Of a stretch of 53,679 nucleotides of DNA, positions 1-53,679 are shown piece by piece. Within the stretch, counting starts at the first letter, position 1. The number at the start of each line of letters is the position of its first letter. The stretch spans positions 1 through 53,679 of the forward strand of contig WGAM01000148.1 in NCBI GenBank assembly GCA_015494795.1, written 5' to 3'. Origin of the DNA: Campylobacterota bacterium. Its GTDB lineage: Bacteria; Campylobacterota; Campylobacteria; Campylobacterales; Sulfurovaceae. Position numbers and translations under genes: made by a program. The notes under the pieces are model-generated. The model saw only the letters and a program-made list of their open reading frames with translations. It searched no databases and was not told the origin of the DNA.

Positions 1-58
1 ATCGGTTCTTTTGAGTTAGTATCATAGTTTTCATATAGCAATTATATACAAAATATGA

Positions 59-64
59 TATAAT
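59..64 (+). promoter_or_regulatory. -10 promoter element before the structured leader
   Basis: A TATAAT hexamer preceded by TATGA. Campylobacterota sigma-70 promoters typically have a strong -10 and no conserved -35. Transcription would begin near position 70, exactly where the structured element starts. Confidence 0.5.
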
Positions 65-69
65 GTCAA

Positions 70-139
70 GTGAGAATTTTCAGCAGAGCTGATTATTTCT
101 CCTCACCGCCATCAATGGCGATGTCTCCGAAATAAGGAA
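70..139 (+). ncRNA. structured RNA leader of unknown family
   Basis: Directly downstream of a TATAAT box. GTGAG (70-74) can pair with CTCAC (102-106), enclosing TCAGC-AGA-GCTGA (80-92). A second hairpin, CGCCA-TCAA-TGGCG (107-120 region), abuts the first stem and could stack on it. GAGAA (72-76) can instead pair with TTCTC (97-101), which excludes the outer stem, so two folds compete. An AAGGA ribosome-binding-like site follows at 134-138. I tried to match it to common riboswitch classes and could not. It could be a leader or riboswitch, a small RNA, or the right end of an insertion element. The structure is read by eye and no covariation is available. Confidence 0.35.
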
Positions 140-369
140 AAATTGATGAAAATCATGTATATGAGACAGATAGTAACGATTGGTTAGTTCAGAGTAGTAC
201 AAATAGTAATTATTTTCAATCTGGAACAATCTATGTAGATGCTACTCAATATAAATATCATGGAGATATGGTAACAGTTAGAAAAGGTGAGAGGGTAGGA
301 GAGTTTAGACAGCAAGATTTAATAGATGAATTAAATAAAAGACGAAATGGAGAAGATTGTAATATATAA
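136..369 (+). pseudogene. 5'-truncated coding remnant, about 75 codons, unknown family
   Basis: An open frame ending in TAA at 367-369 encodes a protein-like sequence with segments such as NDWLVQSSTNSNYFQSGTIY and VTVRKGERVGEFRQQDLIDE. It is closed upstream by a TAA at 133-135 and has no ATG, GTG or TTG near its beginning. The only well-placed ATG (146-148, after AAGGA) is in another frame and stops after 13 codons. I do not recognise the family. It reads as the C-terminal part of a gene whose 5' end was lost by insertion, deletion or frameshift. Alternatively it is a small intact gene starting at ATT (142-144), although the ribosome-site spacing is then too short. Confidence 0.35.
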
Positions 370-386
370 AAATCTATAATTTATGA

Positions 387-392
387 TATAAT
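387..392 (+). promoter_or_regulatory. -10 element of the ppk1 promoter
   Basis: TATAAT within TTATGATATAATC, 24 bases before the ppk1 start codon. It leaves a very short 5' UTR containing the weak ribosome site AGTAGGTAGTAG. Confidence 0.5.
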
Positions 393-416
393 CTACCCAA
401 AAAGTAGGTAGTAGAA

Positions 417-2501
417 ATGTCTATAGATTTAACCTCTCCAGAACTATATTTTAATCGTGAACTCTCTTGGTTGAAATTTAATAGTAGAGTTTTAGCCCAA
501 GCCCAAGATACCTCTCTTCCACCATTAGAGAGGCTTAAATTTATTGCAATATATGGAACAAATTTAGATGAGTTCTATATGATACGAGTTGCAGGGCTTA
601 AATCTCTCTTTAAAGCTAGAATTCAAGAGACTGCAATTGATAAGATGACTCCAGCAGAACAGTTAGAGGCAATTCGCTCAACTCTACATAGAGAACAGAA
701 GGTAGTAGAGGCTACCTTTAAAGATATTATGAAAGAGTTAAAGGGGTATGGAGTTACAATTAAGAGTTATGATAAACTATCAGAGACTCAACAAGAGATT
801 ATAAAAAATGAGTTTTTTGAGCAGATTTATCCAGTTATTATGCCAATTGCTATTGATGCTACTCACCCTTTTCCACATCTAAATAATCTTAGTTTTGCAT
901 TAGCATTAAAATTTGAAGATAAAAAAGAGAATATTAAATATGGATTAATAAGAATACCTAGGATTTTACCAAGTTTCTTAAATATTGGTAACTGTTTTGT
1001 ACCTATTGAGTCTGTTGTTGACTATTTTAGTACAGAGTTATTTTTAGGATTAAAAAAAATATCATCAACACCTTTTAGAGTCACAAGAAATGCTGATATA
1101 GCCATTGAAGAGGAGGAGGCTGATGATTTTATGGAGATACTTGAAGAGGGGATAAGAGCTAGGAATAGAGGTACTTTAGTTAGATTAGAGATGGGTATTG
1201 ATACTGATGAGGATTTAGTAGAGGTTTTAACAACTCATTTAAAACTAAATACAGATGATATATATGAGTATCAAATTCCTCTAAATTTAAGCAGATTATG
1301 GTCTATTGTATCTAAAGAGTCTCTTGCTCACCTTACACTTCCAACATATGCACCAAAGACTCTTCCTCCACTTGATGATAATAGTGATATGTTTGAAGCT
1401 ATAGAGAAGAGAGATATTTTACTATATCACCCTTATGAGAGCTTTGACCCTGTTGTTAGATTTATTGAAGATGCATCTAAAGACCCAAATACTCTATCTA
1501 TGCGTATGACACTCTATCGTGTTGGTAAAAACTCTCCTATTGTAAAATCACTAATTCGTGCATCAAGAGATGGTAAGCAGGTTACTGTTTTAGTTGAGCT
1601 TAAAGCCCGTTTTGATGAGGAGAATAATCTACACTGGGCAAAAGCATTAGAGGATGCAGGAGCTCATGTTATATATGGAATTTCTGGACTTAAAGTCCAT
1701 GCAAAAATAGCTCAAATTACTAAAAGAAAGGGTAATAAACTTCAAGGTTATCTACATTTAGGAACAGGAAACTATAATCCTACAACGGCAAGGATTTATA
1801 CTGATTTAAGTTATTTTACTGCAAAGAGTGATTTTAATTATGATGCAACTAAGTTTTTTCACTTTATAACAGGGTTTGCAGACCATATCTCTATGAAGAG
1901 ATTAATTATTGCCCCAATAGGCATAAAACCTAAACTCTTATCTCTTATAGAAAATGAGGCATCTCATAAAGAGGAGGGGCATATTATATTAAAGGCAAAT
2001 TCACTGGTTGATTCAGATATTATAAGAGCATTATATGTAGCATCTATAAAGGGTTGTAAGATAGAGCTTATTATTAGAGGTATCTGTACGCTAAAACCTG
2101 CTATTAGTGGAATTAGTGAAAATATATCTGTATATTCAATTATAGGAAAGTATCTTGAACATCCACGAATTTACTACTTTAAGCATGATGAAAACGAGTG
2201 TTATATATCAAGTGCCGATTTAATGCCTAGAAATTTAATAAGAAGAATAGAGATAATGACACCTATTGTAGAAAATAATTTAAAAGATAAAATAAAACAG
2301 ATACTCTCTTTACAACTTCAAGATAATAGGTTAAGATGGAGATTAAAGAGTACAGGTGAGTATAAACTAGTCAAAAGTGGAGATAAGATTATAAATAATC
2401 ATGAGATTTTGGAAAATCAAATTACAAAACTCTATAATAAATCTCAAAAAAAGACTAGAAAATATATAAAGAGACTCTCTAAAAAAAAGTTAAAGGATTA
2501 G
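417..2501 (+). CDS. ppk1: polyphosphate kinase 1
   Basis: PPK1 makes long-chain inorganic polyphosphate from ATP, reversibly, usually as a membrane-associated tetramer. The 694 residues match the family length. The N-terminal signature YFNRELSWLKFNSRVL is near residue 11. The phospholipase-D-like catalytic half carries the autophosphorylated histidine in KVHAKI (His428, codon at 1698), followed by GYLHLGTGNYNP. The second essential histidine is in YLEHPRIYYF (His582, codon at 2160), followed by SSADLMPRNLIRRIEI. The C-terminus is very lysine-rich. It has its own -10 box, and the next gene begins one base after its stop, so the two are probably co-transcribed. Identification is secure. Confidence 0.97.
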   Translation: MSIDLTSPELYFNRELSWLKFNSRVLAQAQDTSLPPLERLKFIAIYGTNLDEFYMIRVAGLKSLFKARIQETAIDKMTPAEQLEAIRSTLHREQKVVEATFKDIMKELKGYGVTIKSYDKLSETQQEIIKNEFFEQIYPVIMPIAIDATHPFPHLNNLSFALALKFEDKKENIKYGLIRIPRILPSFLNIGNCFVPIESVVDYFSTELFLGLKKISSTPFRVTRNADIAIEEEEADDFMEILEEGIRARNRGTLVRLEMGIDTDEDLVEVLTTHLKLNTDDIYEYQIPLNLSRLWSIVSKESLAHLTLPTYAPKTLPPLDDNSDMFEAIEKRDILLYHPYESFDPVVRFIEDASKDPNTLSMRMTLYRVGKNSPIVKSLIRASRDGKQVTVLVELKARFDEENNLHWAKALEDAGAHVIYGISGLKVHAKIAQITKRKGNKLQGYLHLGTGNYNPTTARIYTDLSYFTAKSDFNYDATKFFHFITGFADHISMKRLIIAPIGIKPKLLSLIENEASHKEEGHIILKANSLVDSDIIRALYVASIKGCKIELIIRGICTLKPAISGISENISVYSIIGKYLEHPRIYYFKHDENECYISSADLMPRNLIRRIEIMTPIVENNLKDKIKQILSLQLQDNRLRWRLKSTGEYKLVKSGDKIINNHEILENQITKLYNKSQKKTRKYIKRLSKKKLKD

Positions 2502-2502
2502 A

Positions 2503-3027
2503 ATGATAATACCATATCAGGGTTGGAGACCTATTTTAAAGAAAAATGCTTGGATTGCAGATGGAGCTACTGTAATAGGAAGAACAGAGATAGGTGAGGA
2601 TAGTGCAATTTGGTTTGGTTGTGTTGTAAGGGGTGATGTTCACTATATTAAGATAGGAGATAGAAGTAATATTCAAGATTTGTCTATGGTTCATATTACT
2701 CATCATAAAAAAGAGGATATGAGTGACGGACACCCTACAATAATTGGAAATGATGTAACTATTGGACATAGAGTAATGCTTCATGGTTGTACTATTGAAG
2801 ATGCTTGTCTTATTGGAATGTCTGCTACAATTTTAGATGGAGCTGTAATTGGAAAAGAGTCTATTGTTGGTGCTGGAAGTTTAGTTACTAAAAATAAGAA
2901 ATTTCCACCAAGAAGTTTAATAATGGGAAGTCCTGCAAAAGTGGTAAGGGAGTTAACAGATGCTGAAGTAGCAGAGCTATATGCATCTGCAAAAAGGTAT
3001 GTAGAGTTCAAAAATAACTATCTCTAA
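2503..3027 (+). CDS. gamma-carbonic anhydrase family protein (left-handed beta-helix)
   Basis: A 174-residue left-handed parallel beta-helix protein of the YrdA/PaaY/gamma-carbonic-anhydrase group. Hexapeptide repeats such as AWIADGATVIGRTEIGEDSA run through residues 16-135. Three histidines sit where the trimeric enzymes bind metal: His64 (SMVH), His89 (TIGH) and His94 (MLHGC). The RGD and QDLSMVH motifs are also typical. The fold and metal site support carbonic anhydrase activity, but many homologues are inactive or act on thioesters, so the substrate is uncertain. The start lies one base after the ppk1 stop, suggesting translational coupling. Confidence 0.9.
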   Translation: MIIPYQGWRPILKKNAWIADGATVIGRTEIGEDSAIWFGCVVRGDVHYIKIGDRSNIQDLSMVHITHHKKEDMSDGHPTIIGNDVTIGHRVMLHGCTIEDACLIGMSATILDGAVIGKESIVGAGSLVTKNKKFPPRSLIMGSPAKVVRELTDAEVAELYASAKRYVEFKNNYL

Positions 3028-3078
3028 TTTTCCACTTTTTAATGGTACAATATAGATAAAATATTAAAGGAGCTTATT

Positions 3079-4296
3079 ATGAGTTATATAAGATTTTTTT
3101 TTCTTATCTATATAGTACTATTTAATAGTGGCTGTATAAAAAAGGAGGATAGGGGGGTTACTCCTCCAAAAGAGCGTATAGTCTATGTTAATAGACAACC
3201 AGTCAACTGTGCAACAACTATTCATACTCCAACTCCTACACCTTTAATTATAGAAGATAGACAACATATAAATAGTAATAGACCTATGATTAATAGACCT
3301 AGATTTAATTCTGGATTTGATATTAATAGTATCTCTAGTCCATATTTAGGTGGAGCTTATGCTAATAATTATCAACTTAAGCAATTTATAGAAGAGATGG
3401 TATCTAAACATGGATTTAGAAGAGATTATCTATATGGAGTTTTTTCCACTGTAAATAGAGATACGCTATCTTTAAAAAAGTATAATGTTTATGGTAAATC
3501 ACATAAAAAACAGAAAGCAAATTCTGTTGGTTCATGGGACAGATATCCAAAGTTTGTAACTGCTGATAGGGTAGTAAATGGAGTAAGATTTTGGAGAGCT
3601 AATAGGTATTATCTTGAAAAAGCTGCATATATATATCATGTAGCTCCTGAGTATATTGTTGGTATTATTGGAGTTGAGACAAATTTTGGTAGAGATACGG
3701 GTAAACATAGACTCTTAGATGCCTTAACATCTCTCTCACTAGAGTATAAAAAGCGTTCAAAATTTTTTAGAAAAGAGTTAGAAGAGTATCTACTACTTAC
3801 AAGAGAGCAGAGATTAAATCCACTTGTTATTAGAGGCTCTTATGGGGGGGCTTTTGGAATAGTGCAATTTATGCCTGATTCATTTAGAACCTATGCAGTT
3901 GATTTTGATGGAGATGGGGTAAAAAATCTATTTGACCCAGCTGATGCAATTGGAAGTACTGCTAACTTTTTTGTTAAAAAGGGTAAGTGGAACCCAAACA
4001 TTCCTGTGGCTATGAGAGTCTTATATAATAAAAAGAGATTTAATATACTTCCAACAGGATATAAAACAGAATATTCACAAAGTTATCTTAAATCTTTAGG
4101 AATGAGACCAACAAGTAATTTTTATGGATATAGAGGTCCTGTATCTCTTATAAAGCTTAGTAAATATGATAGAGATGAGTTGTGGTGGGGTACAAAAAAT
4201 TTCTATGCAATTGCTAGATATAATCCAAGAGATTACTATATTATGTCTGTTCATCTATTAGCTCAAGCTGTTCGTAAAAGCTATTATAGAAGATAA
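3079..4296 (+). CDS. lytic murein transglycosylase lipoprotein, MltB-like (GH103)
   Basis: Predicted to cleave the MurNAc-GlcNAc bond of peptidoglycan to form 1,6-anhydro ends. The N-terminus is a lipoprotein signal ending LFNSGC, with Cys19 as the lipidated residue, so it is probably anchored in the outer membrane. A variable proline/asparagine-rich linker covers residues 20-110. The catalytic core follows: IIGVETNFGRDTGKHRLLDA with Glu200 as candidate general acid, then GAFGIVQFMPDSF and DFDGDGVKNLFDPADAIGS, all hallmarks of MltB-type enzymes. The start is fixed by AAAGGAG eight bases upstream. It converges on mnmA. Confidence 0.9.
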   Translation: MSYIRFFFLIYIVLFNSGCIKKEDRGVTPPKERIVYVNRQPVNCATTIHTPTPTPLIIEDRQHINSNRPMINRPRFNSGFDINSISSPYLGGAYANNYQLKQFIEEMVSKHGFRRDYLYGVFSTVNRDTLSLKKYNVYGKSHKKQKANSVGSWDRYPKFVTADRVVNGVRFWRANRYYLEKAAYIYHVAPEYIVGIIGVETNFGRDTGKHRLLDALTSLSLEYKKRSKFFRKELEEYLLLTREQRLNPLVIRGSYGGAFGIVQFMPDSFRTYAVDFDGDGVKNLFDPADAIGSTANFFVKKGKWNPNIPVAMRVLYNKKRFNILPTGYKTEYSQSYLKSLGMRPTSNFYGYRGPVSLIKLSKYDRDELWWGTKNFYAIARYNPRDYYIMSVHLLAQAVRKSYYRR

Positions 4297-4306
4297 TATT
4301 TATCTT
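4290..4306. terminator. weak hairpin between converging genes
   Basis: AAGATAA-TAT-TTATCTT is a perfect 7-bp AT-rich stem overlapping the stop codon of the transglycosylase gene. There is no GC core and no clean T-run, so termination is uncertain. Confidence 0.3.
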
Positions 4307-4318
4307 ATCTTCCTATAA

Positions 4319-5338
4319 TTAATAGATAACTCCTGAACCAAGAACTCTATCCTTATCATAAAATACAGCTATCTGTCCAAATGCTAATCCATAAACAGGT
4401 TCAGTAAGCTCTACAAAACCTATATTATTATCTATCTTAACACTACACTCAATAGCTCTTGTTCTATATCTTACCTTTACAGAGGCTTTAAAATCTTTTA
4501 AATCCTCAAACATATTTATATTTTTAATACTAAAATTTCTTACCTCTAGCTCATCTCTTTTACCAACTACTATCTGATTACTCTCTGGTTTAATAGCTAA
4601 AACAAAGTGCGGGTCATGAGCTCCCTCTACTCTAAATCCTCTTCTCTTTCCTATAGTATAGTGCATATAGCCTTTATGAGTTCCAACCACCTCCCCTTTA
4701 GAGTCTATAACCTCTCCTATATTATCTATATTCATATGTCTCTCTAATATTTCAGTATAGTTATTCTCTACAAAACATATCTCACTGCTCTCTTTTTGAG
4801 TTGCAAAATCCTTTAGGGGTTTTATCTTTGAAGCGAATGCTTTAACATCATCTTTTATCCATGAGCCTAGAGGAAATATGAGTTTTGGAAGTATCTCTTT
4901 TTTTACCTGTGCTACAAAATAGCTCTGGTCTTTACTCTTATCTTCTGCTATATAGAAAAACTCTCCATCACACTTAAGATAGTGACCTGTTGCAACTTTA
5001 TCAATTCCTAAAGAGTTAGCAAACTCAACCATTTTACCAAATTTAATAGTTCTATTACAGATTACACATGGATTTGGAGTAAGTCCACTTCTATATGTAT
5101 CTACAAAGTAGTCATATACTTCATTTTTAAACTCTTTTGATAAATCAAGAAAATGGACATCTATATCTAAATATTTTGCTACTCTCTCTACTTTTTTAAA
5201 ATTCTCCTCATGATACCCCTCTTTATCATGAAGTTTCATATATACTCCTATAACCTCATAACCTTCTTTTTGCAATAGTATAGCTGTAACAGTTGAATCA
5301 ACTCCACCACTCATACCTACTAAAACTTTTCTACTCAC
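4319..5338 (-). CDS. mnmA: tRNA-specific 2-thiouridylase MnmA
   Basis: MnmA adenylates U34 of tRNA-Lys, tRNA-Glu and tRNA-Gln and transfers sulfur to it, giving s2U34. The PP-loop SGGVDST is at residues 10-16. The catalytic pair is visible as Cys91 in NPCVICN and Cys188 in SSEICF, corresponding to the two conserved cysteines of the E. coli enzyme. YTIGKRRGF and the C-terminal GQIAVFYD segment are standard. The length of 339 is normal for Campylobacterota. The start overlaps the end of folK by four bases (ATGA type), so translation is probably coupled. Confidence 0.96.
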
Positions 5339-5865
5339 TTTTTACCTCTCTTTTTAAGATAGATATATTTTACATAAGAAGATTTCATATAACTCATAGG
5401 AGTTAATACAGACTCTCTCTCTCTCCATGAGCGATGAGGTAAGATTAACTCTTTAGTGTTTATAGTAATATCTTCATAAAAAATCATATCAATATCTAGT
5501 GTTCTAGGTGCGTCTTGAAAGGAACGCTTTCTGCTAAATTTTTTTTCTAAATGGAGAATATATCGTAAAAGTGCTTTAGGTTTTAAACATGTTTTCACAT
5601 AAATTAGTGAGTTATGAAAATATCTCTGATTTAAATATCCAAATGGTGGATTTTTAAGAGTTGGTGCTGTCTCAATCATCTCAATATATGGAGATTTTTG
5701 TAAAAATATAAAGAGATGATTAAATCGTCTTCTCACATCTCCAATATTACCACCAATTCCAAGTAGTGCTTTATATCTTAATCTACTATTTAACTCTACT
5801 CTTTTTATATAGGGGTAGTATCTATTAAAATATAGAGTATTATCTTTATCTAATTTTCTAGTCAA
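5335..5865 (-). CDS. folK: 2-amino-4-hydroxy-6-hydroxymethyldihydropteridine diphosphokinase
   Basis: FolK transfers pyrophosphate from ATP to the pterin alcohol, the step before dihydropteroate synthase in folate synthesis. The signature [12 protein letters not shown] contains the metal-binding DxD pair, and [15 protein letters not shown] marks the start of the core fold at about residue 34. About 30 residues precede the core; I believe such an extension occurs in other Campylobacterota FolK proteins. The gene overlaps znuB by eight bases upstream and mnmA by four bases downstream, placing a folate gene inside a metal-transport and tRNA-modification string. The regulatory logic is not evident. 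Confidence 0.93.
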
Positions 5866-6664
5866 ATTTTAACTTCTGATATATTAAAAATATGGATAGA
5901 CAAAAAGCAGATATTAAAATAATAGATGCACCCGAAGAGATATTATATATATATGATACAATCAAACCTAAAATTGTAAAAATAGATGAGAATATACTAG
6001 AGAGTATCATCATCATATAGAGTGTATTTGATAACTTTTCAGCAATATATATAGGAATTGTAAGTAGTGCAATTACTAGAATAAGTCCTACCACTTTAAT
6101 AGCAACTACTACAGAGAGAGCTGATAGTACTAAAATTAGAGTATAGTAAAATCTAACATTAATTCCCCTAAGTTTAGCATACTCCATATCATAAGATACT
6201 GCTAATATCTCTCTATATCTTAGTGTAACTATTAAGATAGTAGATATTAAGAGTATTATCATATAGTATAAATCACTATGACTTACAGATAATATTGAGC
6301 CAAATAGATAACTCATTAAATCACCCTTATATCCAGATGTTAAATCTATAAATACAACCCCTAAAGCCATACCAACAGCCCACATTAAACCAATAAAGGT
6401 ATCAACTCTATCTCTATGGTTAAGTGTAATAGAGGCGATTATTAGTGCAGAGATAACAGCAAATAGAGAAGCACCTAAAAAGATTGGAAATCCTAAAAAT
6501 ATAGCAAGTCCAATTCCACCATAAGAGGTATGTGCTATTCCTCCTGCTAGAAATACCATTCTATTAACAACAATTAGTGAGCCAATTATTCCTGAAGCAA
6601 TAGAGACTAAAATCCCTGCAATAAGAGCATTTTGAATAAATTCATAAGATAGAGCCTCTATCAT
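5858..6664 (-). CDS. znuB: zinc/manganese-type ABC transporter permease (ZnuB family)
   Basis: An integral membrane protein of 268 residues with about eight hydrophobic helices, of the ABC-3 permease family that imports Zn2+ or Mn2+ with a periplasmic binding protein. The motifs GGIAHTSYGGIGLAIFLG (about residue 41) and VVAIKVVGLILVIALLTIP (about residue 187) are typical of ZnuB/MntB. The start overlaps the stop of the ATPase gene by four bases. No znuA-type binding protein is in the window, so the metal cannot be assigned; ZnuB is the closest label. Confidence 0.85.
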   Translation of the reverse strand: MIEALSYEFIQNALIAGILVSIASGIIGSLIVVNRMVFLAGGIAHTSYGGIGLAIFLGFPIFLGASLFAVISALIIASITLNHRDRVDTFIGLMWAVGMALGVVFIDLTSGYKGDLMSYLFGSILSVSHSDLYYMIILLISTILIVTLRYREILAVSYDMEYAKLRGINVRFYYTLILVLSALSVVVAIKVVGLILVIALLTIPIYIAEKLSNTLYMMMILSSIFSSIFTILGLIVSYIYNISSGASIILISAFCLSIFLIYQKLKFD

Positions 6665-7398
6665 ATACTATCACCTTTTAATATATGAAATAGTTCAACT
6701 TCACAAAAGTGTCCTGCCATATTTAATTTCTCTTTCTCTTTTTTATTTAGTTTATGATATGTTAGTCTCTTGTTTATATGAACTATTTTATTGGCATACT
6801 CTAATACAATAGATATATCATGACTAACTACAATTATTGTAATATCTCTATTTAGATTTTTTAGTAGTTCATATATCTTTTTCTGTCCATCAATATCTAT
6901 ACTAGCAGTTGGTTCATCTAAAATTAAAATCTTAGGATTTGCACATAAAGCTCTTGCTATCATAACTCTCTGTCTCTGCCCACCTGATAGCTCACCTATC
7001 TTCTTTTGAGCAAACTTCTCCATTCCAACCTGTGCTAATGAACCCATAGCACACATAACCTCATCTTTTCCATATCCAAATATAGCTCTTTTAGTTCCAA
7101 TATGTCCCATAAGTACAACCTCAATAACTTTAATGGGAAAATTGGTATTTATATTTGTATTTTGTGGAACATATCCTATTTTAGATAGATTTTTTTTAGG
7201 TATCTCTCCAAAAGTTTTAATAATACCCTTTTGAGTTGGGATTAGTCCTAATATTAATTTAAGAAGTGTCGATTTTCCTCCACCATTAGGTCCAATAATA
7301 GCAAGAAAATCTCTACTCTCTATCTCTAAATTTATATCTTCTAAAATAGTATGCTTATTATAGGCAAAAGATAGATTTTTTATCTCAATTATAGGGAT
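6661..7398 (-). CDS. znuC: metal ABC transporter ATP-binding protein (ZnuC family), no canonical start codon
   Basis: A complete ABC ATPase of about 245 residues that powers the adjacent ZnuB permease. Read on the minus strand it shows IEIKNLSFAYNKHTILEDIN, Walker A GPNGGGKST, Q-loop VGYVPQN-type sequence, signature LSGGQRQRV, Walker B ILILDEPTASID and the H-loop VSHD. The frame is unbroken, yet the first ATG is internal (7110). At the expected beginning there is a strong AAAAGGAGG followed by ATC (7398-7396, seven bases away) and ATA (7392-7390), with no ATG, GTG or TTG back to an upstream stop. Initiation is therefore at a non-standard codon, or a single-base change removed the ATG. I favour ATC by spacing; ATA is also possible. 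Confidence 0.85.
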   Translation of the reverse strand: MPIIEIKNLSFAYNKHTILEDINLEIESRDFLAIIGPNGGGKSTLLKLILGLIPTQKGIIKTFGEIPKKNLSKIGYVPQNTNINTNFPIKVIEVVLMGHIGTKRAIFGYGKDEVMCAMGSLAQVGMEKFAQKKIGELSGGQRQRVMIARALCANPKILILDEPTASIDIDGQKKIYELLKNLNRDITIIVVSHDISIVLEYANKIVHINKRLTYHKLNKKEKEKLNMAGHFCEVELFHILKGDSI

Positions 7399-7400
7399 AA

Positions 7401-9512
7401 CTAATCCTCCTTTTCTATATAGTCTATTCTATTTTTAGATTGTGATGGTACAGCTCCTTTATCTGGTAATCTAATAACGAATGTTGTCTTTTCATTTAAT
7501 ATACTAAATGCTTCTATAGAGCCGTGAACTCTCTCTATCATATTTTTACTCATATATAGCCCTAACCCTGTGCCTTTTGTCTTATGTTTAGTGGTAAAGT
7601 ATGGGTCAAATATATTTTTTAAAATCTTTTTAGGAATACCTCCTGCATTATCTTGAACAGTAATTATAAGTTCATCTTTCTCATGATAGACTCTAATGGT
7701 TATCCTACCATTAGCAATATTATTCTCTTCAAATGCATCTCTGGCATTATTAAGAAGGTTCATAATGGTATGTTTTATATCATTCTCATACCCTTTATAG
7801 TTAATATCACTATCACAATCAAGCTCCACTTTAATATTTAATCTTTTAAATGTATCTCCAATAAGTTTTATGGTTGACTCTATAGTCTTTTTAAGGTTAA
7901 ATGTTTGAGGTATATCAGATTTATCAACAAACCTTCTAAAATCATCAACTGTATTAGATAAAAACTGTATGGAGTTATTTATCTTATCTGTTACCTCTTC
8001 TATATTAATAGTGTCTTGCATACCAAGTTCCGTTTTAATCTTTATATCATTTAGTATCCAAGATACAGAGTTTAAAGGTTGTCTCCACTGATGAGCAATA
8101 TTTTCAAGTATCTCTCCCATAGATGCAAGTCTTGATTGTTGGTTCATAATTGCCGTTTGTCTCTTTACCTCTCGAACAGCATTATCAATTCTAATCTGTA
8201 ACTCATCATTTAGTGTTTTTAACTCTTTTGTTCTCTGCTCAACTCTAATCTCTAAATTTTCAGTTAAACGGTTAAGCTCATTTGCTGTTTTATGCATAAT
8301 TGAATATAAGTTTTTATTTGCTATCTCAAAAGGTGTAATATTTGTCTCTTTATACTCTACTAACTCTATATGACTAGCATTAGATTCACTAAGTACTGCC
8401 ATAATAAATGTATGATTATGGTATGTATTTGGGTGGTTCTCTTCATTAAAATACTCTTGTGCTGTCATATATCCAAATATGTGGTTATTATCTTTAATAT
8501 TTGATATATAGTGTTTAATTGGTATCCTAAATCCATACTCATAAGATATATTAGTTCCAATCCAGAGTGCCTCTGCTGGGGTAGATGATAAGAAATTATA
8601 AATCTCTTGAATTCTATTCATCATTGCATTATAGTTTCCAATAGAGAGTTGAACAATATCATTCCGATTTAACTTTTGAGCTGTTATAATACTCTGCTCT
8701 TCTAAATTTGTATCTAATATATGGACTGTATATGAGATATTCTCTTTTGTAATAAATAGTGGAACTTGTAAAAATACAGACCTATTTTTTTCTATATTTG
8801 GAAAATATTTTCTATATATATCTAGTGCAGGATTATGTGCCATAGTTAATATAGTTGAGTTTTTAGTTTTAGTAATTTTCTTTTTTTTACTTATAGGTTT
8901 CCAATCAAAAGCTTGATATAGCTCAACAGTTAAGTTCTCTCCATGTAGAAATATCAATATAATAGCATCTCTATATATCTTATTTTTATGAAATATAAAT
9001 GATTTATTGCTATTTGGTGATTTACTTGTAGCACCACCACCAAAAATCTTAAGATGACTAAAATCTTTACCCAATGAGTTTATAAATGATGAGGTTTGAC
9101 AATTATTAAAACTAGATAAAATCTCAATTGCCTCTGTATCTGATTGTAAAAATTTCTGTATATGATTTTTATCTATCTTAGACTTATTACAATCTTTTTG
9201 AATATAGTTTTTACTTAAATCTAAAACTAAAGATGATACAGAGCTAGTCTCTAGCTCTATGATAGATATAATAGGTTCTCTATTTAAATCTGAAATTTGA
9301 TGTTTTATAAAACTTGCAAAACTCTGCATACCTACTATTGTAGCATCTGGAAATATCTCATTTAATCTATCTAAAATATCTTCTATATATCTAATATCAT
9401 CACTTGGATAGTTAATTTCAATTATTAATTTTTCTGAATTTTTAATATTATGTTCTTTATACCACTCTTCAAATTTATTAAAATCGCTATAGTAGTGTAC
9501 TAACTGTCTCAT
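7401..9512 (-). CDS. FIST-domain sensor histidine kinase
   Basis: A 703-residue soluble kinase. Residues 1 to about 390 are FIST_N and FIST_C domains, a module thought to bind small ligands such as amino acids. A coiled coil at about 405-455 leads to the phosphoacceptor segment ENIAHQWRQPLNS with His474. The HATPase follows, with N-box MNLLNNARDAFEE, G1 QDNAGGIP and G2 GTGLGLYMSKNMIE. No membrane helices are evident, so it senses in the cytoplasm. The cognate regulator is not adjacent. The stop lies two bases before the proposed znuC ATC codon, so it may be co-transcribed with the metal transporter. A second, split FIST system is at 36135-41407. Confidence 0.88.
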   Translation of the reverse strand: MRQLVHYYSDFNKFEEWYKEHNIKNSEKLIIEINYPSDDIRYIEDILDRLNEIFPDATIVGMQSFASFIKHQISDLNREPIISIIELETSSVSSLVLDLSKNYIQKDCNKSKIDKNHIQKFLQSDTEAIEILSSFNNCQTSSFINSLGKDFSHLKIFGGGATSKSPNSNKSFIFHKNKIYRDAIILIFLHGENLTVELYQAFDWKPISKKKKITKTKNSTILTMAHNPALDIYRKYFPNIEKNRSVFLQVPLFITKENISYTVHILDTNLEEQSIITAQKLNRNDIVQLSIGNYNAMMNRIQEIYNFLSSTPAEALWIGTNISYEYGFRIPIKHYISNIKDNNHIFGYMTAQEYFNEENHPNTYHNHTFIMAVLSESNASHIELVEYKETNITPFEIANKNLYSIMHKTANELNRLTENLEIRVEQRTKELKTLNDELQIRIDNAVREVKRQTAIMNQQSRLASMGEILENIAHQWRQPLNSVSWILNDIKIKTELGMQDTINIEEVTDKINNSIQFLSNTVDDFRRFVDKSDIPQTFNLKKTIESTIKLIGDTFKRLNIKVELDCDSDINYKGYENDIKHTIMNLLNNARDAFEENNIANGRITIRVYHEKDELIITVQDNAGGIPKKILKNIFDPYFTTKHKTKGTGLGLYMSKNMIERVHGSIEAFSILNEKTTFVIRLPDKGAVPSQSKNRIDYIEKED

Positions 9513-9521
9513 ATATATACC

Positions 9522-10196
9522 TTATTTAAATATTTTAGAACCAATACGAACTAAGTTTGAACCACACTTAATAGCTAATTCATAATCTCCACTCATACCC
9601 ATAGAGCATATCTCTGCTCCATCTCTCTTTAACTTATCATATATATTATATGTAGTCTCAAAACTTTTTTGAACTATTTTATTATCACTGCTTAAAGCTC
9701 CAATACTCATTACACCCTTTAGTTTTATATGAGTGTATCTCTCTCTTATCTCCTGATATATATCAATGGCTTCATCTACTCTAACACCAGATTTGGTCTC
9801 TTCATTAGCAGAGTTTATCTGAAGTAGTGCATTCATAGTTACCTCTTTTTTCTCTAATCTACTATTTAATGCCTCTGCTAACTTTAGAGAGCTTAATGAT
9901 TGTAATAGATATGGTCTTAGCTCAATTAACTTATTTATCTTATTTGTCTGAAGAGTACCTAGCATATGCCACTCTATTGGAAGATTACTTAAATTATTAA
10001 CTCTAGTAGCTAACTGTTGAACTTGATTCTCACCAAATGCTCTCTGTCCCAACTCATATAGTAATCTTATACTCTCTTCACTGCTATATTTACCAACTGC
10101 AACAAGTTTTACAATATGATGTTCACTCACCTCAACTCTTGCACTCTCAATATTCCAAATCACTCTATCTAAATTTTCTCTTAATTTTTCTCTCAT
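9522..10196 (-). CDS. yggS: YggS/PLPBP family pyridoxal phosphate homeostasis protein
   Basis: A single-domain alanine-racemase-fold protein that carries PLP and helps balance vitamin B6 pools rather than acting as a classical enzyme. The PLP lysine is Lys36 in LVAVGKYSSE; most homologues read VAVSKT here, so the flanking residues differ slightly. RAFGENQVQQL, EWHMLGTLQTNK and the C-terminal SMGMSGDYELAIKCGSNLVR, which binds the phosphate, are all present. At 224 residues the length is normal. It lies three bases after rseP in the same operon. Confidence 0.93.
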   Translation of the reverse strand: MREKLRENLDRVIWNIESARVEVSEHHIVKLVAVGKYSSEESIRLLYELGQRAFGENQVQQLATRVNNLSNLPIEWHMLGTLQTNKINKLIELRPYLLQSLSSLKLAEALNSRLEKKEVTMNALLQINSANEETKSGVRVDEAIDIYQEIRERYTHIKLKGVMSIGALSSDNKIVQKSFETTYNIYDKLKRDGAEICSMGMSGDYELAIKCGSNLVRIGSKIFK

Positions 10197-10199
10197 AAC

Positions 10200-11279
10200 C
10201 TATCCTAATAGTCTATTTAAGTCGTTATATATTCCAAGTAACATAAGGGAGAGTAAAATCCCCCACCCAACTATTGTTAATCTATACATTATCTTCTCGC
10301 TTGGAGCTTTTCTTGTTATTATCTCATAGAGATTAAACATAATATGTCCACCATCAAGTGCAGGAATTGGAAGTAGATTTAAAACTCCTAAGTTTACAGA
10401 GATTAGTGCTGTAAAAAATATAAGAGCTAAGAGTCCTGATTGACTAGCTTTTGATGTAATATCTACAATAGATATTACTCCACCCATTTGATTAGCAGGA
10501 ACTGAACCTGTAATTAATTTTTCAACACTCTTAAAAATCATTGTTGAAGCATAAATAGTCTCATTATATGCAAAAACAATACCATCTATCGGAGAAAATT
10601 TTAATAGATTATCTCCTATTTTAGGAGCAATACCAATAATTTTTCTCTTAATGCTCTCTCCAAACTTATTTTTCTGCTCTTTTATTAGAGGAGTAATATT
10701 AAATTTTAACTCTCTATTATCTCTTAAGATAGTAAACTCTATATTTCTATTATATTTTTGAATACTCTTACCGATACTATCCCAATTTTTAATCTCTATC
10801 CCATTAATTTTAACTATTCTATCACCCTCTTTTAATCCTGCCTCTTTTGCAGGTGAATCACTAGAGAATGCACCAATTGTAGGTTGTATATAGTGTGCAT
10901 AGTTAAAGAGTGGAGATAGATATGTACCCATCTGTGAAGCTGTAAAATATAATATAAAAGCTACAAAAAAATTGGCAAATGGTCCAGCTAAGAGTATGAG
11001 TATCTTCTGCCAAGGTTTTTTAGTTGTATAACTATCACTATCATAATTTTTATCTAATGGATTACCATCATCTTGTCCTTTCATCTTGACATATCCACCT
11101 AATGGAATAATAGATATACTCCACTCAGTATCTCCAATTTTCTTTGTAAAGAGTCGTTTTCCAAATCCTATACTAAATACATCAACTTTTACACCAAAAA
11201 ATCTAGCCATTAAAAAGTGACCCAACTCATGAAAAAAGATTAAAAATGATAATACTAATAATGCAATAAAAATACTCAT
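10200..11279 (-). CDS. rseP: RseP-type site-2 metalloprotease
   Basis: An intramembrane zinc protease that cleaves transmembrane anti-sigma factors or signal-peptide remnants. The zinc motif HELGH is at residues 17-21 in the first membrane helix, and the third-ligand motif LPIPALDGGH is near residue 311. A single PDZ domain (about 130-195) lies between, with GLKEGDRIVKINGIEI as its ligand loop; E. coli RseP has two. The length of 359 suits the one-PDZ form. Start and stop are separated from neighbours by only a few to about 35 bases. Confidence 0.94.
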   Translation of the reverse strand: MSIFIALLVLSFLIFFHELGHFLMARFFGVKVDVFSIGFGKRLFTKKIGDTEWSISIIPLGGYVKMKGQDDGNPLDKNYDSDSYTTKKPWQKILILLAGPFANFFVAFILYFTASQMGTYLSPLFNYAHYIQPTIGAFSSDSPAKEAGLKEGDRIVKINGIEIKNWDSIGKSIQKYNRNIEFTILRDNRELKFNITPLIKEQKNKFGESIKRKIIGIAPKIGDNLLKFSPIDGIVFAYNETIYASTMIFKSVEKLITGSVPANQMGGVISIVDITSKASQSGLLALIFFTALISVNLGVLNLLPIPALDGGHIMFNLYEIITRKAPSEKIMYRLTIVGWGILLSLMLLGIYNDLNRLLG

Positions 11280-11314
11280 AAAAATCCTAAATTTAATTTA
11301 AGGTATTATACCCT

Positions 11315-12274
11315 TTAGATAATTAAAGTATCTATCTCTATCTTAGGAAACCATAGTTTTATTCTGTTATCGACTCCATCTTTTATAAATTTATAAAATT
11401 TATCTCTATCTAATTGAGATACTATTCCCCTTACAGTTTTACTATTTTCTATATCTATTAAAATATTAAACTCTTTTAAAATATCTTTTTGTAGTAGTTT
11501 AAAATCAATCTGTCCAAATCTATTATGGGTATTTTTATGGTTTTGCATAACTTTAGTGGCTTTACCAATCCCACATATCAATATAACTCTTTTAATCCCA
11601 ATACTATCTACAATCTCTATCGAGTCATATACAAAATTTCCAATCTCTACTATCTGCTCTATACTATATAGCTCTTTAGCCTTAGCAAAAGAGTTATTTC
11701 CAATAGTTAATACAACCTCTCTATACCCATTACTCTTAGCAAAATTTAACTCTGTTATTATACTATCAATATATGCAGAGCTTGAGATAGGTTTTACAAA
11801 TCCTGTTGTACCTAATATAGATATACCACCAACTACTCCAACCTTCTCGTTTGCTGTCTCTTTTGCTAACTCTTCTCCATTAGTTACAGATATAGTTACA
11901 AATATCTCTTTATTATTATTAAAACTACTATATATATTTTTAATCGCATTAAGTGGTGTGGGATTTATTGCAGGATAACCCTTTGGAGGTTTTAGTCCAT
12001 CTTTTGTTACAACTCCAACTCCAACTCCTGCATATATATTAAGAGATTTAAATCTATATGGTTGATGAGGTAGAGGATTTAAATTTAAATCTTCTAATCT
12101 ATTAGATATTGTTACAACAATCTCACAACCTTTAGTTACATCAAGGTCATCATTATCCATCTTATTTGTAATAGATATACTCTTTTCTCTTGTAACTAAA
12201 AATGCCTCCAGAGCTGACTTAAAGGCTATTGATGCGTGAACTCCTGTTGTATATCCTCTTTTTAATCTACTCAA
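11315..12274 (-). CDS. cbiD: cobalt-precorrin-5B C1-methyltransferase CbiD
   Basis: CbiD methylates C1 of the corrin ring in anaerobic (early cobalt insertion) cobalamin synthesis. The family signatures KRGYTTGVHASIAFKSALEA (residues 5-24) and GISILGTTGFVKPISSSAYI are clear, and GIGKATKVMQNHKNTHNRFG corresponds to the conserved NTH motif region. At 319 residues it is slightly short for the family, which often has 350 or more. No other cobalamin gene is in the window; it sits between dnaB and rseP, so the rest of the pathway must be elsewhere. Confidence 0.88.
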   Translation of the reverse strand: MSRLKRGYTTGVHASIAFKSALEAFLVTREKSISITNKMDNDDLDVTKGCEIVVTISNRLEDLNLNPLPHQPYRFKSLNIYAGVGVGVVTKDGLKPPKGYPAINPTPLNAIKNIYSSFNNNKEIFVTISVTNGEELAKETANEKVGVVGGISILGTTGFVKPISSSAYIDSIITELNFAKSNGYREVVLTIGNNSFAKAKELYSIEQIVEIGNFVYDSIEIVDSIGIKRVILICGIGKATKVMQNHKNTHNRFGQIDFKLLQKDILKEFNILIDIENSKTVRGIVSQLDRDKFYKFIKDGVDNRIKLWFPKIEIDTLII

Positions 12275-12303
12275 TACTATTCCTAGAAAAATATTCTATC
12301 ATA

Positions 12304-13725
12304 TTATGTAGATAGTGGCATATCTATATTATTATACTGAACTTCAGTAGGAATATCATCTTTTCTAGGAGCGTCAATAAATCTTGTATAGCTTTTTTGA
12401 AAAATTAGTTTAACTGTCCCTATTGGACCATTTCTATGTTTACCTAAAATAAGTTCAGCCTCCTCCTCCTCTTTTTTCTCAAATGGATTTACATAATCTA
12501 TTGCTCCAGAAGCCTTTGCTTTCATCTCTTTCTCTTTCTCTATAGCCTCACGATATACATCATCTCTATATATAAACATAACTATATCTGCATCTTGTTC
12601 TATACTACCACTCTCACGCAAATCACTAAGTAGGGGTCTCTTATTATCTCGGCTCTCAACACCTCTATTTAGTTGAGAGAGTGCTAAAATTGGCATATCT
12701 AACTCTCTTGCAAGTTGTTTTAAGCCTCTTGAAATCTCTGAAATTACCTGCTGTCTTCCATCTCTGCTATCTCCACTCATTAGTTGAAGATAGTCTATAA
12801 TAGCCATAGATATTTCAGGGTGTTGAGCTTTTAGTTTTCTAAGTTTACTCCTTACATGGTGAATTGTAGCATATCCATCATCATCTACAAAAAGCTTTTT
12901 TTTCTTCATCTCATCTGTAGCATCAGATAATCTACTCCAATCTTCATCATTTAAATTTCCAACTCTTAAGTTTTGAAGTGGTATAGATGTTTCTGTTGAT
13001 AACATTCTAAGCATTAACTGCTCTGCTGGCATCTCTAATGAGAAGAAAGCTACCCCTTCTCCTCTATCTATTGCTTTTTTAGTGATATTTAAAACAAAAG
13101 AGGTTTTTCCCATTGCTGGTCTTGCTGCAATAATAACTAAATCTCCTTTTCCAAAACCACTAGTTTTATCATTTAAATTTTTAAATCCACTATCAACACC
13201 TATAAGTTTACTGTTACCAATAGATTTTAAAAAGCTAATTCTATCTAAAACAGATACTGCTATCTCCTTAGCATCTCTAAAATCTTGACTTACACTATTT
13301 TGAGTAATTTCATAGAGTCTCTTCTCCACAAGGTTCATAATATCATCTGTAGGTAAATCATCTTCTATAGTTACCTTTTTAATAGTTGTTGCTAATGTTG
13401 CTAATGCTCTTTTTGTTGAACGAGATTTGATTTCCTCTATATAGGCATCTGTATTTGATATTGGGTTTGCACTCAATATATCTAACATTGCAACCTCATC
13501 AAACTCTTTTTTACTATTTAATTTAACTCTTAAAAACTCCTCATCTATAGGTTTCTCTTCTCTGTTTAACTCCTCCATAGCCATAAAAATATGTTGATGA
13601 AAAGGGAGATAGAAGTCGTGAGGTTCTAATTTTGATGCTATATCTTCATATATTTCTGGGTCAAATATAATTGCCGATAAGACTGCTCTCTCAATATTGA
13701 GATTATACATATTATCTTCATTCAT
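12304..13725 (-). CDS. dnaB: replicative DNA helicase DnaB
   Basis: The hexameric 5'-3' helicase of the replication fork. The N-terminal domain (1 to about 120) binds primase. The RecA-like core contains Walker A ARPAMGKTS (residues 202-209 region), VAFFSLEMPAEQLMLRM, Walker B AIIDYLQLM and LSQLNRGVESRDNKRPLLSD with the arginine finger. The 473 residues are standard, and no intein interrupts the core. The acidic stretch KKEEEEAELILGKHRNGP precedes the C-terminal strand. It starts three bases after the ispG stop in this orientation. Confidence 0.97.
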   Translation of the reverse strand: MNEDNMYNLNIERAVLSAIIFDPEIYEDIASKLEPHDFYLPFHQHIFMAMEELNREEKPIDEEFLRVKLNSKKEFDEVAMLDILSANPISNTDAYIEEIKSRSTKRALATLATTIKKVTIEDDLPTDDIMNLVEKRLYEITQNSVSQDFRDAKEIAVSVLDRISFLKSIGNSKLIGVDSGFKNLNDKTSGFGKGDLVIIAARPAMGKTSFVLNITKKAIDRGEGVAFFSLEMPAEQLMLRMLSTETSIPLQNLRVGNLNDEDWSRLSDATDEMKKKKLFVDDDGYATIHHVRSKLRKLKAQHPEISMAIIDYLQLMSGDSRDGRQQVISEISRGLKQLARELDMPILALSQLNRGVESRDNKRPLLSDLRESGSIEQDADIVMFIYRDDVYREAIEKEKEMKAKASGAIDYVNPFEKKEEEEAELILGKHRNGPIGTVKLIFQKSYTRFIDAPRKDDIPTEVQYNNIDMPLST

Positions 13726-13728
13726 ATA

Positions 13729-14790
13729 CTACCTTTTATTTTCTGCAAATTTTTCAACCTCCTCAACAAACTTATCTACAAGTCTATTCTCTGGCAGTTT
13801 TGCTACAATTTCTCCTTTTACCATAATTAATCCACTACCTTTACCATAAGCAATAGCTACATCTGCATTTTTTGCCTCTCCAATAGCATTTACCACACAC
13901 CCCATAACAGATACATCCATAGGAGTTTTAATATGTGCTGTTCTCTTCTCAACCTCTGCTACGGCAGAGACTAAATCAGCTTCTATTCTTCCACAAGTAG
14001 GACAAGATATAATATTTAACCCATCTTTAACTCTTCCACTATCTTTTAAAATAGCTTTCGCTACTCTAATCTCCTCTTCAAGCTCACCTGTAATAGATAC
14101 CCTCATAGTATCTCCAATTCCATCAAGCAGAAGTGTACCAAGCCCAATAGCAGATTTTACTGTAGCATGAAAGATAGTTCCTGCCTCTGTAACTCCTAAA
14201 TGAAAAGGATAACTATTTTTTGGTCTAAGAGTTCTATATGCCTCAACAGTTCTCTCTACATCACTAGCTTTTAGAGATATTTTAATATCTGTAAAGTCTA
14301 AATCTTCTAAAAATTTAATATTATACTCTGCACTAGCAACCATACCCTTAGCAGTCGCTCCATATCTTCTATCAAACTCCTTTTCAAGTGAACCAGAGTT
14401 AACTCCAATTCTAATTGGAAGATTTCTCTCTTTACAAGCTTTAACTATCTCTCTTACCCTACTTTTTTCTCCAATATTACCTGGATTTATCCTAATACAA
14501 TCAACCCATTTACTAGCTTCAAGTGCCAATTTATAGTTAAAATGAATATCTGCAATTAGTGGCAACTTAATCTGCTCTTTTATCTCCTTCAGAGCTACAG
14601 CTGATTGCATATTTGGTACTGCTACTCTTACCATATCAGCACCTGCAAAATGGAGTCGATTTATCTGCTCAACAGTTGATTTTACATCAGAAGTGTTACT
14701 AAATGTCATAGATTGAACAGATATTGGAGCATCTCCTCCAACAGCCACATCTCCAACAAATATTTTTTTAGTAGGGTATCTCTCTCTCAT
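13729..14790 (-). CDS. ispG: 4-hydroxy-3-methylbut-2-enyl-diphosphate synthase IspG
   Basis: IspG is the penultimate enzyme of the MEP isoprenoid pathway and uses a [4Fe-4S] cluster to reduce MEcPP to [25 protein letters not shown] begins the TIM barrel near residue 15. The cluster cysteines are visible in ISCPTCGR and in [17 protein letters not shown] near the C-terminus. This is the short bacterial form at 353 residues. The ATG follows a gap of 47 bases after priA, which contains a modest ribosome site. Confidence 0.96.
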
Positions 14791-14837
14791 CTTTATCCTT
14801 TATAATATTTTTTAATAAGCGAAATTGTATCTAAAAA

Positions 14838-16679
14838 TTAAGAAAAATCGACAGGGTCAATATCAATCTCAATAAGTGGTGATTTTACGGCATGTAGAGC
14901 CTTTAAAAGTGGGACTCTATCTCTACATCTTAATAGAATTTGGTATCTAAATTTATTTGCAATCTTCTCTATAGGTGCTTTTCCATGTCCTACTATCTCA
15001 ACCTCTTTAAACTCCTTTAATCTCTCTACACTATCTAGGGTTATCTTTGCACCTTTTGTGTCATCTTTATGAGATATTAATACCTTTGCTAAAGATACAA
15101 AAGGTGGATAGAAATCTCTCATAAACTCTATCTCATCTTTTAAAAACTCCTCATAATCATCTAAAAAGAGATTAAAAAAATCACTATTGGAGGTTTGAAT
15201 AACCACATCGGCACTCTTAGCCCTTCCAGAACGACCTGCAATCTGAATTAACATACTCATAGCCTTCTCTCTAGCTCTATAGTCACTTAATCCTAAGATA
15301 TAATCAATCCCTAAGATAACACTTAGAGTTATATCTGCATAATCATGACCTTTACTTAACATCTGTGTTCCTAAGAGAATATGACTCTTTTTCTCCTCAA
15401 ATCTCTTTAGTGCATTTTTTAATTTACTTTGAGTTGTAATGCTATCTTTATCAAACTGCTCAACTACAATACCTTCTATTGAATTTTCAATAATCTCTCT
15501 AGCTTCAACTGTACCTATCCTTTGAGTGGTTAATGGTATATGTCCACAGTAACTACAACTCTCTCTAATCGCCTCTGTATAGTTACAGTAGTGACACTTT
15601 AGGTGTCTAGCATAGGTATGGAGTGCCATTCCAACAGAGCAGTATGGACAGAGGTGAGTCTTTCCACACTTTTGACAATATAGATATTTAAAGTTTCCTC
15701 TTGTTGGAACAAAAACTAAAGACTGTTCACCTCTTTTGAAATTATCATCAAGTCTTTTTATTATATCATTAGTAAGTGTTGTACCCTCAATAAAAGAGTA
15801 TCTCTTCTTGGTTTTAATAAAAGCGTTTTTTAATCTAATAATATCATATTTATAGTAACTATTTAGACTAGGTGTTGCACTTGCCAATACTACTTGAGCT
15901 TTTAGTTTAGCTCCAATATATACTGCCATATCTCTAGCATGATAACGAGGCTTCATCATAGATTTATAACTATCATCATGCTCCTCATCAACAATAATAA
16001 GTCCTACATCTTTTAATGGAGTAAATAGTGCTGACCTTGCTCCTGCTACAATATCTACTTCACCTCTATATATAGCCTCTAATCTCTTATCTTTCTGTTT
16101 TCTTGTAAGTTTAGAGTGCCACATAATCACTCTCTTTTTAAAATATCTCTCTAATCTCTTTTGCATTTGAGGAGTTAGAGATATTTCTGGCATTAAAAAG
16201 ATACATCTCTTCCCCTCTCTTATCTTATTTATCATTAGTGAGATAAAAATTTCTGTCTTTCCAGAACCTGTTACTCCAAATAGTAGGGCTTTATCCTTTT
16301 TTATAAGCTCACTAAATGCTCTCTGTTGCTCTTTTGATAATTTTGGTTCATCAAATTTAATAGTTTTCTTAGATATACTCTCTATCTCTGATATATATGG
16401 GATAAATAGAGCAATAGCCTCTCCAATAGAGCTAAAATAGTATTTAGAGATAAACTTAGCTATATCTAACTGATTTTTACTATAAAAGCTGTCTAAAACC
16501 TCTAAAATCTCATATACCTTAAAATCTTTTGGCTCATCTACCTCCTTTAATACTATAGCTCTTTTTACTTTAGAGTGTAATGGAACATCTATAAGTTGTC
16601 CTATTTTAATTTTATCTATATATGAGTATGTAAGTATTGGTGCTGATGAGCGATAGAGAGTTACTTCGTAGTAGTATAT
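14838..16679 (-). CDS. priA: primosomal protein N' (PriA helicase), probable ATA start
   Basis: The replication-restart helicase. The full frame covers 613 codons, the usual length, and begins on the minus strand with YYYEVTLYRSSAPILTYS, a normal PriA N-terminus. Downstream come Walker [16 protein letters not shown] (VDEEHDDSYKS), the zinc-binding cysteines in YCQKCGKTHLCPYCSVGM and CHYCNYTEAIRESCSYCG, and the motif V/VI region IQIAGRSGRA. There is no ATG, GTG or TTG before the conserved sequence: the frame opens after TAA with GAG GAG GTT ATT ATA TAC. ATA (16679-16677) lies five bases after AAGAGGAGG, ideal spacing. A start at the first ATG (16235) would delete the wing domain and Walker A. 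Confidence 0.92.
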   Translation of the reverse strand: MYYYEVTLYRSSAPILTYSYIDKIKIGQLIDVPLHSKVKRAIVLKEVDEPKDFKVYEILEVLDSFYSKNQLDIAKFISKYYFSSIGEAIALFIPYISEIESISKKTIKFDEPKLSKEQQRAFSELIKKDKALLFGVTGSGKTEIFISLMINKIREGKRCIFLMPEISLTPQMQKRLERYFKKRVIMWHSKLTRKQKDKRLEAIYRGEVDIVAGARSALFTPLKDVGLIIVDEEHDDSYKSMMKPRYHARDMAVYIGAKLKAQVVLASATPSLNSYYKYDIIRLKNAFIKTKKRYSFIEGTTLTNDIIKRLDDNFKRGEQSLVFVPTRGNFKYLYCQKCGKTHLCPYCSVGMALHTYARHLKCHYCNYTEAIRESCSYCGHIPLTTQRIGTVEAREIIENSIEGIVVEQFDKDSITTQSKLKNALKRFEEKKSHILLGTQMLSKGHDYADITLSVILGIDYILGLSDYRAREKAMSMLIQIAGRSGRAKSADVVIQTSNSDFFNLFLDDYEEFLKDEIEFMRDFYPPFVSLAKVLISHKDDTKGAKITLDSVERLKEFKEVEIVGHGKAPIEKIANKFRYQILLRCRDRVPLLKALHAVKSPLIEIDIDPVDFS

Positions 16680-16684
16680 AATAA

Positions 16685-16707
16685 CCTCCTCTTAAAAAAT
16701 TGAGGAG
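16685..16707 (-). promoter_or_regulatory. hairpin that can mask the priA ribosome-binding site
   Basis: On the minus strand CTCCTC (16707-16702) is complementary to GAGGAG (16691-16686) of the priA Shine-Dalgarno sequence, with a 10-base loop. The -10 box ends directly before CTCCTC, so transcripts from that promoter may lack the left arm while read-through transcripts from the pilin genes would contain it. It has no T-run and is unlikely to be a terminator. Confidence 0.4.
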
Positions 16708-16713
16708 ATTATA
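16708..16713 (-). promoter_or_regulatory. -10 element of a priA promoter
   Basis: TATAAT in the minus-strand context TATGATATAATC, about 30 bases before the proposed ATA start codon and just after the stop of the pseudopilin gene. It implies a leader of roughly 20 to 25 bases. Confidence 0.45.
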
Positions 16714-16722
16714 TCATAAATT

Positions 16723-17196
16723 TTATTTTGTTAATTGTTTGCAACCAGTACTATTATTATTATCTGTTATTGAGCTATCACACTCAAATTTGCCATTAAC
16801 TATCTCAAAATAGACTTTACCTAAAGATGAGTCAAATATATATTGGTCTCTACCATTTTTTCCTGTTCCAGCACTAAATGACCACTTATCTTTCCCATTT
16901 TCAGAGAGTATTGGATACTCTAAAACTGATGGCAGAGTTTCATTGTTATCAAAATGTCCAAATACATGTGTAGCTCCACCAACTGCTCTTATTGGAGTAA
17001 AATCTCCTCTTAAAATTCTCTTCTGTCTCTCCATTGCTAAAGCATTTCTAACTGTGGCTACTGTTGTTCTAGCCTTTGTAATAACAGCATCATCTCTAGT
17101 AGCAGATAGTCGTGGGATTGCAACCCCTGCTAATATACCAATAATAACTATAACAAAAATCAACTCTACCATTGTAAATGCTCTTTTAAAATTCAT
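16723..17196 (-). CDS. type IV pilin-like / pseudopilin protein (copy 1)
   Basis: A 157-residue protein with a class III (prepilin) signal: a short basic leader MNFKRA, then FTMVELIFVIVIIGILAGVA, in which the conserved glutamate is residue 5 of the mature protein. The residue before the cleavage site is Ala rather than the usual Gly. The C-terminal half is predicted globular and ends with a Cys pair about 14 residues apart, typical of a pilin D-region disulfide. It is the first of three tandem paralogues sharing the LSATRDDA element after the helix. It may build a type II-like or type IV pilus filament; no secretion ATPase or prepilin peptidase is nearby. Confidence 0.85.
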   Translation of the reverse strand: MNFKRAFTMVELIFVIVIIGILAGVAIPRLSATRDDAVITKARTTVATVRNALAMERQKRILRGDFTPIRAVGGATHVFGHFDNNETLPSVLEYPILSENGKDKWSFSAGTGKNGRDQYIFDSSLGKVYFEIVNGKFECDSSITDNNNSTGCKQLTK

Positions 17197-17216
17197 ATTT
17201 AATCCTTTATATAATA

Positions 17217-17672
17217 TTAGTAGTTTACTAAATTTCCAGCTATTGTAAAAGATGTATTGTTATCTGGAACTAATCTCTTTACCCCTTTACATATTGCTGT
17301 ATCTCCTGCTCCATTTGTAATAGTTAATTTTATATTAGATATATCGGAGTCATCAATTGTTATTTTTTTGCATACACTGCTATTATCATCAGTATCAACT
17401 ATATCAATTACCTTATTATTAACTAAGACAAAATTTGATAAATCTCTTAAGGTATTAGATATTTTTATCATCTCATTGGTAGTGGTTGGAACTCTATTAT
17501 TTGCTAAAATAGCAGAAGATATTTCTGACTTTACACTCTGAATAGCCTTAGCTAAAATAGATGCCTTTGCATCATCTCTAGTTGCAGATAACTTTGGAAT
17601 TGCAACAGAAGCTAAAATACCAATAATAACAATAACAAATATTAGCTCTATCATAGTAAATGCTTTTTTCAT
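17217..17672 (-). CDS. type IV pilin-like / pseudopilin protein (copy 2)
   Basis: A 151-residue prepilin-like protein, leader MKKA followed by FTMIELIFVIVIIGILASVA, again with Ala at the -1 position. Following the helix is IPKLSATRDDAKASILAKAI, almost the same as in copy 3. Two cysteines near the C-terminus (CKKITIDDSD and TAICKGVKRL) probably form the D-region loop. The final segment LVPDNNTSFTIAGNLVNY is homologous to that of copy 3, so these two are close paralogues. It begins 98 bases after copy 3 ends. Confidence 0.85.
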   Translation of the reverse strand: MKKAFTMIELIFVIVIIGILASVAIPKLSATRDDAKASILAKAIQSVKSEISSAILANNRVPTTTNEMIKISNTLRDLSNFVLVNNKVIDIVDTDDNSSVCKKITIDDSDISNIKLTITNGAGDTAICKGVKRLVPDNNTSFTIAGNLVNY

Positions 17673-17730
17673 ATATTTTTAATCTTTGTGGGTATTTTCT
17701 ATATTTAATAATATTGATATTACTAAATAT

Positions 17731-17762
17731 AAAAAATAGCCCTAAGCCATATTTGACTTAGG
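17731..17762 (-). terminator. rho-independent terminator after pseudopilin copy 3
   Basis: On the minus strand CCTAAG...CTTAGG form a stem (17762-17741, loop of about 10), followed by GGCTATTTTTT. A hairpin with a T-run directly downstream of copy 3 suggests partial termination between the paralogues. Confidence 0.6.
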
Positions 17763-17770
17763 ATTATATA

Positions 17771-18283
17771 TTAATATGTTACTTGCGTACCACCAACAGT
17801 AATATTTGTATCTGGAACTAAAGCATCAACTCCTTTACATATAGCACTTGCACCACCTGTTGAGGCTATACCAATAACTACATTACCTGTATTTTTATTT
17901 CCATAAATAGTTAATGTTTTACAATTATTTCCACTATCTTTATCTATAAATGTAATAACGGATGAGTTCACATCTGCAGATGTAATATTTGCATCACCAC
18001 TTATTATAGCTTCTGCAATAGTATTTGAGTAGTCTTTAATTGCATTCTCAATATTAGGTGCATCATTTGGAACATTATTTGTAGCAATAATTCTTGAGGA
18101 TAGTTCACTTTTTGCTGTCTGAATAGCATTTGCCATTTTAGAAATCTTAGCATCATCTCTAGTTGCTGCTAATTTAGGAATTGCTACTGATGCTAAAATA
18201 CCAATAATTACAATAACAAAGATTAACTCAATCATTGTAAAACCACTTCTCATACTTGGTTGATTATTAAGTCTGTTTTCCAT
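17771..18283 (-). CDS. type IV pilin-like / pseudopilin protein (copy 3)
   Basis: A 170-residue prepilin-like protein with a longer leader (about 14 residues) ending SG, then FTMIELIFVIVIIGILASVA. This copy has the canonical Gly before the cleavage site. The C-terminal cysteines in NCKTLTIYG and SAICKGVDAL match those of copy 2, and the end LVPDTNITVGGTQVTY aligns with it. It is first in the direction of transcription and is followed by a terminator-like hairpin, so it may be the most highly expressed subunit. Whether it is a major pilin or a pseudopilin cannot be decided here. Confidence 0.87.
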   Translation of the reverse strand: MENRLNNQPSMRSGFTMIELIFVIVIIGILASVAIPKLAATRDDAKISKMANAIQTAKSELSSRIIATNNVPNDAPNIENAIKDYSNTIAEAIISGDANITSADVNSSVITFIDKDSGNNCKTLTIYGNKNTGNVVIGIASTGGASAICKGVDALVPDTNITVGGTQVTY

Positions 18284-18393
18284 AAAATACTCCTTAAATA
18301 TTTTTTTACAATCTGTTTTTTATGAAACATTAAAATTATAACTTAAAAATATTTATAAAAATCTTAAACTATTTTATAAAATTAAGATTTTTT

Positions 18394-18612
18394 TTATAAT
18401 CTTGTTTTTATAAGAAGCTCCTCTATCTCTTTTGCAGTATCAAAATTCTCTTTTAATGATTTTAAATAGACATTTAGTAGTTTTGGAACATTATTGTCTC
18501 TATCTGATGATATACCATTCTCTCTAAGTTTTTCCATAACAAACATTGCAAAATCATCCTCTAACTCAACCTCATATCTTTTACCATTAATAGAAAAACT
18601 AACTTTCTGCAT
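18394..18612 (-). CDS. small protein of unknown function (72 aa)
   Basis: A 72-residue soluble, acidic protein that I do not recognise. It starts MQKVSFSINGKRYEVELEDD, predicted as two beta strands, followed by mostly helical sequence (MFVMEKLRENG, VPKLLNVYLKSLKENFDTAK). Codon use matches the neighbours and the ATG is followed by a sensible frame, so it is probably real. It lies upstream of the pilin genes on the same strand and divergent from uvrB, with about 110 bases of AT-rich sequence holding both promoters. No function is proposed. Confidence 0.7.
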   Translation of the reverse strand: MQKVSFSINGKRYEVELEDDFAMFVMEKLRENGISSDRDNNVPKLLNVYLKSLKENFDTAKEIEELLIKTRL

Positions 18613-18728
18613 CTAAAAACCCTTTGTCATAGTTAAATTATATTTTAACAGAAAAAAATTAATAGTTCTATATTTATCAAAAAAAGATAAAATAAGATAA
18701 TTTTAGAAAAAGAGAGAAAAAGAGAGCA

Positions 18729-20705
18729 ATGGAAAAATTTAAATTAAAGAGTTCATATCAACCAAAAGGTGACCAAAATAGAGCAATAGAGATACTAACT
18801 AACTCTATAAATAATGGAAATAAATATCAAACTCTACTTGGAGTAACAGGCTCGGGAAAGACCTATACTATGGCAAAAGTGATTGAGAAGGTTCAAAAAC
18901 CAACTCTTATTATGACTCATAATAAGACCTTAGCATCTCAACTCTATTCAGAATTTAAGAGATTTTTTCCAGATAACCATGTAGAGTATTTTATTAGTTA
19001 CTATGACTACTATCAACCAGAGGCATATATTCCACGACAAGATCTATTTATTGAAAAGGACTCATCTATAAATGAGGAGTTAGAGAGAATGAGATTAAGC
19101 ACAACCGCATCTCTTCTCTCATATAGAGATGTGATAGTCATAGCATCGGTATCTGCTAACTATGGATTGGGTTCACCAGAAGATTATAGAACTATTGTTC
19201 AGAAGTTAGTAGTAGGAGAGGAGTATTCTCAAAAGAGACTTCTTCTTAGGCTTGTCAATATGGGATATAGTAGAGATGATGAGTTTTTTGATAGGGGAAA
19301 CTTTAGGGTTAATGGTGAAGTTATAGATATATATCCAGCATATAGTGAAGAGTCAGCCTTAAGAGTAGAGTTCTTTGGTGATGAGATAGAGGATATTTAT
19401 AGTTTTAATATATTAACAAATAGAAAAATAGAGAGTTTTAAAGATATAGTTATATATTCAGCTAATCAGTTTATTGTATCTAAAGAGAAACTAAATAGAG
19501 CTATTAAGAGTATTGAAGATGAGTTACAAGAGAGATTAGCTTTTTATAAAAAGGAGAATAGATTAGTTGAGTATAATCGCCTAAAAGAGAGAGTTGAGTT
19601 TGATTTAGAGATGATGGAGGCTACTGGAACTTGTAAAGGTATAGAGAACTACTCAAGACACCTTACAGGTAAAAAAGAGGGAGAGAGACCATTTTCTCTA
19701 ATGGACTATTTTGAGGAGATGAGTAGAGACTATTTAGTAATTGTTGATGAGTCACATGTATCTCTCTCTCAATTTAGAGGAATGTATGCAGGAGATAGAA
19801 GTAGAAAAGAGATTTTAGTTGAGTATGGATTTAGATTGCCATCAGCTCTTGATAATCGACCTCTAAAGTTTGATGAGTATATAGAAAAAGCTCCACACTT
19901 TCTATTTGTATCAGCTACTCCAAATGAGTTAGAGCTTAATCTCTCTTCTGTTGTAGCAGAACAGATTATAAGACCAACAGGGCTACTTGACCCAACTATA
20001 GAAGTTAGAAGTAGCAAGTATCAAGTTGATAATCTATATGATGAGATAAAGAGAGTTGTAGCTAGAGGTGATAGAGTATTGGTTACAGTTTTAACTAAAA
20101 AGATGGCAGAGAAGCTCACTACATACTATAATGATTTAGGTCTAAAGGTTAGATATATGCACTCAGAGCTTGATGCAATAGAGAGAAATCAGCTAATTCG
20201 CTCTCTTCGTTTAGGTGAGTTTGATACACTAATCGGGATAAATCTACTAAGAGAGGGGTTAGATTTACCAGAAGTGAGTCTAGTAGCTATTTTAGATGCA
20301 GATAAAGAGGGATTTTTACGCTCCACTACATCTCTAATACAAACAGTAGGGAGAGTTGCTAGAAATGTGAATGGAAAAGTTATTATGTATGCTAGTATAA
20401 TCACAAACTCTATGCAAGAGACTATAGATATTACTCAAAAAAGAAGGGAGAAGCAGATTATATATAACAGAGAACATAATATTACTCCAAAGAGTACAAC
20501 TAGAGAGTTAGATAAAAACCTAAAAAATGAAAATAGTGATAATCTATTTAATCATAAAAGAGATAGATTAGATAGAATACCAAAATCAGAGAGAACTAAA
20601 CTACTTAAAGAGTTAAAAGCTAAGATGTTAGAGTCGGCTAAAAAGTTGGAGTTTGAAGAGGCTGCAAGGTTAAGAGATGAAATAGCTAAAATTAAAAAAC
20701 TATAG
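18729..20705 (+). CDS. uvrB: UvrABC system protein B
   Basis: The damage-verifying helicase-like subunit of nucleotide excision repair. Walker [10 protein letters not shown] is at residues 38-46. The beta-hairpin that locks damaged DNA is visible as [17 protein letters not shown] near residue 95. DESH ([11 protein letters not shown]) forms motif [17 protein letters not shown] begins the second helicase domain, and [10 protein letters not shown] is motif VI. The C-terminal UVR domain that contacts UvrC is seen as [20 protein letters not shown]. The 658 residues are the family length. It is preceded by purine-rich AAAAAGAGAGCA rather than a strong ribosome site. Confidence 0.97.
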
Positions 20706-20724
20706 GAATATTATGTAACAATAA

Positions 20725-21093
<369 letters not shown>

Positions 21094-21107
21094 TATTTAA
21101 CTTAAAG

Positions 21108-21130
21108 AGAATTAGTAATTAGCTAATTCT
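21108..21130 (+). terminator. hairpin downstream of the P-II gene
   Basis: AGAATTAG and CTAATTCT form an 8-bp stem with a 7-base loop, 15 bases after the stop codon. There are only two T residues after the stem, so termination strength is doubtful. Confidence 0.4.
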
Positions 21131-21318
21131 TAATCTACACTATAAATTACATCTCATAATATTAATCATATTCTTCTATTATATATAAAAGTGGTAAAAT
21201 CGTAACAGAGTAGAATATAACTATCTATATAAATAGATTAAAGTCTAGTATATTTTAAATATATATTGTAAAAATAGGCTGTTTTATAGTAATTTTTATA
21301 AAATTCAGATAAGCTATT

Positions 21319-21333
21319 AGTGGTGTTACCACT
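21319..21333. promoter_or_regulatory. palindrome AGTGGT-GTT-ACCACT
   Basis: A perfect 6-bp inverted repeat with a 3-base spacer, GC-richer than its surroundings, about 220 bases before the por start. It is a candidate operator; the regulator is not recognisable. Confidence 0.3.
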
Positions 21334-21378
21334 TGTTACGATAAATATATTTAATAAAAAAAAATTGGTAAAAATATA

Positions 21379-21391
21379 TAGTGGTTCACTA
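21379..21391. promoter_or_regulatory. palindrome TAGTG-GTT-CACTA
   Basis: A perfect 5-bp inverted repeat with a GTT spacer, sharing TAGTGG with the palindrome 60 bases upstream. A possible -10 (TAGAAT at about 21399-21404) follows, so the site would overlap the -35 region of a por promoter. Confidence 0.3.
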
Positions 21392-21550
21392 GATAGTGTA
21401 GAATATATTAAAACTTATGATACCAAATATGTTTAAATGGATAGTTTCTATACATATAGTAAATATTATAGTTTTTTTATTAAGTATGAAACACCATTTA
21501 AGATGGTGAAGAATACAATACCCCATAATAGAAAAAAAATAGGAGTAGTT

Positions 21551-22114
21551 ATGACTGAGATAAGATGGCATAGCCGAGCTGGACAAGGTGCAGTAACAGG
21601 TGCAAAAGGTCTAGGTGATGTTGTTTCAACAACAGGTAAACAGGTTCAGGCCTATGCACTATATGGCTCTGCAAAAAGAGGTGCGGCAATGAACGCATAT
21701 AATAGAATTGATGATGAGCCAATTATTAATCATGAGACAAAAATGTTTCCAGATTATGTATTAGTTATTGACCCAGCATTAGCATTTTCTGATGATATTA
21801 CAAAAAATGATAAGCCTACAACTCAATATATTATTACAACTCATCTATCAAAAGATGAACTAATATCACAAATTCCAGCTCTTTCTGATAAAAAAGATAG
21901 AGTTTTTGTTGTTGATTGTATAGAGATTTCACTTAGTACTATTGGTAGAGCAATACCAAATGCTCCTATGCTAGGTGCTTTAATTAAAATCTCTAATATG
22001 TTTGAGCTTGATTACTTTTTAGATAGAATGAAAAAGGTTCTCTCTAAGTTTCCACAAAAGATTATTGATGGTAATATGAAAGCAATTACAAGAGCTTATA
22101 ACGAAGTAAAATAG
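21551..22114 (+). CDS. porC: pyruvate:ferredoxin/flavodoxin oxidoreductase, gamma subunit
   Basis: The gamma subunit of four-subunit POR, which interconverts pyruvate plus CoA and acetyl-CoA plus CO2. In autotrophic Campylobacterota it serves the reductive TCA cycle by fixing CO2 into pyruvate. The start MTEIRWHSRAGQGAVTGAKG is the family N-terminus and follows AGGAG by six bases; the 38 codons upstream in frame are AT-rich and unlike the family. YALYGSAKRGAAMNAYNRI is also conserved. The length is 187. It is first of four genes separated by 2 to 12 bases. Confidence 0.95.
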   Translation: MTEIRWHSRAGQGAVTGAKGLGDVVSTTGKQVQAYALYGSAKRGAAMNAYNRIDDEPIINHETKMFPDYVLVIDPALAFSDDITKNDKPTTQYIITTHLSKDELISQIPALSDKKDRVFVVDCIEISLSTIGRAIPNAPMLGALIKISNMFELDYFLDRMKKVLSKFPQKIIDGNMKAITRAYNEVK

Positions 22115-22126
22115 AAAGGAAATATA

Positions 22127-22579
22127 ATGAGTAGAGGTGTACTAGGAACAGATAAGAGAGGTATCTTAGAGTTAGGTGCTGAAAAGAAAGTTGGTTGGGA
22201 CGAAGTTCCTCAAGGTGTTGTTCTTCACTCATTTGAGGGAGAGATTGGTAATACAGCACATATTAGACCAGAAGAGAGAGAATATAGTCAATTTAACTCC
22301 TATATAGCAAGTGTTGCATCTTGGCGTGTAATTAAACCTGTCTATAATAGAGATATATGTATTGATTGTCAAAACTGTTGGGTTTGGTGTCCAGATACAT
22401 CTATTATATCAAGAGATAAGCAGATGTTAGGAATTGATTATGACCACTGTAAAGGGTGTGGAGTATGTGTTGAGGTTTGTCCTACAAATCCAAAATCACT
22501 TTTAATGTTTACAGAGGCTACTGAAAATGATGATGCTCTAGCAGGTTGGCCAGAGAAAAAGAAAAAAGCAAAGAAGTAA
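22127..22579 (+). CDS. porD: pyruvate:ferredoxin/flavodoxin oxidoreductase, delta subunit (ferredoxin-like)
   Basis: Carries two [4Fe-4S] clusters that pass electrons from the TPP site to ferredoxin or flavodoxin. Two cysteine motifs are complete: CIDCQNCWVWCP and CKGCGVCVEVCP, the latter followed by TNPKSLLMF. The N-terminal ~70 residues (LGTDKRGILELGAEKKVGWD) are the extension typical of the epsilonproteobacterial delta subunit. The C-terminus is lysine-rich. At 150 residues it sits 12 bases after the gamma gene with its own AAAGGAAA site. Confidence 0.95.
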   Translation: MSRGVLGTDKRGILELGAEKKVGWDEVPQGVVLHSFEGEIGNTAHIRPEEREYSQFNSYIASVASWRVIKPVYNRDICIDCQNCWVWCPDTSIISRDKQMLGIDYDHCKGCGVCVEVCPTNPKSLLMFTEATENDDALAGWPEKKKKAKK

Positions 22580-22588
22580 GGGGCTATT

Positions 22589-23833
22589 ATGGCAAAAAAA
22601 TTTGAATTAAATGAGATGGAAGTTTGGGACGGTAACTATGCTGCATCTCAAGCATTAAGACAAGCACAAGTTGATGTAGTTGCTGCTTACCCAATTACTC
22701 CATCAACTCCAATTGTTGAGGGTTATGGTGCTTTCCAAGCAAATGGATATGTTGATGGTGAGTTTGTAATGGTAGAGAGTGAGCATGCTGCTATGAGTGG
22801 GTGTGTTGGTGCTTCAGCTGCTGGTGGAAGAGTAGCTACTGCTACATCTTCACAAGGTTTTGCACTTATGACAGAGGTTCTATATCAAGCTAGTGGTATG
22901 AGACTTCCTATTGTTCTAACAGTTGTAAATAGAGCTTTAGCATCTCCACTAAATGTTAGAGGTGACCACTCTGATATGTATTTAGGGAGAGATAGTGGTT
23001 GGATATATCTTGATGCATTCAATCCACAAGAGGCTTACGATTTAACTCTTTGTGCCTTTAGAATAGGTGAAGATTTAAGTGTTAGACTCCCTGTTATGGT
23101 TCATCAAGATGGATTTACAACTTCACATAAAGCACAAAATGTTAGACCTCTTCAAGATGAGGTAGCATATAAATTTGTAGGTGATTATGTACCAGTTGAT
23201 GATATGTTAGACTTTAGCAGACCTGTAACACATGGAGCTCAAACTGAAGAGGATTGGCACTATGAGCATAAGGCAAAACAGCATAAAGCACTTATGGACT
23301 CAAGAGAGAGAATAGATGCTGTATTTGCTGATTTTAAAGAGTTGACTGGTCGAGAGTATAAAAGAGTTGAAGCATATATGATGGAAGATGCAGAGGTTGC
23401 TATGGTTGCACTTGGCTCAACTGTAGAGACTGCAAGATTAGCTGCAAAACAGTTAAGAGAAGAGGAGGGTTTAAAAGTAGGTGTTATATCTCCTCGTGTA
23501 TTTAGACCATTCCCATTTGACCTTATTCGAGATGCTATTGATATGAGTAAAGATTTAAAAGCAGTTGTATGTATGGATAGGTCAGCACCGGGTGGTGCAA
23601 TGGGTGCACTATTTAATGAAATATCAGCATCAGCTTATGGTACAAAAAATAGACCTATTATTACAAACTATATTTATGGTTTAGGTGGAAGAGATTTCTC
23701 TATTGATGAGGCAAAGAGAATTATGAGAGAGCAGAAGGCTCATGCAGATGCTGGATATATCACAACTGAAATTCAACAGTTTAGTGGCGTTAGAGGTCCA
23801 AAACTTGGATTTTTTAAGACAAGAAGGAATTAA
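22589..23833 (+). CDS. porA: pyruvate:ferredoxin/flavodoxin oxidoreductase, alpha subunit
   Basis: The alpha subunit, holding the pyrimidine-side TPP domain and CoA-binding region. VDVVAAYPITPSTPIVEGYG (about residue 28) and FVMVESEHAAMSGCVGASAA are the conserved N-terminal motifs; ATATSSQGFALMTEVLYQAS follows. The C-terminal domain includes VVCMDRSAPGGAMGALFNEI. The 414 residues match the Helicobacter-type enzyme. It starts nine bases after porD and ends two bases before porB, so stoichiometric translation is likely. Confidence 0.96.
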   Translation: MAKKFELNEMEVWDGNYAASQALRQAQVDVVAAYPITPSTPIVEGYGAFQANGYVDGEFVMVESEHAAMSGCVGASAAGGRVATATSSQGFALMTEVLYQASGMRLPIVLTVVNRALASPLNVRGDHSDMYLGRDSGWIYLDAFNPQEAYDLTLCAFRIGEDLSVRLPVMVHQDGFTTSHKAQNVRPLQDEVAYKFVGDYVPVDDMLDFSRPVTHGAQTEEDWHYEHKAKQHKALMDSRERIDAVFADFKELTGREYKRVEAYMMEDAEVAMVALGSTVETARLAAKQLREEEGLKVGVISPRVFRPFPFDLIRDAIDMSKDLKAVVCMDRSAPGGAMGALFNEISASAYGTKNRPIITNYIYGLGGRDFSIDEAKRIMREQKAHADAGYITTEIQQFSGVRGPKLGFFKTRRN

Positions 23834-23835
23834 GA

Positions 23836-24789
23836 ATGGCAATTACATCAGTTAAAAACTTAAAACAATTTTCAACTACTAATGATAGATTTGAAGGGGC
23901 TCACCTTCTCTGTCCCGGATGTGCTCACTCTATGATAGTAAGAGAGCTAATGAACTGTACAGATGATAACTTAGTTATTGCCTCAAATACTGGTTGTTTA
24001 GAGGTATCAACTGCTGTATATCCATACACATCATGGGATACATCATGGATACATATCGGTTTTGAAAATGCAGCAACAGCCGCTAGTTGTGCTGAGTCAA
24101 TGTATAAAGCGAGAAAGAGAAAAGGTACTCTAAAAGACCCAGATGCTCCTGTTAAGTTTGTAGCATTTGGTGGAGATGGTTCTACTTATGATATTGGCTT
24201 TCAATGGTTAAGTGGAGCTATGGAGAGAGGTCATGATTTTACATATATCTGTTTAGATAATGAAAACTATGCAAATACAGGTGGACAGAGAAGTTCAGCT
24301 ACTCCAGTTGGAGCTCACACATCAACAGCACAAGCTGGAAGTACAAGTTATGGTAAAAAGCAGAAAAAGAAAGATTTAGTAGCTATTATGGCAGCTCATG
24401 GAGCTCCTTATGTTGCTCAACTTGCTCCAAATAAGTGGAAAATTATGGCTAAAGGTTTTCAGAAATCTTTAGAGACAGAGGGGCCATGTTTTATTAATAC
24501 AGTTTCTGCTTGTACTACTGAGTGGAAATTTGACCCAAAAGATACAATCCATATTACAGACTTAGCAACAGATAGTTTAATGTTCCCAATTTATGAGATT
24601 ATTAATGGACATGAGTTAAATATCCTATATAGACCAAGAAATATACTTAAAGTAGAGGACTATTTAGGAGCTCAAGGTAGATATAAACACCTATTTAAAC
24701 CAGAAAATCGTCATATTATTGATAAAATTCAAAAAGATGTTGATGATAATTGGGAAAAGCTACAGAGAAGAGAAGAGGCTAGAGTCTAA
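23836..24789 (+). CDS. porB: pyruvate:ferredoxin/flavodoxin oxidoreductase, beta subunit
   Basis: The beta subunit that binds the TPP diphosphate and one [4Fe-4S] cluster. LLCPGCAHSMIVRELM (about residue 24) gives the CxxC pair, another cysteine is in SNTGCLEVSTAV, and the last is in NTVSACTTEWKFD. The TPP motif GGDGSTYDIGFQWLSGAMER leads to LDNENYANTGGQRSSATP. At 317 residues the length is standard. It is the last gene of the operon; a 9-bp terminator hairpin follows 20 bases after the stop. Confidence 0.96.
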   Translation: MAITSVKNLKQFSTTNDRFEGAHLLCPGCAHSMIVRELMNCTDDNLVIASNTGCLEVSTAVYPYTSWDTSWIHIGFENAATAASCAESMYKARKRKGTLKDPDAPVKFVAFGGDGSTYDIGFQWLSGAMERGHDFTYICLDNENYANTGGQRSSATPVGAHTSTAQAGSTSYGKKQKKKDLVAIMAAHGAPYVAQLAPNKWKIMAKGFQKSLETEGPCFINTVSACTTEWKFDPKDTIHITDLATDSLMFPIYEIINGHELNILYRPRNILKVEDYLGAQGRYKHLFKPENRHIIDKIQKDVDDNWEKLQRREEARV

Positions 24790-24808
24790 ACTTAAATTTT
24801 CTACATAA

Positions 24809-24832
24809 AGAAAGTACATTTTTGTACTTTCT
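24809..24832 (+). terminator. terminator of the por operon
   Basis: AGAAAGTAC-ATTTTT-GTACTTTCT is a perfect 9-bp stem with a 6-base loop, followed by ATAATCTATT. It is the strongest hairpin in this part of the window and separates por from mgtE. Confidence 0.65.
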
Positions 24833-24904
24833 ATAATCTATTCATAAATATATTTCTACTAAAAATAACATAAAATAATTTAGCTATAAATAAAATTTTT
24901 AAGA

Positions 24905-24910
24905 TATAAT
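24905..24910 (+). promoter_or_regulatory. -10 element of the mgtE promoter
   Basis: TATAAT within AAGATATAATCATG, 31 bases before the mgtE start. The short leader leaves no room for an M-box magnesium riboswitch, so such control is not supported. Confidence 0.45.
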
Positions 24911-24940
24911 CATGTAAATTTATAAATAAAGGGGGATTTT

Positions 24941-26269
24941 ATGGAGAAATTAAAATCTTATCTAAAATTACATAGTGGGAGTGAGCTTTACCCTTCAGAT
25001 ATAGCCAAGATATTAAGAGAGCTTGATGAAGATGAGTTCTCTAAGGCAGTTAAATTAATCCCTAAAGATATTATTGGAGATGTTGCACTAGAGCTACCTG
25101 ACCGTTATTTTGATGATGTTGTTGAGTCACTTAGAGTTGAAGATTTAACTCATGCAGTAAAAGAGTTAGAGAGTGATGACCAAGTTGAGTTTATGCAAGA
25201 GCTTCAAGATGTTGACAGAGATAAGGCATCAAAGGTTTTTGATAACTTAGATAAAGAGGAACAGCAAGAGATAACCATGCTTCAGAGCTATAATGAAGAT
25301 GAAGCTGGTGCATATATGCAGACAGAGCTATTTACAGCTAAGGTTGATGAGATAGTTCAAGATGCCATTAATAGATTTGCTAAATTAAAGAAATCAAATG
25401 AGATAGAGAATGTGCATACTATTTTTATTACAGATAATAGAAATAGACTACTCTATTGTATAGATTTAGATGATATTTTAACTTTTGATTTTTCTCTAAC
25501 TTTTAGTCAAAATATAGAAGAGAATAGAGATAATTTTGAGCCTATTAAGGCTTATGATACAGAAAATATTAAAGATGTAGTTAACTATTTTAAAGAGTAT
25601 GATTTATCTGTAATTCCTATTGTAAATAGAGATAATATCCTATTAGGTAGAATTACATCTGATGATATTTATGATATTATTAATGAGCATGCAACAGAGC
25701 AGATGTATAATTTAGCTGGAGTAGATGATGAGGCTGAAGAGGACGAGGATATACTTAAGGCTAGTAAGACTAGAGCTACATGGCTTAGTATAAATCTTTT
25801 AACTGCTATTTTAGCATCTATTGTCATTGGACTCTTTCAAGATACTATCAATGGAATGGTAGCTCTTGCTGTACTTATGCCAATAGTAGCATCTATGGGA
25901 GGTAATGCTGGAACACAGACTTTAACCGTTGTTGTTAGACAGTTAGCCTTAGGTGAGATTTCTCATAGCGAAGCTACAAGAATTATTAAGAAAGAGGTGG
26001 CTATTTCATTATTAAATGGTATTTTGTTTGCTATAATCATGGGAGTTATTGCCTCTATCTGGTTTGATAAAGGTATGCTAGGCGTAGTTATTGCATTATC
26101 TATGATAGTTAATCTTATTATGGCAGGACTATTTGGCTCAATAATACCACTTCTTTTAAAAAAGATGAATATTGACCCTGCTATTGGTAGTACTGTTATA
26201 TTAACAACTATCACAGATGTTGTAGGTTTTTTTACTTTTTTAGGTCTTGCGACTATAATTTTACTATAA
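24941..26269 (+). CDS. mgtE: magnesium transporter MgtE
   Basis: A dimeric Mg2+ channel gated by cytosolic Mg2+. The acidic MgtE N domain covers about residues 1-125 (SGSELYPSDIAKILRELDED), then two CBS domains to about residue 265. The membrane domain has five helices from about residue 285, beginning WLSINLLTAILASIVIGLFQ and including PIVASMGGNAGTQTLTVVVR, the conserved pore motif. At 442 residues the length is normal. The ribosome site AAAGGGGG precedes the ATG. The next gene, 16 bases on, is a CNNM-type protein also linked to Mg2+ in its family. Confidence 0.95.
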   Translation: MEKLKSYLKLHSGSELYPSDIAKILRELDEDEFSKAVKLIPKDIIGDVALELPDRYFDDVVESLRVEDLTHAVKELESDDQVEFMQELQDVDRDKASKVFDNLDKEEQQEITMLQSYNEDEAGAYMQTELFTAKVDEIVQDAINRFAKLKKSNEIENVHTIFITDNRNRLLYCIDLDDILTFDFSLTFSQNIEENRDNFEPIKAYDTENIKDVVNYFKEYDLSVIPIVNRDNILLGRITSDDIYDIINEHATEQMYNLAGVDDEAEEDEDILKASKTRATWLSINLLTAILASIVIGLFQDTINGMVALAVLMPIVASMGGNAGTQTLTVVVRQLALGEISHSEATRIIKKEVAISLLNGILFAIIMGVIASIWFDKGMLGVVIALSMIVNLIMAGLFGSIIPLLLKKMNIDPAIGSTVILTTITDVVGFFTFLGLATIILL

Positions 26270-26285
26270 AGGTTTTTTAAAATAT

Positions 26286-27329
26286 ATGAGTTACCTGATA
26301 CTGTTTTTTGTATTATCTGTAAGTATTTCATTTTTATGTTCTGTTTTGGAGTCTGTATTATTATCTACACAAATCTCTTTTGTCTCTCTATTAGAAAAGG
26401 AGTCTCCAAAGACTGGAAAACTTCTTCGCTCACATAAGGAGAATATAAATGTATCTATTGCATCTATTCTTATCTTAAATACTATTGCAAATACTCTAGG
26501 TGCTGCTGCTGTTGGAGCTCAAGCATCAAAAATTTTTGGCAATGATGCTGTTATGTATGTATCTATTGTTCTAACATTTGCTATATTATATATATCAGAG
26601 ATTGTACCAAAAACAATAGGGGCAATATATTGGAAGCCACTAGCACCAATATCAGCTCACATTATTAAGTTCTTTATATTTATAACATATCCAATTATCT
26701 TAACTACTCTATTTATTACTAATAAAATCTCTAAAGGACATGAAGAGGTCAAAACAACTAAAGATGAGCTTTTAGAGAGTATGCTAATAAGTGAAGATGA
26801 GGGGGTTATTGATGAGAAGGAGTCTGACTATATAGAGAATGTACTGAAACTTGATGAGGTAAAGATATCTGATATTTTAACTCCACGCTCTGTTGTATTT
26901 GCACTAGAGGAGCATTTATCTATTAAAGAGGTTATCTCAACCCAAGATGATATATTTAACTTTTCTCGTATTCCAATATATAATACCACTATAGATAATG
27001 TAACTGGTATTATCTTAACAAAACAGCTATTTAGAGAGTCTTTAAAAGATGACTCTGTTAATTTAGCTAAGATTAAAAAAGATATATTTGCTATTAATGA
27101 AAATATACCTGTGGCAAAAGCCCTTGACCTATTTATTAGTAAAAAAGAGCATATGTTTTTAGTAACAGATAGTTATGGTCAGACAGAGGGGATTGTTACT
27201 CTTGAAGATTGTGTTGAGACTATATTAGGCATTGAGATAGTTGATGAGAGCGATAAAACAGACGATATGAGGGAACTTGCTAAAAGATTAATGAAACAGA
27301 AGAGAAGAGCTAATAGTAGCATTAATTAA
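26286..27329 (+). CDS. CNNM/CorC (HlyC) family transporter-associated protein
   Basis: A membrane protein with a DUF21/CNNM domain of four helices (about residues 1-150; ASILILNTIANTLGAAAVGA and ISEIVPKTIGAIYWKPLAP are conserved) followed by a CBS pair at about 190-320 (DILTPRSVVFALEE; GQTEGIVTLEDCVETILGIE). Family members are described as Mg2+/Na+ exchangers or cobalt/magnesium efflux components. The C-terminal CorC transporter-associated domain is missing, so this is a short form of 347 residues. Its position directly after mgtE supports a role in Mg2+ balance, with import and export in one operon. Confidence 0.88.
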   Translation: MSYLILFFVLSVSISFLCSVLESVLLSTQISFVSLLEKESPKTGKLLRSHKENINVSIASILILNTIANTLGAAAVGAQASKIFGNDAVMYVSIVLTFAILYISEIVPKTIGAIYWKPLAPISAHIIKFFIFITYPIILTTLFITNKISKGHEEVKTTKDELLESMLISEDEGVIDEKESDYIENVLKLDEVKISDILTPRSVVFALEEHLSIKEVISTQDDIFNFSRIPIYNTTIDNVTGIILTKQLFRESLKDDSVNLAKIKKDIFAINENIPVAKALDLFISKKEHMFLVTDSYGQTEGIVTLEDCVETILGIEIVDESDKTDDMRELAKRLMKQKRRANSSIN

Positions 27330-27380
27330 TATTCTTTTATATTAAAATAAGATAGAATTTCACAAAAAGGATATATAGTT

Positions 27381-27905
27381 ATGAAAAAAAATTATATTGT
27401 GAAAATAGCTCTACTATCTACAACTCTAGCTCTCGCCTCATCGCCATCATCTGAACTTACAGAGTTAGATAGATTAAATCTAAAATATATGTATGAGGGT
27501 GCAAAAGAGATAGATATGTTAAATCGCTCTATGGAGGCTGGAATGAGAGAGCATAATCAAAAAATGCAACCAGTTCTTACTACAAAGAGTGAGAGTACTA
27601 TTGATAATAGTCCAATGGACAGTTTTCAAGATTTAGGAGATAAACTATATTTAGAAAAGCATATAGAAGATAGTAAGAATACAAAAGTAGATATTACTAT
27701 AGTTAATGATATGGTAAAGATTGTAACAACTACTACAAAAAAAGAGCATAAAATTACAGCTAATGGAATGGCAGAGAGTAGCTACAGTAGTAGCACAACA
27801 GAGGAGATACCTATCCCATTTAGTGCAGATATTTCTAAATTAAAAAAAGAGTATAAAAATGGAGTAGTAAAAATATCTATACCTAAAAAGAAGAAAAACG
27901 GATAA
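27381..27905 (+). CDS. exported Hsp20/alpha-crystallin-like protein
   Basis: A 174-residue protein with an N-terminal Sec signal (MKKNYIVKIALLSTTLALAS) and no lipobox, so probably periplasmic. The middle (residues 25-85) is charged and predicted helical. The last ~90 residues resemble an alpha-crystallin domain: VDITIVNDMVKIVTTTT, then EIPIPFSADISKLKKEYKNG and VVKISIPKKKK, which closely parallels the PLP..vd..ki.A.ykNGvL.v.iPK ending of small heat-shock proteins. A holdase role for envelope proteins is inferred. The match rests mainly on the C-terminal motif. It has its own promoter-like TAGAAT and AAAGGA site. Confidence 0.65.
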   Translation: MKKNYIVKIALLSTTLALASSPSSELTELDRLNLKYMYEGAKEIDMLNRSMEAGMREHNQKMQPVLTTKSESTIDNSPMDSFQDLGDKLYLEKHIEDSKNTKVDITIVNDMVKIVTTTTKKEHKITANGMAESSYSSSTTEEIPIPFSADISKLKKEYKNGVVKISIPKKKKNG

Positions 27906-27929
27906 TTATAAATTTTGAAGTTTTTTATC

Positions 27930-28006
27930 TGGTGGGTCCTCGGGGACTCGAACCCCGGACCACTCGGTTATGAGCCGAGTGCTCTAACCAGCTGAGCTAA
28001 AGACCC
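27930..28006 (-). tRNA. tRNA with CAU anticodon (Met elongator or Ile2)
   Basis: A complete 77-base cloverleaf on the minus strand. Acceptor GGGTCTT pairs with AGGACCC (one G-U), the D-arm is GCTC...GAGC, and the anticodon stem CTCGG/CCGAG encloses CTCATAA with anticodon CAT. The T-arm CGGGG-TTCGAGT-CCCCG is followed by discriminator A and an encoded CCA. It is not an initiator tRNA, because position 1 pairs with 72 and the GGG/CCC anticodon stem pairs are absent. A CAT anticodon is read as Met, or as Ile (AUA) if TilS makes lysidine. Sequence alone does not decide; the AUA-reading form would be notable here. Confidence 0.93.
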
Positions 28007-28019
28007 ACCTGCGAAAATA

Positions 28020-29156
28020 CTAAAGAGAAATCTTTGTCCCTGTCATAGTTATTTTCGAGTCCGTATTATACATAAAATAGAAACGAAAAGCAAGTAAATT
28101 CTCTAAAATTCCAAAAATAATTGCAAAAATTACAAAAGATGTTCCTCCATGGCTAAACATTGGTAGTGGAAGTCCTACAACAGGAGCTAATCCCATAGTC
28201 ATTGAGATATTTACAGCCATATATATAAAAAATAGAAATGCCATTCCAGAGGCAAAAACTTTTATAAAATAGTCCTTTTTATTACTTATTGCAATATATA
28301 GAAGATGTAAAATAAGCATAGCATAGAGAAGTATTGTTGATAACATGCCAACAAAACCAAATCTCTCACCAAGATATGCAAAAATAAAGTCTGTTGATGA
28401 GACAGGTAGAAATTTTAGTTGAGTCTGTGTTGCATTCTCTTTCTCTTGTCCATACATACCACCAGAACCTATGGCTATAATAGATTGTTGGACATGGTAA
28501 CTAGGTTTCCCTAAAAAGTCTGCAATTCTCTGTTTTTGATACGGTTTTAATCCATGTGAATATATTATAGGTGCTGACAAACCTATGACAATTAATAGTG
28601 TTAACCATATACGCAATCTAACACCAATAATAAATAGAACTCCAAAACCTGTCAATAGTAGAACTAATCCTGTTCCTAAATCTGGCTCTTTTGCTATAAG
28701 CACAAATGGTATGAGTATATATAGAGAGAGTGTTATAAACATTTTTAAATCATATCCCCATTTTGGAGGTGGATTTCTAACAATAAGATAACCTAACATT
28801 AAGAGTACAGTAATTTTAATAAATTCAGATGGTTGAATTGTTATATGAATAATCGGTATCTCAATCCATCTTCTAGCTCCAAGTATCTTTTTGCCAAAAA
28901 TATCAACACTAAGAAGAAGTCCAAGATTTATCCAGTATGATATTGGGATTAACCACTGATATTTACGCCAAGGTATTAAAAATGCAATAAAAAATACACC
29001 TGTTGATAGTCCATAATAGATTAATTGTTTATTAAAAAGAGATGGTTTTATCTCATATACTAAATATGATGATAATATAAATAGTGGAATAAGTTGTAAT
29101 ATTAAAATAAAATTAAATTGTTGTATTATTCTTCTGTCAAATTGAAACCAATGCAT
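28020..29156 (-). CDS. rodA: rod shape-determining protein RodA (SEDS glycosyltransferase)
   Basis: RodA polymerises lipid II into glycan strands during elongation, working with PBP2 and MreBCD. It is a membrane protein of about ten helices and 378 residues. The SEDS hallmarks are visible: GARRWIEIPIIHITIQPSEF (about residue 94) with KEPDLGTGLVLLLTG, the long periplasmic loop beginning IAIGSGGMYGQ, FLPVSSTDFIFAYLGERFGF, and the C-terminal GLPLPMFSHGGTSF. FtsW is less likely given the elongation-type N-terminus. No PBP2 gene is next to it. The tRNA lies 13 bases downstream of its stop, on the same strand. Confidence 0.93.
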   Translation of the reverse strand: MHWFQFDRRIIQQFNFILILQLIPLFILSSYLVYEIKPSLFNKQLIYYGLSTGVFFIAFLIPWRKYQWLIPISYWINLGLLLSVDIFGKKILGARRWIEIPIIHITIQPSEFIKITVLLMLGYLIVRNPPPKWGYDLKMFITLSLYILIPFVLIAKEPDLGTGLVLLLTGFGVLFIIGVRLRIWLTLLIVIGLSAPIIYSHGLKPYQKQRIADFLGKPSYHVQQSIIAIGSGGMYGQEKENATQTQLKFLPVSSTDFIFAYLGERFGFVGMLSTILLYAMLILHLLYIAISNKKDYFIKVFASGMAFLFFIYMAVNISMTMGLAPVVGLPLPMFSHGGTSFVIFAIIFGILENLLAFRFYFMYNTDSKITMTGTKISL

Positions 29157-29200
29157 ATTAAAGCCCTCTATTTTTTTGAATTATATCAAAGGAGTAATTA

Positions 29201-29323
29201 ATCTTAAGTATTGATGAGAGCTACAATTGTATAAATAGGGGAGGAGTAACAATTGGCTTATCTATCTTATCAATTTAAAAGGAGGAATGGAAAATGAAAT
29301 CTTTCTCATCACATACTTAAGAT
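29201..29323. repeat. 20-bp inverted repeat spanning 123 bases (MITE-like or long hairpin)
   Basis: The left arm ATCTTAAGTATTGATGAGA (29201-29219) and the reverse complement of the right arm (29304-29323) match except for one extra base. The interior of about 84 bases contains two purine-rich AGGAGG sites and an 18-codon ORF (ATG at 29287) but no recognisable gene. It lies between rodA and the BY-kinase-like gene. It could be a miniature transposable element, an IS remnant or a structured RNA. Confidence 0.5.
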
Positions 29324-29423
29324 ATGTTGCTATTATAATCTAAATCAGATAAAAATACTCTTAATTAAAATATAAATATAGTTTTTTCCTATAAAAAGTA
29401 AAAATGTTAATATTTATCACACT

Positions 29424-31634
29424 TTAACCATTAGTAATTGCAAGTATAGCAATATTTTTAAATTTATACTCTCCTATTTTTGTTTGAATATTTTTTATAA
29501 ATGATTTTCTTGTATAGTCCTCTTGTATTGTAATAAGATTTACATTTGAGTATTTCATAATATATAATACATCTGCCTCCATAGTTAATGGAATTGCATC
29601 TATAAATATATAACTATATCTCTTCTTAACTGTCTCTATTAGAAAAAATAATCTTCTTGATAGTATTAATTCAGATATATCATCTTTAATTGAACCAGCT
29701 GTTAATATATCTAAATTTTTATATTTTGTTTTCTGTATTAGTATATCCATACTATTCTCTTCTCCAGCTAAATAGTCACTTACACCAATTCCTAAATTTA
29801 GATTAAACCCTTTATGAACCTTAGGATTATATATATCAAAGTCCATAATTAGAGTTTTATATTCTGCCTTTTGAAAAATATAACCTAAATTAGATACAAT
29901 GTTGGTTTTTGCCTCTCTTAGTGGACTTGATGTAACTAATATTACATTACCCTTATGTTTAGGGTGACTAAAATTTATCTTTGTTCTAAGATTACGAAAA
30001 CTTCTTAATAGTTGAGATGAGTCCCTTGTTAAATATTTTGAGTTTTTTAATATCGGTAACTCTGCATATAGAGGTAAATCTGTAAGCTCTTTTATATCTT
30101 TTACACTCTGTAACCTATCAATTAAAGAGCTACGCAAGTATGCTAATAGTAAGCCTGCAATAAGGCTAAATATAGTTGTTATTGCCATATTCATACCTTT
30201 CTTAGGTTTAATTGGAATTCCATTTGAGTATGCACTATCTATTATCTCATAATCAGATACAGTTGCTACCCTTTTCATATTATTTTCTGCCTGTTTTTCA
30301 AGTAGATATGAGTACATTTTCGATTTAACTTCATGATTTCTCTGTAAATCAATAAGTTTTTTCTCTTGCGTTGGGAGTATTTTTAATTCTCTCTCATATT
30401 TTTTCTTTAATTCTAATAGCTTGTTCTCTTTTTGAGATATATTTGTCTGTAACTGCTTTATATTTTTTATAATAATTTGACTATCTCTTCTTATATCTCT
30501 TCTTATAGCCCTTAGGGCAGGATATTTTGAGGTATATTCTCTGCTTAACTCATTAGCTCTCCTCTCTAACTCTTGTAGATTTTGGATAACTCTAATAGTT
30601 GGTTCATCTCCTAACTCTCTTAGAGTTGGAGTAATAGTGCTTAAATCTCTATTTTTTCTTTTAATATTATGAGATATAGTATTAATTAATCTCTTTTCTA
30701 TATCTATTTGAGATAGTTGAACCTCTATATTGCTTAGTCTATCTAATAGACCTTGAGACTGCCTTGTTGGTTCTATTATACTATTTTTTATTCTAAAATT
30801 TTCTAACTCTTTTTCAGAACTTTTTAAGGCTTGACCTGTATTTTTAAGTTGTCTATTTATAAAATTTAAAATTTTATTATTCTGTTTACTCTTATTAATT
30901 ATACTCTCTCTTATATATATATCCATTAGATTATTTAGATATGATATAGCTCTTTTTGATGAGTTATTTTGAAAGGTAATTTTTATTAAAGAGGCATTTT
31001 TATTTAATCTAATAGCATTAAAATTTTTCTTTATTATATTTTCATATATATCTCTACTATTACCATTTAATTTAATATATAATGGAATATTGAAATCAGA
31101 GTTTTTAGTTACTTTAAATTTAAACCATGGAGTGGTTATCTCTTCATTATAATTAAAAAGTTTTCTATATGATTTATCCTCTATCTCAATTAATATTTTA
31201 CTCTTTTGAGGTACTATTTTTATATATTTACCTACAATTTTTTTATCTAAAATAGTTACACTTAAAACTTTTATTGGTAGGTTATCTAATAGTTCAATCT
31301 TCTTATATCTCTTCTTTTTATAATATTGTACCTCTAAATTCAACTTATCTATGGCTTTTTTATGTATATGAAATATCTGTAGAAGTGCTAAATCTTGGTC
31401 AATATTTTCTGAATTAGATGAGTATATATCCTCTAAAGGGTTTAACTCACCAATTTCTCTTCTACTATTGTCTGTTTTTACTTTGATAATAGACTGTGCT
31501 TCATATATAGATGGTGTAAAATATAAATTTATAGCAGAGACTATCATACCTATAAAGGTTATTGATGCAATTGACCACTTATATGGTAAAATTTTATTTA
31601 AAAATTCTAAAAAAAAACTACTGTTTTCTTGCAT
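29424..31634 (-). CDS. Wzz/BY-kinase-like polysaccharide co-polymerase with degenerate ATPase
   Basis: A 736-residue inner-membrane protein of the Wzc/CpsCD type, controlling chain length and export of surface polysaccharide. A membrane helix at about 15-37 (SIASITFIGMIVSAINLYF) begins the Wzz domain. A long coiled coil spans about 255-455, and a second helix (MAITTIFSLIAGLLLAYL) ends it near 510. The C-terminal ATPase domain has a Walker A region reading TSSPLREAKTN, with Lys576 kept but the GxGK glycines lost. Walker A' reads LIMDFDIYNP and Walker B FIDAIPLTME. There is no C-terminal tyrosine cluster. It is probably structural or weakly active. It follows the ThiF-like gene by 33 bases. Confidence 0.85.
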   Translation of the reverse strand: MQENSSFFLEFLNKILPYKWSIASITFIGMIVSAINLYFTPSIYEAQSIIKVKTDNSRREIGELNPLEDIYSSNSENIDQDLALLQIFHIHKKAIDKLNLEVQYYKKKRYKKIELLDNLPIKVLSVTILDKKIVGKYIKIVPQKSKILIEIEDKSYRKLFNYNEEITTPWFKFKVTKNSDFNIPLYIKLNGNSRDIYENIIKKNFNAIRLNKNASLIKITFQNNSSKRAISYLNNLMDIYIRESIINKSKQNNKILNFINRQLKNTGQALKSSEKELENFRIKNSIIEPTRQSQGLLDRLSNIEVQLSQIDIEKRLINTISHNIKRKNRDLSTITPTLRELGDEPTIRVIQNLQELERRANELSREYTSKYPALRAIRRDIRRDSQIIIKNIKQLQTNISQKENKLLELKKKYERELKILPTQEKKLIDLQRNHEVKSKMYSYLLEKQAENNMKRVATVSDYEIIDSAYSNGIPIKPKKGMNMAITTIFSLIAGLLLAYLRSSLIDRLQSVKDIKELTDLPLYAELPILKNSKYLTRDSSQLLRSFRNLRTKINFSHPKHKGNVILVTSSPLREAKTNIVSNLGYIFQKAEYKTLIMDFDIYNPKVHKGFNLNLGIGVSDYLAGEENSMDILIQKTKYKNLDILTAGSIKDDISELILSRRLFFLIETVKKRYSYIFIDAIPLTMEADVLYIMKYSNVNLITIQEDYTRKSFIKNIQTKIGEYKFKNIAILAITNG

Positions 31635-31667
31635 TATGGGTTTACCTTTTATATTTTATAAATTATC

Positions 31668-32573
31668 TTATTTAATTTCACTCTGCTTAATAATAGTTGG
31701 AATTGATGGATTAGCTTTAATAGATATTGGACCTAAAAATATATCTTTAGAACCTATTATAATATTAATTGCAATAGTTGCAAAAAATGTTCCTGTAATT
31801 GTAACAGTAGGTCCCCAATTTGTACCTTGAACTAAATTGTCTCTACTATTAGCATAATTTTCAAAAAAATCTTTAGGTGGAGTATTCTCACTAAGCAGAA
31901 GTTTATGTGAATATTTAGATTTAAAAATATCTCTATATACTCTATTAAATTCACTATGAACTCTCTTATCTTTTTGCCAAAACTGCTCATCACTAATCTC
32001 ATCTAAAGGAGTTGATACTGTAGGAGAGTTCTCATTCTCTTCTCTAGTTTTTATATTATCTTCTCTATAATCCCACAGATTTGCCTCTGCTCCAAATGTA
32101 AAATTTGGAACTTTATGACTTCTTGATATTACAGGAACTCTTAACTCTTTTGCAACTCTATGGAGAGGATAGTGAGCCGATTTATTATCACTTGCATCAA
32201 TTATAATATCAACTCCACTAATTATCTCTTTTGCATTATTTTTATTAATTCCCTCCTCAAATGTTCTAATATTTAAAAACGGATTTACATCTAATAATCT
32301 ATTCTTACCAGCCTCCACCTTTTTCATACCTATAGTTGAGATTGTACAGAAGTGTTGTCTATTAATATTTGTAAGTTCAAATATATCTGGGTCAACTAGA
32401 GTAATATTTGATACTCCACCTCTTACAAGTTGCTCTGAAGCTATTCCACCTGTTCCTCCAACTCCTATAATTGATACTCTTGCATTTCTAATAAGCTCTC
32501 TCTCTTCTGGAGTAAAAACCATTGATGAGCGAAACCATAGTAATTCATAAAACTCCTCTTCACTGATAGACAT
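31668..32573 (-). CDS. ThiF/MoeB/HesA-like E1 superfamily protein
   Basis: A 301-residue adenylyltransferase-fold protein. After a short helical N-terminus it shows SIIGVGGTGGIASEQLVRGG (nucleotide loop), LVDPDIFELTNINRQHF with the D/N/R/Q ATP and Mg residues (Asp61, Asp63, Asn71, Arg72, Gln73), GMKKVEAGKNRL, and IIIDASDNKSAHYPLHRVA. ATP-dependent activation of a carboxylate is therefore expected. It lacks the CxxC zinc pairs and has one cysteine (Cys76), outside the usual catalytic crossover loop, so no thioester is expected. An insert of about 75 polar residues (about 175-250) is unusual. No ubiquitin-like partner is near. Context in the glycan locus suggests modification of a sugar or peptide substrate. 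Confidence 0.8.
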   Translation of the reverse strand: MSISEEEFYELLWFRSSMVFTPEERELIRNARVSIIGVGGTGGIASEQLVRGGVSNITLVDPDIFELTNINRQHFCTISTIGMKKVEAGKNRLLDVNPFLNIRTFEEGINKNNAKEIISGVDIIIDASDNKSAHYPLHRVAKELRVPVISRSHKVPNFTFGAEANLWDYREDNIKTREENENSPTVSTPLDEISDEQFWQKDKRVHSEFNRVYRDIFKSKYSHKLLLSENTPPKDFFENYANSRDNLVQGTNWGPTVTITGTFFATIAINIIIGSKDIFLGPISIKANPSIPTIIKQSEIK

Positions 32574-32845
32574 AATATCTCCTTATCTTTTTATTATTAT
32601 ACTTAATTATTTTTTAAGAATTTACTATTTAGAAAAATATTTATAGTTGCGTAAACTTATAAACACAAATATAATATATAAAATTATATTTTAGCAGAAA
32701 TAAACATTAATTAATAAAAAAATCACTAATATTTTAAAAAGAATATTAAATGAATATATATTTATATCTAAATATAAAGTAATTTTAAATATAATTTATA
32801 TAGATAATTTAAAATATATATTTTAAATTTACTTAAAGGTTTTAA
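32574..32845. promoter_or_regulatory. divergent AT-rich promoter region of the glycan locus
   Basis: 272 bases of very AT-rich sequence between the divergent ThiF-like and ATP-grasp genes. Several TATAAT-like hexamers occur on both strands. No hairpin, ORF or operator palindrome stands out. It presumably carries the two opposing promoters that would coordinate both halves of the locus. Confidence 0.4.
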
Positions 32846-33886
32846 ATGAGAAAGAGTTTAACTATAGCAATTCATCATGAAAAAGGAGATAATTCATACT
32901 CTGATAGGTGGATAGAGTATTGTTATAATAACAGTATTAAATATAGATTAGTAAACTGTTATGATAGTAATATTATAGAGCAGTTAAGAGATTGTGATGC
33001 ATTAATGTGGCACTGGCAACATATTGACTATAAAGCACAACTATTTGCAAGGCAACTAATTTTATCTTTAGATGCTATAGGTTTTCCTGTATATCCAAAT
33101 GCTAAAACAGCATGGTATTTTGATGATAAGCTAGGAGAGAAGTATCTACTTGAGGCTATAGATGCTCCAATGGTTAAGAGTTATGCTTTTTATGATAAAA
33201 AGAGTTCTTTAGAGTGGATAGAAAATACGACTTTTCCAAAAGTATTTAAACTTAGAAATGGAGCTGGAGCTTTTAATGTAGTTCTAATTAACTCTAAAAA
33301 AGAGGCAAAAAAATATATAAATAGAGCTTTTGGAAAAGGATTTAGTGCAAATAGAAGAGAAGCTATTTTAGAAGAGAAGATTTGGCACTTTAAAAGAGAT
33401 AAGTCACTTAAGAGTCTATTTAATATTAGTAGAGGAGTATATCGCTATTTTTTCCCACATAAGATATATAGTATGCTACCTATAGAAAAGAACTATCTAT
33501 ATGCACAAGATTTTATTGCTAATTGTGACCATGATATTAGAGTTTTTGTAATTGGTAATAGAGCAGTAACTAAAAAACGAATAGTAAGAGATGGGGATTT
33601 TAGAGCCTCTGGTAGTGGAAAGATGAGTTGGGATATAGGAGAGGAGGGAAGAGAGTGTGTAAAAGTAGCATTTGAGGTTAAAGAGAGACTTCAAGCTCAA
33701 TCTTTAGCATTTGATTTTGTAAAAGATATAGATGGATATAAGATTGTAGAGATAAGTTATGCAGCTTCTCCTAGAGGTTTTCCTCATGCTTTAGGTTATT
33801 GGACTAGAGATATAGAGTGGATAGAGACACCATTGAGGGTTGAGTATTTTATTATAGAAGATTTAATTAACTCAATAGAAGAATGA
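32846..33886 (+). CDS. ATP-grasp domain protein, glycan-locus associated
   Basis: A 346-residue protein with the RimK/D-Ala ligase-type ATP-grasp layout: an N-terminal preATP-grasp region (DALMWHWQHIDYKAQLFARQ), substrate/ATP subdomain (FPKVFKLRNGAGAFNVVLIN, with Lys and Arg for ATP), EEKIW, LYAQDFIANCDHDIRVFVIG, and the metal-binding end FDFVKDIDGYKIVEISYAAS. It should join a carboxylate to an amine or thiol via an acyl-phosphate. The substrate is unknown; similar proteins occur in polysaccharide clusters. It overlaps the first glycosyltransferase by four bases (ATGA), so it belongs to the same operon. Confidence 0.82.
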   Translation: MRKSLTIAIHHEKGDNSYSDRWIEYCYNNSIKYRLVNCYDSNIIEQLRDCDALMWHWQHIDYKAQLFARQLILSLDAIGFPVYPNAKTAWYFDDKLGEKYLLEAIDAPMVKSYAFYDKKSSLEWIENTTFPKVFKLRNGAGAFNVVLINSKKEAKKYINRAFGKGFSANRREAILEEKIWHFKRDKSLKSLFNISRGVYRYFFPHKIYSMLPIEKNYLYAQDFIANCDHDIRVFVIGNRAVTKKRIVRDGDFRASGSGKMSWDIGEEGRECVKVAFEVKERLQAQSLAFDFVKDIDGYKIVEISYAASPRGFPHALGYWTRDIEWIETPLRVEYFIIEDLINSIEE

Positions 33887-34977
33887 AAAATATACTATTT
33901 ATAATGCCAAAACTAGAGAGTGGAGGAGCAGAGAGAGTATTAGTCAATATTATAAACCATTTAGATAGAGATATATTTAATATATCTCTTCTACTCTTTA
34001 GTAGTAGTTCATTGATAGATACTATAAGAGATGATATAGAGATATATACTCTAAATATTAAATCTACACTAAAAGGATTACCTCTACTTTTAAAAAAAAT
34101 CTATATATTGAAACCGGATATTATATTTAGTGGAATTGGAAATTTAAATCTATATCTATCTATATTTATACCTATAGTTAAACTTTTTTTACCTAAAACT
34201 ATTTTTATTGCAAGACAAGCTAGTATTTTAACCCTTAATAATAGTAGAGAGAGGAGTCCTAAGCTATATGAGTGGTTATATAAAAGAGTATATAAAAATT
34301 ATGATAGAGTAATATGTCAATCTCTATATATGCAAAAAGATTTAATAGAGAACTATAGTTTTCCAAAAGATAAGAGCGTAGTTATTAATAATCCAATAGA
34401 TATAGAGAGTTTAGAGAACTTATCAAAAGATAAAATAGATTATCCATTTAGTAGTGACTATGTTAGATTAATACATATAGGACAACTTAGATATGAGAAG
34501 AGACAAGATTTACTACTAAAGGCTTTCTCTAAATTAGATAGTAGATATAGCTTAACTATTATCGGAGATGGAGCAGAGAGAGAGAATTTGGAGAGTTTAG
34601 CATCTAAACTTAATATTAGTAATAGAGTCACTTTTTTAGGTCATAAAAAAAATCCATATAGCTATCTAAAAGAGGCTGATATATTTCTATTAACTTCAGA
34701 GTATGAGGGGTTTCCAAATGTACTATTAGAGGCTAATCTATTTGGTTTAATAGTTGTATCTTTTAACTCAATAGGAGGTGTAAGTGAAATTATACAAAAT
34801 AGAAAAAATGGAATTTTAGTATCACAAGGGGATATAGATGCCTTTGCTACTACTATAGAAAATATAGATATTAAAAGTTTTAATAGAGGTAAAATAATAG
34901 AAGATACAAAAGGGAAATATAATATAGATTTAATCATTAAAAGGTATCAAAAAAATATAATAAAGGATAAGTTATGA
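33883..34977 (+). CDS. GT4 family glycosyltransferase
   Basis: A 364-residue retaining glycosyltransferase with the GT-B fold. The N-terminal glycine/acceptor motif is FIMPKLESGGAERVLVNII (residues 6-24); the nucleotide-sugar half contains LIHIGQLRYEKRQDLLLKAF, TIIGDGAERENLESLA and the EX7E-like motif LTSEYEGFPNVLLEANLFG. These resemble enzymes that extend undecaprenyl-linked oligosaccharides, such as PglJ/PglH-type proteins. Donor and acceptor sugars cannot be assigned. It overlaps both neighbours by four bases, implying tightly coupled translation. Confidence 0.9.
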   Translation: MKNILFIMPKLESGGAERVLVNIINHLDRDIFNISLLLFSSSSLIDTIRDDIEIYTLNIKSTLKGLPLLLKKIYILKPDIIFSGIGNLNLYLSIFIPIVKLFLPKTIFIARQASILTLNNSRERSPKLYEWLYKRVYKNYDRVICQSLYMQKDLIENYSFPKDKSVVINNPIDIESLENLSKDKIDYPFSSDYVRLIHIGQLRYEKRQDLLLKAFSKLDSRYSLTIIGDGAERENLESLASKLNISNRVTFLGHKKNPYSYLKEADIFLLTSEYEGFPNVLLEANLFGLIVVSFNSIGGVSEIIQNRKNGILVSQGDIDAFATTIENIDIKSFNRGKIIEDTKGKYNIDLIIKRYQKNIIKDKL

Positions 34978-36116
34978 CAAAGAGAAAAATAACTATATGT
35001 AGTAATACCTCGTGGTATCTATATAATTTTAGAAAAGGATTAATAAAAGCACTAATAGATATAGATTATGAGGTAATCTTAATATCTCCTATAGATGATT
35101 ATTCTAAAAGATTAGAAAATTTAGGATGCAGACACTACACTATAACCTTAGATAATAAAGGAACTAACCCCATAAAAGATATGGGCTTAATGTATCAATT
35201 CTATCAACTATTTACTCAAATAGAGCCTGATATGCTACTAATATTTACAATAAAACCAAATATATATGGTGGAATTATTGCAAAGTTTTTAAATATTCCA
35301 ACTATTAATGTTATATCTGGACTTGGTACAGTTTTTTTAGATAATAAAATTAGCTCACAGATAGCAAGATGGTTATATAAAATTGCATTTTCTGGAAATA
35401 GAGTCCTTTTTGAAAATTTAGATGATAGTCAAGAGTTTATTAGGCAAAAACTTATTAATAAAAATCAAGCCACTCTAATACCCGGTTCTGGAATTAATAC
35501 AGAGCTATTTAAACCAAAACTAAATCTAAGAAATAATAAGAGAGATATAACTTTTTTACTTATAGCAAGACTTATAAGAGATAAGGGTATAGTTGAGTAT
35601 ATAGAGGCTATTAGAGTAGTCAAAAAGAGATACCCTAATGTAAAATTTAAAATACTTGGTTCATACTACTTTGATAATCCATCATCAATATCTAAAGATG
35701 AGGTTGATAGTTGGATAAGAGAGGGGCTTATTGAATATTTGGGTTATACTGATGCTGTATTAGAAGAGATAGAGAGAGTTGATTGTATAGTTCTACCATC
35801 ATATAGAGAGGGGTTATCAAGAGTTCTATTAGAGGCTGGAAGTATGTCAAAACCTATAATTACAACTAATGTTGCAGGTTGTAAGGAGGTTGTAGAAGAT
35901 GGATATAATGGTTTTTTAGTTCCTCCAAAAGATAGTAAATCTTTAGCTATAGCTATTGAAAAGATGATAAGTTTATCTCCTAAAGAGAGAGATATTATGG
36001 GGATATTGGGTAGATTAAAGGTTATAGATGAATTTGAGGAGAAGATAGTAGTAAAAAAATATCTATCTGCAATCTCATTATGCCTGAAAATATCAAAAAT
36101 AGCTTTTTCAAAATAG
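34974..36116 (+). CDS. GT4 family glycosyltransferase, PglA-like
   Basis: A 380-residue GT-B glycosyltransferase. ICSNTSWYLYNFRKGLIKAL at the start and IKPNIYGGIIAKFLNIPTIN, NVISGLGTVFLD and PGSGINTELFKP are typical of the PglA/CapM/WbnK group, which adds the second sugar to a lipid-linked carrier. The C-terminal EX7E motif is in LPSYREGLSRVLLEAGSMSK. It ends the ATP-grasp/GT/GT operon, and a strong hairpin follows. A role in lipid-linked oligosaccharide or O-antigen assembly is inferred. The bacillosamine pathway is not present in the window. Confidence 0.9.
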   Translation: MTKRKITICSNTSWYLYNFRKGLIKALIDIDYEVILISPIDDYSKRLENLGCRHYTITLDNKGTNPIKDMGLMYQFYQLFTQIEPDMLLIFTIKPNIYGGIIAKFLNIPTINVISGLGTVFLDNKISSQIARWLYKIAFSGNRVLFENLDDSQEFIRQKLINKNQATLIPGSGINTELFKPKLNLRNNKRDITFLLIARLIRDKGIVEYIEAIRVVKKRYPNVKFKILGSYYFDNPSSISKDEVDSWIREGLIEYLGYTDAVLEEIERVDCIVLPSYREGLSRVLLEAGSMSKPIITTNVAGCKEVVEDGYNGFLVPPKDSKSLAIAIEKMISLSPKERDIMGILGRLKVIDEFEEKIVVKKYLSAISLCLKISKIAFSK

Positions 36117-36121
36117 AATAG

Positions 36122-36140
36122 AGCTAGATTTGATCTAGCT
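36122..36140. terminator. bidirectional terminator between converging operons
   Basis: AGCTAGAT-TTG-ATCTAGCT, a perfect 8-bp stem with a 3-base loop. It lies in the 18-base gap between the second glycosyltransferase and the response regulator and overlaps the latter's TAG stop. Confidence 0.6.
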
Positions 36141-37181
36141 TAACCTATCTTTTATATCTCTAAATTTCGTAAAGTTTCTAGTAAATAAGTCAACTAGCTC
36201 AGGATTAAACATCAATCCTCTCTCTCTCTTAATAATATCTAATGCCTCCATAACACTAACTACATTAGTAGTATATAATCTATGAGTTGTTAATTTATCG
36301 AAGAAATCGACTAGAGATGCAATTTGAGCATGGATTGGTATCTCTGTTCCCTCCATTCTATATGGATAGCCCGTTCCGTCCCAATTTTCATGATGATATA
36401 AAATTACCTTTTTTGCCATACCTATAAGAGTTGTCTCTTTAATATCTTCTAATATCTCTAACCCTAACTCTGGATGTTTTCTAAATATTTTACTATCCTC
36501 TTTATCTAACTGCTCTTGAGGTATTCGTAGAAGTCCTATATCATAGATAGACATTGTATAGTATAAATTATCTGCCTCTGTACTATTTAATCCATATAGA
36601 TGACCTAAAAGTTTTGCGTACTCTCCTAATCTTTTAGATGTATTTTTATTATAAAATCCATTCTTATGTACCATATTTCCAAGTATATTTAAGAGTTGTT
36701 TTTGAGAGTTATCTATAATATCTATTGCATCTTTTAGATAATTTAAATTATCTTTAGAGGAAGAGTTTATATTACCTACTAAATCATTAAATCTTTTAAT
36801 TCTTAATTGATTAAATACTCTAAGTTTTAACTCCTCTGGATTATATGGTTTTGAGATAAAATCATCTGCACCTAACTTATATGTTGTTGTCTTTTCATGT
36901 GATTTAGATGTGACTACAATAACTGGAATTGAAGAGTATTCACTACTCTCTTTAAGCATCTTTAGTAACTCCAAACCACTAACTTTAGGCATCATTAAAT
37001 CTAACATAATAATATCTACCTGTTTGCTCTTTATAATCTCTAATCCCTCTTCTCCATCTGAAGCTTGATAGATATTAATATTTGGCATATCTTCAAATAT
37101 AGCAGTGGCTAACTCTTGATTAAACGCATCATCTTCTACGCTAAGTAGCGTAAACTCTCCTAAATCTTCTAACTTTTTCAT
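36135..37181 (-). CDS. response regulator with partly eroded HD-GYP output domain
   Basis: The receiver domain (1 to about 125) has acidic pocket VEDDAF, phosphoacceptor Asp61 in MLDLMMPKVSG, and VVTSKS. The C-terminal half (about 170-345) is an HD-GYP fold: IYDIGLLRIPQEQLDKED, FRKHPELGLEILEDI, ILYHHENWDGTGYPYRMEGT and SLVDFFDKLTTHR. In active c-di-GMP phosphodiesterases the first motif is HDIGK; here it is YDIGL, so a metal-binding His and the Lys are lost, whereas HH and GYP are kept. It directly abuts the hybrid kinase gene and should receive its phosphate. Likely a c-di-GMP-binding or weak enzyme. Confidence 0.88.
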   Translation of the reverse strand: MKKLEDLGEFTLLSVEDDAFNQELATAIFEDMPNINIYQASDGEEGLEIIKSKQVDIIMLDLMMPKVSGLELLKMLKESSEYSSIPVIVVTSKSHEKTTTYKLGADDFISKPYNPEELKLRVFNQLRIKRFNDLVGNINSSSKDNLNYLKDAIDIIDNSQKQLLNILGNMVHKNGFYNKNTSKRLGEYAKLLGHLYGLNSTEADNLYYTMSIYDIGLLRIPQEQLDKEDSKIFRKHPELGLEILEDIKETTLIGMAKKVILYHHENWDGTGYPYRMEGTEIPIHAQIASLVDFFDKLTTHRLYTTNVVSVMEALDIIKRERGLMFNPELVDLFTRNFTKFRDIKDRLS

Positions 37182-39194
37182 CTATTTATGCTCCTCTTTA
37201 AGTAGAGGTGTTAACTTTTCTAAAAATTTACTGCTTATCTCATCTATTTTTAGAAAATCTCCCTCTTCTGATATTTTTTGTAACTCTCCTGCCGTTGAAG
37301 CAAGTTTTTTTAATCCAAGATTTGATAAAACTCCCTTTATTGCATGGTAGTTCTCTACAAGCTCTTTACTATTTTTATTTGCAAAATTGAGTCTTACTCT
37401 CTTAACATACTCAACAATACTCTCTCTAGCCTTATCATATAGTCTTTTAGCTACTGTCTCATTAAAGTTATTTTGTAAATGATTAAGTGCCATTGCTTCA
37501 ATATCTTCATTTAGTTTCTCATCTTTTCCTTTTATCTCAATTGGAGAAATATCTCTATTTTCTTTAGAGATTTCTTTTTTAAATTCATTATTTATTAGTT
37601 TTAAAAGTTTTGCTTCAATATCCTGTTTATCAAGGGGTTTTTCTATAAAATCATTCATACCAGAGTTTTCTGCTGCTAATTTATCCTCTTTATATACATT
37701 AGCACTCATACAGATAATAGGTACATCTCTATTAAACTCTCTAATTCTTCTAGTTGCCTCTAATCCGTCCATAACAGGCATACGCATATCCATAAGTATC
37801 GCATCATAGTGGTTATTTTTAGCTTTTTGAACTGCTATCTCACCATTTTCAGCTGTATCACAAGTGATACCAAAGAAGTTATCTAACATCTCTTTCTCAT
37901 ATTCTCTATTAATCTCAACATCTTCAACTATTAAAATATCAAGATTTGAGTAGTCAACTTTAATATTTTTACCAAAAAGTTCACTATCATAGGTCTCTTC
38001 AACCTCTTTAATAAATCTTTGATATGATATTGGTTTACTAATGACTTTATCAAACTCTTTTAAATTTATATCATTTTCTCTACTATCTACTAATGCAATA
38101 AGTTTAATATTTGGATTAACTGCTCTAAAAGTTCCAGCTATATAGTCTGTGCTATGTTTAAAAGAGTCAATATCAAAAATACCAACATCATAAAATCTTC
38201 CACTAGCTACCATGTGTATTAGTGCTGATGTTGTATCTTCTATCTTAATATCATGATTTTGAAAATTAACACCTAAATTTGCAAACTCTCTAGTTAGGCT
38301 ATCTATAAATGATGTTTTTTTAGAAAACATCATAACACTACTACTATTAAGTGCTTTTCCTATCTCTTTTTTCCTTGTTTTTTCAATAATAAGTGTAACT
38401 GTAAAACTACTACCTATACCTTTTCTTGATTCAACAGTAATCTCTCCACCCATCATCTGAGCTAATTTTTGAGAGATATATAGTCCTAGACCTGTTCCTT
38501 GTGTTTTGTCTGTTGATTGAAATGGCTCAAATAGAGTTTTAGCTACACTCTCTGGAATACCACTACCTGTATCATCTACTTTGGCCACTAATTTTAATCT
38601 ATTATTATCTATATCCTCTAATGATTGAATATAAAATCTAATAGAACCCTGTTTTGTAAATTTTGTAGCATTTGATAGTAGATTAATAAAAATCTGTTTA
38701 ACTCTCTTATCATCAACTTTTACCTTATATTCTGGCATAGGAATATCTGTAATTAACTCAACATCTTTTTTTAATCTTGAACGAATAAGATTAGCACAAT
38801 CATTTAAAATATCATCAAGGTCAACCTCTTTTGGTACTAAATCTATGCGATTATCTCCAATTTTTGCCACATCTAATAGGTCACTAACTAAGGCTAAGAG
38901 ATGGTTTGAACTCTGCTCTATACTATTTAAATATCTCTTCTGTTTATTGTTTAATGCAGTATCTTCTAATAGTTCTCCATAACCTAAAATTGCTGTAAGT
39001 GGAGTTCTTAACTCATGACTAACTGAAGCTATAAATCTTTTTTCATTACTAAGAGACTCCTCTAACTCTCTATTTATCTGTGTTAAAAGATGGGCTAATT
39101 TTAGTTTATCTTTTGTTGCTTTTATATATCGTTTTTCTAATTGATTATATTCAATCTTTAAATCTTCCATATTTTTAATATTTTGAATTGACAT
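37182..39194 (-). CDS. soluble hybrid histidine kinase with pseudo-receiver, receiver and Hpt domains
   Basis: A 670-residue kinase without membrane helices or a recognised sensor domain. A coiled coil (10-55) leads to His[19 protein letters not shown] with His60. The HATPase has VDDTGSGIP and [19 protein letters not shown] receiver-like domain (about 285-410) with FDIDSF looks degenerate. A full receiver follows, with [15 protein letters not shown] and Asp469 in [11 protein letters not shown]. The C-terminal Hpt has [11 protein letters not shown] with His617. This is a complete phosphorelay in one chain. The input is probably the FIST protein encoded two bases upstream. Confidence 0.92.
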
Positions 39195-39196
39195 AT

Positions 39197-40342
39197 CTAT
39201 TTTTCCTTTTCACTTAAGAGTGCTGTAACAAATGTTTCATTATGGAAAGCATATCCACCCGGAAATGCACCTATCTCTCCATAAGCATAAAAGCCGATTA
39301 AAGGAACTTCTCTTGAACTTTTATATGCTAGTTCAATCTCTTTAAATGCAAGGTTGCCTAATACCTGTTTTCTTGAACAACATGGAAATAGCAGTCCCAC
39401 CTCTGGTTTAAAATTAGACTCCTCCTTCAAAGCCTTATCTATACTCTCTCCGACATATTTTATAATTCCCTCACCCTGTGGTGCTGATATTCTAATCTTT
39501 GATTTCTCTTCAACATGTCCTGCAAATATTAGTGCTTTCTTCTCTTCATCAATCCCTAAAACGGCTCTATAGACCACCATTCCACTCTTCATTGTAACCT
39601 CTAAAGGATACTCTATTCCAATAGCTGGTATATCTTCATTATCTGTTATACTTAAATAGTCTCTATAAAAATCAATTGCTGGATTGCCATCAACCTCATA
39701 TACTATATTCTGCTCTGCTTTTGTTACAATTCTATCTTTCCCTATTCCAACCCACCCAAAAGCTCTTGAGCCTACAATATTTATCTTATCTCTATCTAAT
39801 ACTAAAGTAACAACTCCATGATTAGAAAAATTATCTTTAGAGAAGACAAATGTCTCTTGTAGTCTCATATCATCTCCAGCACTTCCACCAAAAATATACT
39901 CAATTCCTTGATTTGTAAGTCCCTGCGTGTAGGCATCATTATCAAAATCTAATCCTGATGTAATTGTAATAATAGCTGGATTTTTAAATTTATATTTTGC
40001 CCATACTCCAATATTTTTACCAGTTTGAAAATATGAAGTCTCATTTTCAAGTGAGGAGAATTTAAAAGCTATTGCTTTTGGATTTATATCTAAAAGCATT
40101 GCTACAATTGTTCCATCTACCTCATTTACTCCCAAATCTTTATTTGCAAATATCTCTCCTGCTGTTGTTGAACCCATTACTATAAATTCATACTTCTCCA
40201 AACCTACAACCATCTTTTTAATATTATGTTCAATAGATGAGTAGATAAATGCAACAGATGGATTAAACCCATCTTTAATAGCTATCTCTATCTTTTTTAA
40301 TAGACTATCTATTGAATAGGCATTTATAATCATATTTTTCAT
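39197..40342 (-). CDS. stand-alone FIST domain protein
   Basis: A 381-residue soluble protein consisting of FIST_N (about 25-220) and FIST_C (about 225-370). Typical features are [56 protein letters not shown] and the C-terminal [24 protein letters not shown] is a predicted ligand-sensing domain, proposed to bind amino acids. It has no output domain of its own, so it probably reports to the hybrid kinase next to it. Two-base and three-base gaps place it inside the four-gene operon. Confidence 0.9.
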
Positions 40343-40345
40343 TAT

Positions 40346-41407
40346 TTAATTCTCCTTTATATATTTACTTCTGAGTTCTACAAAATAGTCAAAATAGTCC
40401 AAAAATGATGCTAGAAGTTTAGGGTTAAATCTTTTACCACTCTGTTTTTTAAAAAAATTATATATATTATCTCTTGAATTATTCTGTTTAAATAAAAGAT
40501 TAAAAATTTCTACAAGGTGAACAATTTGAGCATAGTCAGATATTGCATCTCCTTTTAACTCTTGTGGCATACCTGTTCCATTATAGTATTCCTTATGTTG
40601 AACTATAACTGCTTTTAAAATTTTAATAAATGGAGTCTCTATAGAGTTTTTAATAATCTGATAACCTTGATATATATACATCATATCATTTGTATCGTTA
40701 GATACACTCTCATAAGAGTTTTTAAACCTTTTTGAAGAGAGTGACCCTATATTATATACAACACTACTAATATATATACTCTCAATATCTCTTTTACTAT
40801 AATTTAAAAGTTCAGCAAAAGCTTTTACTAATTTAGCTGTAATCTTTACACTCTCATCTCTTAGTGCTATAATAGAGGCAATTCCTCGAAACATCTCTTT
40901 TTGAGACTGCTCAATAGTCTCTATATCAAAAAGTATATTCTCTTTTTGAACTATTTTTGTATCTTTTTTAATCTCTTGAACATCTTTTTCTTTTTTTTTG
41001 TTAAATCTATTTTTATAATATACCTTTTCAAGATATTTATATATCTTCTTTTGTAAATCATCAAGTCTAAATGGTTTAGATACAAAATCATTAGCACCAA
41101 GTTTATAAAACTCTTTCATAACTAACTCATCAGTAGAGATAATAATAACTGGAATATCTATATAAAGAGGATTTTTTTTAATCTCTTTAATTGTATTTAG
41201 CCCATTAAGTCTTGGCATATATAAATCTAATAAAATAATATCTATCTTCTCTTTTTCTAAAATCTCTAATGCTTCAATACCATCTTCTGCCTCAATATAA
41301 CCAATGGAGGGTACTCTTGATAGAAGAGATATAATAAGTTGACGGTTAAACGCATCATCATCTACAATTAAAACAGTTATTGAACCAAGTTTGTCCCATT
41401 CCATCAT
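40346..41407 (-). CDS. response regulator with strongly degenerate HD-GYP-like domain
   Basis: The receiver domain has IVDDDAF, Asp61 in LLDLYMPRLNG and IIISTDE, so it should be phosphorylatable. The C-terminal domain aligns in layout to the other regulator of this operon, but the catalytic residues are gone: HDIGK is YNIGS, HHERWDGTGYP is QHKEYYNGTGMP, and the later Asp region reads HLVEIFNLL. Hydrolysis of c-di-GMP is not expected. A basic linker (NRFNKKKEKDVQEIKKDTK) joins the domains. It is the first gene of the operon, behind a 240-base AT-rich region. Confidence 0.85.
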   Translation of the reverse strand: MMEWDKLGSITVLIVDDDAFNRQLIISLLSRVPSIGYIEAEDGIEALEILEKEKIDIILLDLYMPRLNGLNTIKEIKKNPLYIDIPVIIISTDELVMKEFYKLGANDFVSKPFRLDDLQKKIYKYLEKVYYKNRFNKKKEKDVQEIKKDTKIVQKENILFDIETIEQSQKEMFRGIASIIALRDESVKITAKLVKAFAELLNYSKRDIESIYISSVVYNIGSLSSKRFKNSYESVSNDTNDMMYIYQGYQIIKNSIETPFIKILKAVIVQHKEYYNGTGMPQELKGDAISDYAQIVHLVEIFNLLFKQNNSRDNIYNFFKKQSGKRFNPKLLASFLDYFDYFVELRSKYIKEN

Positions 41408-41647
41408 ATATATTAAACCTATTTTTAATTTAAATTATACAACTTTTTCTTTAAAACTTTATTTTTTATTAAAAAAATATTTATTTTATATATTTTAAGT
41501 ATTGTCTAATATTTAATTTTATTAAACAAAATATAATTTATAATTCTTTTTCATAATTTATTTTTTATAAAGTATCCTAATTTAAATTAGAAGAGTGGAG
41601 TTAATTTTATGTTAAAATTTTAATAAATTTTTATATAGGCAGTAGAG
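41408..41647. promoter_or_regulatory. divergent intergenic region between FIST operon and murU
   Basis: 240 bases, extremely AT-rich with runs of A and T. It must hold the promoters of both the FIST operon (minus) and murU (plus). I see no clear operator, RNA gene or ORF in it. Confidence 0.35.
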
Positions 41648-42289
41648 ATGAGAGCAATGATATTATCAGCAGGTCTTGGAACTAGAATGAGACCATTAAC
41701 TAACCATACACCAAAACCACTTTTGAAAGTAGGGGGAAAACCCCTAATAGTATGGCATATAGAGAGATTAAAAGAGGCAGGATTTAGAGAGATAGTTATA
41801 AATGTAGCATATTTAGGATATAAGATAATAGACTATTTAGGAGATGGAAGCAGATATGGGGTTAAGATATTATATTCTGATGAGCAAAAAGAGGGTGGAT
41901 TAGAGACAGCAGGTGGGATTATTAAGGCTCTACCACTATTAAGTGATACTTTTTTAGTTGTTAATGGAGATATTTGGACAGACTATCCTTTTAATGGTAG
42001 TTTTAAGTTTAAAGATAACTCTTTAGCTCATATTATTCTGATAGATAATCCTCCTCATAATCCAAAAGGCGATTTTCTTTTTAATGGTAAAAAATATACA
42101 TTTTCAGGAATTGGTTACTACTCAAAAGAGATGTTTCATGAGTTAGAGTATGGAAAGAGAAAATTAGCACCTTTATTATTTGAAGCAATTGATAGTAACA
42201 GATTAACGATGGAGTATTATAGAGGAGAGTGGTATGACATAGGAACTCCAGAGAGATTAGAGGAGTTAGATGTAAAATTATCTACTTAA
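41648..42289 (+). CDS. murU: N-acetylmuramate-1-phosphate uridylyltransferase (MurU-like)
   Basis: A 213-residue sugar nucleotidyltransferase. MILSAGLGTRMRPLTNHTPK is the nucleotide-binding loop; EIVINVAYLGYKIIDYLGDG, GVKILYSDEQ, ETAGGIIKALPLL and LVVNGDIWTD match MurU, which makes UDP-MurNAc in the peptidoglycan recycling bypass of de novo MurA/MurB. Glucose- or mannose-1-phosphate transferases are less similar and usually longer. The partner kinase AmgK, often adjacent, is not in the window. Its stop shares bases with that of the convergent LysM gene. Confidence 0.82.
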   Translation: MRAMILSAGLGTRMRPLTNHTPKPLLKVGGKPLIVWHIERLKEAGFREIVINVAYLGYKIIDYLGDGSRYGVKILYSDEQKEGGLETAGGIIKALPLLSDTFLVVNGDIWTDYPFNGSFKFKDNSLAHIILIDNPPHNPKGDFLFNGKKYTFSGIGYYSKEMFHELEYGKRKLAPLLFEAIDSNRLTMEYYRGEWYDIGTPERLEELDVKLST

Positions 42290-43002
42290 TTTTCATCTAA
42301 TGGTATAAAATCTGATGTATCTATTTTTTTACTATTTTCATCATCAATATATACAGGTTCATCTAATATTTCAATATCTCTATCTCTGTTTGGAGATATA
42401 AATTTAGCTCTTGAATAGTTGACTACTGGTACTGTTTTCCTATACTCTATAGGAGTACTTGCAATTTCTATATCTTTATCTTCTTTAACTCTCTTTTGTT
42501 TTCTATGTTTGAACTTTTTGTATTTATAGTGTTTATCTATTGGAATAATAATTCTATCTCCTACTCTAAGTTTTAAATCTTTTCCTATTTTATCTCTATT
42601 TGCTCTATAAATTTTATAATATAATCTTGAATTACCATAATATTTTTTAGCATAATCAGCTAATCTATCTCCTCTCTTTACTCTAATAGTTATATATGTT
42701 CCCTTTTTTCTATGTCTATTAACTCTCTTTATAGATTTTCTAATATTTCTTATCTTTCTACTCTTTATGCTAATATTTTTTTCTTTCTCTATCTCTGATA
42801 ACTTTTTCAAAATAATTGATAGTTGATGTTTAATATGCTCTATATCTCTCTTCTGCTCTTTAACTATTAACTCATCACAACCTTTAATCTCTTTTTGGGT
42901 TAAATTACCTTTTTTTGAATTATCTACTAAAATAATACTCTCTTTTGCAATAAGAGAATTAATTGTTAATATTATAGATAAGATAAAAATCTTTCTTATC
43001 AC
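42286..43002 (-). CDS. exported LysM domain protein, highly basic
   Basis: A 238-residue protein with a Sec signal (MIRKIFILSIILTINSLIA). A coiled-coil stretch follows at about 45-80. A LysM peptidoglycan-binding domain sits at about 102-155 (TIRVKRGDRLADYAKKYYGN, then LKLRVGDRIIIPI). Flanking segments are rich in Lys and Arg (KSIKRVNRHRKKG, KYKKFKHRKQKRVKED), while the C-terminal 40 residues are acidic. It probably binds the cell wall from the periplasm. No enzymatic domain is present. It overlaps the stop of murU by four bases in convergent orientation, without a terminator between them. Confidence 0.8.
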   Translation of the reverse strand: MIRKIFILSIILTINSLIAKESIILVDNSKKGNLTQKEIKGCDELIVKEQKRDIEHIKHQLSIILKKLSEIEKEKNISIKSRKIRNIRKSIKRVNRHRKKGTYITIRVKRGDRLADYAKKYYGNSRLYYKIYRANRDKIGKDLKLRVGDRIIIPIDKHYKYKKFKHRKQKRVKEDKDIEIASTPIEYRKTVPVVNYSRAKFISPNRDRDIEILDEPVYIDDENSKKIDTSDFIPLDEN

Positions 43003-43067
43003 TATAAGCTCCTTAAAATAATAATAATATATAATTATTATTTTATTATATTTATTATTAAATAATG

Positions 43068-43814
43068 TTAAATTTTTCTCTCTTGTCCTAATCTGTAGAG
43101 AGAGAAATCATATTTTATTGGGTCTAACTCATCAAACTCTTTTAGTTTTTTAGTAAGTTCCAATGAAGCTCTCATATCATAGGTTTTTCTCTTAAGAAGT
43201 CCTAATTTTAGAGATAGATTAAAAGTGTGAGTATCAAGTGGCATAATTAAATCTTTTTTATCAATCTTTTTCCATAATCCCATATCTAATATATCATCTC
43301 TTACCATCCAACGAAGAAACATCATATATCTCTTATATGTTCCTGCCCTATTGATATTTTTAGGTATAGAGCCTATTAAAAAGTTGTATCCTCTACTCTC
43401 ATAAGGGTATATCTCTTTTATAGTTTTAATAAAATTCCATAGACCATCTAATATATCTCTTTTATCTCTATATCCATTGTAAAATATATTTTCTATAGTA
43501 TCAATTTCTCTTAATCTTTTTAGTGCAATAAAGAGTGCAATTACATCATCAGATTTTTGAAAACGGTAATAGTGATTTGATAGCCCTTCTCTTATCTCTT
43601 CTTCACTTCTCTCTAATAGAGAGAAATCTAGGCTATCTAAAAATTTAACTATCTGCTTTGCATTTCCATAGGCAAACAATGCACATATAAGAGATATTGT
43701 CTCATCTCTATATCTTGATGCTACTAATAGTGGGTCTGGTTTATCATAAGAGAGTTCACTATTCGAGTTTCTAAACTCTACCTCTCTATCCAAAATATCT
43801 TTTATACTACTCAT
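43068..43814 (-). CDS. TIGR02757/DUF2400 family protein
   Basis: A 248-residue protein of a conserved but uncharacterised bacterial family with helical, HhH-GPD-like architecture. Features are YDKPDPLLVASRYRDETISL near residue 23, LICALFAYGNAKQIVKFLDS, FLRWMVRDDILDMGLWKKID and MPLDTHTFNLSLKLGL. The end, YDFSLYRLGQERKI, is shorter than in many homologues. A DNA-repair glycosylase relationship has been suggested by fold, but the catalytic residues are not recognisable and no function is claimed. It stands alone between divergent neighbours. Confidence 0.82.
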   Translation of the reverse strand: MSSIKDILDREVEFRNSNSELSYDKPDPLLVASRYRDETISLICALFAYGNAKQIVKFLDSLDFSLLERSEEEIREGLSNHYYRFQKSDDVIALFIALKRLREIDTIENIFYNGYRDKRDILDGLWNFIKTIKEIYPYESRGYNFLIGSIPKNINRAGTYKRYMMFLRWMVRDDILDMGLWKKIDKKDLIMPLDTHTFNLSLKLGLLKRKTYDMRASLELTKKLKEFDELDPIKYDFSLYRLGQERKI

Positions 43815-43957
43815 TTTTTTCCTTACTTATTTTTTTATATTATAATATCTTTTATTGATAGTTAGTTTTATAACATGAATAATTATTATTTATGAAGTTA
43901 ATAAGCGTTTTTTTAAATAAAAAAATGTTATAGTATAGAAAATTAAAGGAGTCTATT

Positions 43958-44200
43958 ATGACAATAGAAGATGAGATAGAAGAGTTAAAATCAGACTATA
44001 TAATATGTCAGTGTTATGAGGTCTCTTTTGGAGATATTATGGAAGCTATTGAGAATGGTTGTAATAGTGTAGAGGAGATTATGCATCAGACTCATGCAGG
44101 TTATGGTTGCGAGAGATGTCAATCAAAAATAGATGATTTTAATGAGGATAGAGATATTTATCTTAGTGACATATTAGAATATAGTAAATCTAAAGAGTAG
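43958..44200 (+). CDS. BFD-like [2Fe-2S] protein
   Basis: An 80-residue protein with the BFD/NirB-middle fold: CQCYEVSFGDIMEAIENGCN, followed by HAGYGCERCQSKI. The CxC and CxxC cysteine pairs ligate a [2Fe-2S] cluster, as in bacterioferritin-associated ferredoxin and NifU. A role in iron release, electron transfer or cluster delivery is possible. No bacterioferritin is adjacent, so its partner is open. The start follows AAAGGAG by eight bases, and a TATAGT -10-like box lies about 30 bases upstream. Confidence 0.83.
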   Translation: MTIEDEIEELKSDYIICQCYEVSFGDIMEAIENGCNSVEEIMHQTHAGYGCERCQSKIDDFNEDRDIYLSDILEYSKSKE

Positions 44201-44225
44201 TTTTTAATAATTAAATATCTGAAAT

Positions 44226-44248
44226 CCCAATCATCTTTAGCGATTGGG
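44226..44248 (+). terminator. hairpin after the BFD-like gene
   Basis: CCCAATC-ATCTTTAGC-GATTGGG, a perfect 7-bp stem with a 9-base loop, 26 bases after the stop. It lacks a T-run, so it could be a factor-dependent terminator, an mRNA stabiliser or part of the ymdB leader. Confidence 0.45.
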
Positions 44249-44299
44249 TAGTTCACTTAAAACTATTTTAGATAAAATTATCACCTTAAAAGGATTATT

Positions 44300-45115
44300 G
44301 TGAAGATAGCATTTATAGGTGATATAGTAGGGAGACCCGGTCGTCAGATGATAGGTCGATATCTTAAAGAGATTAAAAAAATATATAATATAGATTTAGT
44401 TATAGCAAATTATGAAAATGCATCTCATGGGTTTGGAATAACTAAAAAAAATGCAGATGAGCTATTTAGCTATGGAATAGATGTTATGACAGGTGGAAAC
44501 CACTCTTGGGATAAAAAAGATATAATTGAGATGTTTAAAGAGTATCCTATAATTCGTCCTATAAACTATCCAGATAAATCAGCCGGTAGAGGTCTAATTG
44601 AGCTTAATGTTTTAGAGAAGAGAGTTGCTATTATAAATGTTATGGGAAACTATACAATGCCAATGAGTGATAATCCTTTTGTAAAAGTAGATAGTGTAGT
44701 AGATGATTTAAAAAATAGAGAGATAAAGCATATTATTATAGATTTTCATGCAGAAGCAACCAGTGAGAAGTATGTAATGATGCACCTATTAAAAGATAGA
44801 GTATCTGCTATATTGGGAACACATACACATGTTGGGACAGATGATTTAATGATTGTAGATGGGTGTTGTTATGTAACTGATGTTGGAATGACAGGGTGTA
44901 GAGACCAAGTTATTGGTATGGATAAAAAAATTCCAATGCAGAAATTTTTAACAGCTATTGGTGGACATTTTGATATTCCTAAAAGGTGTAAAAAGATATT
45001 TCAATTAATAGTTTTTGAGTTAGATAGTAACGGAAGAGCTATAAAAGCTAAAAAAATTAAAATATATGACAATGATAAAGTTTATAAAATTGAGGCTAGA
45101 GTAGAGCAATATTAA
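44300..45115 (+). CDS. ymdB: YmdB-family metallophosphoesterase (TIGR00282)
   Basis: A 271-residue dimetal phosphoesterase, in other bacteria a 2',3'-cAMP phosphodiesterase affecting RNA turnover and biofilm choices. Metal-binding motifs are present: FIGDIVGRPGR, NYENASHGFG, TGGNHSWDKKD, IIDFHAEATSEK and LGTHTHVGTDD. It starts at GTG, supported by AAAAGGA eight bases upstream and by the family N-terminus MKIAFIGDIVG. It may share a transcript with the BFD-like gene upstream, or be separated from it by the hairpin. Confidence 0.93.
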   Translation: MKIAFIGDIVGRPGRQMIGRYLKEIKKIYNIDLVIANYENASHGFGITKKNADELFSYGIDVMTGGNHSWDKKDIIEMFKEYPIIRPINYPDKSAGRGLIELNVLEKRVAIINVMGNYTMPMSDNPFVKVDSVVDDLKNREIKHIIIDFHAEATSEKYVMMHLLKDRVSAILGTHTHVGTDDLMIVDGCCYVTDVGMTGCRDQVIGMDKKIPMQKFLTAIGGHFDIPKRCKKIFQLIVFELDSNGRAIKAKKIKIYDNDKVYKIEARVEQY

Positions 45116-45126
45116 CATAATTTAGC

Positions 45127-45132
45127 TATAAT
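45127..45132 (+). promoter_or_regulatory. -10 element of the leuDB promoter
   Basis: TATAAT within AGCTATAATCAC, 46 bases before the TTG start of leuD. I see no leucine leader peptide or attenuator hairpin in the short leader. Confidence 0.4.
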
Positions 45133-45178
45133 CACAGCCATAAATCTAATAGGACTACCTATATTAAAAGGATAAAAT

Positions 45179-45673
45179 TTGCAGGGTAAAGTTTGGAAAT
45201 TTGGCGATAATATTGATACAGATTTAATTATTGCAGCAAGATATTTAAATACTAGTGAACCTAGTGAATTAGCAAAACATATTATGGAAGATGCCGACCC
45301 AGAGTTTGTTTCAAAGATGAGTTATGGAGATATTATTGTAGCAGGTGAAAATTTTGGTTGTGGCTCAAGTAGAGAACATGCACCAATAGCTCTAAAAGAG
45401 GCAGGTATTTCAGCTGTTATTGCACCTACATTTGCAAGAATTTTCTATAGAAATGCCTTTAATATGGGTTTGCCTATCTTCGAGCTTAAAGAGGTTGATG
45501 AGATTGAAGAGGGTGACACTATTAGAGTAGATATGGCAAATGGAGAGATTATCAATATATCAAAATCTAAAAAGTATAGATTTACACCCATTCCAGAATT
45601 TATGCAGGAGTTAGTTGATGCAGGTGGACTTATTAATTTTGCAAAAAAAGAGATAGCAAAAGGGGAGGTGTAA
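45179..45673 (+). CDS. leuD: 3-isopropylmalate dehydratase small subunit
   Basis: Forms the isopropylmalate isomerase with LeuC in leucine synthesis. The protein is 164 residues long, the archaeal/Campylobacterota-type short form. [40 protein letters not shown] and [20 protein letters not shown] are conserved. The start is TTG (45179), the only codon matching both the family N-terminus and the AAAAGGA ribosome site eight bases upstream. leuB follows after three bases. leuC and leuA are not in the window. Confidence 0.94.
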
Positions 45674-45676
45674 TTT

Positions 45677-46747
45677 ATGGGAAGAAACTATAGAATAGGT
45701 ATTATTAAGGGTGATGGGATTGGTCCAGAGATAGTTGATGAGGCTATAAAGGTTTTAGATGCACTATCTGCTAATATGGGATTTAATTTAGAGTATTGTG
45801 AGATGCTTTTAGGTGGTTCTGCTATTGATGAGACAGGAGTTCCACTTCCAGAAGAGACTATTAATGGTGTAAAGAGATGTGATGCTGTACTATTTGGTGC
45901 AATTGGTGGGCCTAAATGGGATAATTTAGAGAGACACTTAAGACCAGAGAGTGGACTTTTAGGTTTACGAAAAGAGATGGGAACTTTTGCCAATCTAAGA
46001 CCAGCTATAGTATATGATGAGTTAGTTAATGCTTCAACACTAAAGCCTAGTGTTATTAAAGGTGTTGATATTATGGTAGTTCGTGAGTTGACAGGTGGGA
46101 TATATTTTGGAGAGCCTAGAGAGCTACTAAAAGATAGAGCCTATAACAGTATGGTATATAGTAGAGATGAGGTTGAGAGAATTGCAAAAGTGGCTTTTGA
46201 GATAGCAATGAAGAGAACTAAAAGAGTATGTTCTGTAGATAAGGCAAATGTTCTTGAGGTTAGTCAATTTTGGAGAGAGACTGTTATTGAGGTATCAAAA
46301 GATTATCCAGAGGTAGAGTTGACTCATATGTATGTGGATAATACGTCAATGCAGTTAATTAAAGAGCCAAAACAGTTTGATGTCATCTTAACAGGAAATA
46401 TATTTGGAGATATATTATCAGATGAAGCTAGTATGTTGAGTGGCTCCATTGGACTACTACCTAGTGCTAGTATTGGTGAAGGTGTTGGGCTATATGAGCC
46501 AATTCATGGTTCAGCTCCAGATATTGCAGGTCAGGGGATTGCAAATCCACTAGCTACAATCTCAAGTGCCTCTATGATGTTAAAATATGCTTTAGGTGAA
46601 GATGAGGCATCAAAAAAGATAGATAATGCTATTAAAAAATCTTTAGCAATGGGATATAGAACAGCCGATTTAAGTGCTTATGATGCAAAGGAGATATGTT
46701 CATCTTCTGAAATTGGTGATATTATTGCAAATTTCGTATCAAAATAG
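45677..46747 (+). CDS. leuB: 3-isopropylmalate dehydrogenase
   Basis: NAD-dependent oxidative decarboxylation of 3-isopropylmalate, the third leucine-specific step. [20 protein letters not shown] begins the fold; [20 protein letters not shown], the substrate loop with [30 protein letters not shown] and the NAD site [20 protein letters not shown] are all intact. The 356 residues are standard. The ATG is three bases after leuD with AGGGGAGG as ribosome site, so leuDB is an operon. A terminator hairpin follows the stop. Confidence 0.96.
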
Positions 46748-46751
46748 ATTA

Positions 46752-46773
46752 CTCAAGCCCAAAAGGGCAAGAG
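46752..46773. terminator. bidirectional terminator between leuB and the YfdX gene
   Basis: GCCC-AAAA-GGGC (46757-46768), extended by CTC/GAG pairing across a 2x2 internal loop. It occupies most of the 29-base gap between converging genes and is followed by ATATTATTTTG on the plus strand. Confidence 0.55.
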
Positions 46774-46776
46774 ATA

Positions 46777-47673
46777 TTATTTTGTACTATTTGACTCATG
46801 AGTTGATAGGATTTTCTCTTTAAACTCTTTGATTTTCTCTCCAAGCTCTTTAAAGAGTTTCTCTGCTTTATTTGGACCTTTCACCTCTTTTTCAGTCTTC
46901 TCAATTAACTCTTCTAACTGTTTATAGGTTGTTGTACTACTACTAACATAACCTAATAGTTCAGCTTTTTTTAGGTCATCTTTTGCTAATGCTAAATGTT
47001 TAAGTGCCTGTTCCTTATCATTTTTTGCAATATGTGAAGCTACATTAACAAGCTCTAAAGCATTAATTAATGGAATTGGAATAATATGTTCATCTTGTTC
47101 AAAAGTATTTAGAGCAATCTCTAATACATGTTTTGCTTTTGCTGGATGTTTCTCTAATAGATATTTAGATGCTAATTTTAAAGCGTCTGGATAAGATGCT
47201 AAAGGTAAACTAACAACAGTTACATCAATCTCACTCTGTAGTGAAATAAGAAGCTCTCCTGCCTCTTGAACCTTTCCATTATCTAAAAGTTTTTTTACAT
47301 CTTCTATTATTTTTTTAACATCATCTGATGTTCCTATAAAGTTCTTAACTAAAATACGATTTTCAATAGGTAGAAGTTTTGGTGTATCTTTAGCAGTTAA
47401 AATTGACTCTAATTTTCCAAGTGCCAACTGAATATCTTTTTTTGCATCATCTAACTTATTTCCATTTAGTTCACTAAGTGCTTTAGCTGAAAATTTTAGT
47501 GACTCTAATGCCTCTTGTACTAAATTTACTCTACTATCTTGAGCCTTTTTAGTGGCTGCTTGAGTTGCTTTTGTGCTTACCTCTTGACTTGTTAAATTTT
47601 TATGTTCATCTGCTAATGCTACTGAGCTTAAAAGTAGTGTTGATACTAATGTTGATAATACTGTTTTTTTCAT
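46777..47673 (-). CDS. YfdX family exported protein
   Basis: A 298-residue, largely helical periplasmic protein with a clear Sec signal (MKKTVLSTLVSTLLLSSVALA). The YfdX pattern includes VNLVQEALESLKFSAKALSE, LLPIENRILVKNFIGTSDDV, TVVSLPLASYPDALKLASKY and EDEHIIPIPLINALELVNVA. In enterobacteria YfdX belongs to an acid-response regulon, but its biochemical role is unsettled. A C-terminal amphipathic extension (EKLFKELGEKIKEFKEKI) is added. It is monocistronic and converges on leuB. Confidence 0.85.
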   Translation of the reverse strand: MKKTVLSTLVSTLLLSSVALADEHKNLTSQEVSTKATQAATKKAQDSRVNLVQEALESLKFSAKALSELNGNKLDDAKKDIQLALGKLESILTAKDTPKLLPIENRILVKNFIGTSDDVKKIIEDVKKLLDNGKVQEAGELLISLQSEIDVTVVSLPLASYPDALKLASKYLLEKHPAKAKHVLEIALNTFEQDEHIIPIPLINALELVNVASHIAKNDKEQALKHLALAKDDLKKAELLGYVSSSTTTYKQLEELIEKTEKEVKGPNKAEKLFKELGEKIKEFKEKILSTHESNSTK

Positions 47674-47748
47674 ATATTAATCCTTTTTTATTTTTTTTTT
47701 AGTCAAGCTGACTAAATTTATAAGGAATTATAGAATAAACAGAGAGAA

Positions 47749-47774
47749 AAAAATGCTACTTAAGTTGCATTTTT
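47749..47774. promoter_or_regulatory. 26-bp near-perfect palindrome between YfdX and pdxJ
   Basis: AAAAATGC-T-ACTTAAGT-T-GCATTTTT is symmetric apart from one T/T mismatch in each half, and ends in TTTTTCC. It lies between divergent genes, 76 bases from the YfdX start and 107 from pdxJ. A dimeric regulator site or a small terminator of an upstream transcript are both possible. Confidence 0.4.
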
Positions 47775-47880
47775 CCTAAATATACTAGATAAATATTTCT
47801 ATCTATATCTTTTACTTTCAAGCCTATTTAAAGTTACTTTTTAATATATTCTTTTTTAATAATTAATATAGGGAAATAAG

Positions 47881-48663
47881 ATGAAATTAGGTGTAAATAT
47901 AGACCATATAGCAGTTTTAAGAGAAGCTAGAAAGATAGCAGACCCAAATCCATTAGATGCAATTAGTATAGTAAAGAGAGCAAATGCAGAGCAGATAACT
48001 ATACATCTACGAGAAGATAGAAGACATATAAACGATATTGATGTAAAAAATATTATAAAACTCTCCTCAATTCCTGTTAATTTAGAGTGTGCTTTATCTC
48101 ATGATGTAATAGATATTGTATGTAAATTAAAACCTCATCGTGCAACAATAGTTCCAGAGAAGAGAGAAGAGGTTACAACAGAGGGTGGATTAAATATCTT
48201 AGGGGAGCAGAAGAGATTAAAAAAAGTTATCAAGAGACTCCATAAACATGAGATTGAGGTATCTCTATTTATTGACCCAACAGTAGAGAATGTAAATAGA
48301 GCAAAAGAGTTAGAGGTTGAGTGGATAGAGTTTCATACAGGAAGATATGCAAATATCTATGCAATGTTATATAGTAACTTAGAGAGAACTTCACACTCTA
48401 TAAAGGAGTTGGAGCTTCCAAGAGATGAGTTAAAGATTATGTTACAAGAGGAGCTTGATGCCTTAACACTACTAAGCTCTATGGCAAAAGATTTAAAACT
48501 TAAAGTGGCAAGTGGACATGGATTAAACTATCAAAATGTGATAGATATTGCAAAAATTCCTACTATTGATGAGTTAAATATTGGACAGAGTATTATTGCT
48601 AGGTCTATATGGATAGGATTAGAGAGAGCTATTTTAGAGATGAGAGAACTAATTAAGAGATGA
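47881..48663 (+). CDS. pdxJ: pyridoxine 5'-phosphate synthase
   Basis: PdxJ condenses 1-deoxy-D-xylulose 5-phosphate with 3-amino-2-oxopropyl phosphate to form pyridoxine phosphate. LGVNIDHIAVLREARKIADP opens the TIM barrel. ITIHLREDRRHINDIDV, NLECALS, KPHRATIVPEKREEVTTEGG and ASGHGLNYQNV are family hallmarks. The 260 residues fit the family. The ribosome site is weak (AGGGAAATAAG). It overlaps pdxA by four bases. Together they supply vitamin B6, relevant to the YggS protein elsewhere in the window. Confidence 0.96.
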   Translation: MKLGVNIDHIAVLREARKIADPNPLDAISIVKRANAEQITIHLREDRRHINDIDVKNIIKLSSIPVNLECALSHDVIDIVCKLKPHRATIVPEKREEVTTEGGLNILGEQKRLKKVIKRLHKHEIEVSLFIDPTVENVNRAKELEVEWIEFHTGRYANIYAMLYSNLERTSHSIKELELPRDELKIMLQEELDALTLLSSMAKDLKLKVASGHGLNYQNVIDIAKIPTIDELNIGQSIIARSIWIGLERAILEMRELIKR

Positions 48664-49586
48664 AAAGAGTAGCCATTAGTATAGGTGACTTAAATGGAAT
48701 TGGCATAGAGTTAGCACTAAAAAATCACTATATAGCAAAAGAGATAGTAGAACCTATATATTGCATTGATAGAGTAATGTTAGATAGAGCTTCTAAACTT
48801 TTAAATATAGAGATACCAGAAGATTTTAAGATAGTTAATAAAATTGCAAAACCTTTTGAGATTAGAGCAGGGGAGATAAGAAAAGAGAGTGGAGTATATA
48901 GTTTTGCATCATTTTTAAAGGCTATTGAGCTTGCCAAACTACAAGATGTAGATGGAGTTATGACACTACCAATCAATAAAAAGGCATGGGAGATAGGAGG
49001 AGTAAAATATAAGGGACATACAGATGCCCTAAGAGATTTCTTCTTTAGTGATGCTATTATGATGTTGGGAGTTCCTTCTATGTTTGTAGCTCTATATACA
49101 GAACATATTCCACTAAAAGATATAGCAAAAGAGGTTAAAGATATATCTAAACTCTCAAATTTTCTAATAGATTTTTATAACTCAATAGATTTAAAAGATG
49201 ATGAAAAGATAGCATTATTAGCTCTTAATCCACATGCAGGAGATGGAGGAGTATTAGGAGATGAAGAGAAGAGTATTATAAAGGCTAAAAATATAGCAGA
49301 GAAATTTATTGGAGATGAGGTATATACAAATCCAATAGTTCCAGATATAGCATTTACTCCAAATTTTAGAAAAAACTATAGATATTTTGTAGCAATGTAT
49401 CACGACCAAGGGTTAGCACCTCTAAAAGCACTCCATTTTGATGAGAGCATAAATATATCTCTAAATCTTCCAATAAAAAGAAGTTCTGTTGACCATGGAA
49501 CTGCATTTGATATTGCATATAGAAAAGATAGGGAGTTAAATTCTAAAAGTTACATAAATGCTTTTAAGTTTTTTAATGTAAAATAG
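48660..49586 (+). CDS. pdxA: 4-hydroxythreonine-4-phosphate dehydrogenase
   Basis: PdxA oxidises 4-phosphohydroxy-L-threonine to the substrate that PdxJ condenses. AISIGDLNGIGIELALKNHY is the N-terminal strand-turn; TLPINKKAWEIGGVKYKGHT, LNPHAGDGGVLGDEE and YHDQGLAPLKALHFDESINI with metal histidines are conserved, followed by SVDHGTAFDIAY. At 308 residues it is shorter than the ~330 of E. coli but usual for Campylobacterota. It overlaps pdxJ by the ATGA arrangement, so translation is coupled. Confidence 0.95.
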   Translation: MKRVAISIGDLNGIGIELALKNHYIAKEIVEPIYCIDRVMLDRASKLLNIEIPEDFKIVNKIAKPFEIRAGEIRKESGVYSFASFLKAIELAKLQDVDGVMTLPINKKAWEIGGVKYKGHTDALRDFFFSDAIMMLGVPSMFVALYTEHIPLKDIAKEVKDISKLSNFLIDFYNSIDLKDDEKIALLALNPHAGDGGVLGDEEKSIIKAKNIAEKFIGDEVYTNPIVPDIAFTPNFRKNYRYFVAMYHDQGLAPLKALHFDESINISLNLPIKRSSVDHGTAFDIAYRKDRELNSKSYINAFKFFNVK

Positions 49587-49662
49587 TAAATATAAAAAAG
49601 ACACTTTAAAGACATATACTTATATTACAATTTAAATCTACAATTAAAAACAAGGAAAAGTC

Positions 49663-51696
49663 ATGAGAATTAATTTTAAATATTGTATATTAACATTATT
49701 TGTTTTAGCCCTAACAGCTTGTCAAAATAGTCCAACAGTAAATAAAGGTATATCTATCTCTTCATCATCTGCAAAGGTGAAAGATATAAAAGAGCCACTG
49801 ACTGTAATTGGTGGAGAGCTTAGTTTTGATTTTGTAAATAGTATAGATAGTAACTATAAACTATATGGAGTAAAATTTAATCCTAAAAATAGTACTATTG
49901 TAGCTTATGGAGATAGTAGTATTATTACTATATATAATTTAGATTTAAAACCTATTGGCTCAATTGAGAGTAAAAATGATGAGGTAAAAGCGTTAGATAT
50001 TAGTAGTGATGGCTCATATCTTGCCTGTAGTGGAGATGATGGATATGTTGAAGTTTGGGATTTAAATAGCTATAATCTTGTAAATAGAATGAGAAGTAGC
50101 TCAAATGATATATTAGCTATTGCAATTAGTTCCGATAATAAAAAAGTAGCTAGTGGTGGAGATGATAAGGTTATTGATATTTGGAATATTAAATCAGGAG
50201 AACAGATAGCAAAACTAGAGGGTCATCGAGATACTATTACTAATATAGGTTTTATAGATTATAATAGAAAGATAGTCTCAACAGCAGAAGATAAAAAGGT
50301 AAAAATATGGGATATTTTACGAAAAAAAGAGATTTATTCATATTTAGCTCCATCAAATGAGTATGGAGATATAAAAGTAGCAAAATCATTTGATGACTAT
50401 ACTATATTAGGACTTACAGAGGTAGAGAGTGCAGAGGGGAACTATAGAAGAAGAAATGGACCACCTGTATGGAAATACACAATTAAATTTAAAGATAACC
50501 AAGGAAATACTCTAAAAGAGTTTAATCAACATAGAGAACCGATTACAGATATTGCAGTAGCAGGGAATAGAGCCTATATGGCAACCTCTTCAGAAGATAA
50601 GACTATTAGATTATGGGATTTAGAGAAAAAACGACACATTACAAATATTGTATTAAAAGATAGAGGATATAGTGTTAACATTAATAAATCTGGACATCTA
50701 TTAGTTGGATTAGAGGGAAAATATAGAATTAAACTCTTTGAGATAAAAAATAGTTATGAGCCAACTCTTAGCTCATCTAGTAGTTCATCCTCTAAAATAT
50801 CCACTACCAATCAAAATGCTATCTCCTCATGGTATCGTAAAGAGTATGCTATTGTTGTAGGTATTGACCACTATAAAAGATTATCCCTTCCACGACTTAG
50901 TAATGCAGTAAATGATGCTAGAAGTGTAGCAGAACTTTTACGAAAAAGAGGATTTGAGGTTATTGAGTTATATAATGAGAATGCTACAAAAGAGAGAATA
51001 TTAGATGCTCTTAAAAAGATAAAACAGACATCAACAAGTCAAGATGCAACACTCTTCTACTTTGCAGGACATGGAGATGGTGTATCTGGACATAATGGTG
51101 TAAGAGAGGGTTATATATTGCCGTATGATTTTAATGCAGACCTAAATAATCCAAATGCTGATGTAATGTATTATGATAAATCGGCTATTAGTATAAGCTC
51201 TCTTGTTATGTACACAAGAGATACAAAGGCTAAACATATTGGTATTATTTTAGATTCATGCTTCTCTGGACTTGCAATGGATAGCAAATATGCAAAAAAA
51301 TCTATACCATCATCATCTGCTAAAGAGTTAGATAGAGTTGAGTATGATACTAAAACTCGTTCAGTTAGAATAAGACCAACTAAAGAGTCTGTTGTAACAA
51401 ATGGTAGTAGCTCATCTTCTTCATCAAATATATTTAAAGATTTACTAAATAAAAAATCAATTAATATCTTAACAGCAGGAGATGACCAACCAGTATCAGA
51501 TGGCTCTAACCACTCCCCATTTACACAAGCTCTTCTAAAAGCATTAGGAGAAGATGGAACTAAAAAAGGCTATATTAGATTTACAACTCTTGCTGATTAT
51601 ATTAGAAAATATGTTGAAGAGAAAACAGGAGATAGACAGAAACCCCAATATAAAAATGAGAGTTTAGATGGAGGTGATTTTATATTTAAAATCTAA
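49663..51696 (+). CDS. lipoprotein with WD40 repeats and caspase-like (C14) protease domain
   Basis: A 677-residue exported protein. The signal peptide ends LALTAC, with Cys20 lipidated and Gln at +2, so an outer-membrane anchor is likely. Residues 50-365 form about six or seven WD40 blades (VWDLN, IWNIK, IWDIL and LWDLE endings). A serine-rich linker (about 367-385) leads to a caspase fold: YAIVVGIDHYKRLSLPRLSN, TLFYFAGHGDG with catalytic His470, and GIILDSCFSGLA with catalytic Cys533. Both active residues are intact. A second Ser-rich insert lies near 583-594, and GDGSNHSPFTQALL-type sequence ends the domain. It is probably a periplasm-facing orthocaspase. Substrate and trigger are unknown. 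It has its own promoter region and a terminator. Confidence 0.9.
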   Translation: MRINFKYCILTLFVLALTACQNSPTVNKGISISSSSAKVKDIKEPLTVIGGELSFDFVNSIDSNYKLYGVKFNPKNSTIVAYGDSSIITIYNLDLKPIGSIESKNDEVKALDISSDGSYLACSGDDGYVEVWDLNSYNLVNRMRSSSNDILAIAISSDNKKVASGGDDKVIDIWNIKSGEQIAKLEGHRDTITNIGFIDYNRKIVSTAEDKKVKIWDILRKKEIYSYLAPSNEYGDIKVAKSFDDYTILGLTEVESAEGNYRRRNGPPVWKYTIKFKDNQGNTLKEFNQHREPITDIAVAGNRAYMATSSEDKTIRLWDLEKKRHITNIVLKDRGYSVNINKSGHLLVGLEGKYRIKLFEIKNSYEPTLSSSSSSSSKISTTNQNAISSWYRKEYAIVVGIDHYKRLSLPRLSNAVNDARSVAELLRKRGFEVIELYNENATKERILDALKKIKQTSTSQDATLFYFAGHGDGVSGHNGVREGYILPYDFNADLNNPNADVMYYDKSAISISSLVMYTRDTKAKHIGIILDSCFSGLAMDSKYAKKSIPSSSAKELDRVEYDTKTRSVRIRPTKESVVTNGSSSSSSSNIFKDLLNKKSINILTAGDDQPVSDGSNHSPFTQALLKALGEDGTKKGYIRFTTLADYIRKYVEEKTGDRQKPQYKNESLDGGDFIFKI

Positions 51697-51702
51697 CTAT
51701 AG

Positions 51703-51720
51703 AGAGCAACTTTTTGCTCT
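51703..51720. terminator. bidirectional terminator between the caspase and TrkA genes
   Basis: AGAGCAA-CTTT-TTGCTCT, a 7-bp stem with a 4-base loop, followed by TCTCTTCTATTT on the plus strand. It lies in the 30-base gap of converging genes. Confidence 0.6.
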
Positions 51721-51726
51721 TCTCTT

Positions 51727-52440
51727 CTATTTAACTCCCTTAATATAGGAGCTAGATACATATCTCTCAAATCTATCTAAATCATCATCGTAACCTATAC
51801 ATACTAACATATCCCCTCTATCTAAGGAGTGTTCTAGCCCACTTGTAATAAATAAAAACTGTTCACTTAATCTTCTATCTATCATTCCTACTAAAATTAT
51901 TCCATATTTAGCAAAATTAAAATCATTAACTTTTATATCATGGAGAAAAGAGTTTTTAGGAATATCTATCTCTCTTATAGATAACTTATGTTCAGATGAG
52001 AGAAGATTAGTTATAAGTTTTGTAGCTACTGGTTTATTTAAAATATTATAAATTCGATTGGCACTAACTTGATATAGGTCTATTACCTTATATGCTCCTG
52101 CCATTTTTAATTTTTGAGTTACATGAAAAGAGTCTGATAGTGCAATAATTTTACTCTTTGGAAATAGAGATTTTAGAGATAGAGTTAAAAATACATTAAA
52201 GTGACTATCTTCCATAACACATACTAAATAGTCTATCTCTGCTACATCTAAACGCTCTAGTGCATCATCATCTGTCATATCTAATTTAATAATATCTAAA
52301 TATCCATGCTCTTTTGCCTTATCATAAGAGTCTTGCTCAGATACAACAATAATAACATTGAAACCCTGTTTCTGTAACTCCTTAGTTAAAAAGGTACTTC
52401 TTTTACTATATCCAAATATAAATGCTTTTTTGTTATCCAT
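51727..52440 (-). CDS. TrkA-N (RCK) domain protein, channel partner
   Basis: A soluble nucleotide-binding protein of about 237 residues. It has an RCK N-domain (AFIFGYSKRSTFLTKELQKQ, then DYLVCVMEDSHFNVFLTLSL) and a C-terminal TrkA_C-like domain (about 155-235). The Rossmann loop reads GYSKRS rather than GxGxxG. I place the start at 52440 (MDNKKAF) because GGAGAG is seven bases upstream; an in-frame ATG at 52455 has a weaker site. It overlaps the channel gene by eight bases (23 with the upstream start) and probably regulates that channel. Confidence 0.83.
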   Translation of the reverse strand: MDNKKAFIFGYSKRSTFLTKELQKQGFNVIIVVSEQDSYDKAKEHGYLDIIKLDMTDDDALERLDVAEIDYLVCVMEDSHFNVFLTLSLKSLFPKSKIIALSDSFHVTQKLKMAGAYKVIDLYQVSANRIYNILNKPVATKLITNLLSSEHKLSIREIDIPKNSFLHDIKVNDFNFAKYGIILVGMIDRRLSEQFLFITSGLEHSLDRGDMLVCIGYDDDLDRFERYVSSSYIKGVK

Positions 52441-53679
52441 AATATATCTCTCCATACTGCTCTTTAAAATATTTTATACTTGCTTTATGTCCCATAACAA
52501 GTAGAATATCACCTACTCTAAAATCTATCTTTGTAGGTGGATTAAATATAAACTCCTCTTTTAATCCACACTGAAAACCTATAAATAGGAGTTTATGCTT
52601 TTTAAAATCTATCTCTTCAATACTCTTACCTACCAATTTATAGTGCATAATGGTTGAAATCTCATCAAGTTGTGCTAAAGTTTGACCTGTTAACATAGAG
52701 TAAACTGCTTTATACATAGCAGGTTGAGTAATTGCAAATAGTAACATTCTATTAGCAACCATACTAGGCAGTACAACATGGTCAACACCTGCTAACCTAA
52801 ATTTCTTCTCCATCTTCTCATTACTAGCTCTTGCTATTACTTTTATTTTTTTAGATAGTGCTTTAGCATTTAGAGTAATATATATATTATTAATATCACT
52901 TCCTGTAAGTGCTAAAAGTGTAATATTTGAGTACTCTATATTAAATTTTGCAATTACATCATGTCTGCTAGCATTTTCATTAATAATATTATATCCATCT
53001 TTAATTCCTCTCTCAACTCTATCTTTATCATCTTCTAAAATTACATACTCATATGAGTGTAGAGAGTGATTTTTTAAAAACATTCTTGTCATCTGTCCAT
53101 AACCACATATAATTAAAAAATCTCTATTTTTATTAATCCTCTCAACTATACGCTTATCTTTTAACTCATTTAATTTTTCAGAAAATGCAGATACAATAAC
53201 AGATGTTACAAATGAAATCATAGCAATTCCACTAACAATAATTATCATAGATACAACTCTTCCTGCTGGAGTAATTGGTGATATATCCCCATACCCTACA
53301 GAAGAGATAGTAACTAATGCCCAATAGATAGCATCAAAGAGTGAATTTATATTTGGATTTGTTCTCTGTTCAAATACATAAATAGCAATTCCTGCTGTTG
53401 TTACAATAAAGATAAGTAGAAAAAGAAGAGTAATAAGCTCAAACCGTTTAGTAGCAAGAACCTCAATAAATTGGTGAATACTCTTTGTATATCTAAGTAG
53501 TTTAAATACTCTAAATAGTACAAAAATCCTTAAAACCCTAAGTGGTCTATATGCTGGTAGTATAGCCAATAGGTCAACTATAGCTGATGGTGATAATATA
53601 TACTCTATTTTACCTTTTATAGTTTTAATAATAGGAGATAATACTCTAAAGGGTTTATTTAAAAATTTTGCCTCTTCAT
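52433..53679 (-). CDS. voltage-gated-type potassium channel with RCK domain (5' end beyond window)
   Basis: A partial gene; the frame stays open to the window edge. The visible protein starts within a voltage-sensor-like region: IVDLLAILPAYRPLRVLRIF and RVFKLLRYTKSI form S3 and an arginine-rich S4. S5, the pore helix and filter TISSVGYGDISP, and S6 follow. The TrkA-N domain begins FLIICGYGQMTRMFLKN, then a TrkA_C domain near the end (GDILLVMGHKASI). It conducts K+ under nucleotide or ligand control, like HP0490 of Helicobacter pylori. The TTG at 53569 is internal, not the start. It is followed by a separate RCK gene overlapping its end. Confidence 0.9.
   Translation of the reverse strand, partial: EEAKFLNKPFRVLSPIIKTIKGKIEYILSPSAIVDLLAILPAYRPLRVLRIFVLFRVFKLLRYTKSIHQFIEVLATKRFELITLLFLLIFIVTTAGIAIYVFEQRTNPNINSLFDAIYWALVTISSVGYGDISPITPAGRVVSMIIIVSGIAMISFVTSVIVSAFSEKLNELKDKRIVERINKNRDFLIICGYGQMTRMFLKNHSLHSYEYVILEDDKDRVERGIKDGYNIINENASRHDVIAKFNIEYSNITLLALTGSDINNIYITLNAKALSKKIKVIARASNEKMEKKFRLAGVDHVVLPSMVANRMLLFAITQPAMYKAVYSMLTGQTLAQLDEISTIMHYKLVGKSIEEIDFKKHKLLFIGFQCGLKEEFIFNPPTKIDFRVGDILLVMGHKASIKYFKEQYGEIYYG

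Follow-up and report, generated by a model that had tools for sequence, protein, structure and literature searches.

The window analysed here, a stretch of 53,679 nucleotides from a member of the Sulfurovaceae, carries a minus-strand set of four genes encoding a response regulator (RR1), a stand-alone FIST protein, a soluble hybrid histidine kinase (HK) and a second response regulator (RR2), with intergenic gaps of 3, 2 and 0 bases. The Pfam domains in all four proteins exceed their gathering scores. The genes and their features are as follows.

40346-41407, minus strand: RR1, response regulator of 353 aa, receiver plus strongly eroded HD-GYP (Pfam Response_reg and HD_5)
41042-41374, minus strand: RR1 receiver, phospho-acceptor D61, with D17/D18/K111 intact (Pfam, alignment)
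40475-40849, minus strand: RR1 pseudo-HD-GYP domain with YNIG, QHKE and GTGMP (domain search, ligand alignment)
39197-40342, minus strand: stand-alone FIST protein (Pfam FIST and FIST_C)
39686-40252, minus strand: FIST_N, within the FIST protein
39269-39679, minus strand: FIST_C, within the FIST protein
39515-39517, minus strand: codon of FIST His276 (subfamily comparison)
37182-39194, minus strand: HK, soluble hybrid histidine kinase of 670 aa, DHp-CA-pseudoREC-REC-Hpt, without a sensor domain (Pfam, AF2)
39048-39188, minus strand: HK N-terminal single helix, residues 3-49, the sole segment ahead of DHp (AF2 secondary structure)
37986-38345, minus strand: HK cryptic domain of receiver fold, residues 284-403, lacking the acidic pair (beta-alpha order as modelled by AF2)
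37605-37937, minus strand: HK receiver domain with D469, E424/D425 and K519 (Pfam, alignment)
37275-37436, minus strand: HK Hpt domain with H617 (Pfam, alignment)
36135-37181, minus strand: RR2, response regulator of 348 aa, receiver plus pseudo-HD-GYP (Pfam Response_reg and HD_5)
36198-36677, minus strand: RR2 pseudo-HD-GYP domain with YDIG, HHEN and GTGYP (domain search, ligand alignment)

The four-gene FIST/kinase/twin-regulator operon described in an earlier note on this DNA is confirmed, as are the gaps of 0 to 3 bases given there and the motifs, which lie at residues 218 (YNIG), 270 (QHKE) and 277 (GTGMP) in RR1 and at residues 213 (YDIG), 263 (HHEN) and 269 (GTGYP) in RR2. The conserved gene order that it set as a check was borne out in relatives: 36 relative loci were found, both flanks of the FIST-kinase pair were visible in 24, and 18 of these 24 informative loci keep the complete order. 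Because the set stays together in these loci while the genes flanking it mostly vary from one locus to the next, the clustering is not a product of chance. Among the genomes sampled, the operon was seen only in Sulfurovaceae, and we regard it as a signalling system of Sulfurovum-type marine bacteria. A literature search on FIST and HD-GYP proteins in Campylobacterota found nothing on the four-gene operon; a tally of HD-GYP proteins in Campylobacterota (PMC9239204) does not use the word FIST in its main text.

HK matches HisKA, HATPase_c, Response_reg and Hpt in Pfam and carries the DHp His, CA boxes, REC Asp and Hpt His of a hybrid phosphorelay kinase, with D469, E424/D425, K519 and H617 invariant in 28 kinases. 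That it is a full phosphorelay kinase with receiver and Hpt had been overlooked in the earlier reading, which was right in stating that the kinase has no sensor domain: the AF2 model places just one helix before DHp. This segment has no Pfam match, and we propose that it serves as FIST contact or signal entry. Also overlooked was an additional receiver-like domain, predicted at residues 284-403 between CA and REC, which is present by model and weak in sequence, a Pfam scan giving no clear match and the best PDB match being a response regulator at E = 0.1. VIA-align was uninformative on this middle domain because its matches fell almost entirely within the true receiver (residues 414-540). In Foldseek, the HK model matches ShkA (6qrj) best, and the modelled DHp-CA-pseudoREC-REC layout resembles that of hybrid kinases with pseudo-receivers of the ShkA/GacS-BarA type (PMC7010744), from which HK differs by its Hpt. 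As marks of a ShkA-type c-di-GMP-binding kinase we took a pseudo-receiver between CA and REC, which the HK model shows, and a c-di-GMP site (Y338 region) with the DDR linker. The kinases of REC-only-variant loci are missing the receiver-fold middle domain. In four such loci (L130, L131, L134 and L137), a Na+:alanine symporter-like gene lies downstream, with a PF01235 match in L130 and the same cluster in the other three.

The receiver residues D61, D17/D18 and K111 (RR1 numbering) are invariant in 26 RR1 and RR2 rows. HD_5 matches in both regulators, together with an AF2 model of the RR1 output domain that matches the HD-GYP structures 4mcw and 4r8z, indicate an HD-GYP fold. For scoring we used eight metal-ligand positions, which we take to be those of PmGH. 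RR1 of the window keeps one of them and RR2 five, bearing out the earlier claim that both regulators have lost key residues to differing degrees. Retention is much the same across the RR1 set, at about one ligand in eight; among its 27 rows are the window copy, the upstream regulator of L114, a gutted copy in L107 and two copies from L056. In 24 of the 25 sequences of the RR2 set, Tyr takes the place of the metal-binding His of HD, the one exception (HN) being an additional RR2-like copy of L114, and HH is often HQ; RR2 is therefore predicted to be non-catalytic as well. On these grounds we rejected the description of RR2 as enzyme-like, and the earlier picture of one enzyme-like and one dead output falls. 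The window RR2, itself without the upstream Glu/His ligands, marks the least eroded end of the family spectrum, many other members showing HQ/HR or D305N too.

It is conceivable that RR2 is still a working phosphodiesterase with a variant metal site: Tyr would stand in for His, metal would be held by the Asp, three His and Asp that are left, and RR1 would regulate RR2, the two forming an HnoD/HnoB-like pair in one operon. Five of the eight canonical ligand positions and the GYP motif are indeed kept in the window copy, but the nearly universal Tyr, the missing upstream Glu/His ligands, the HQ/HR or D305N changes elsewhere in the family and the complete ligand sets of all eight catalytic-type HD-GYPs of the genus render this very improbable. 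The opposite extreme, that both HD-GYP domains are functionless, decaying leftovers, draws on three points of the tree at which the RR1 domain is gone or hollowed out: it is absent in L127 and in the REC-only clade, and its core is deleted in L107. RR1 output has been lost at least twice, with the receiver retained. However, both degenerate domains remain under purifying selection, with dN/dS values of 0.08-0.19, like those of the receivers, and the RR2 segments IYDIGLLR and WDGxGYP are nearly invariant, so that we consider mere decay quite unlikely. The genome encodes 5 GGDEF and 4 EAL domains and just two HD_5 domains, those of RR1 and RR2; as these are the only HD-GYP-type domains found, the two regulators have no active HD-GYP enzyme to inhibit, barring one that escaped detection.

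The layout is a variation on the published Burkholderia nosRPK system (NosP-NosK(NahK)-NosR), in which, according to PMC12570481, NosP controls NosK autophosphorylation and NosK phosphorylates the degenerate HD-GYP protein NosR (HG-GTP in B. pseudomallei). Both share the R-P-K order, a stand-alone FIST, a kinase without sensor or membrane segment and a regulator of receiver plus degenerate HD-GYP, here adjacent on one strand, and the layout is thus not new in kind. The operon differs in its second HD-GYP regulator after the kinase, in the receiver-fold domain, REC and Hpt added to the hybrid kinase, in scores far below the NCBIfam cut-offs, in FIST His276 and in the ODP partner found in relatives. 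Given NosR and Shewanella HnoD, the latter described in PMC6335343 as an HD-GYP protein without catalytic activity that regulates a partner enzyme, the idea of a degenerate HD-GYP output is also less new than the earlier reading implied. The HnoK-HnoB-HnoD system of that report is similar in that a single kinase feeds several regulators, including a non-catalytic HD-GYP protein that acts by binding; there, however, the sensor is H-NOX rather than FIST and HnoB, the partner under control, is an active EAL enzyme, whereas both outputs are pseudo-HD-GYP here.

That FIST acts as a detached kinase sensor, as the earlier note suggested, finds support in the published nosP/nosK arrangement (PMC12570481) and in another gene of the same window, which fuses FIST and kinase in one chain of 703 aa; on contig C33, a FIST adjoins a 968-aa kinase. 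A separate FIST protein probably controls the sensorless kinase. A search of PDB sequences gave no relative of FIST at E <= 1, so a docking model would be without template support. Within our FIST sequence comparison, His276 and Cys322 are specific to the operon subfamily; among eight further FISTs, position 276 was readable in six, three with Asn and three with Asp (the latter being genes already in the main comparison), and unreadable in two.

A new finding is an ODP diiron gene 3' of RR2 in many relatives, directly so in seven (L110, L111, L116, L117, L118, L128 and G057) and one gene later in L114, which has a hemerythrin downstream in addition. The operon-linked proteins reach 185-194 bits against ODP (PF19583; gathering cut-off 27.2 bits) in 4/4 scanned. 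In the genus sample, ODP is present in 11/20 operon genomes versus 0/11 others, in a split based on HD_5 that scores G075 (RR1 without HD-GYP domain) and the REC-only-variant genomes as 'without'; with G075 moved to the operon class, the counts are 11/21 versus 0/10 (p = 0.005). Two ODP matches are pieces at contig ends, one of 31 residues in G105 (12/20 with it, 11/20 without) and one of 66 residues in G111, which was counted. In the family sample, with five REC-only-variant genomes left out of the operon class, ODP is present in 7/19 versus 0/81. Matches at 20-32% identity in other genomes were treated as different proteins, and close ODP relatives were seen only in operon genomes of the samples examined. 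ODP is missing from 9/20 operon genomes, and the genomes behind the co-occurrence are related and in part incomplete, with physical linkage contributing to it. In the window genome, ODP lies near genes that, by eye, we take to be cbb3-assembly-like; we did not adopt this link, as the ODP neighbours differ in the nearest relative. Treponema denticola likewise couples a diiron ODP gene to a signal transducer without sensing module, there a chemotaxis receptor (PMC7666581), here a hybrid kinase operon already equipped with FIST. The position of ODP, an O2-sensor family and oxygen-binding iron protein, beside the operon hints at gas sensing.

The nature of the signal separates two further alternatives. 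The operon could be a plain Sulfurovaceae nosRPK with one duplicated NosR, its FIST binding heme and sensing NO. This would fit the R-P-K order and degenerate NosR reported in PMC12570481, the NirS-type NO producer in the genome, and NosP and NosR heading the NCBIfam matches of FIST and of both regulators. Yet all scores lie far below the curated cut-offs, with 60.8 bits for FIST against NosP (NF041558, cut-off 450), and 99.1 bits for RR1 and 148 bits for RR2 against NosR (NF053512, cut-off 400), so we rejected membership in these families, and function cannot be transferred by name; the genome's other FIST, at 68.1 bits, also falls below the NosP cut-off. His276 and Cys322 speak against it too, and NirS shows no significant association with the operon in the genus sample (12/20 versus 3/11, p = 0.135), for which reason we dropped it as a marker of an NO role. 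We regard this explanation as possible but doubtful. A non-gas signal such as an amino acid, with ODP linked for another reason, would suit the symporter-like gene of the REC-only-variant loci, but HD-type loci have ODP downstream, and L114 hemerythrin as well, both non-heme diiron families; we judge it unlikely.

With fair but far from full confidence, we favour a NosRPK-like, Sulfurovaceae-specific phosphorelay. In this phosphorelay, soluble FIST would sense a small ligand, with a gas or redox molecule the likeliest (NO or O2, at a metal or heme centre), and dock on the N-terminal helix/DHp region of HK, setting its autokinase/phosphatase balance; we infer the FIST-HK contact, the FIST ligand and the direction of control. 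Phosphate would pass from H60 to D469, on to H617 of Hpt and from there to the RR1 and RR2 receivers; neither regulator would hydrolyse c-di-GMP. RR2 may instead act through a conserved non-catalytic HD-GYP surface, with the GYP loop kept and YDIG fixed, which would bind c-di-GMP or a partner and adjust the cell's GGDEF/EAL enzymes. RR1 would work mostly via its receiver, either as a competitor or as a sink for phosphate, its output domain being in the course of loss, and ODP may be a fifth component in many relatives, as second sensor or gas-handling partner. A more elaborate version, in which we place little confidence, is a two-sensor gas relay of detached parts: FIST, with His276 as a new metal or heme ligand, and ODP would feed one sensorless hybrid kinase whose pseudo-receiver may read c-di-GMP back, the twin pseudo-HD-GYP regulators would act by binding only, and some lineages would have collapsed to FIST, kinase and bare receiver.

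The natural series from two pseudo-HD-GYP outputs to a bare receiver offers a test bed for the roles of catalytically dead HD-GYP domains. Through the linkage to ODP and the FIST-specific histidine, the signal of FIST can be put to the test in environmental sulfur-oxidising bacteria.

The four genes under study occupy the minus strand of the window and are listed here in transcription order:

41407-40346, minus strand, RR1, response regulator with receiver and HD-GYP-type domain (first gene)
40342-39197, minus strand, stand-alone FIST protein (second gene)
39194-37182, minus strand, HK, hybrid kinase without sensor domain (third gene)
37181-36135, minus strand, RR2, response regulator with receiver and HD-GYP-type domain (fourth gene)

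The intergenic gaps (RR1/FIST, FIST/HK and HK/RR2) measure 3, 2 and 0 bases, and the operon is flanked by a MurU-like nucleotidyltransferase on the divergent side and a glycosyltransferase on the convergent side. Domain content agreed with the description in the earlier note.

Named relatives belong to Sulfurovum, Sulfurovaceae and Campylobacterota MAGs. Among 150 genomes sampled from the class, an operon-FIST profile (E <= 1e-60) matched a single one, namely the window's own (1.92 Mb, 154 contigs). In the family sample, a relative with at least 44% identity was present in 24 of 100 genomes, of which 19 had the full type and five the reduced type (bare receiver, FIST and HK). Gene order was compared across 36 loci, with the upstream side visible in 29, the downstream side in 31 and both in 24. 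Conservation of the order in relatives, a point raised by the earlier note, was borne out, with the whole four-gene block present in 18 of the 24 loci visible on both sides. A receiver protein directly preceded FIST in 28 of 29 loci (exception, L126); six of these were bare (L127, L130, L131, L133, L134 and L137) and 22 exceeded bare-receiver length, including L107 and the contig-end-truncated L104 and L119. An RR2-type gene followed in 23 of 31 loci, the remaining eight being the reduced-type L130-L134 and L137, plus L129 and L135. Genes flanking the block were mostly not shared between loci.

Several variants were also observed. In L114, an additional receiver-HD-GYP gene sits between HK and RR2, giving an enlarged operon (5889-13637) of three receiver-HD-GYP genes, FIST, HK, hemerythrin and ODP, a diiron protein of an O2-sensor family. 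A locus from another genus of the family (L056, 3349-5740) carries a tandem pair of RR1-type genes upstream of FIST, and a Na+:alanine symporter-like gene (L130, 9782-10306) lies downstream of the reduced operon, with the same cluster in L131, L134 and L137. RR1-like receiver-HD-GYP genes with IRDIG and QRKE (L092, 196-1296; L093, 854-1951) occur in genomes G044 and G080, in neither of which a close operon-type FIST was found.

We compared the output domains with the Persephonella HD-GYP (4mcw) at eight metal-ligand positions that are given in the literature and are consistent with the alignment. All ligands (8/8) were kept in each of eight intact HD-GYP proteins found in other genomes of the genus. 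RR1 conserved none of the eight, retaining the E..[DN]G.G.P loop in 26 of 27 rows, and the best structural matches of its model were still HD-GYP structures. The earlier idea of one live and one dead output was not supported, as the HD histidine of RR2 is replaced by Tyr in 24 of 25 rows; among these 25, the Asp is retained in 24, the second His of HH in 14, D305 in 16 (replaced by Asn in seven) and the Tyr of GYP in 22. For the window's copies against L105 and L106, dN/dS was 0.12 and 0.19 for the RR1 HD-GYP domain and 0.08 and 0.11 for that of RR2 (0.10 against L104). Both domains are thus predicted to be non-catalytic, yet are maintained. They are the only two HD_5 domains found in the window's genome, which also encodes five GGDEF domains (GGDEF/GGEEF motif seen in three) and four EAL domains.

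The RR1 HD-GYP domain is, however, expendable. Mapped on the FIST tree, bare receivers require at least two separate changes, and the L107 RR1 (223 aa, HD-GYP core gone) represents an internal loss besides these. The L127 kinase matches at 670 aa, so only the output of RR1 is missing there; the RR2 side of this locus is off the contig.

Phosphorelay residues were invariant in 28 kinases (H60, N175, D208, E424/D425, D469, K519 and H617) and in 26 regulator rows (receiver D17, D18, D61 and K111). The AlphaFold2 model of HK, built from 28 sequences, places a single helix (3-49), DHp, CA, a receiver-like segment (284-403), the true receiver and Hpt in that order, the domain arrangement being unreliable because mean pLDDT was 75.9 and pTM 0.50. 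Strands and helices alternate in 284-403 as in receivers; the acidic pair is absent, and an Asp and Lys-Pro are retained. Together with ShkA as top Foldseek match, the model suggests that this segment is receiver-like, sequence support being weak. Such pseudo-receivers are described as common in GacS/BarA-type kinases (PMC7010744). The four reduced-type kinases aligned lack the middle domain and retain REC and Hpt; the bare-receiver clade has thus lost, or never possessed, the pseudo-receiver as well as the HD-GYP outputs.

The nearest NCBIfam names were NosP for FIST and NosR for the regulators, with scores far under cut-off. In the system described in PMC12570481, FIST proteins of the NosP type are heme/NO binders that regulate the sensorless NosK, and NosK in turn phosphorylates NosR, a degenerate HD-GYP; the gene order is nosRPK. 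The operon works like this Burkholderia system and is a variant of it, although not a member by curated models. The proposal that FIST is a detached sensor is likely right in kind, given the NosP/NosK precedent, and is in kind already known. Position 276 was His in 14/14 operon FIST rows; in a separate comparison it was His in 7/7 full-type and 4/4 reduced-type FISTs and Asp in 9/9 others, with Asn in three further FISTs. NirS showed no significant association with the operon. The window also encodes (7401-9512, minus strand) a 703-aa protein in which FIST (PF08495, partial FIST_C) is fused to a HATPase_c kinase domain, the HisKA match being weak; this fusion supports the view that FIST can serve as an input domain for kinases. 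Many genomes of the genus contain FIST frames close to 700 aa in length. On contig C33 of the same genome (L059, 6317-10356), another stand-alone FIST, scoring 68 bits against NosP, adjoins a BarA-like hybrid kinase of 968 aa; the twin regulators are absent there.

ODP follows RR2 in L110, L111, L116, L117, L118 and L128, in tandem in L116 and L117, and is preceded by the hemerythrin gene in L114. The four proteins scanned (L110, L114, L116 and L118) matched PF19583 at 185-194 bits; those of L111, L117 and L128 were assigned through the same cluster. In several loci, genes overlap by a few bases, which suggests that they are coupled. In the genus sample, ODP was found in 11/20 operon genomes versus 0/11 others (p = 0.002), or in 12/20 with a fragment counted (p = 0.0014), and in the family sample in 7/19 versus 0/81, relatedness and linkage weakening both p-values. 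In the window's genome, ODP lies apart from the operon on contig C110 (L144, 4944-5756; 65-66% identical to an operon-linked ODP); the genes after it were recognised by eye as CcoG-like and copper-ATPase-like. In T. denticola, ODP senses O2 and is coupled to a receptor that has no sensor of its own (PMC7666581).

For specialists, the interest lies in two fixed pseudo-HD-GYPs that are the sole such domains found in their genome, in the repeated loss of the RR1 output with the receiver retained, in the FIST His276 subfamily and in the ODP link.

Follow-up and report, generated by a model that had tools for sequence, protein, structure and literature searches.

A predicted WD40-caspase lipoprotein of a Sulfurovum-type genus is usually encoded in an apparently undescribed envelope gene cluster

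We analysed a stretch of 53,679 nucleotides from a Campylobacterota bacterium of the Sulfurovaceae (the window), which carries a gene combining a predicted lipoprotein signal, a WD40 propeller and a caspase domain. In relatives from the same genus, the gene is usually found within a conserved envelope cluster, together with a second caspase and a CsgG-like lipoprotein, an arrangement that is apparently undescribed. The literature, covered in part, yielded no description of a cluster of two caspase lipoproteins and a CsgG-fold lipoprotein, nor of a lipidated WD40-caspase at the outer membrane. The parts themselves are known already, and among exported C14 proteins the lipidated WD40-caspase counts as a variant.

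The gene adjoins a three-gene set, divergently or one gene away, in five relatives whose contigs are long (G016, G017, G009, G019 and G025). This set encodes a caspase-DUF4384 lipoprotein of about 500 amino acids, a DUF4384 lipoprotein and a CsgG-fold lipoprotein of 326 amino acids; the DUF4384 matches of the cluster proteins lie just under the Pfam cut-off. In four of these five, the gene before the WD40-caspase encodes a beta-barrel-like (outer membrane) protein. Contig breaks in two further genomes (G006 and G029) fit the same gene order and are consistent with the cluster, while in G005 the three-gene set is located away from the WD40-caspase. The 326-residue lipoprotein has the fold of CsgG (VIA gave Z 15.6 to 4uv2, with 166 residues superposed at 3.2 Å, and Foldseek 2.1e-7 to CsgG, the exporter of curli), and its C-terminal part resembles peptidoglycan-binding domains (Z 9.6). 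Against the Pfam CsgG profile it reached an E value of only 0.086, and a PDB sequence search with a CsgG-like profile returned nothing relevant. That is, the likeness to CsgG is seen by fold alone.

Within the genus the WD40-caspase is patchy, occurring in 9 of 34 genomes (the window's included). A close CsgG-like gene (E<1e-100) was found in all nine of these and in 10 of the 34 overall. The chance of such co-occurrence is 2e-7 if genomes are taken as independent, a value that is uncorrected for kinship and overstates the case because the genomes are related. Near the caspase cluster of three genomes we also observed a lipoprotein family that starts with CGSxSSxEAKELL and has no Pfam match (Table 1).

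Table 1. Location of the WD40-caspase gene, its parts and related loci (window coordinates unless a locus is named; G000 is the window's genome)
Feature	Position	Strand	Basis
5' region, promoter and Shine-Dalgarno AAGGAAAA, common to other gene copies	49593..49662	+	alignment
WD40-caspase lipoprotein CDS, 677 aa	49663..51696	+	ORF call, Pfam, motif reading, orthologue alignment
Predicted lipoprotein signal peptide, residues 1-19	49663..49719	+	n-region MRINFK, hydrophobic core, lipobox
Cys20, predicted lipidated, Gln at +2	49720..49722	+	LTAC followed by QN
WD40 beta-propeller, residues ~53-363	49819..50751	+	PF00400, AF2 model, Foldseek
Caspase (Peptidase_C14) domain, residues 394-668	50842..51666	+	PF00656 and sequence match to GSU0716 (3bij)
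Asp418, predicted S1-pocket acid (~Asp95 of T. brucei MCA2)	50914..50916	+	motif; invariant in 8 sequences
Catalytic His470, in YFAGHG	51070..51072	+	invariant: orthologue alignment and comparison with G049/G164 proteins
Asp531, predicted S1-pocket acid, in DSCFSG (~Asp211 of MCA2)	51253..51255	+	motif; invariant in 8 sequences
Catalytic Cys533, in DSCFSG	51259..51261	+	invariant: orthologue alignment and comparison with G049/G164 proteins
Ser-rich variable p20-p10 linker with Lys/Arg, residues ~546-590	51298..51432	+	dN, pLDDT <50
Weak terminator-like hairpin between convergent genes	51702..51721	+	8 pairs, 3 G-C, broken T run
Caspase-DUF4384, DUF4384 and CsgG-fold/PG-binding-like lipoproteins in a row	L082 (G000:C114) 3711-6889	minus	
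Broken 5' WD40-caspase copy (~40 codons and upstream)	L092 (G000:C36) 1465-1661	minus	
CGSxSSxEAKELL lipoproteins	L082 9743-11362; L083 1386-2885; L081 1977-3062		

The gene starts with ATG, and its single open reading frame holds both a WD40 propeller and a caspase domain, as first annotated, each far above the Pfam cut-off. PF00400 matched in four stretches (E = 5e-31), and PF00656 scored 90.3 bits against a curated cut-off of 21.4 (E = 2e-25). The caspase domain also matched the sequence of GSU0716 (6.6e-7), and the PADLOC 'caspase' model matched the protein itself; the cut-off of the NCBIfam family caspase_w_EACC1 was not reached (70.1 versus 140 bits). By sequence, the protein is an orthocaspase-like member of peptidase family C14. 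For the full-length protein, AF2 gave only a fair model (mean pLDDT 59.9), so that the active-site geometry was modelled without confidence. Propeller residues 61–190 reached pLDDT values of 84–95 and residues 228–305 stayed below 50. Foldseek with this model retrieved the WD40 domain 5yzv and WDR5 (E ~1e-20). Several WD repeats are thus modelled as a propeller, part of which is poor.

The lipobox LTAC with Gln at +2, read in the initial annotation, was recovered at residues 17–20, after a short basic n-region and a hydrophobic core. Applied to all ORFs of at least 90 amino acids in the window, the same rule called a lipobox for this gene only, and its remaining positive calls were ORFs with clear hydrophobic stretches. 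In all seven orthologues with a readable N-terminus, CQN directly follows the hydrophobic core, in agreement with the predicted lipidated export, and it stays constant while the signal otherwise diverges (dN 0.15–0.52 for residues 1–45 versus 0.06–0.25 overall). The genome encodes LspA and a match to LolA, along with an Lnt-like gene whose score is below the model cut-off. Given the n- and h-regions, the lipobox with its invariant cysteine and LspA in the genome, the protein is predicted to be a bacterial lipoprotein. Asp at +2 is absent from all 35 genus caspases that have a lipobox, in a phylum for which the rules that sort lipoproteins to one membrane or the other have yet to be established. 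The outer-membrane placement of the protein, like its orientation, activity and substrate, is accordingly tentative.

We found eight orthologues (50–90% identity), all within one Sulfurovum-type genus; beyond it, a contig scan gave only distant WD40/caspase pieces (L041–L044, unused) besides these orthologues. His470 and Cys533, both named at the outset, are present in the expected motifs. Homologues without signal peptide and dyad were sought: the dyad is kept in all eight orthologues, just as CQN is in the seven that can be read. Judged by these residues, the caspase is apparently catalytically competent. The two S1-pocket aspartates were equated with those given for trypanosome MCA2 (PMC6426788) by motif, not by superposed structure. 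Since both are invariant in the eight aligned sequences, cleavage after Arg or Lys is predicted. The ratio dN/dS is about 0.10–0.22 for the whole gene and 0.07–0.08 for p20 in all five pairs computed, by which measure purifying selection on the gene is strong. With eight orthologues at such identities and a low dN/dS, the architecture is not due to chance. The most variable parts are the signal peptide and the p20-p10 linker (linker dN 0.08–0.6 versus 0.03–0.17 for p20), and this linker is a candidate self-cleavage region.

In the window, the gene lies between two upstream neighbours, which we take from our own reading of their sequences to be pdxJ-pdxA, and two convergent TrkA-type potassium genes. 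The initial annotation had described a gene with its own promoter and terminator and no defence genes nearby. The last point is right locally, as PADLOC defence models matched none of the eight neighbours between 44300 and 53677. For the promoter, a sigma-70 consensus scan gave no excess (11 promoters versus 19.4 expected from shuffles), while about 70 bp upstream are conserved with two other loci. The terminator hairpin is there, but it is weak. Isolation holds for the window's genome, but not for the five relatives with the envelope cluster. Block 49593–49778 is 87% identical to contig C36 of the same genome, and from 49595 onward the sequence aligns with the G016 orthologue, homology beginning just past pdxA.

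The cluster of the window's genome is split over three contigs: that of the window, C114 with the three-gene set, and C36 (L092) with the barrel gene. On C36, a broken 5' copy of the WD40-caspase follows the barrel gene, and its frame runs into the end of an lnt-like gene. The genome thus has a single complete copy, separated from the genes that usually accompany it, plus a fragment of the 5' end. That the gene stands alone here is most simply read as the outcome of a genome rearrangement, and this would explain why it looked solitary and equipped with a promoter for itself; it is also possible that C36, a contig of 3.3 kb, was misassembled and the broken copy is an artefact. Elsewhere in the window (16723–18283, minus strand), three consecutive genes have type IV pilin-like N-termini (FTMVELIFVIVIIGIL).

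WD40 caspases had initially been taken as usually cytoplasmic. This does not apply to the genus, where 12 of the 13 readable WD40-caspases are exported (10 with a lipobox). Two WD40-caspases from another family of the order are predicted lipoproteins as well. C14 genes as such occur in 25 of the 34 genus genomes and in 17 of 298 genomes of an even phylum sample (window's genome included). We read the N-termini of 107 genus C14 matches with a simple lipobox/hydrophobic-signal rule. Among the 97 that were intact, 35 had a lipobox, 45 another export signal or anchor and 17 neither, the rule being heuristic and blind to the difference between a cleaved signal and an anchor. The exported classes are poor in cysteine (0.61 and 0.87 per 100 amino acids versus 1.47 without signal), as expected outside the cytoplasm. 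By these signals, exported caspases are the rule in this genus, not the exception.

Caspase homologues with predicted export had already been recorded in surveys of 2012 and 2019. In the former, the 671 prokaryotic caspase homologues included 98 placed at the membrane, for the most part because of an N-terminal helix, possibly a signal peptide, and another 30 assigned to the outside of the cell (PMC3501461); the latter described TAT-like signals on cyanobacterial pseudo-orthocaspases (PMC6426788). The C14 richness of the genus was invisible in 2012, because few homologues were counted in Epsilonproteobacteria (0.01 per 1000 proteins, PMC3501461).

In a tree of C14 domains delimited with the HMM, the WD40-caspase orthologues group together (SH-aLRT 100) and separately from the neighbouring caspase-DUF4384 proteins, which have a clade of their own; deeper joins are unsure. 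The two linked caspases therefore show no sign of having duplicated recently. Export gained just once does not fit this tree, which needs at least 26 changes between lipobox, other signal and none, and 8 between exported and not, with signal classes assigned heuristically. The type of signal thus shifts often. Of the 14 C14 matches in one genus genome (G018; L101, L102 and L100), seven lie on a single 12.6-kb contig; this is an expanded array of exported caspase-like proteins, several of which have no recognisable catalytic Cys motif.

As for function, our leading reading, held at a little under even confidence, is an envelope-tethered processing protease that is specific for basic residues and works with the lipoprotein module. 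The WD40-caspase would be exported by Sec, lipidated at Cys20 and then sorted to the outer membrane. There the propeller would most likely dock a partner or substrate and the protease most likely cut after Arg or Lys, possibly after prior processing in the Ser-rich linker. Its task would be to mature or trim an exported or envelope protein that the linked module handles; it would act in processing, not in cell suicide. We favour maturation or trimming because the usual neighbours encode lipoproteins, a barrel and a CsgG-fold protein and the window neighbours tested are non-defence genes. Against a link to the module speaks that the gene lies away from it in the window's genome and in G005. A bolder version, in which a CsgG-like pore and two lipid-anchored caspases that cut or gate cargo form an undescribed outer-membrane secretion/processing machine of Sulfurovum-type bacteria, we regard as rather unlikely.

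Similarly unlikely, in our view, is an outer-membrane quality-control protease that degrades misfolded envelope proteins and has no tie to secretion. The many different exported C14 proteins of the genus would suit such broad envelope proteolysis, but the gene is patchy and tied to the CsgG-like module. Somewhat less probable still is an effector of envelope stress and cell death, whose propeller would sense periplasmic damage and free the caspase, so that envelope proteins are degraded and the cell is killed or lysed. A caspase fold with a sensor-like WD40 domain would fit, and orthocaspases have been discussed in cyanobacterial cell death (PMC7475262, PMC5756287); yet the eight neighbours tested include no defence genes, the gene is strongly conserved, and its linked genes encode lipoproteins, a CsgG-fold protein and a barrel. 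Cleavage and sorting lie beyond proof by sequence alone, which leaves a slight probability for a cytoplasmic-facing or inner-membrane protein with an uncleaved anchor; the constancy of CQN behind a variable signal in the readable orthologues and the presence of LspA argue against it. Lipoproteins can be surface-exposed, but a surface protease attacking other cells or their proteins is the least probable reading, and in none of the loci examined was a gene for an adhesin, a toxin or predation found linked to it. Predation and programmed death had been proposed initially, and nothing was found that points there; cell death, predation, envelope stress and immunity as roles have no support here.

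Bacterial caspase homologues are mostly discussed as intracellular agents of cell death or immunity. A genus that appears to export most of its caspases, and clusters two of them with a CsgG-fold lipoprotein, suggests that envelope proteolysis is an important use, and the cluster supplies defined genes for testing it.

With orthocaspases and bacterial metacaspase-like C14 proteins (PF00656), the protein shares the C14 domain, the His-Cys dyad and, by motif, two S1 aspartates, and WD40 is a common accessory domain among them (PMC3501461, PMC8283722). It differs in its lipobox and N-terminal propeller, whereas accessory domains of cyanobacterial orthocaspases mostly follow the caspase domain (PMC8283722). 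Predicted exported caspase homologues likewise join a C14 domain to an export signal (PMC3501461, PMC6426788), but those described are largely single-domain proteins or have a changed dyad, in contrast to the lipobox, propeller and intact dyad found here. Unlike PADLOC anti-phage caspase systems, the gene has no partner defence model matching any of its eight neighbours.

The two WD40-caspase lipoproteins of another Campylobacterota family (G049 and G164) resemble ours in lipobox, WD40 repeats, DSCFSG caspase and a neighbouring lipoprotein, but are only 21–23% identical, with a different middle region and no conservation of the Asp418 position. Both are followed by an LPP20-type lipoprotein, and the G049 neighbour has a weak DUF4384 match. 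The pairing of a WD40-caspase with an LPP20-type protein behind it, with a few-base overlap, was seen at three loci in other families of the order (L149 67–3203; L150 491–3648; L151 504–3684); the WD40-caspases of L149 and L150 carry a lipobox, and the LPP20-type protein of L149 a weak DUF4384 match.

The curli export lipoprotein CsgG shares the fold of the linked 326-residue protein, but identity is about 13–16%, the C-terminal peptidoglycan-binding-like part distinguishes the latter, and no curli genes were identified beside it. In G053 (L157 43–2514), a CsgG-like lipoprotein gene lies downstream of an exported protein built from repeats like NAGISVKGKNVKIKKSTIKNETT, possibly a surface-fibre or amyloid-like cargo. 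PorU has a caspase fold (family C25). It removes the export signal of type IX secretion cargo and offers an analogy in working only, as an outer-membrane protease acting on exported proteins (PMC4804311); peptidase family (C25 sortase), phylum and secretion system are different, and we claim no homology. The plasmid records searched contained distant caspases, and a looser parallel is provided by an Azospirillum plasmid, on which a DUF4384 gene, two OmpA-family genes and two caspase genes stand in a row.
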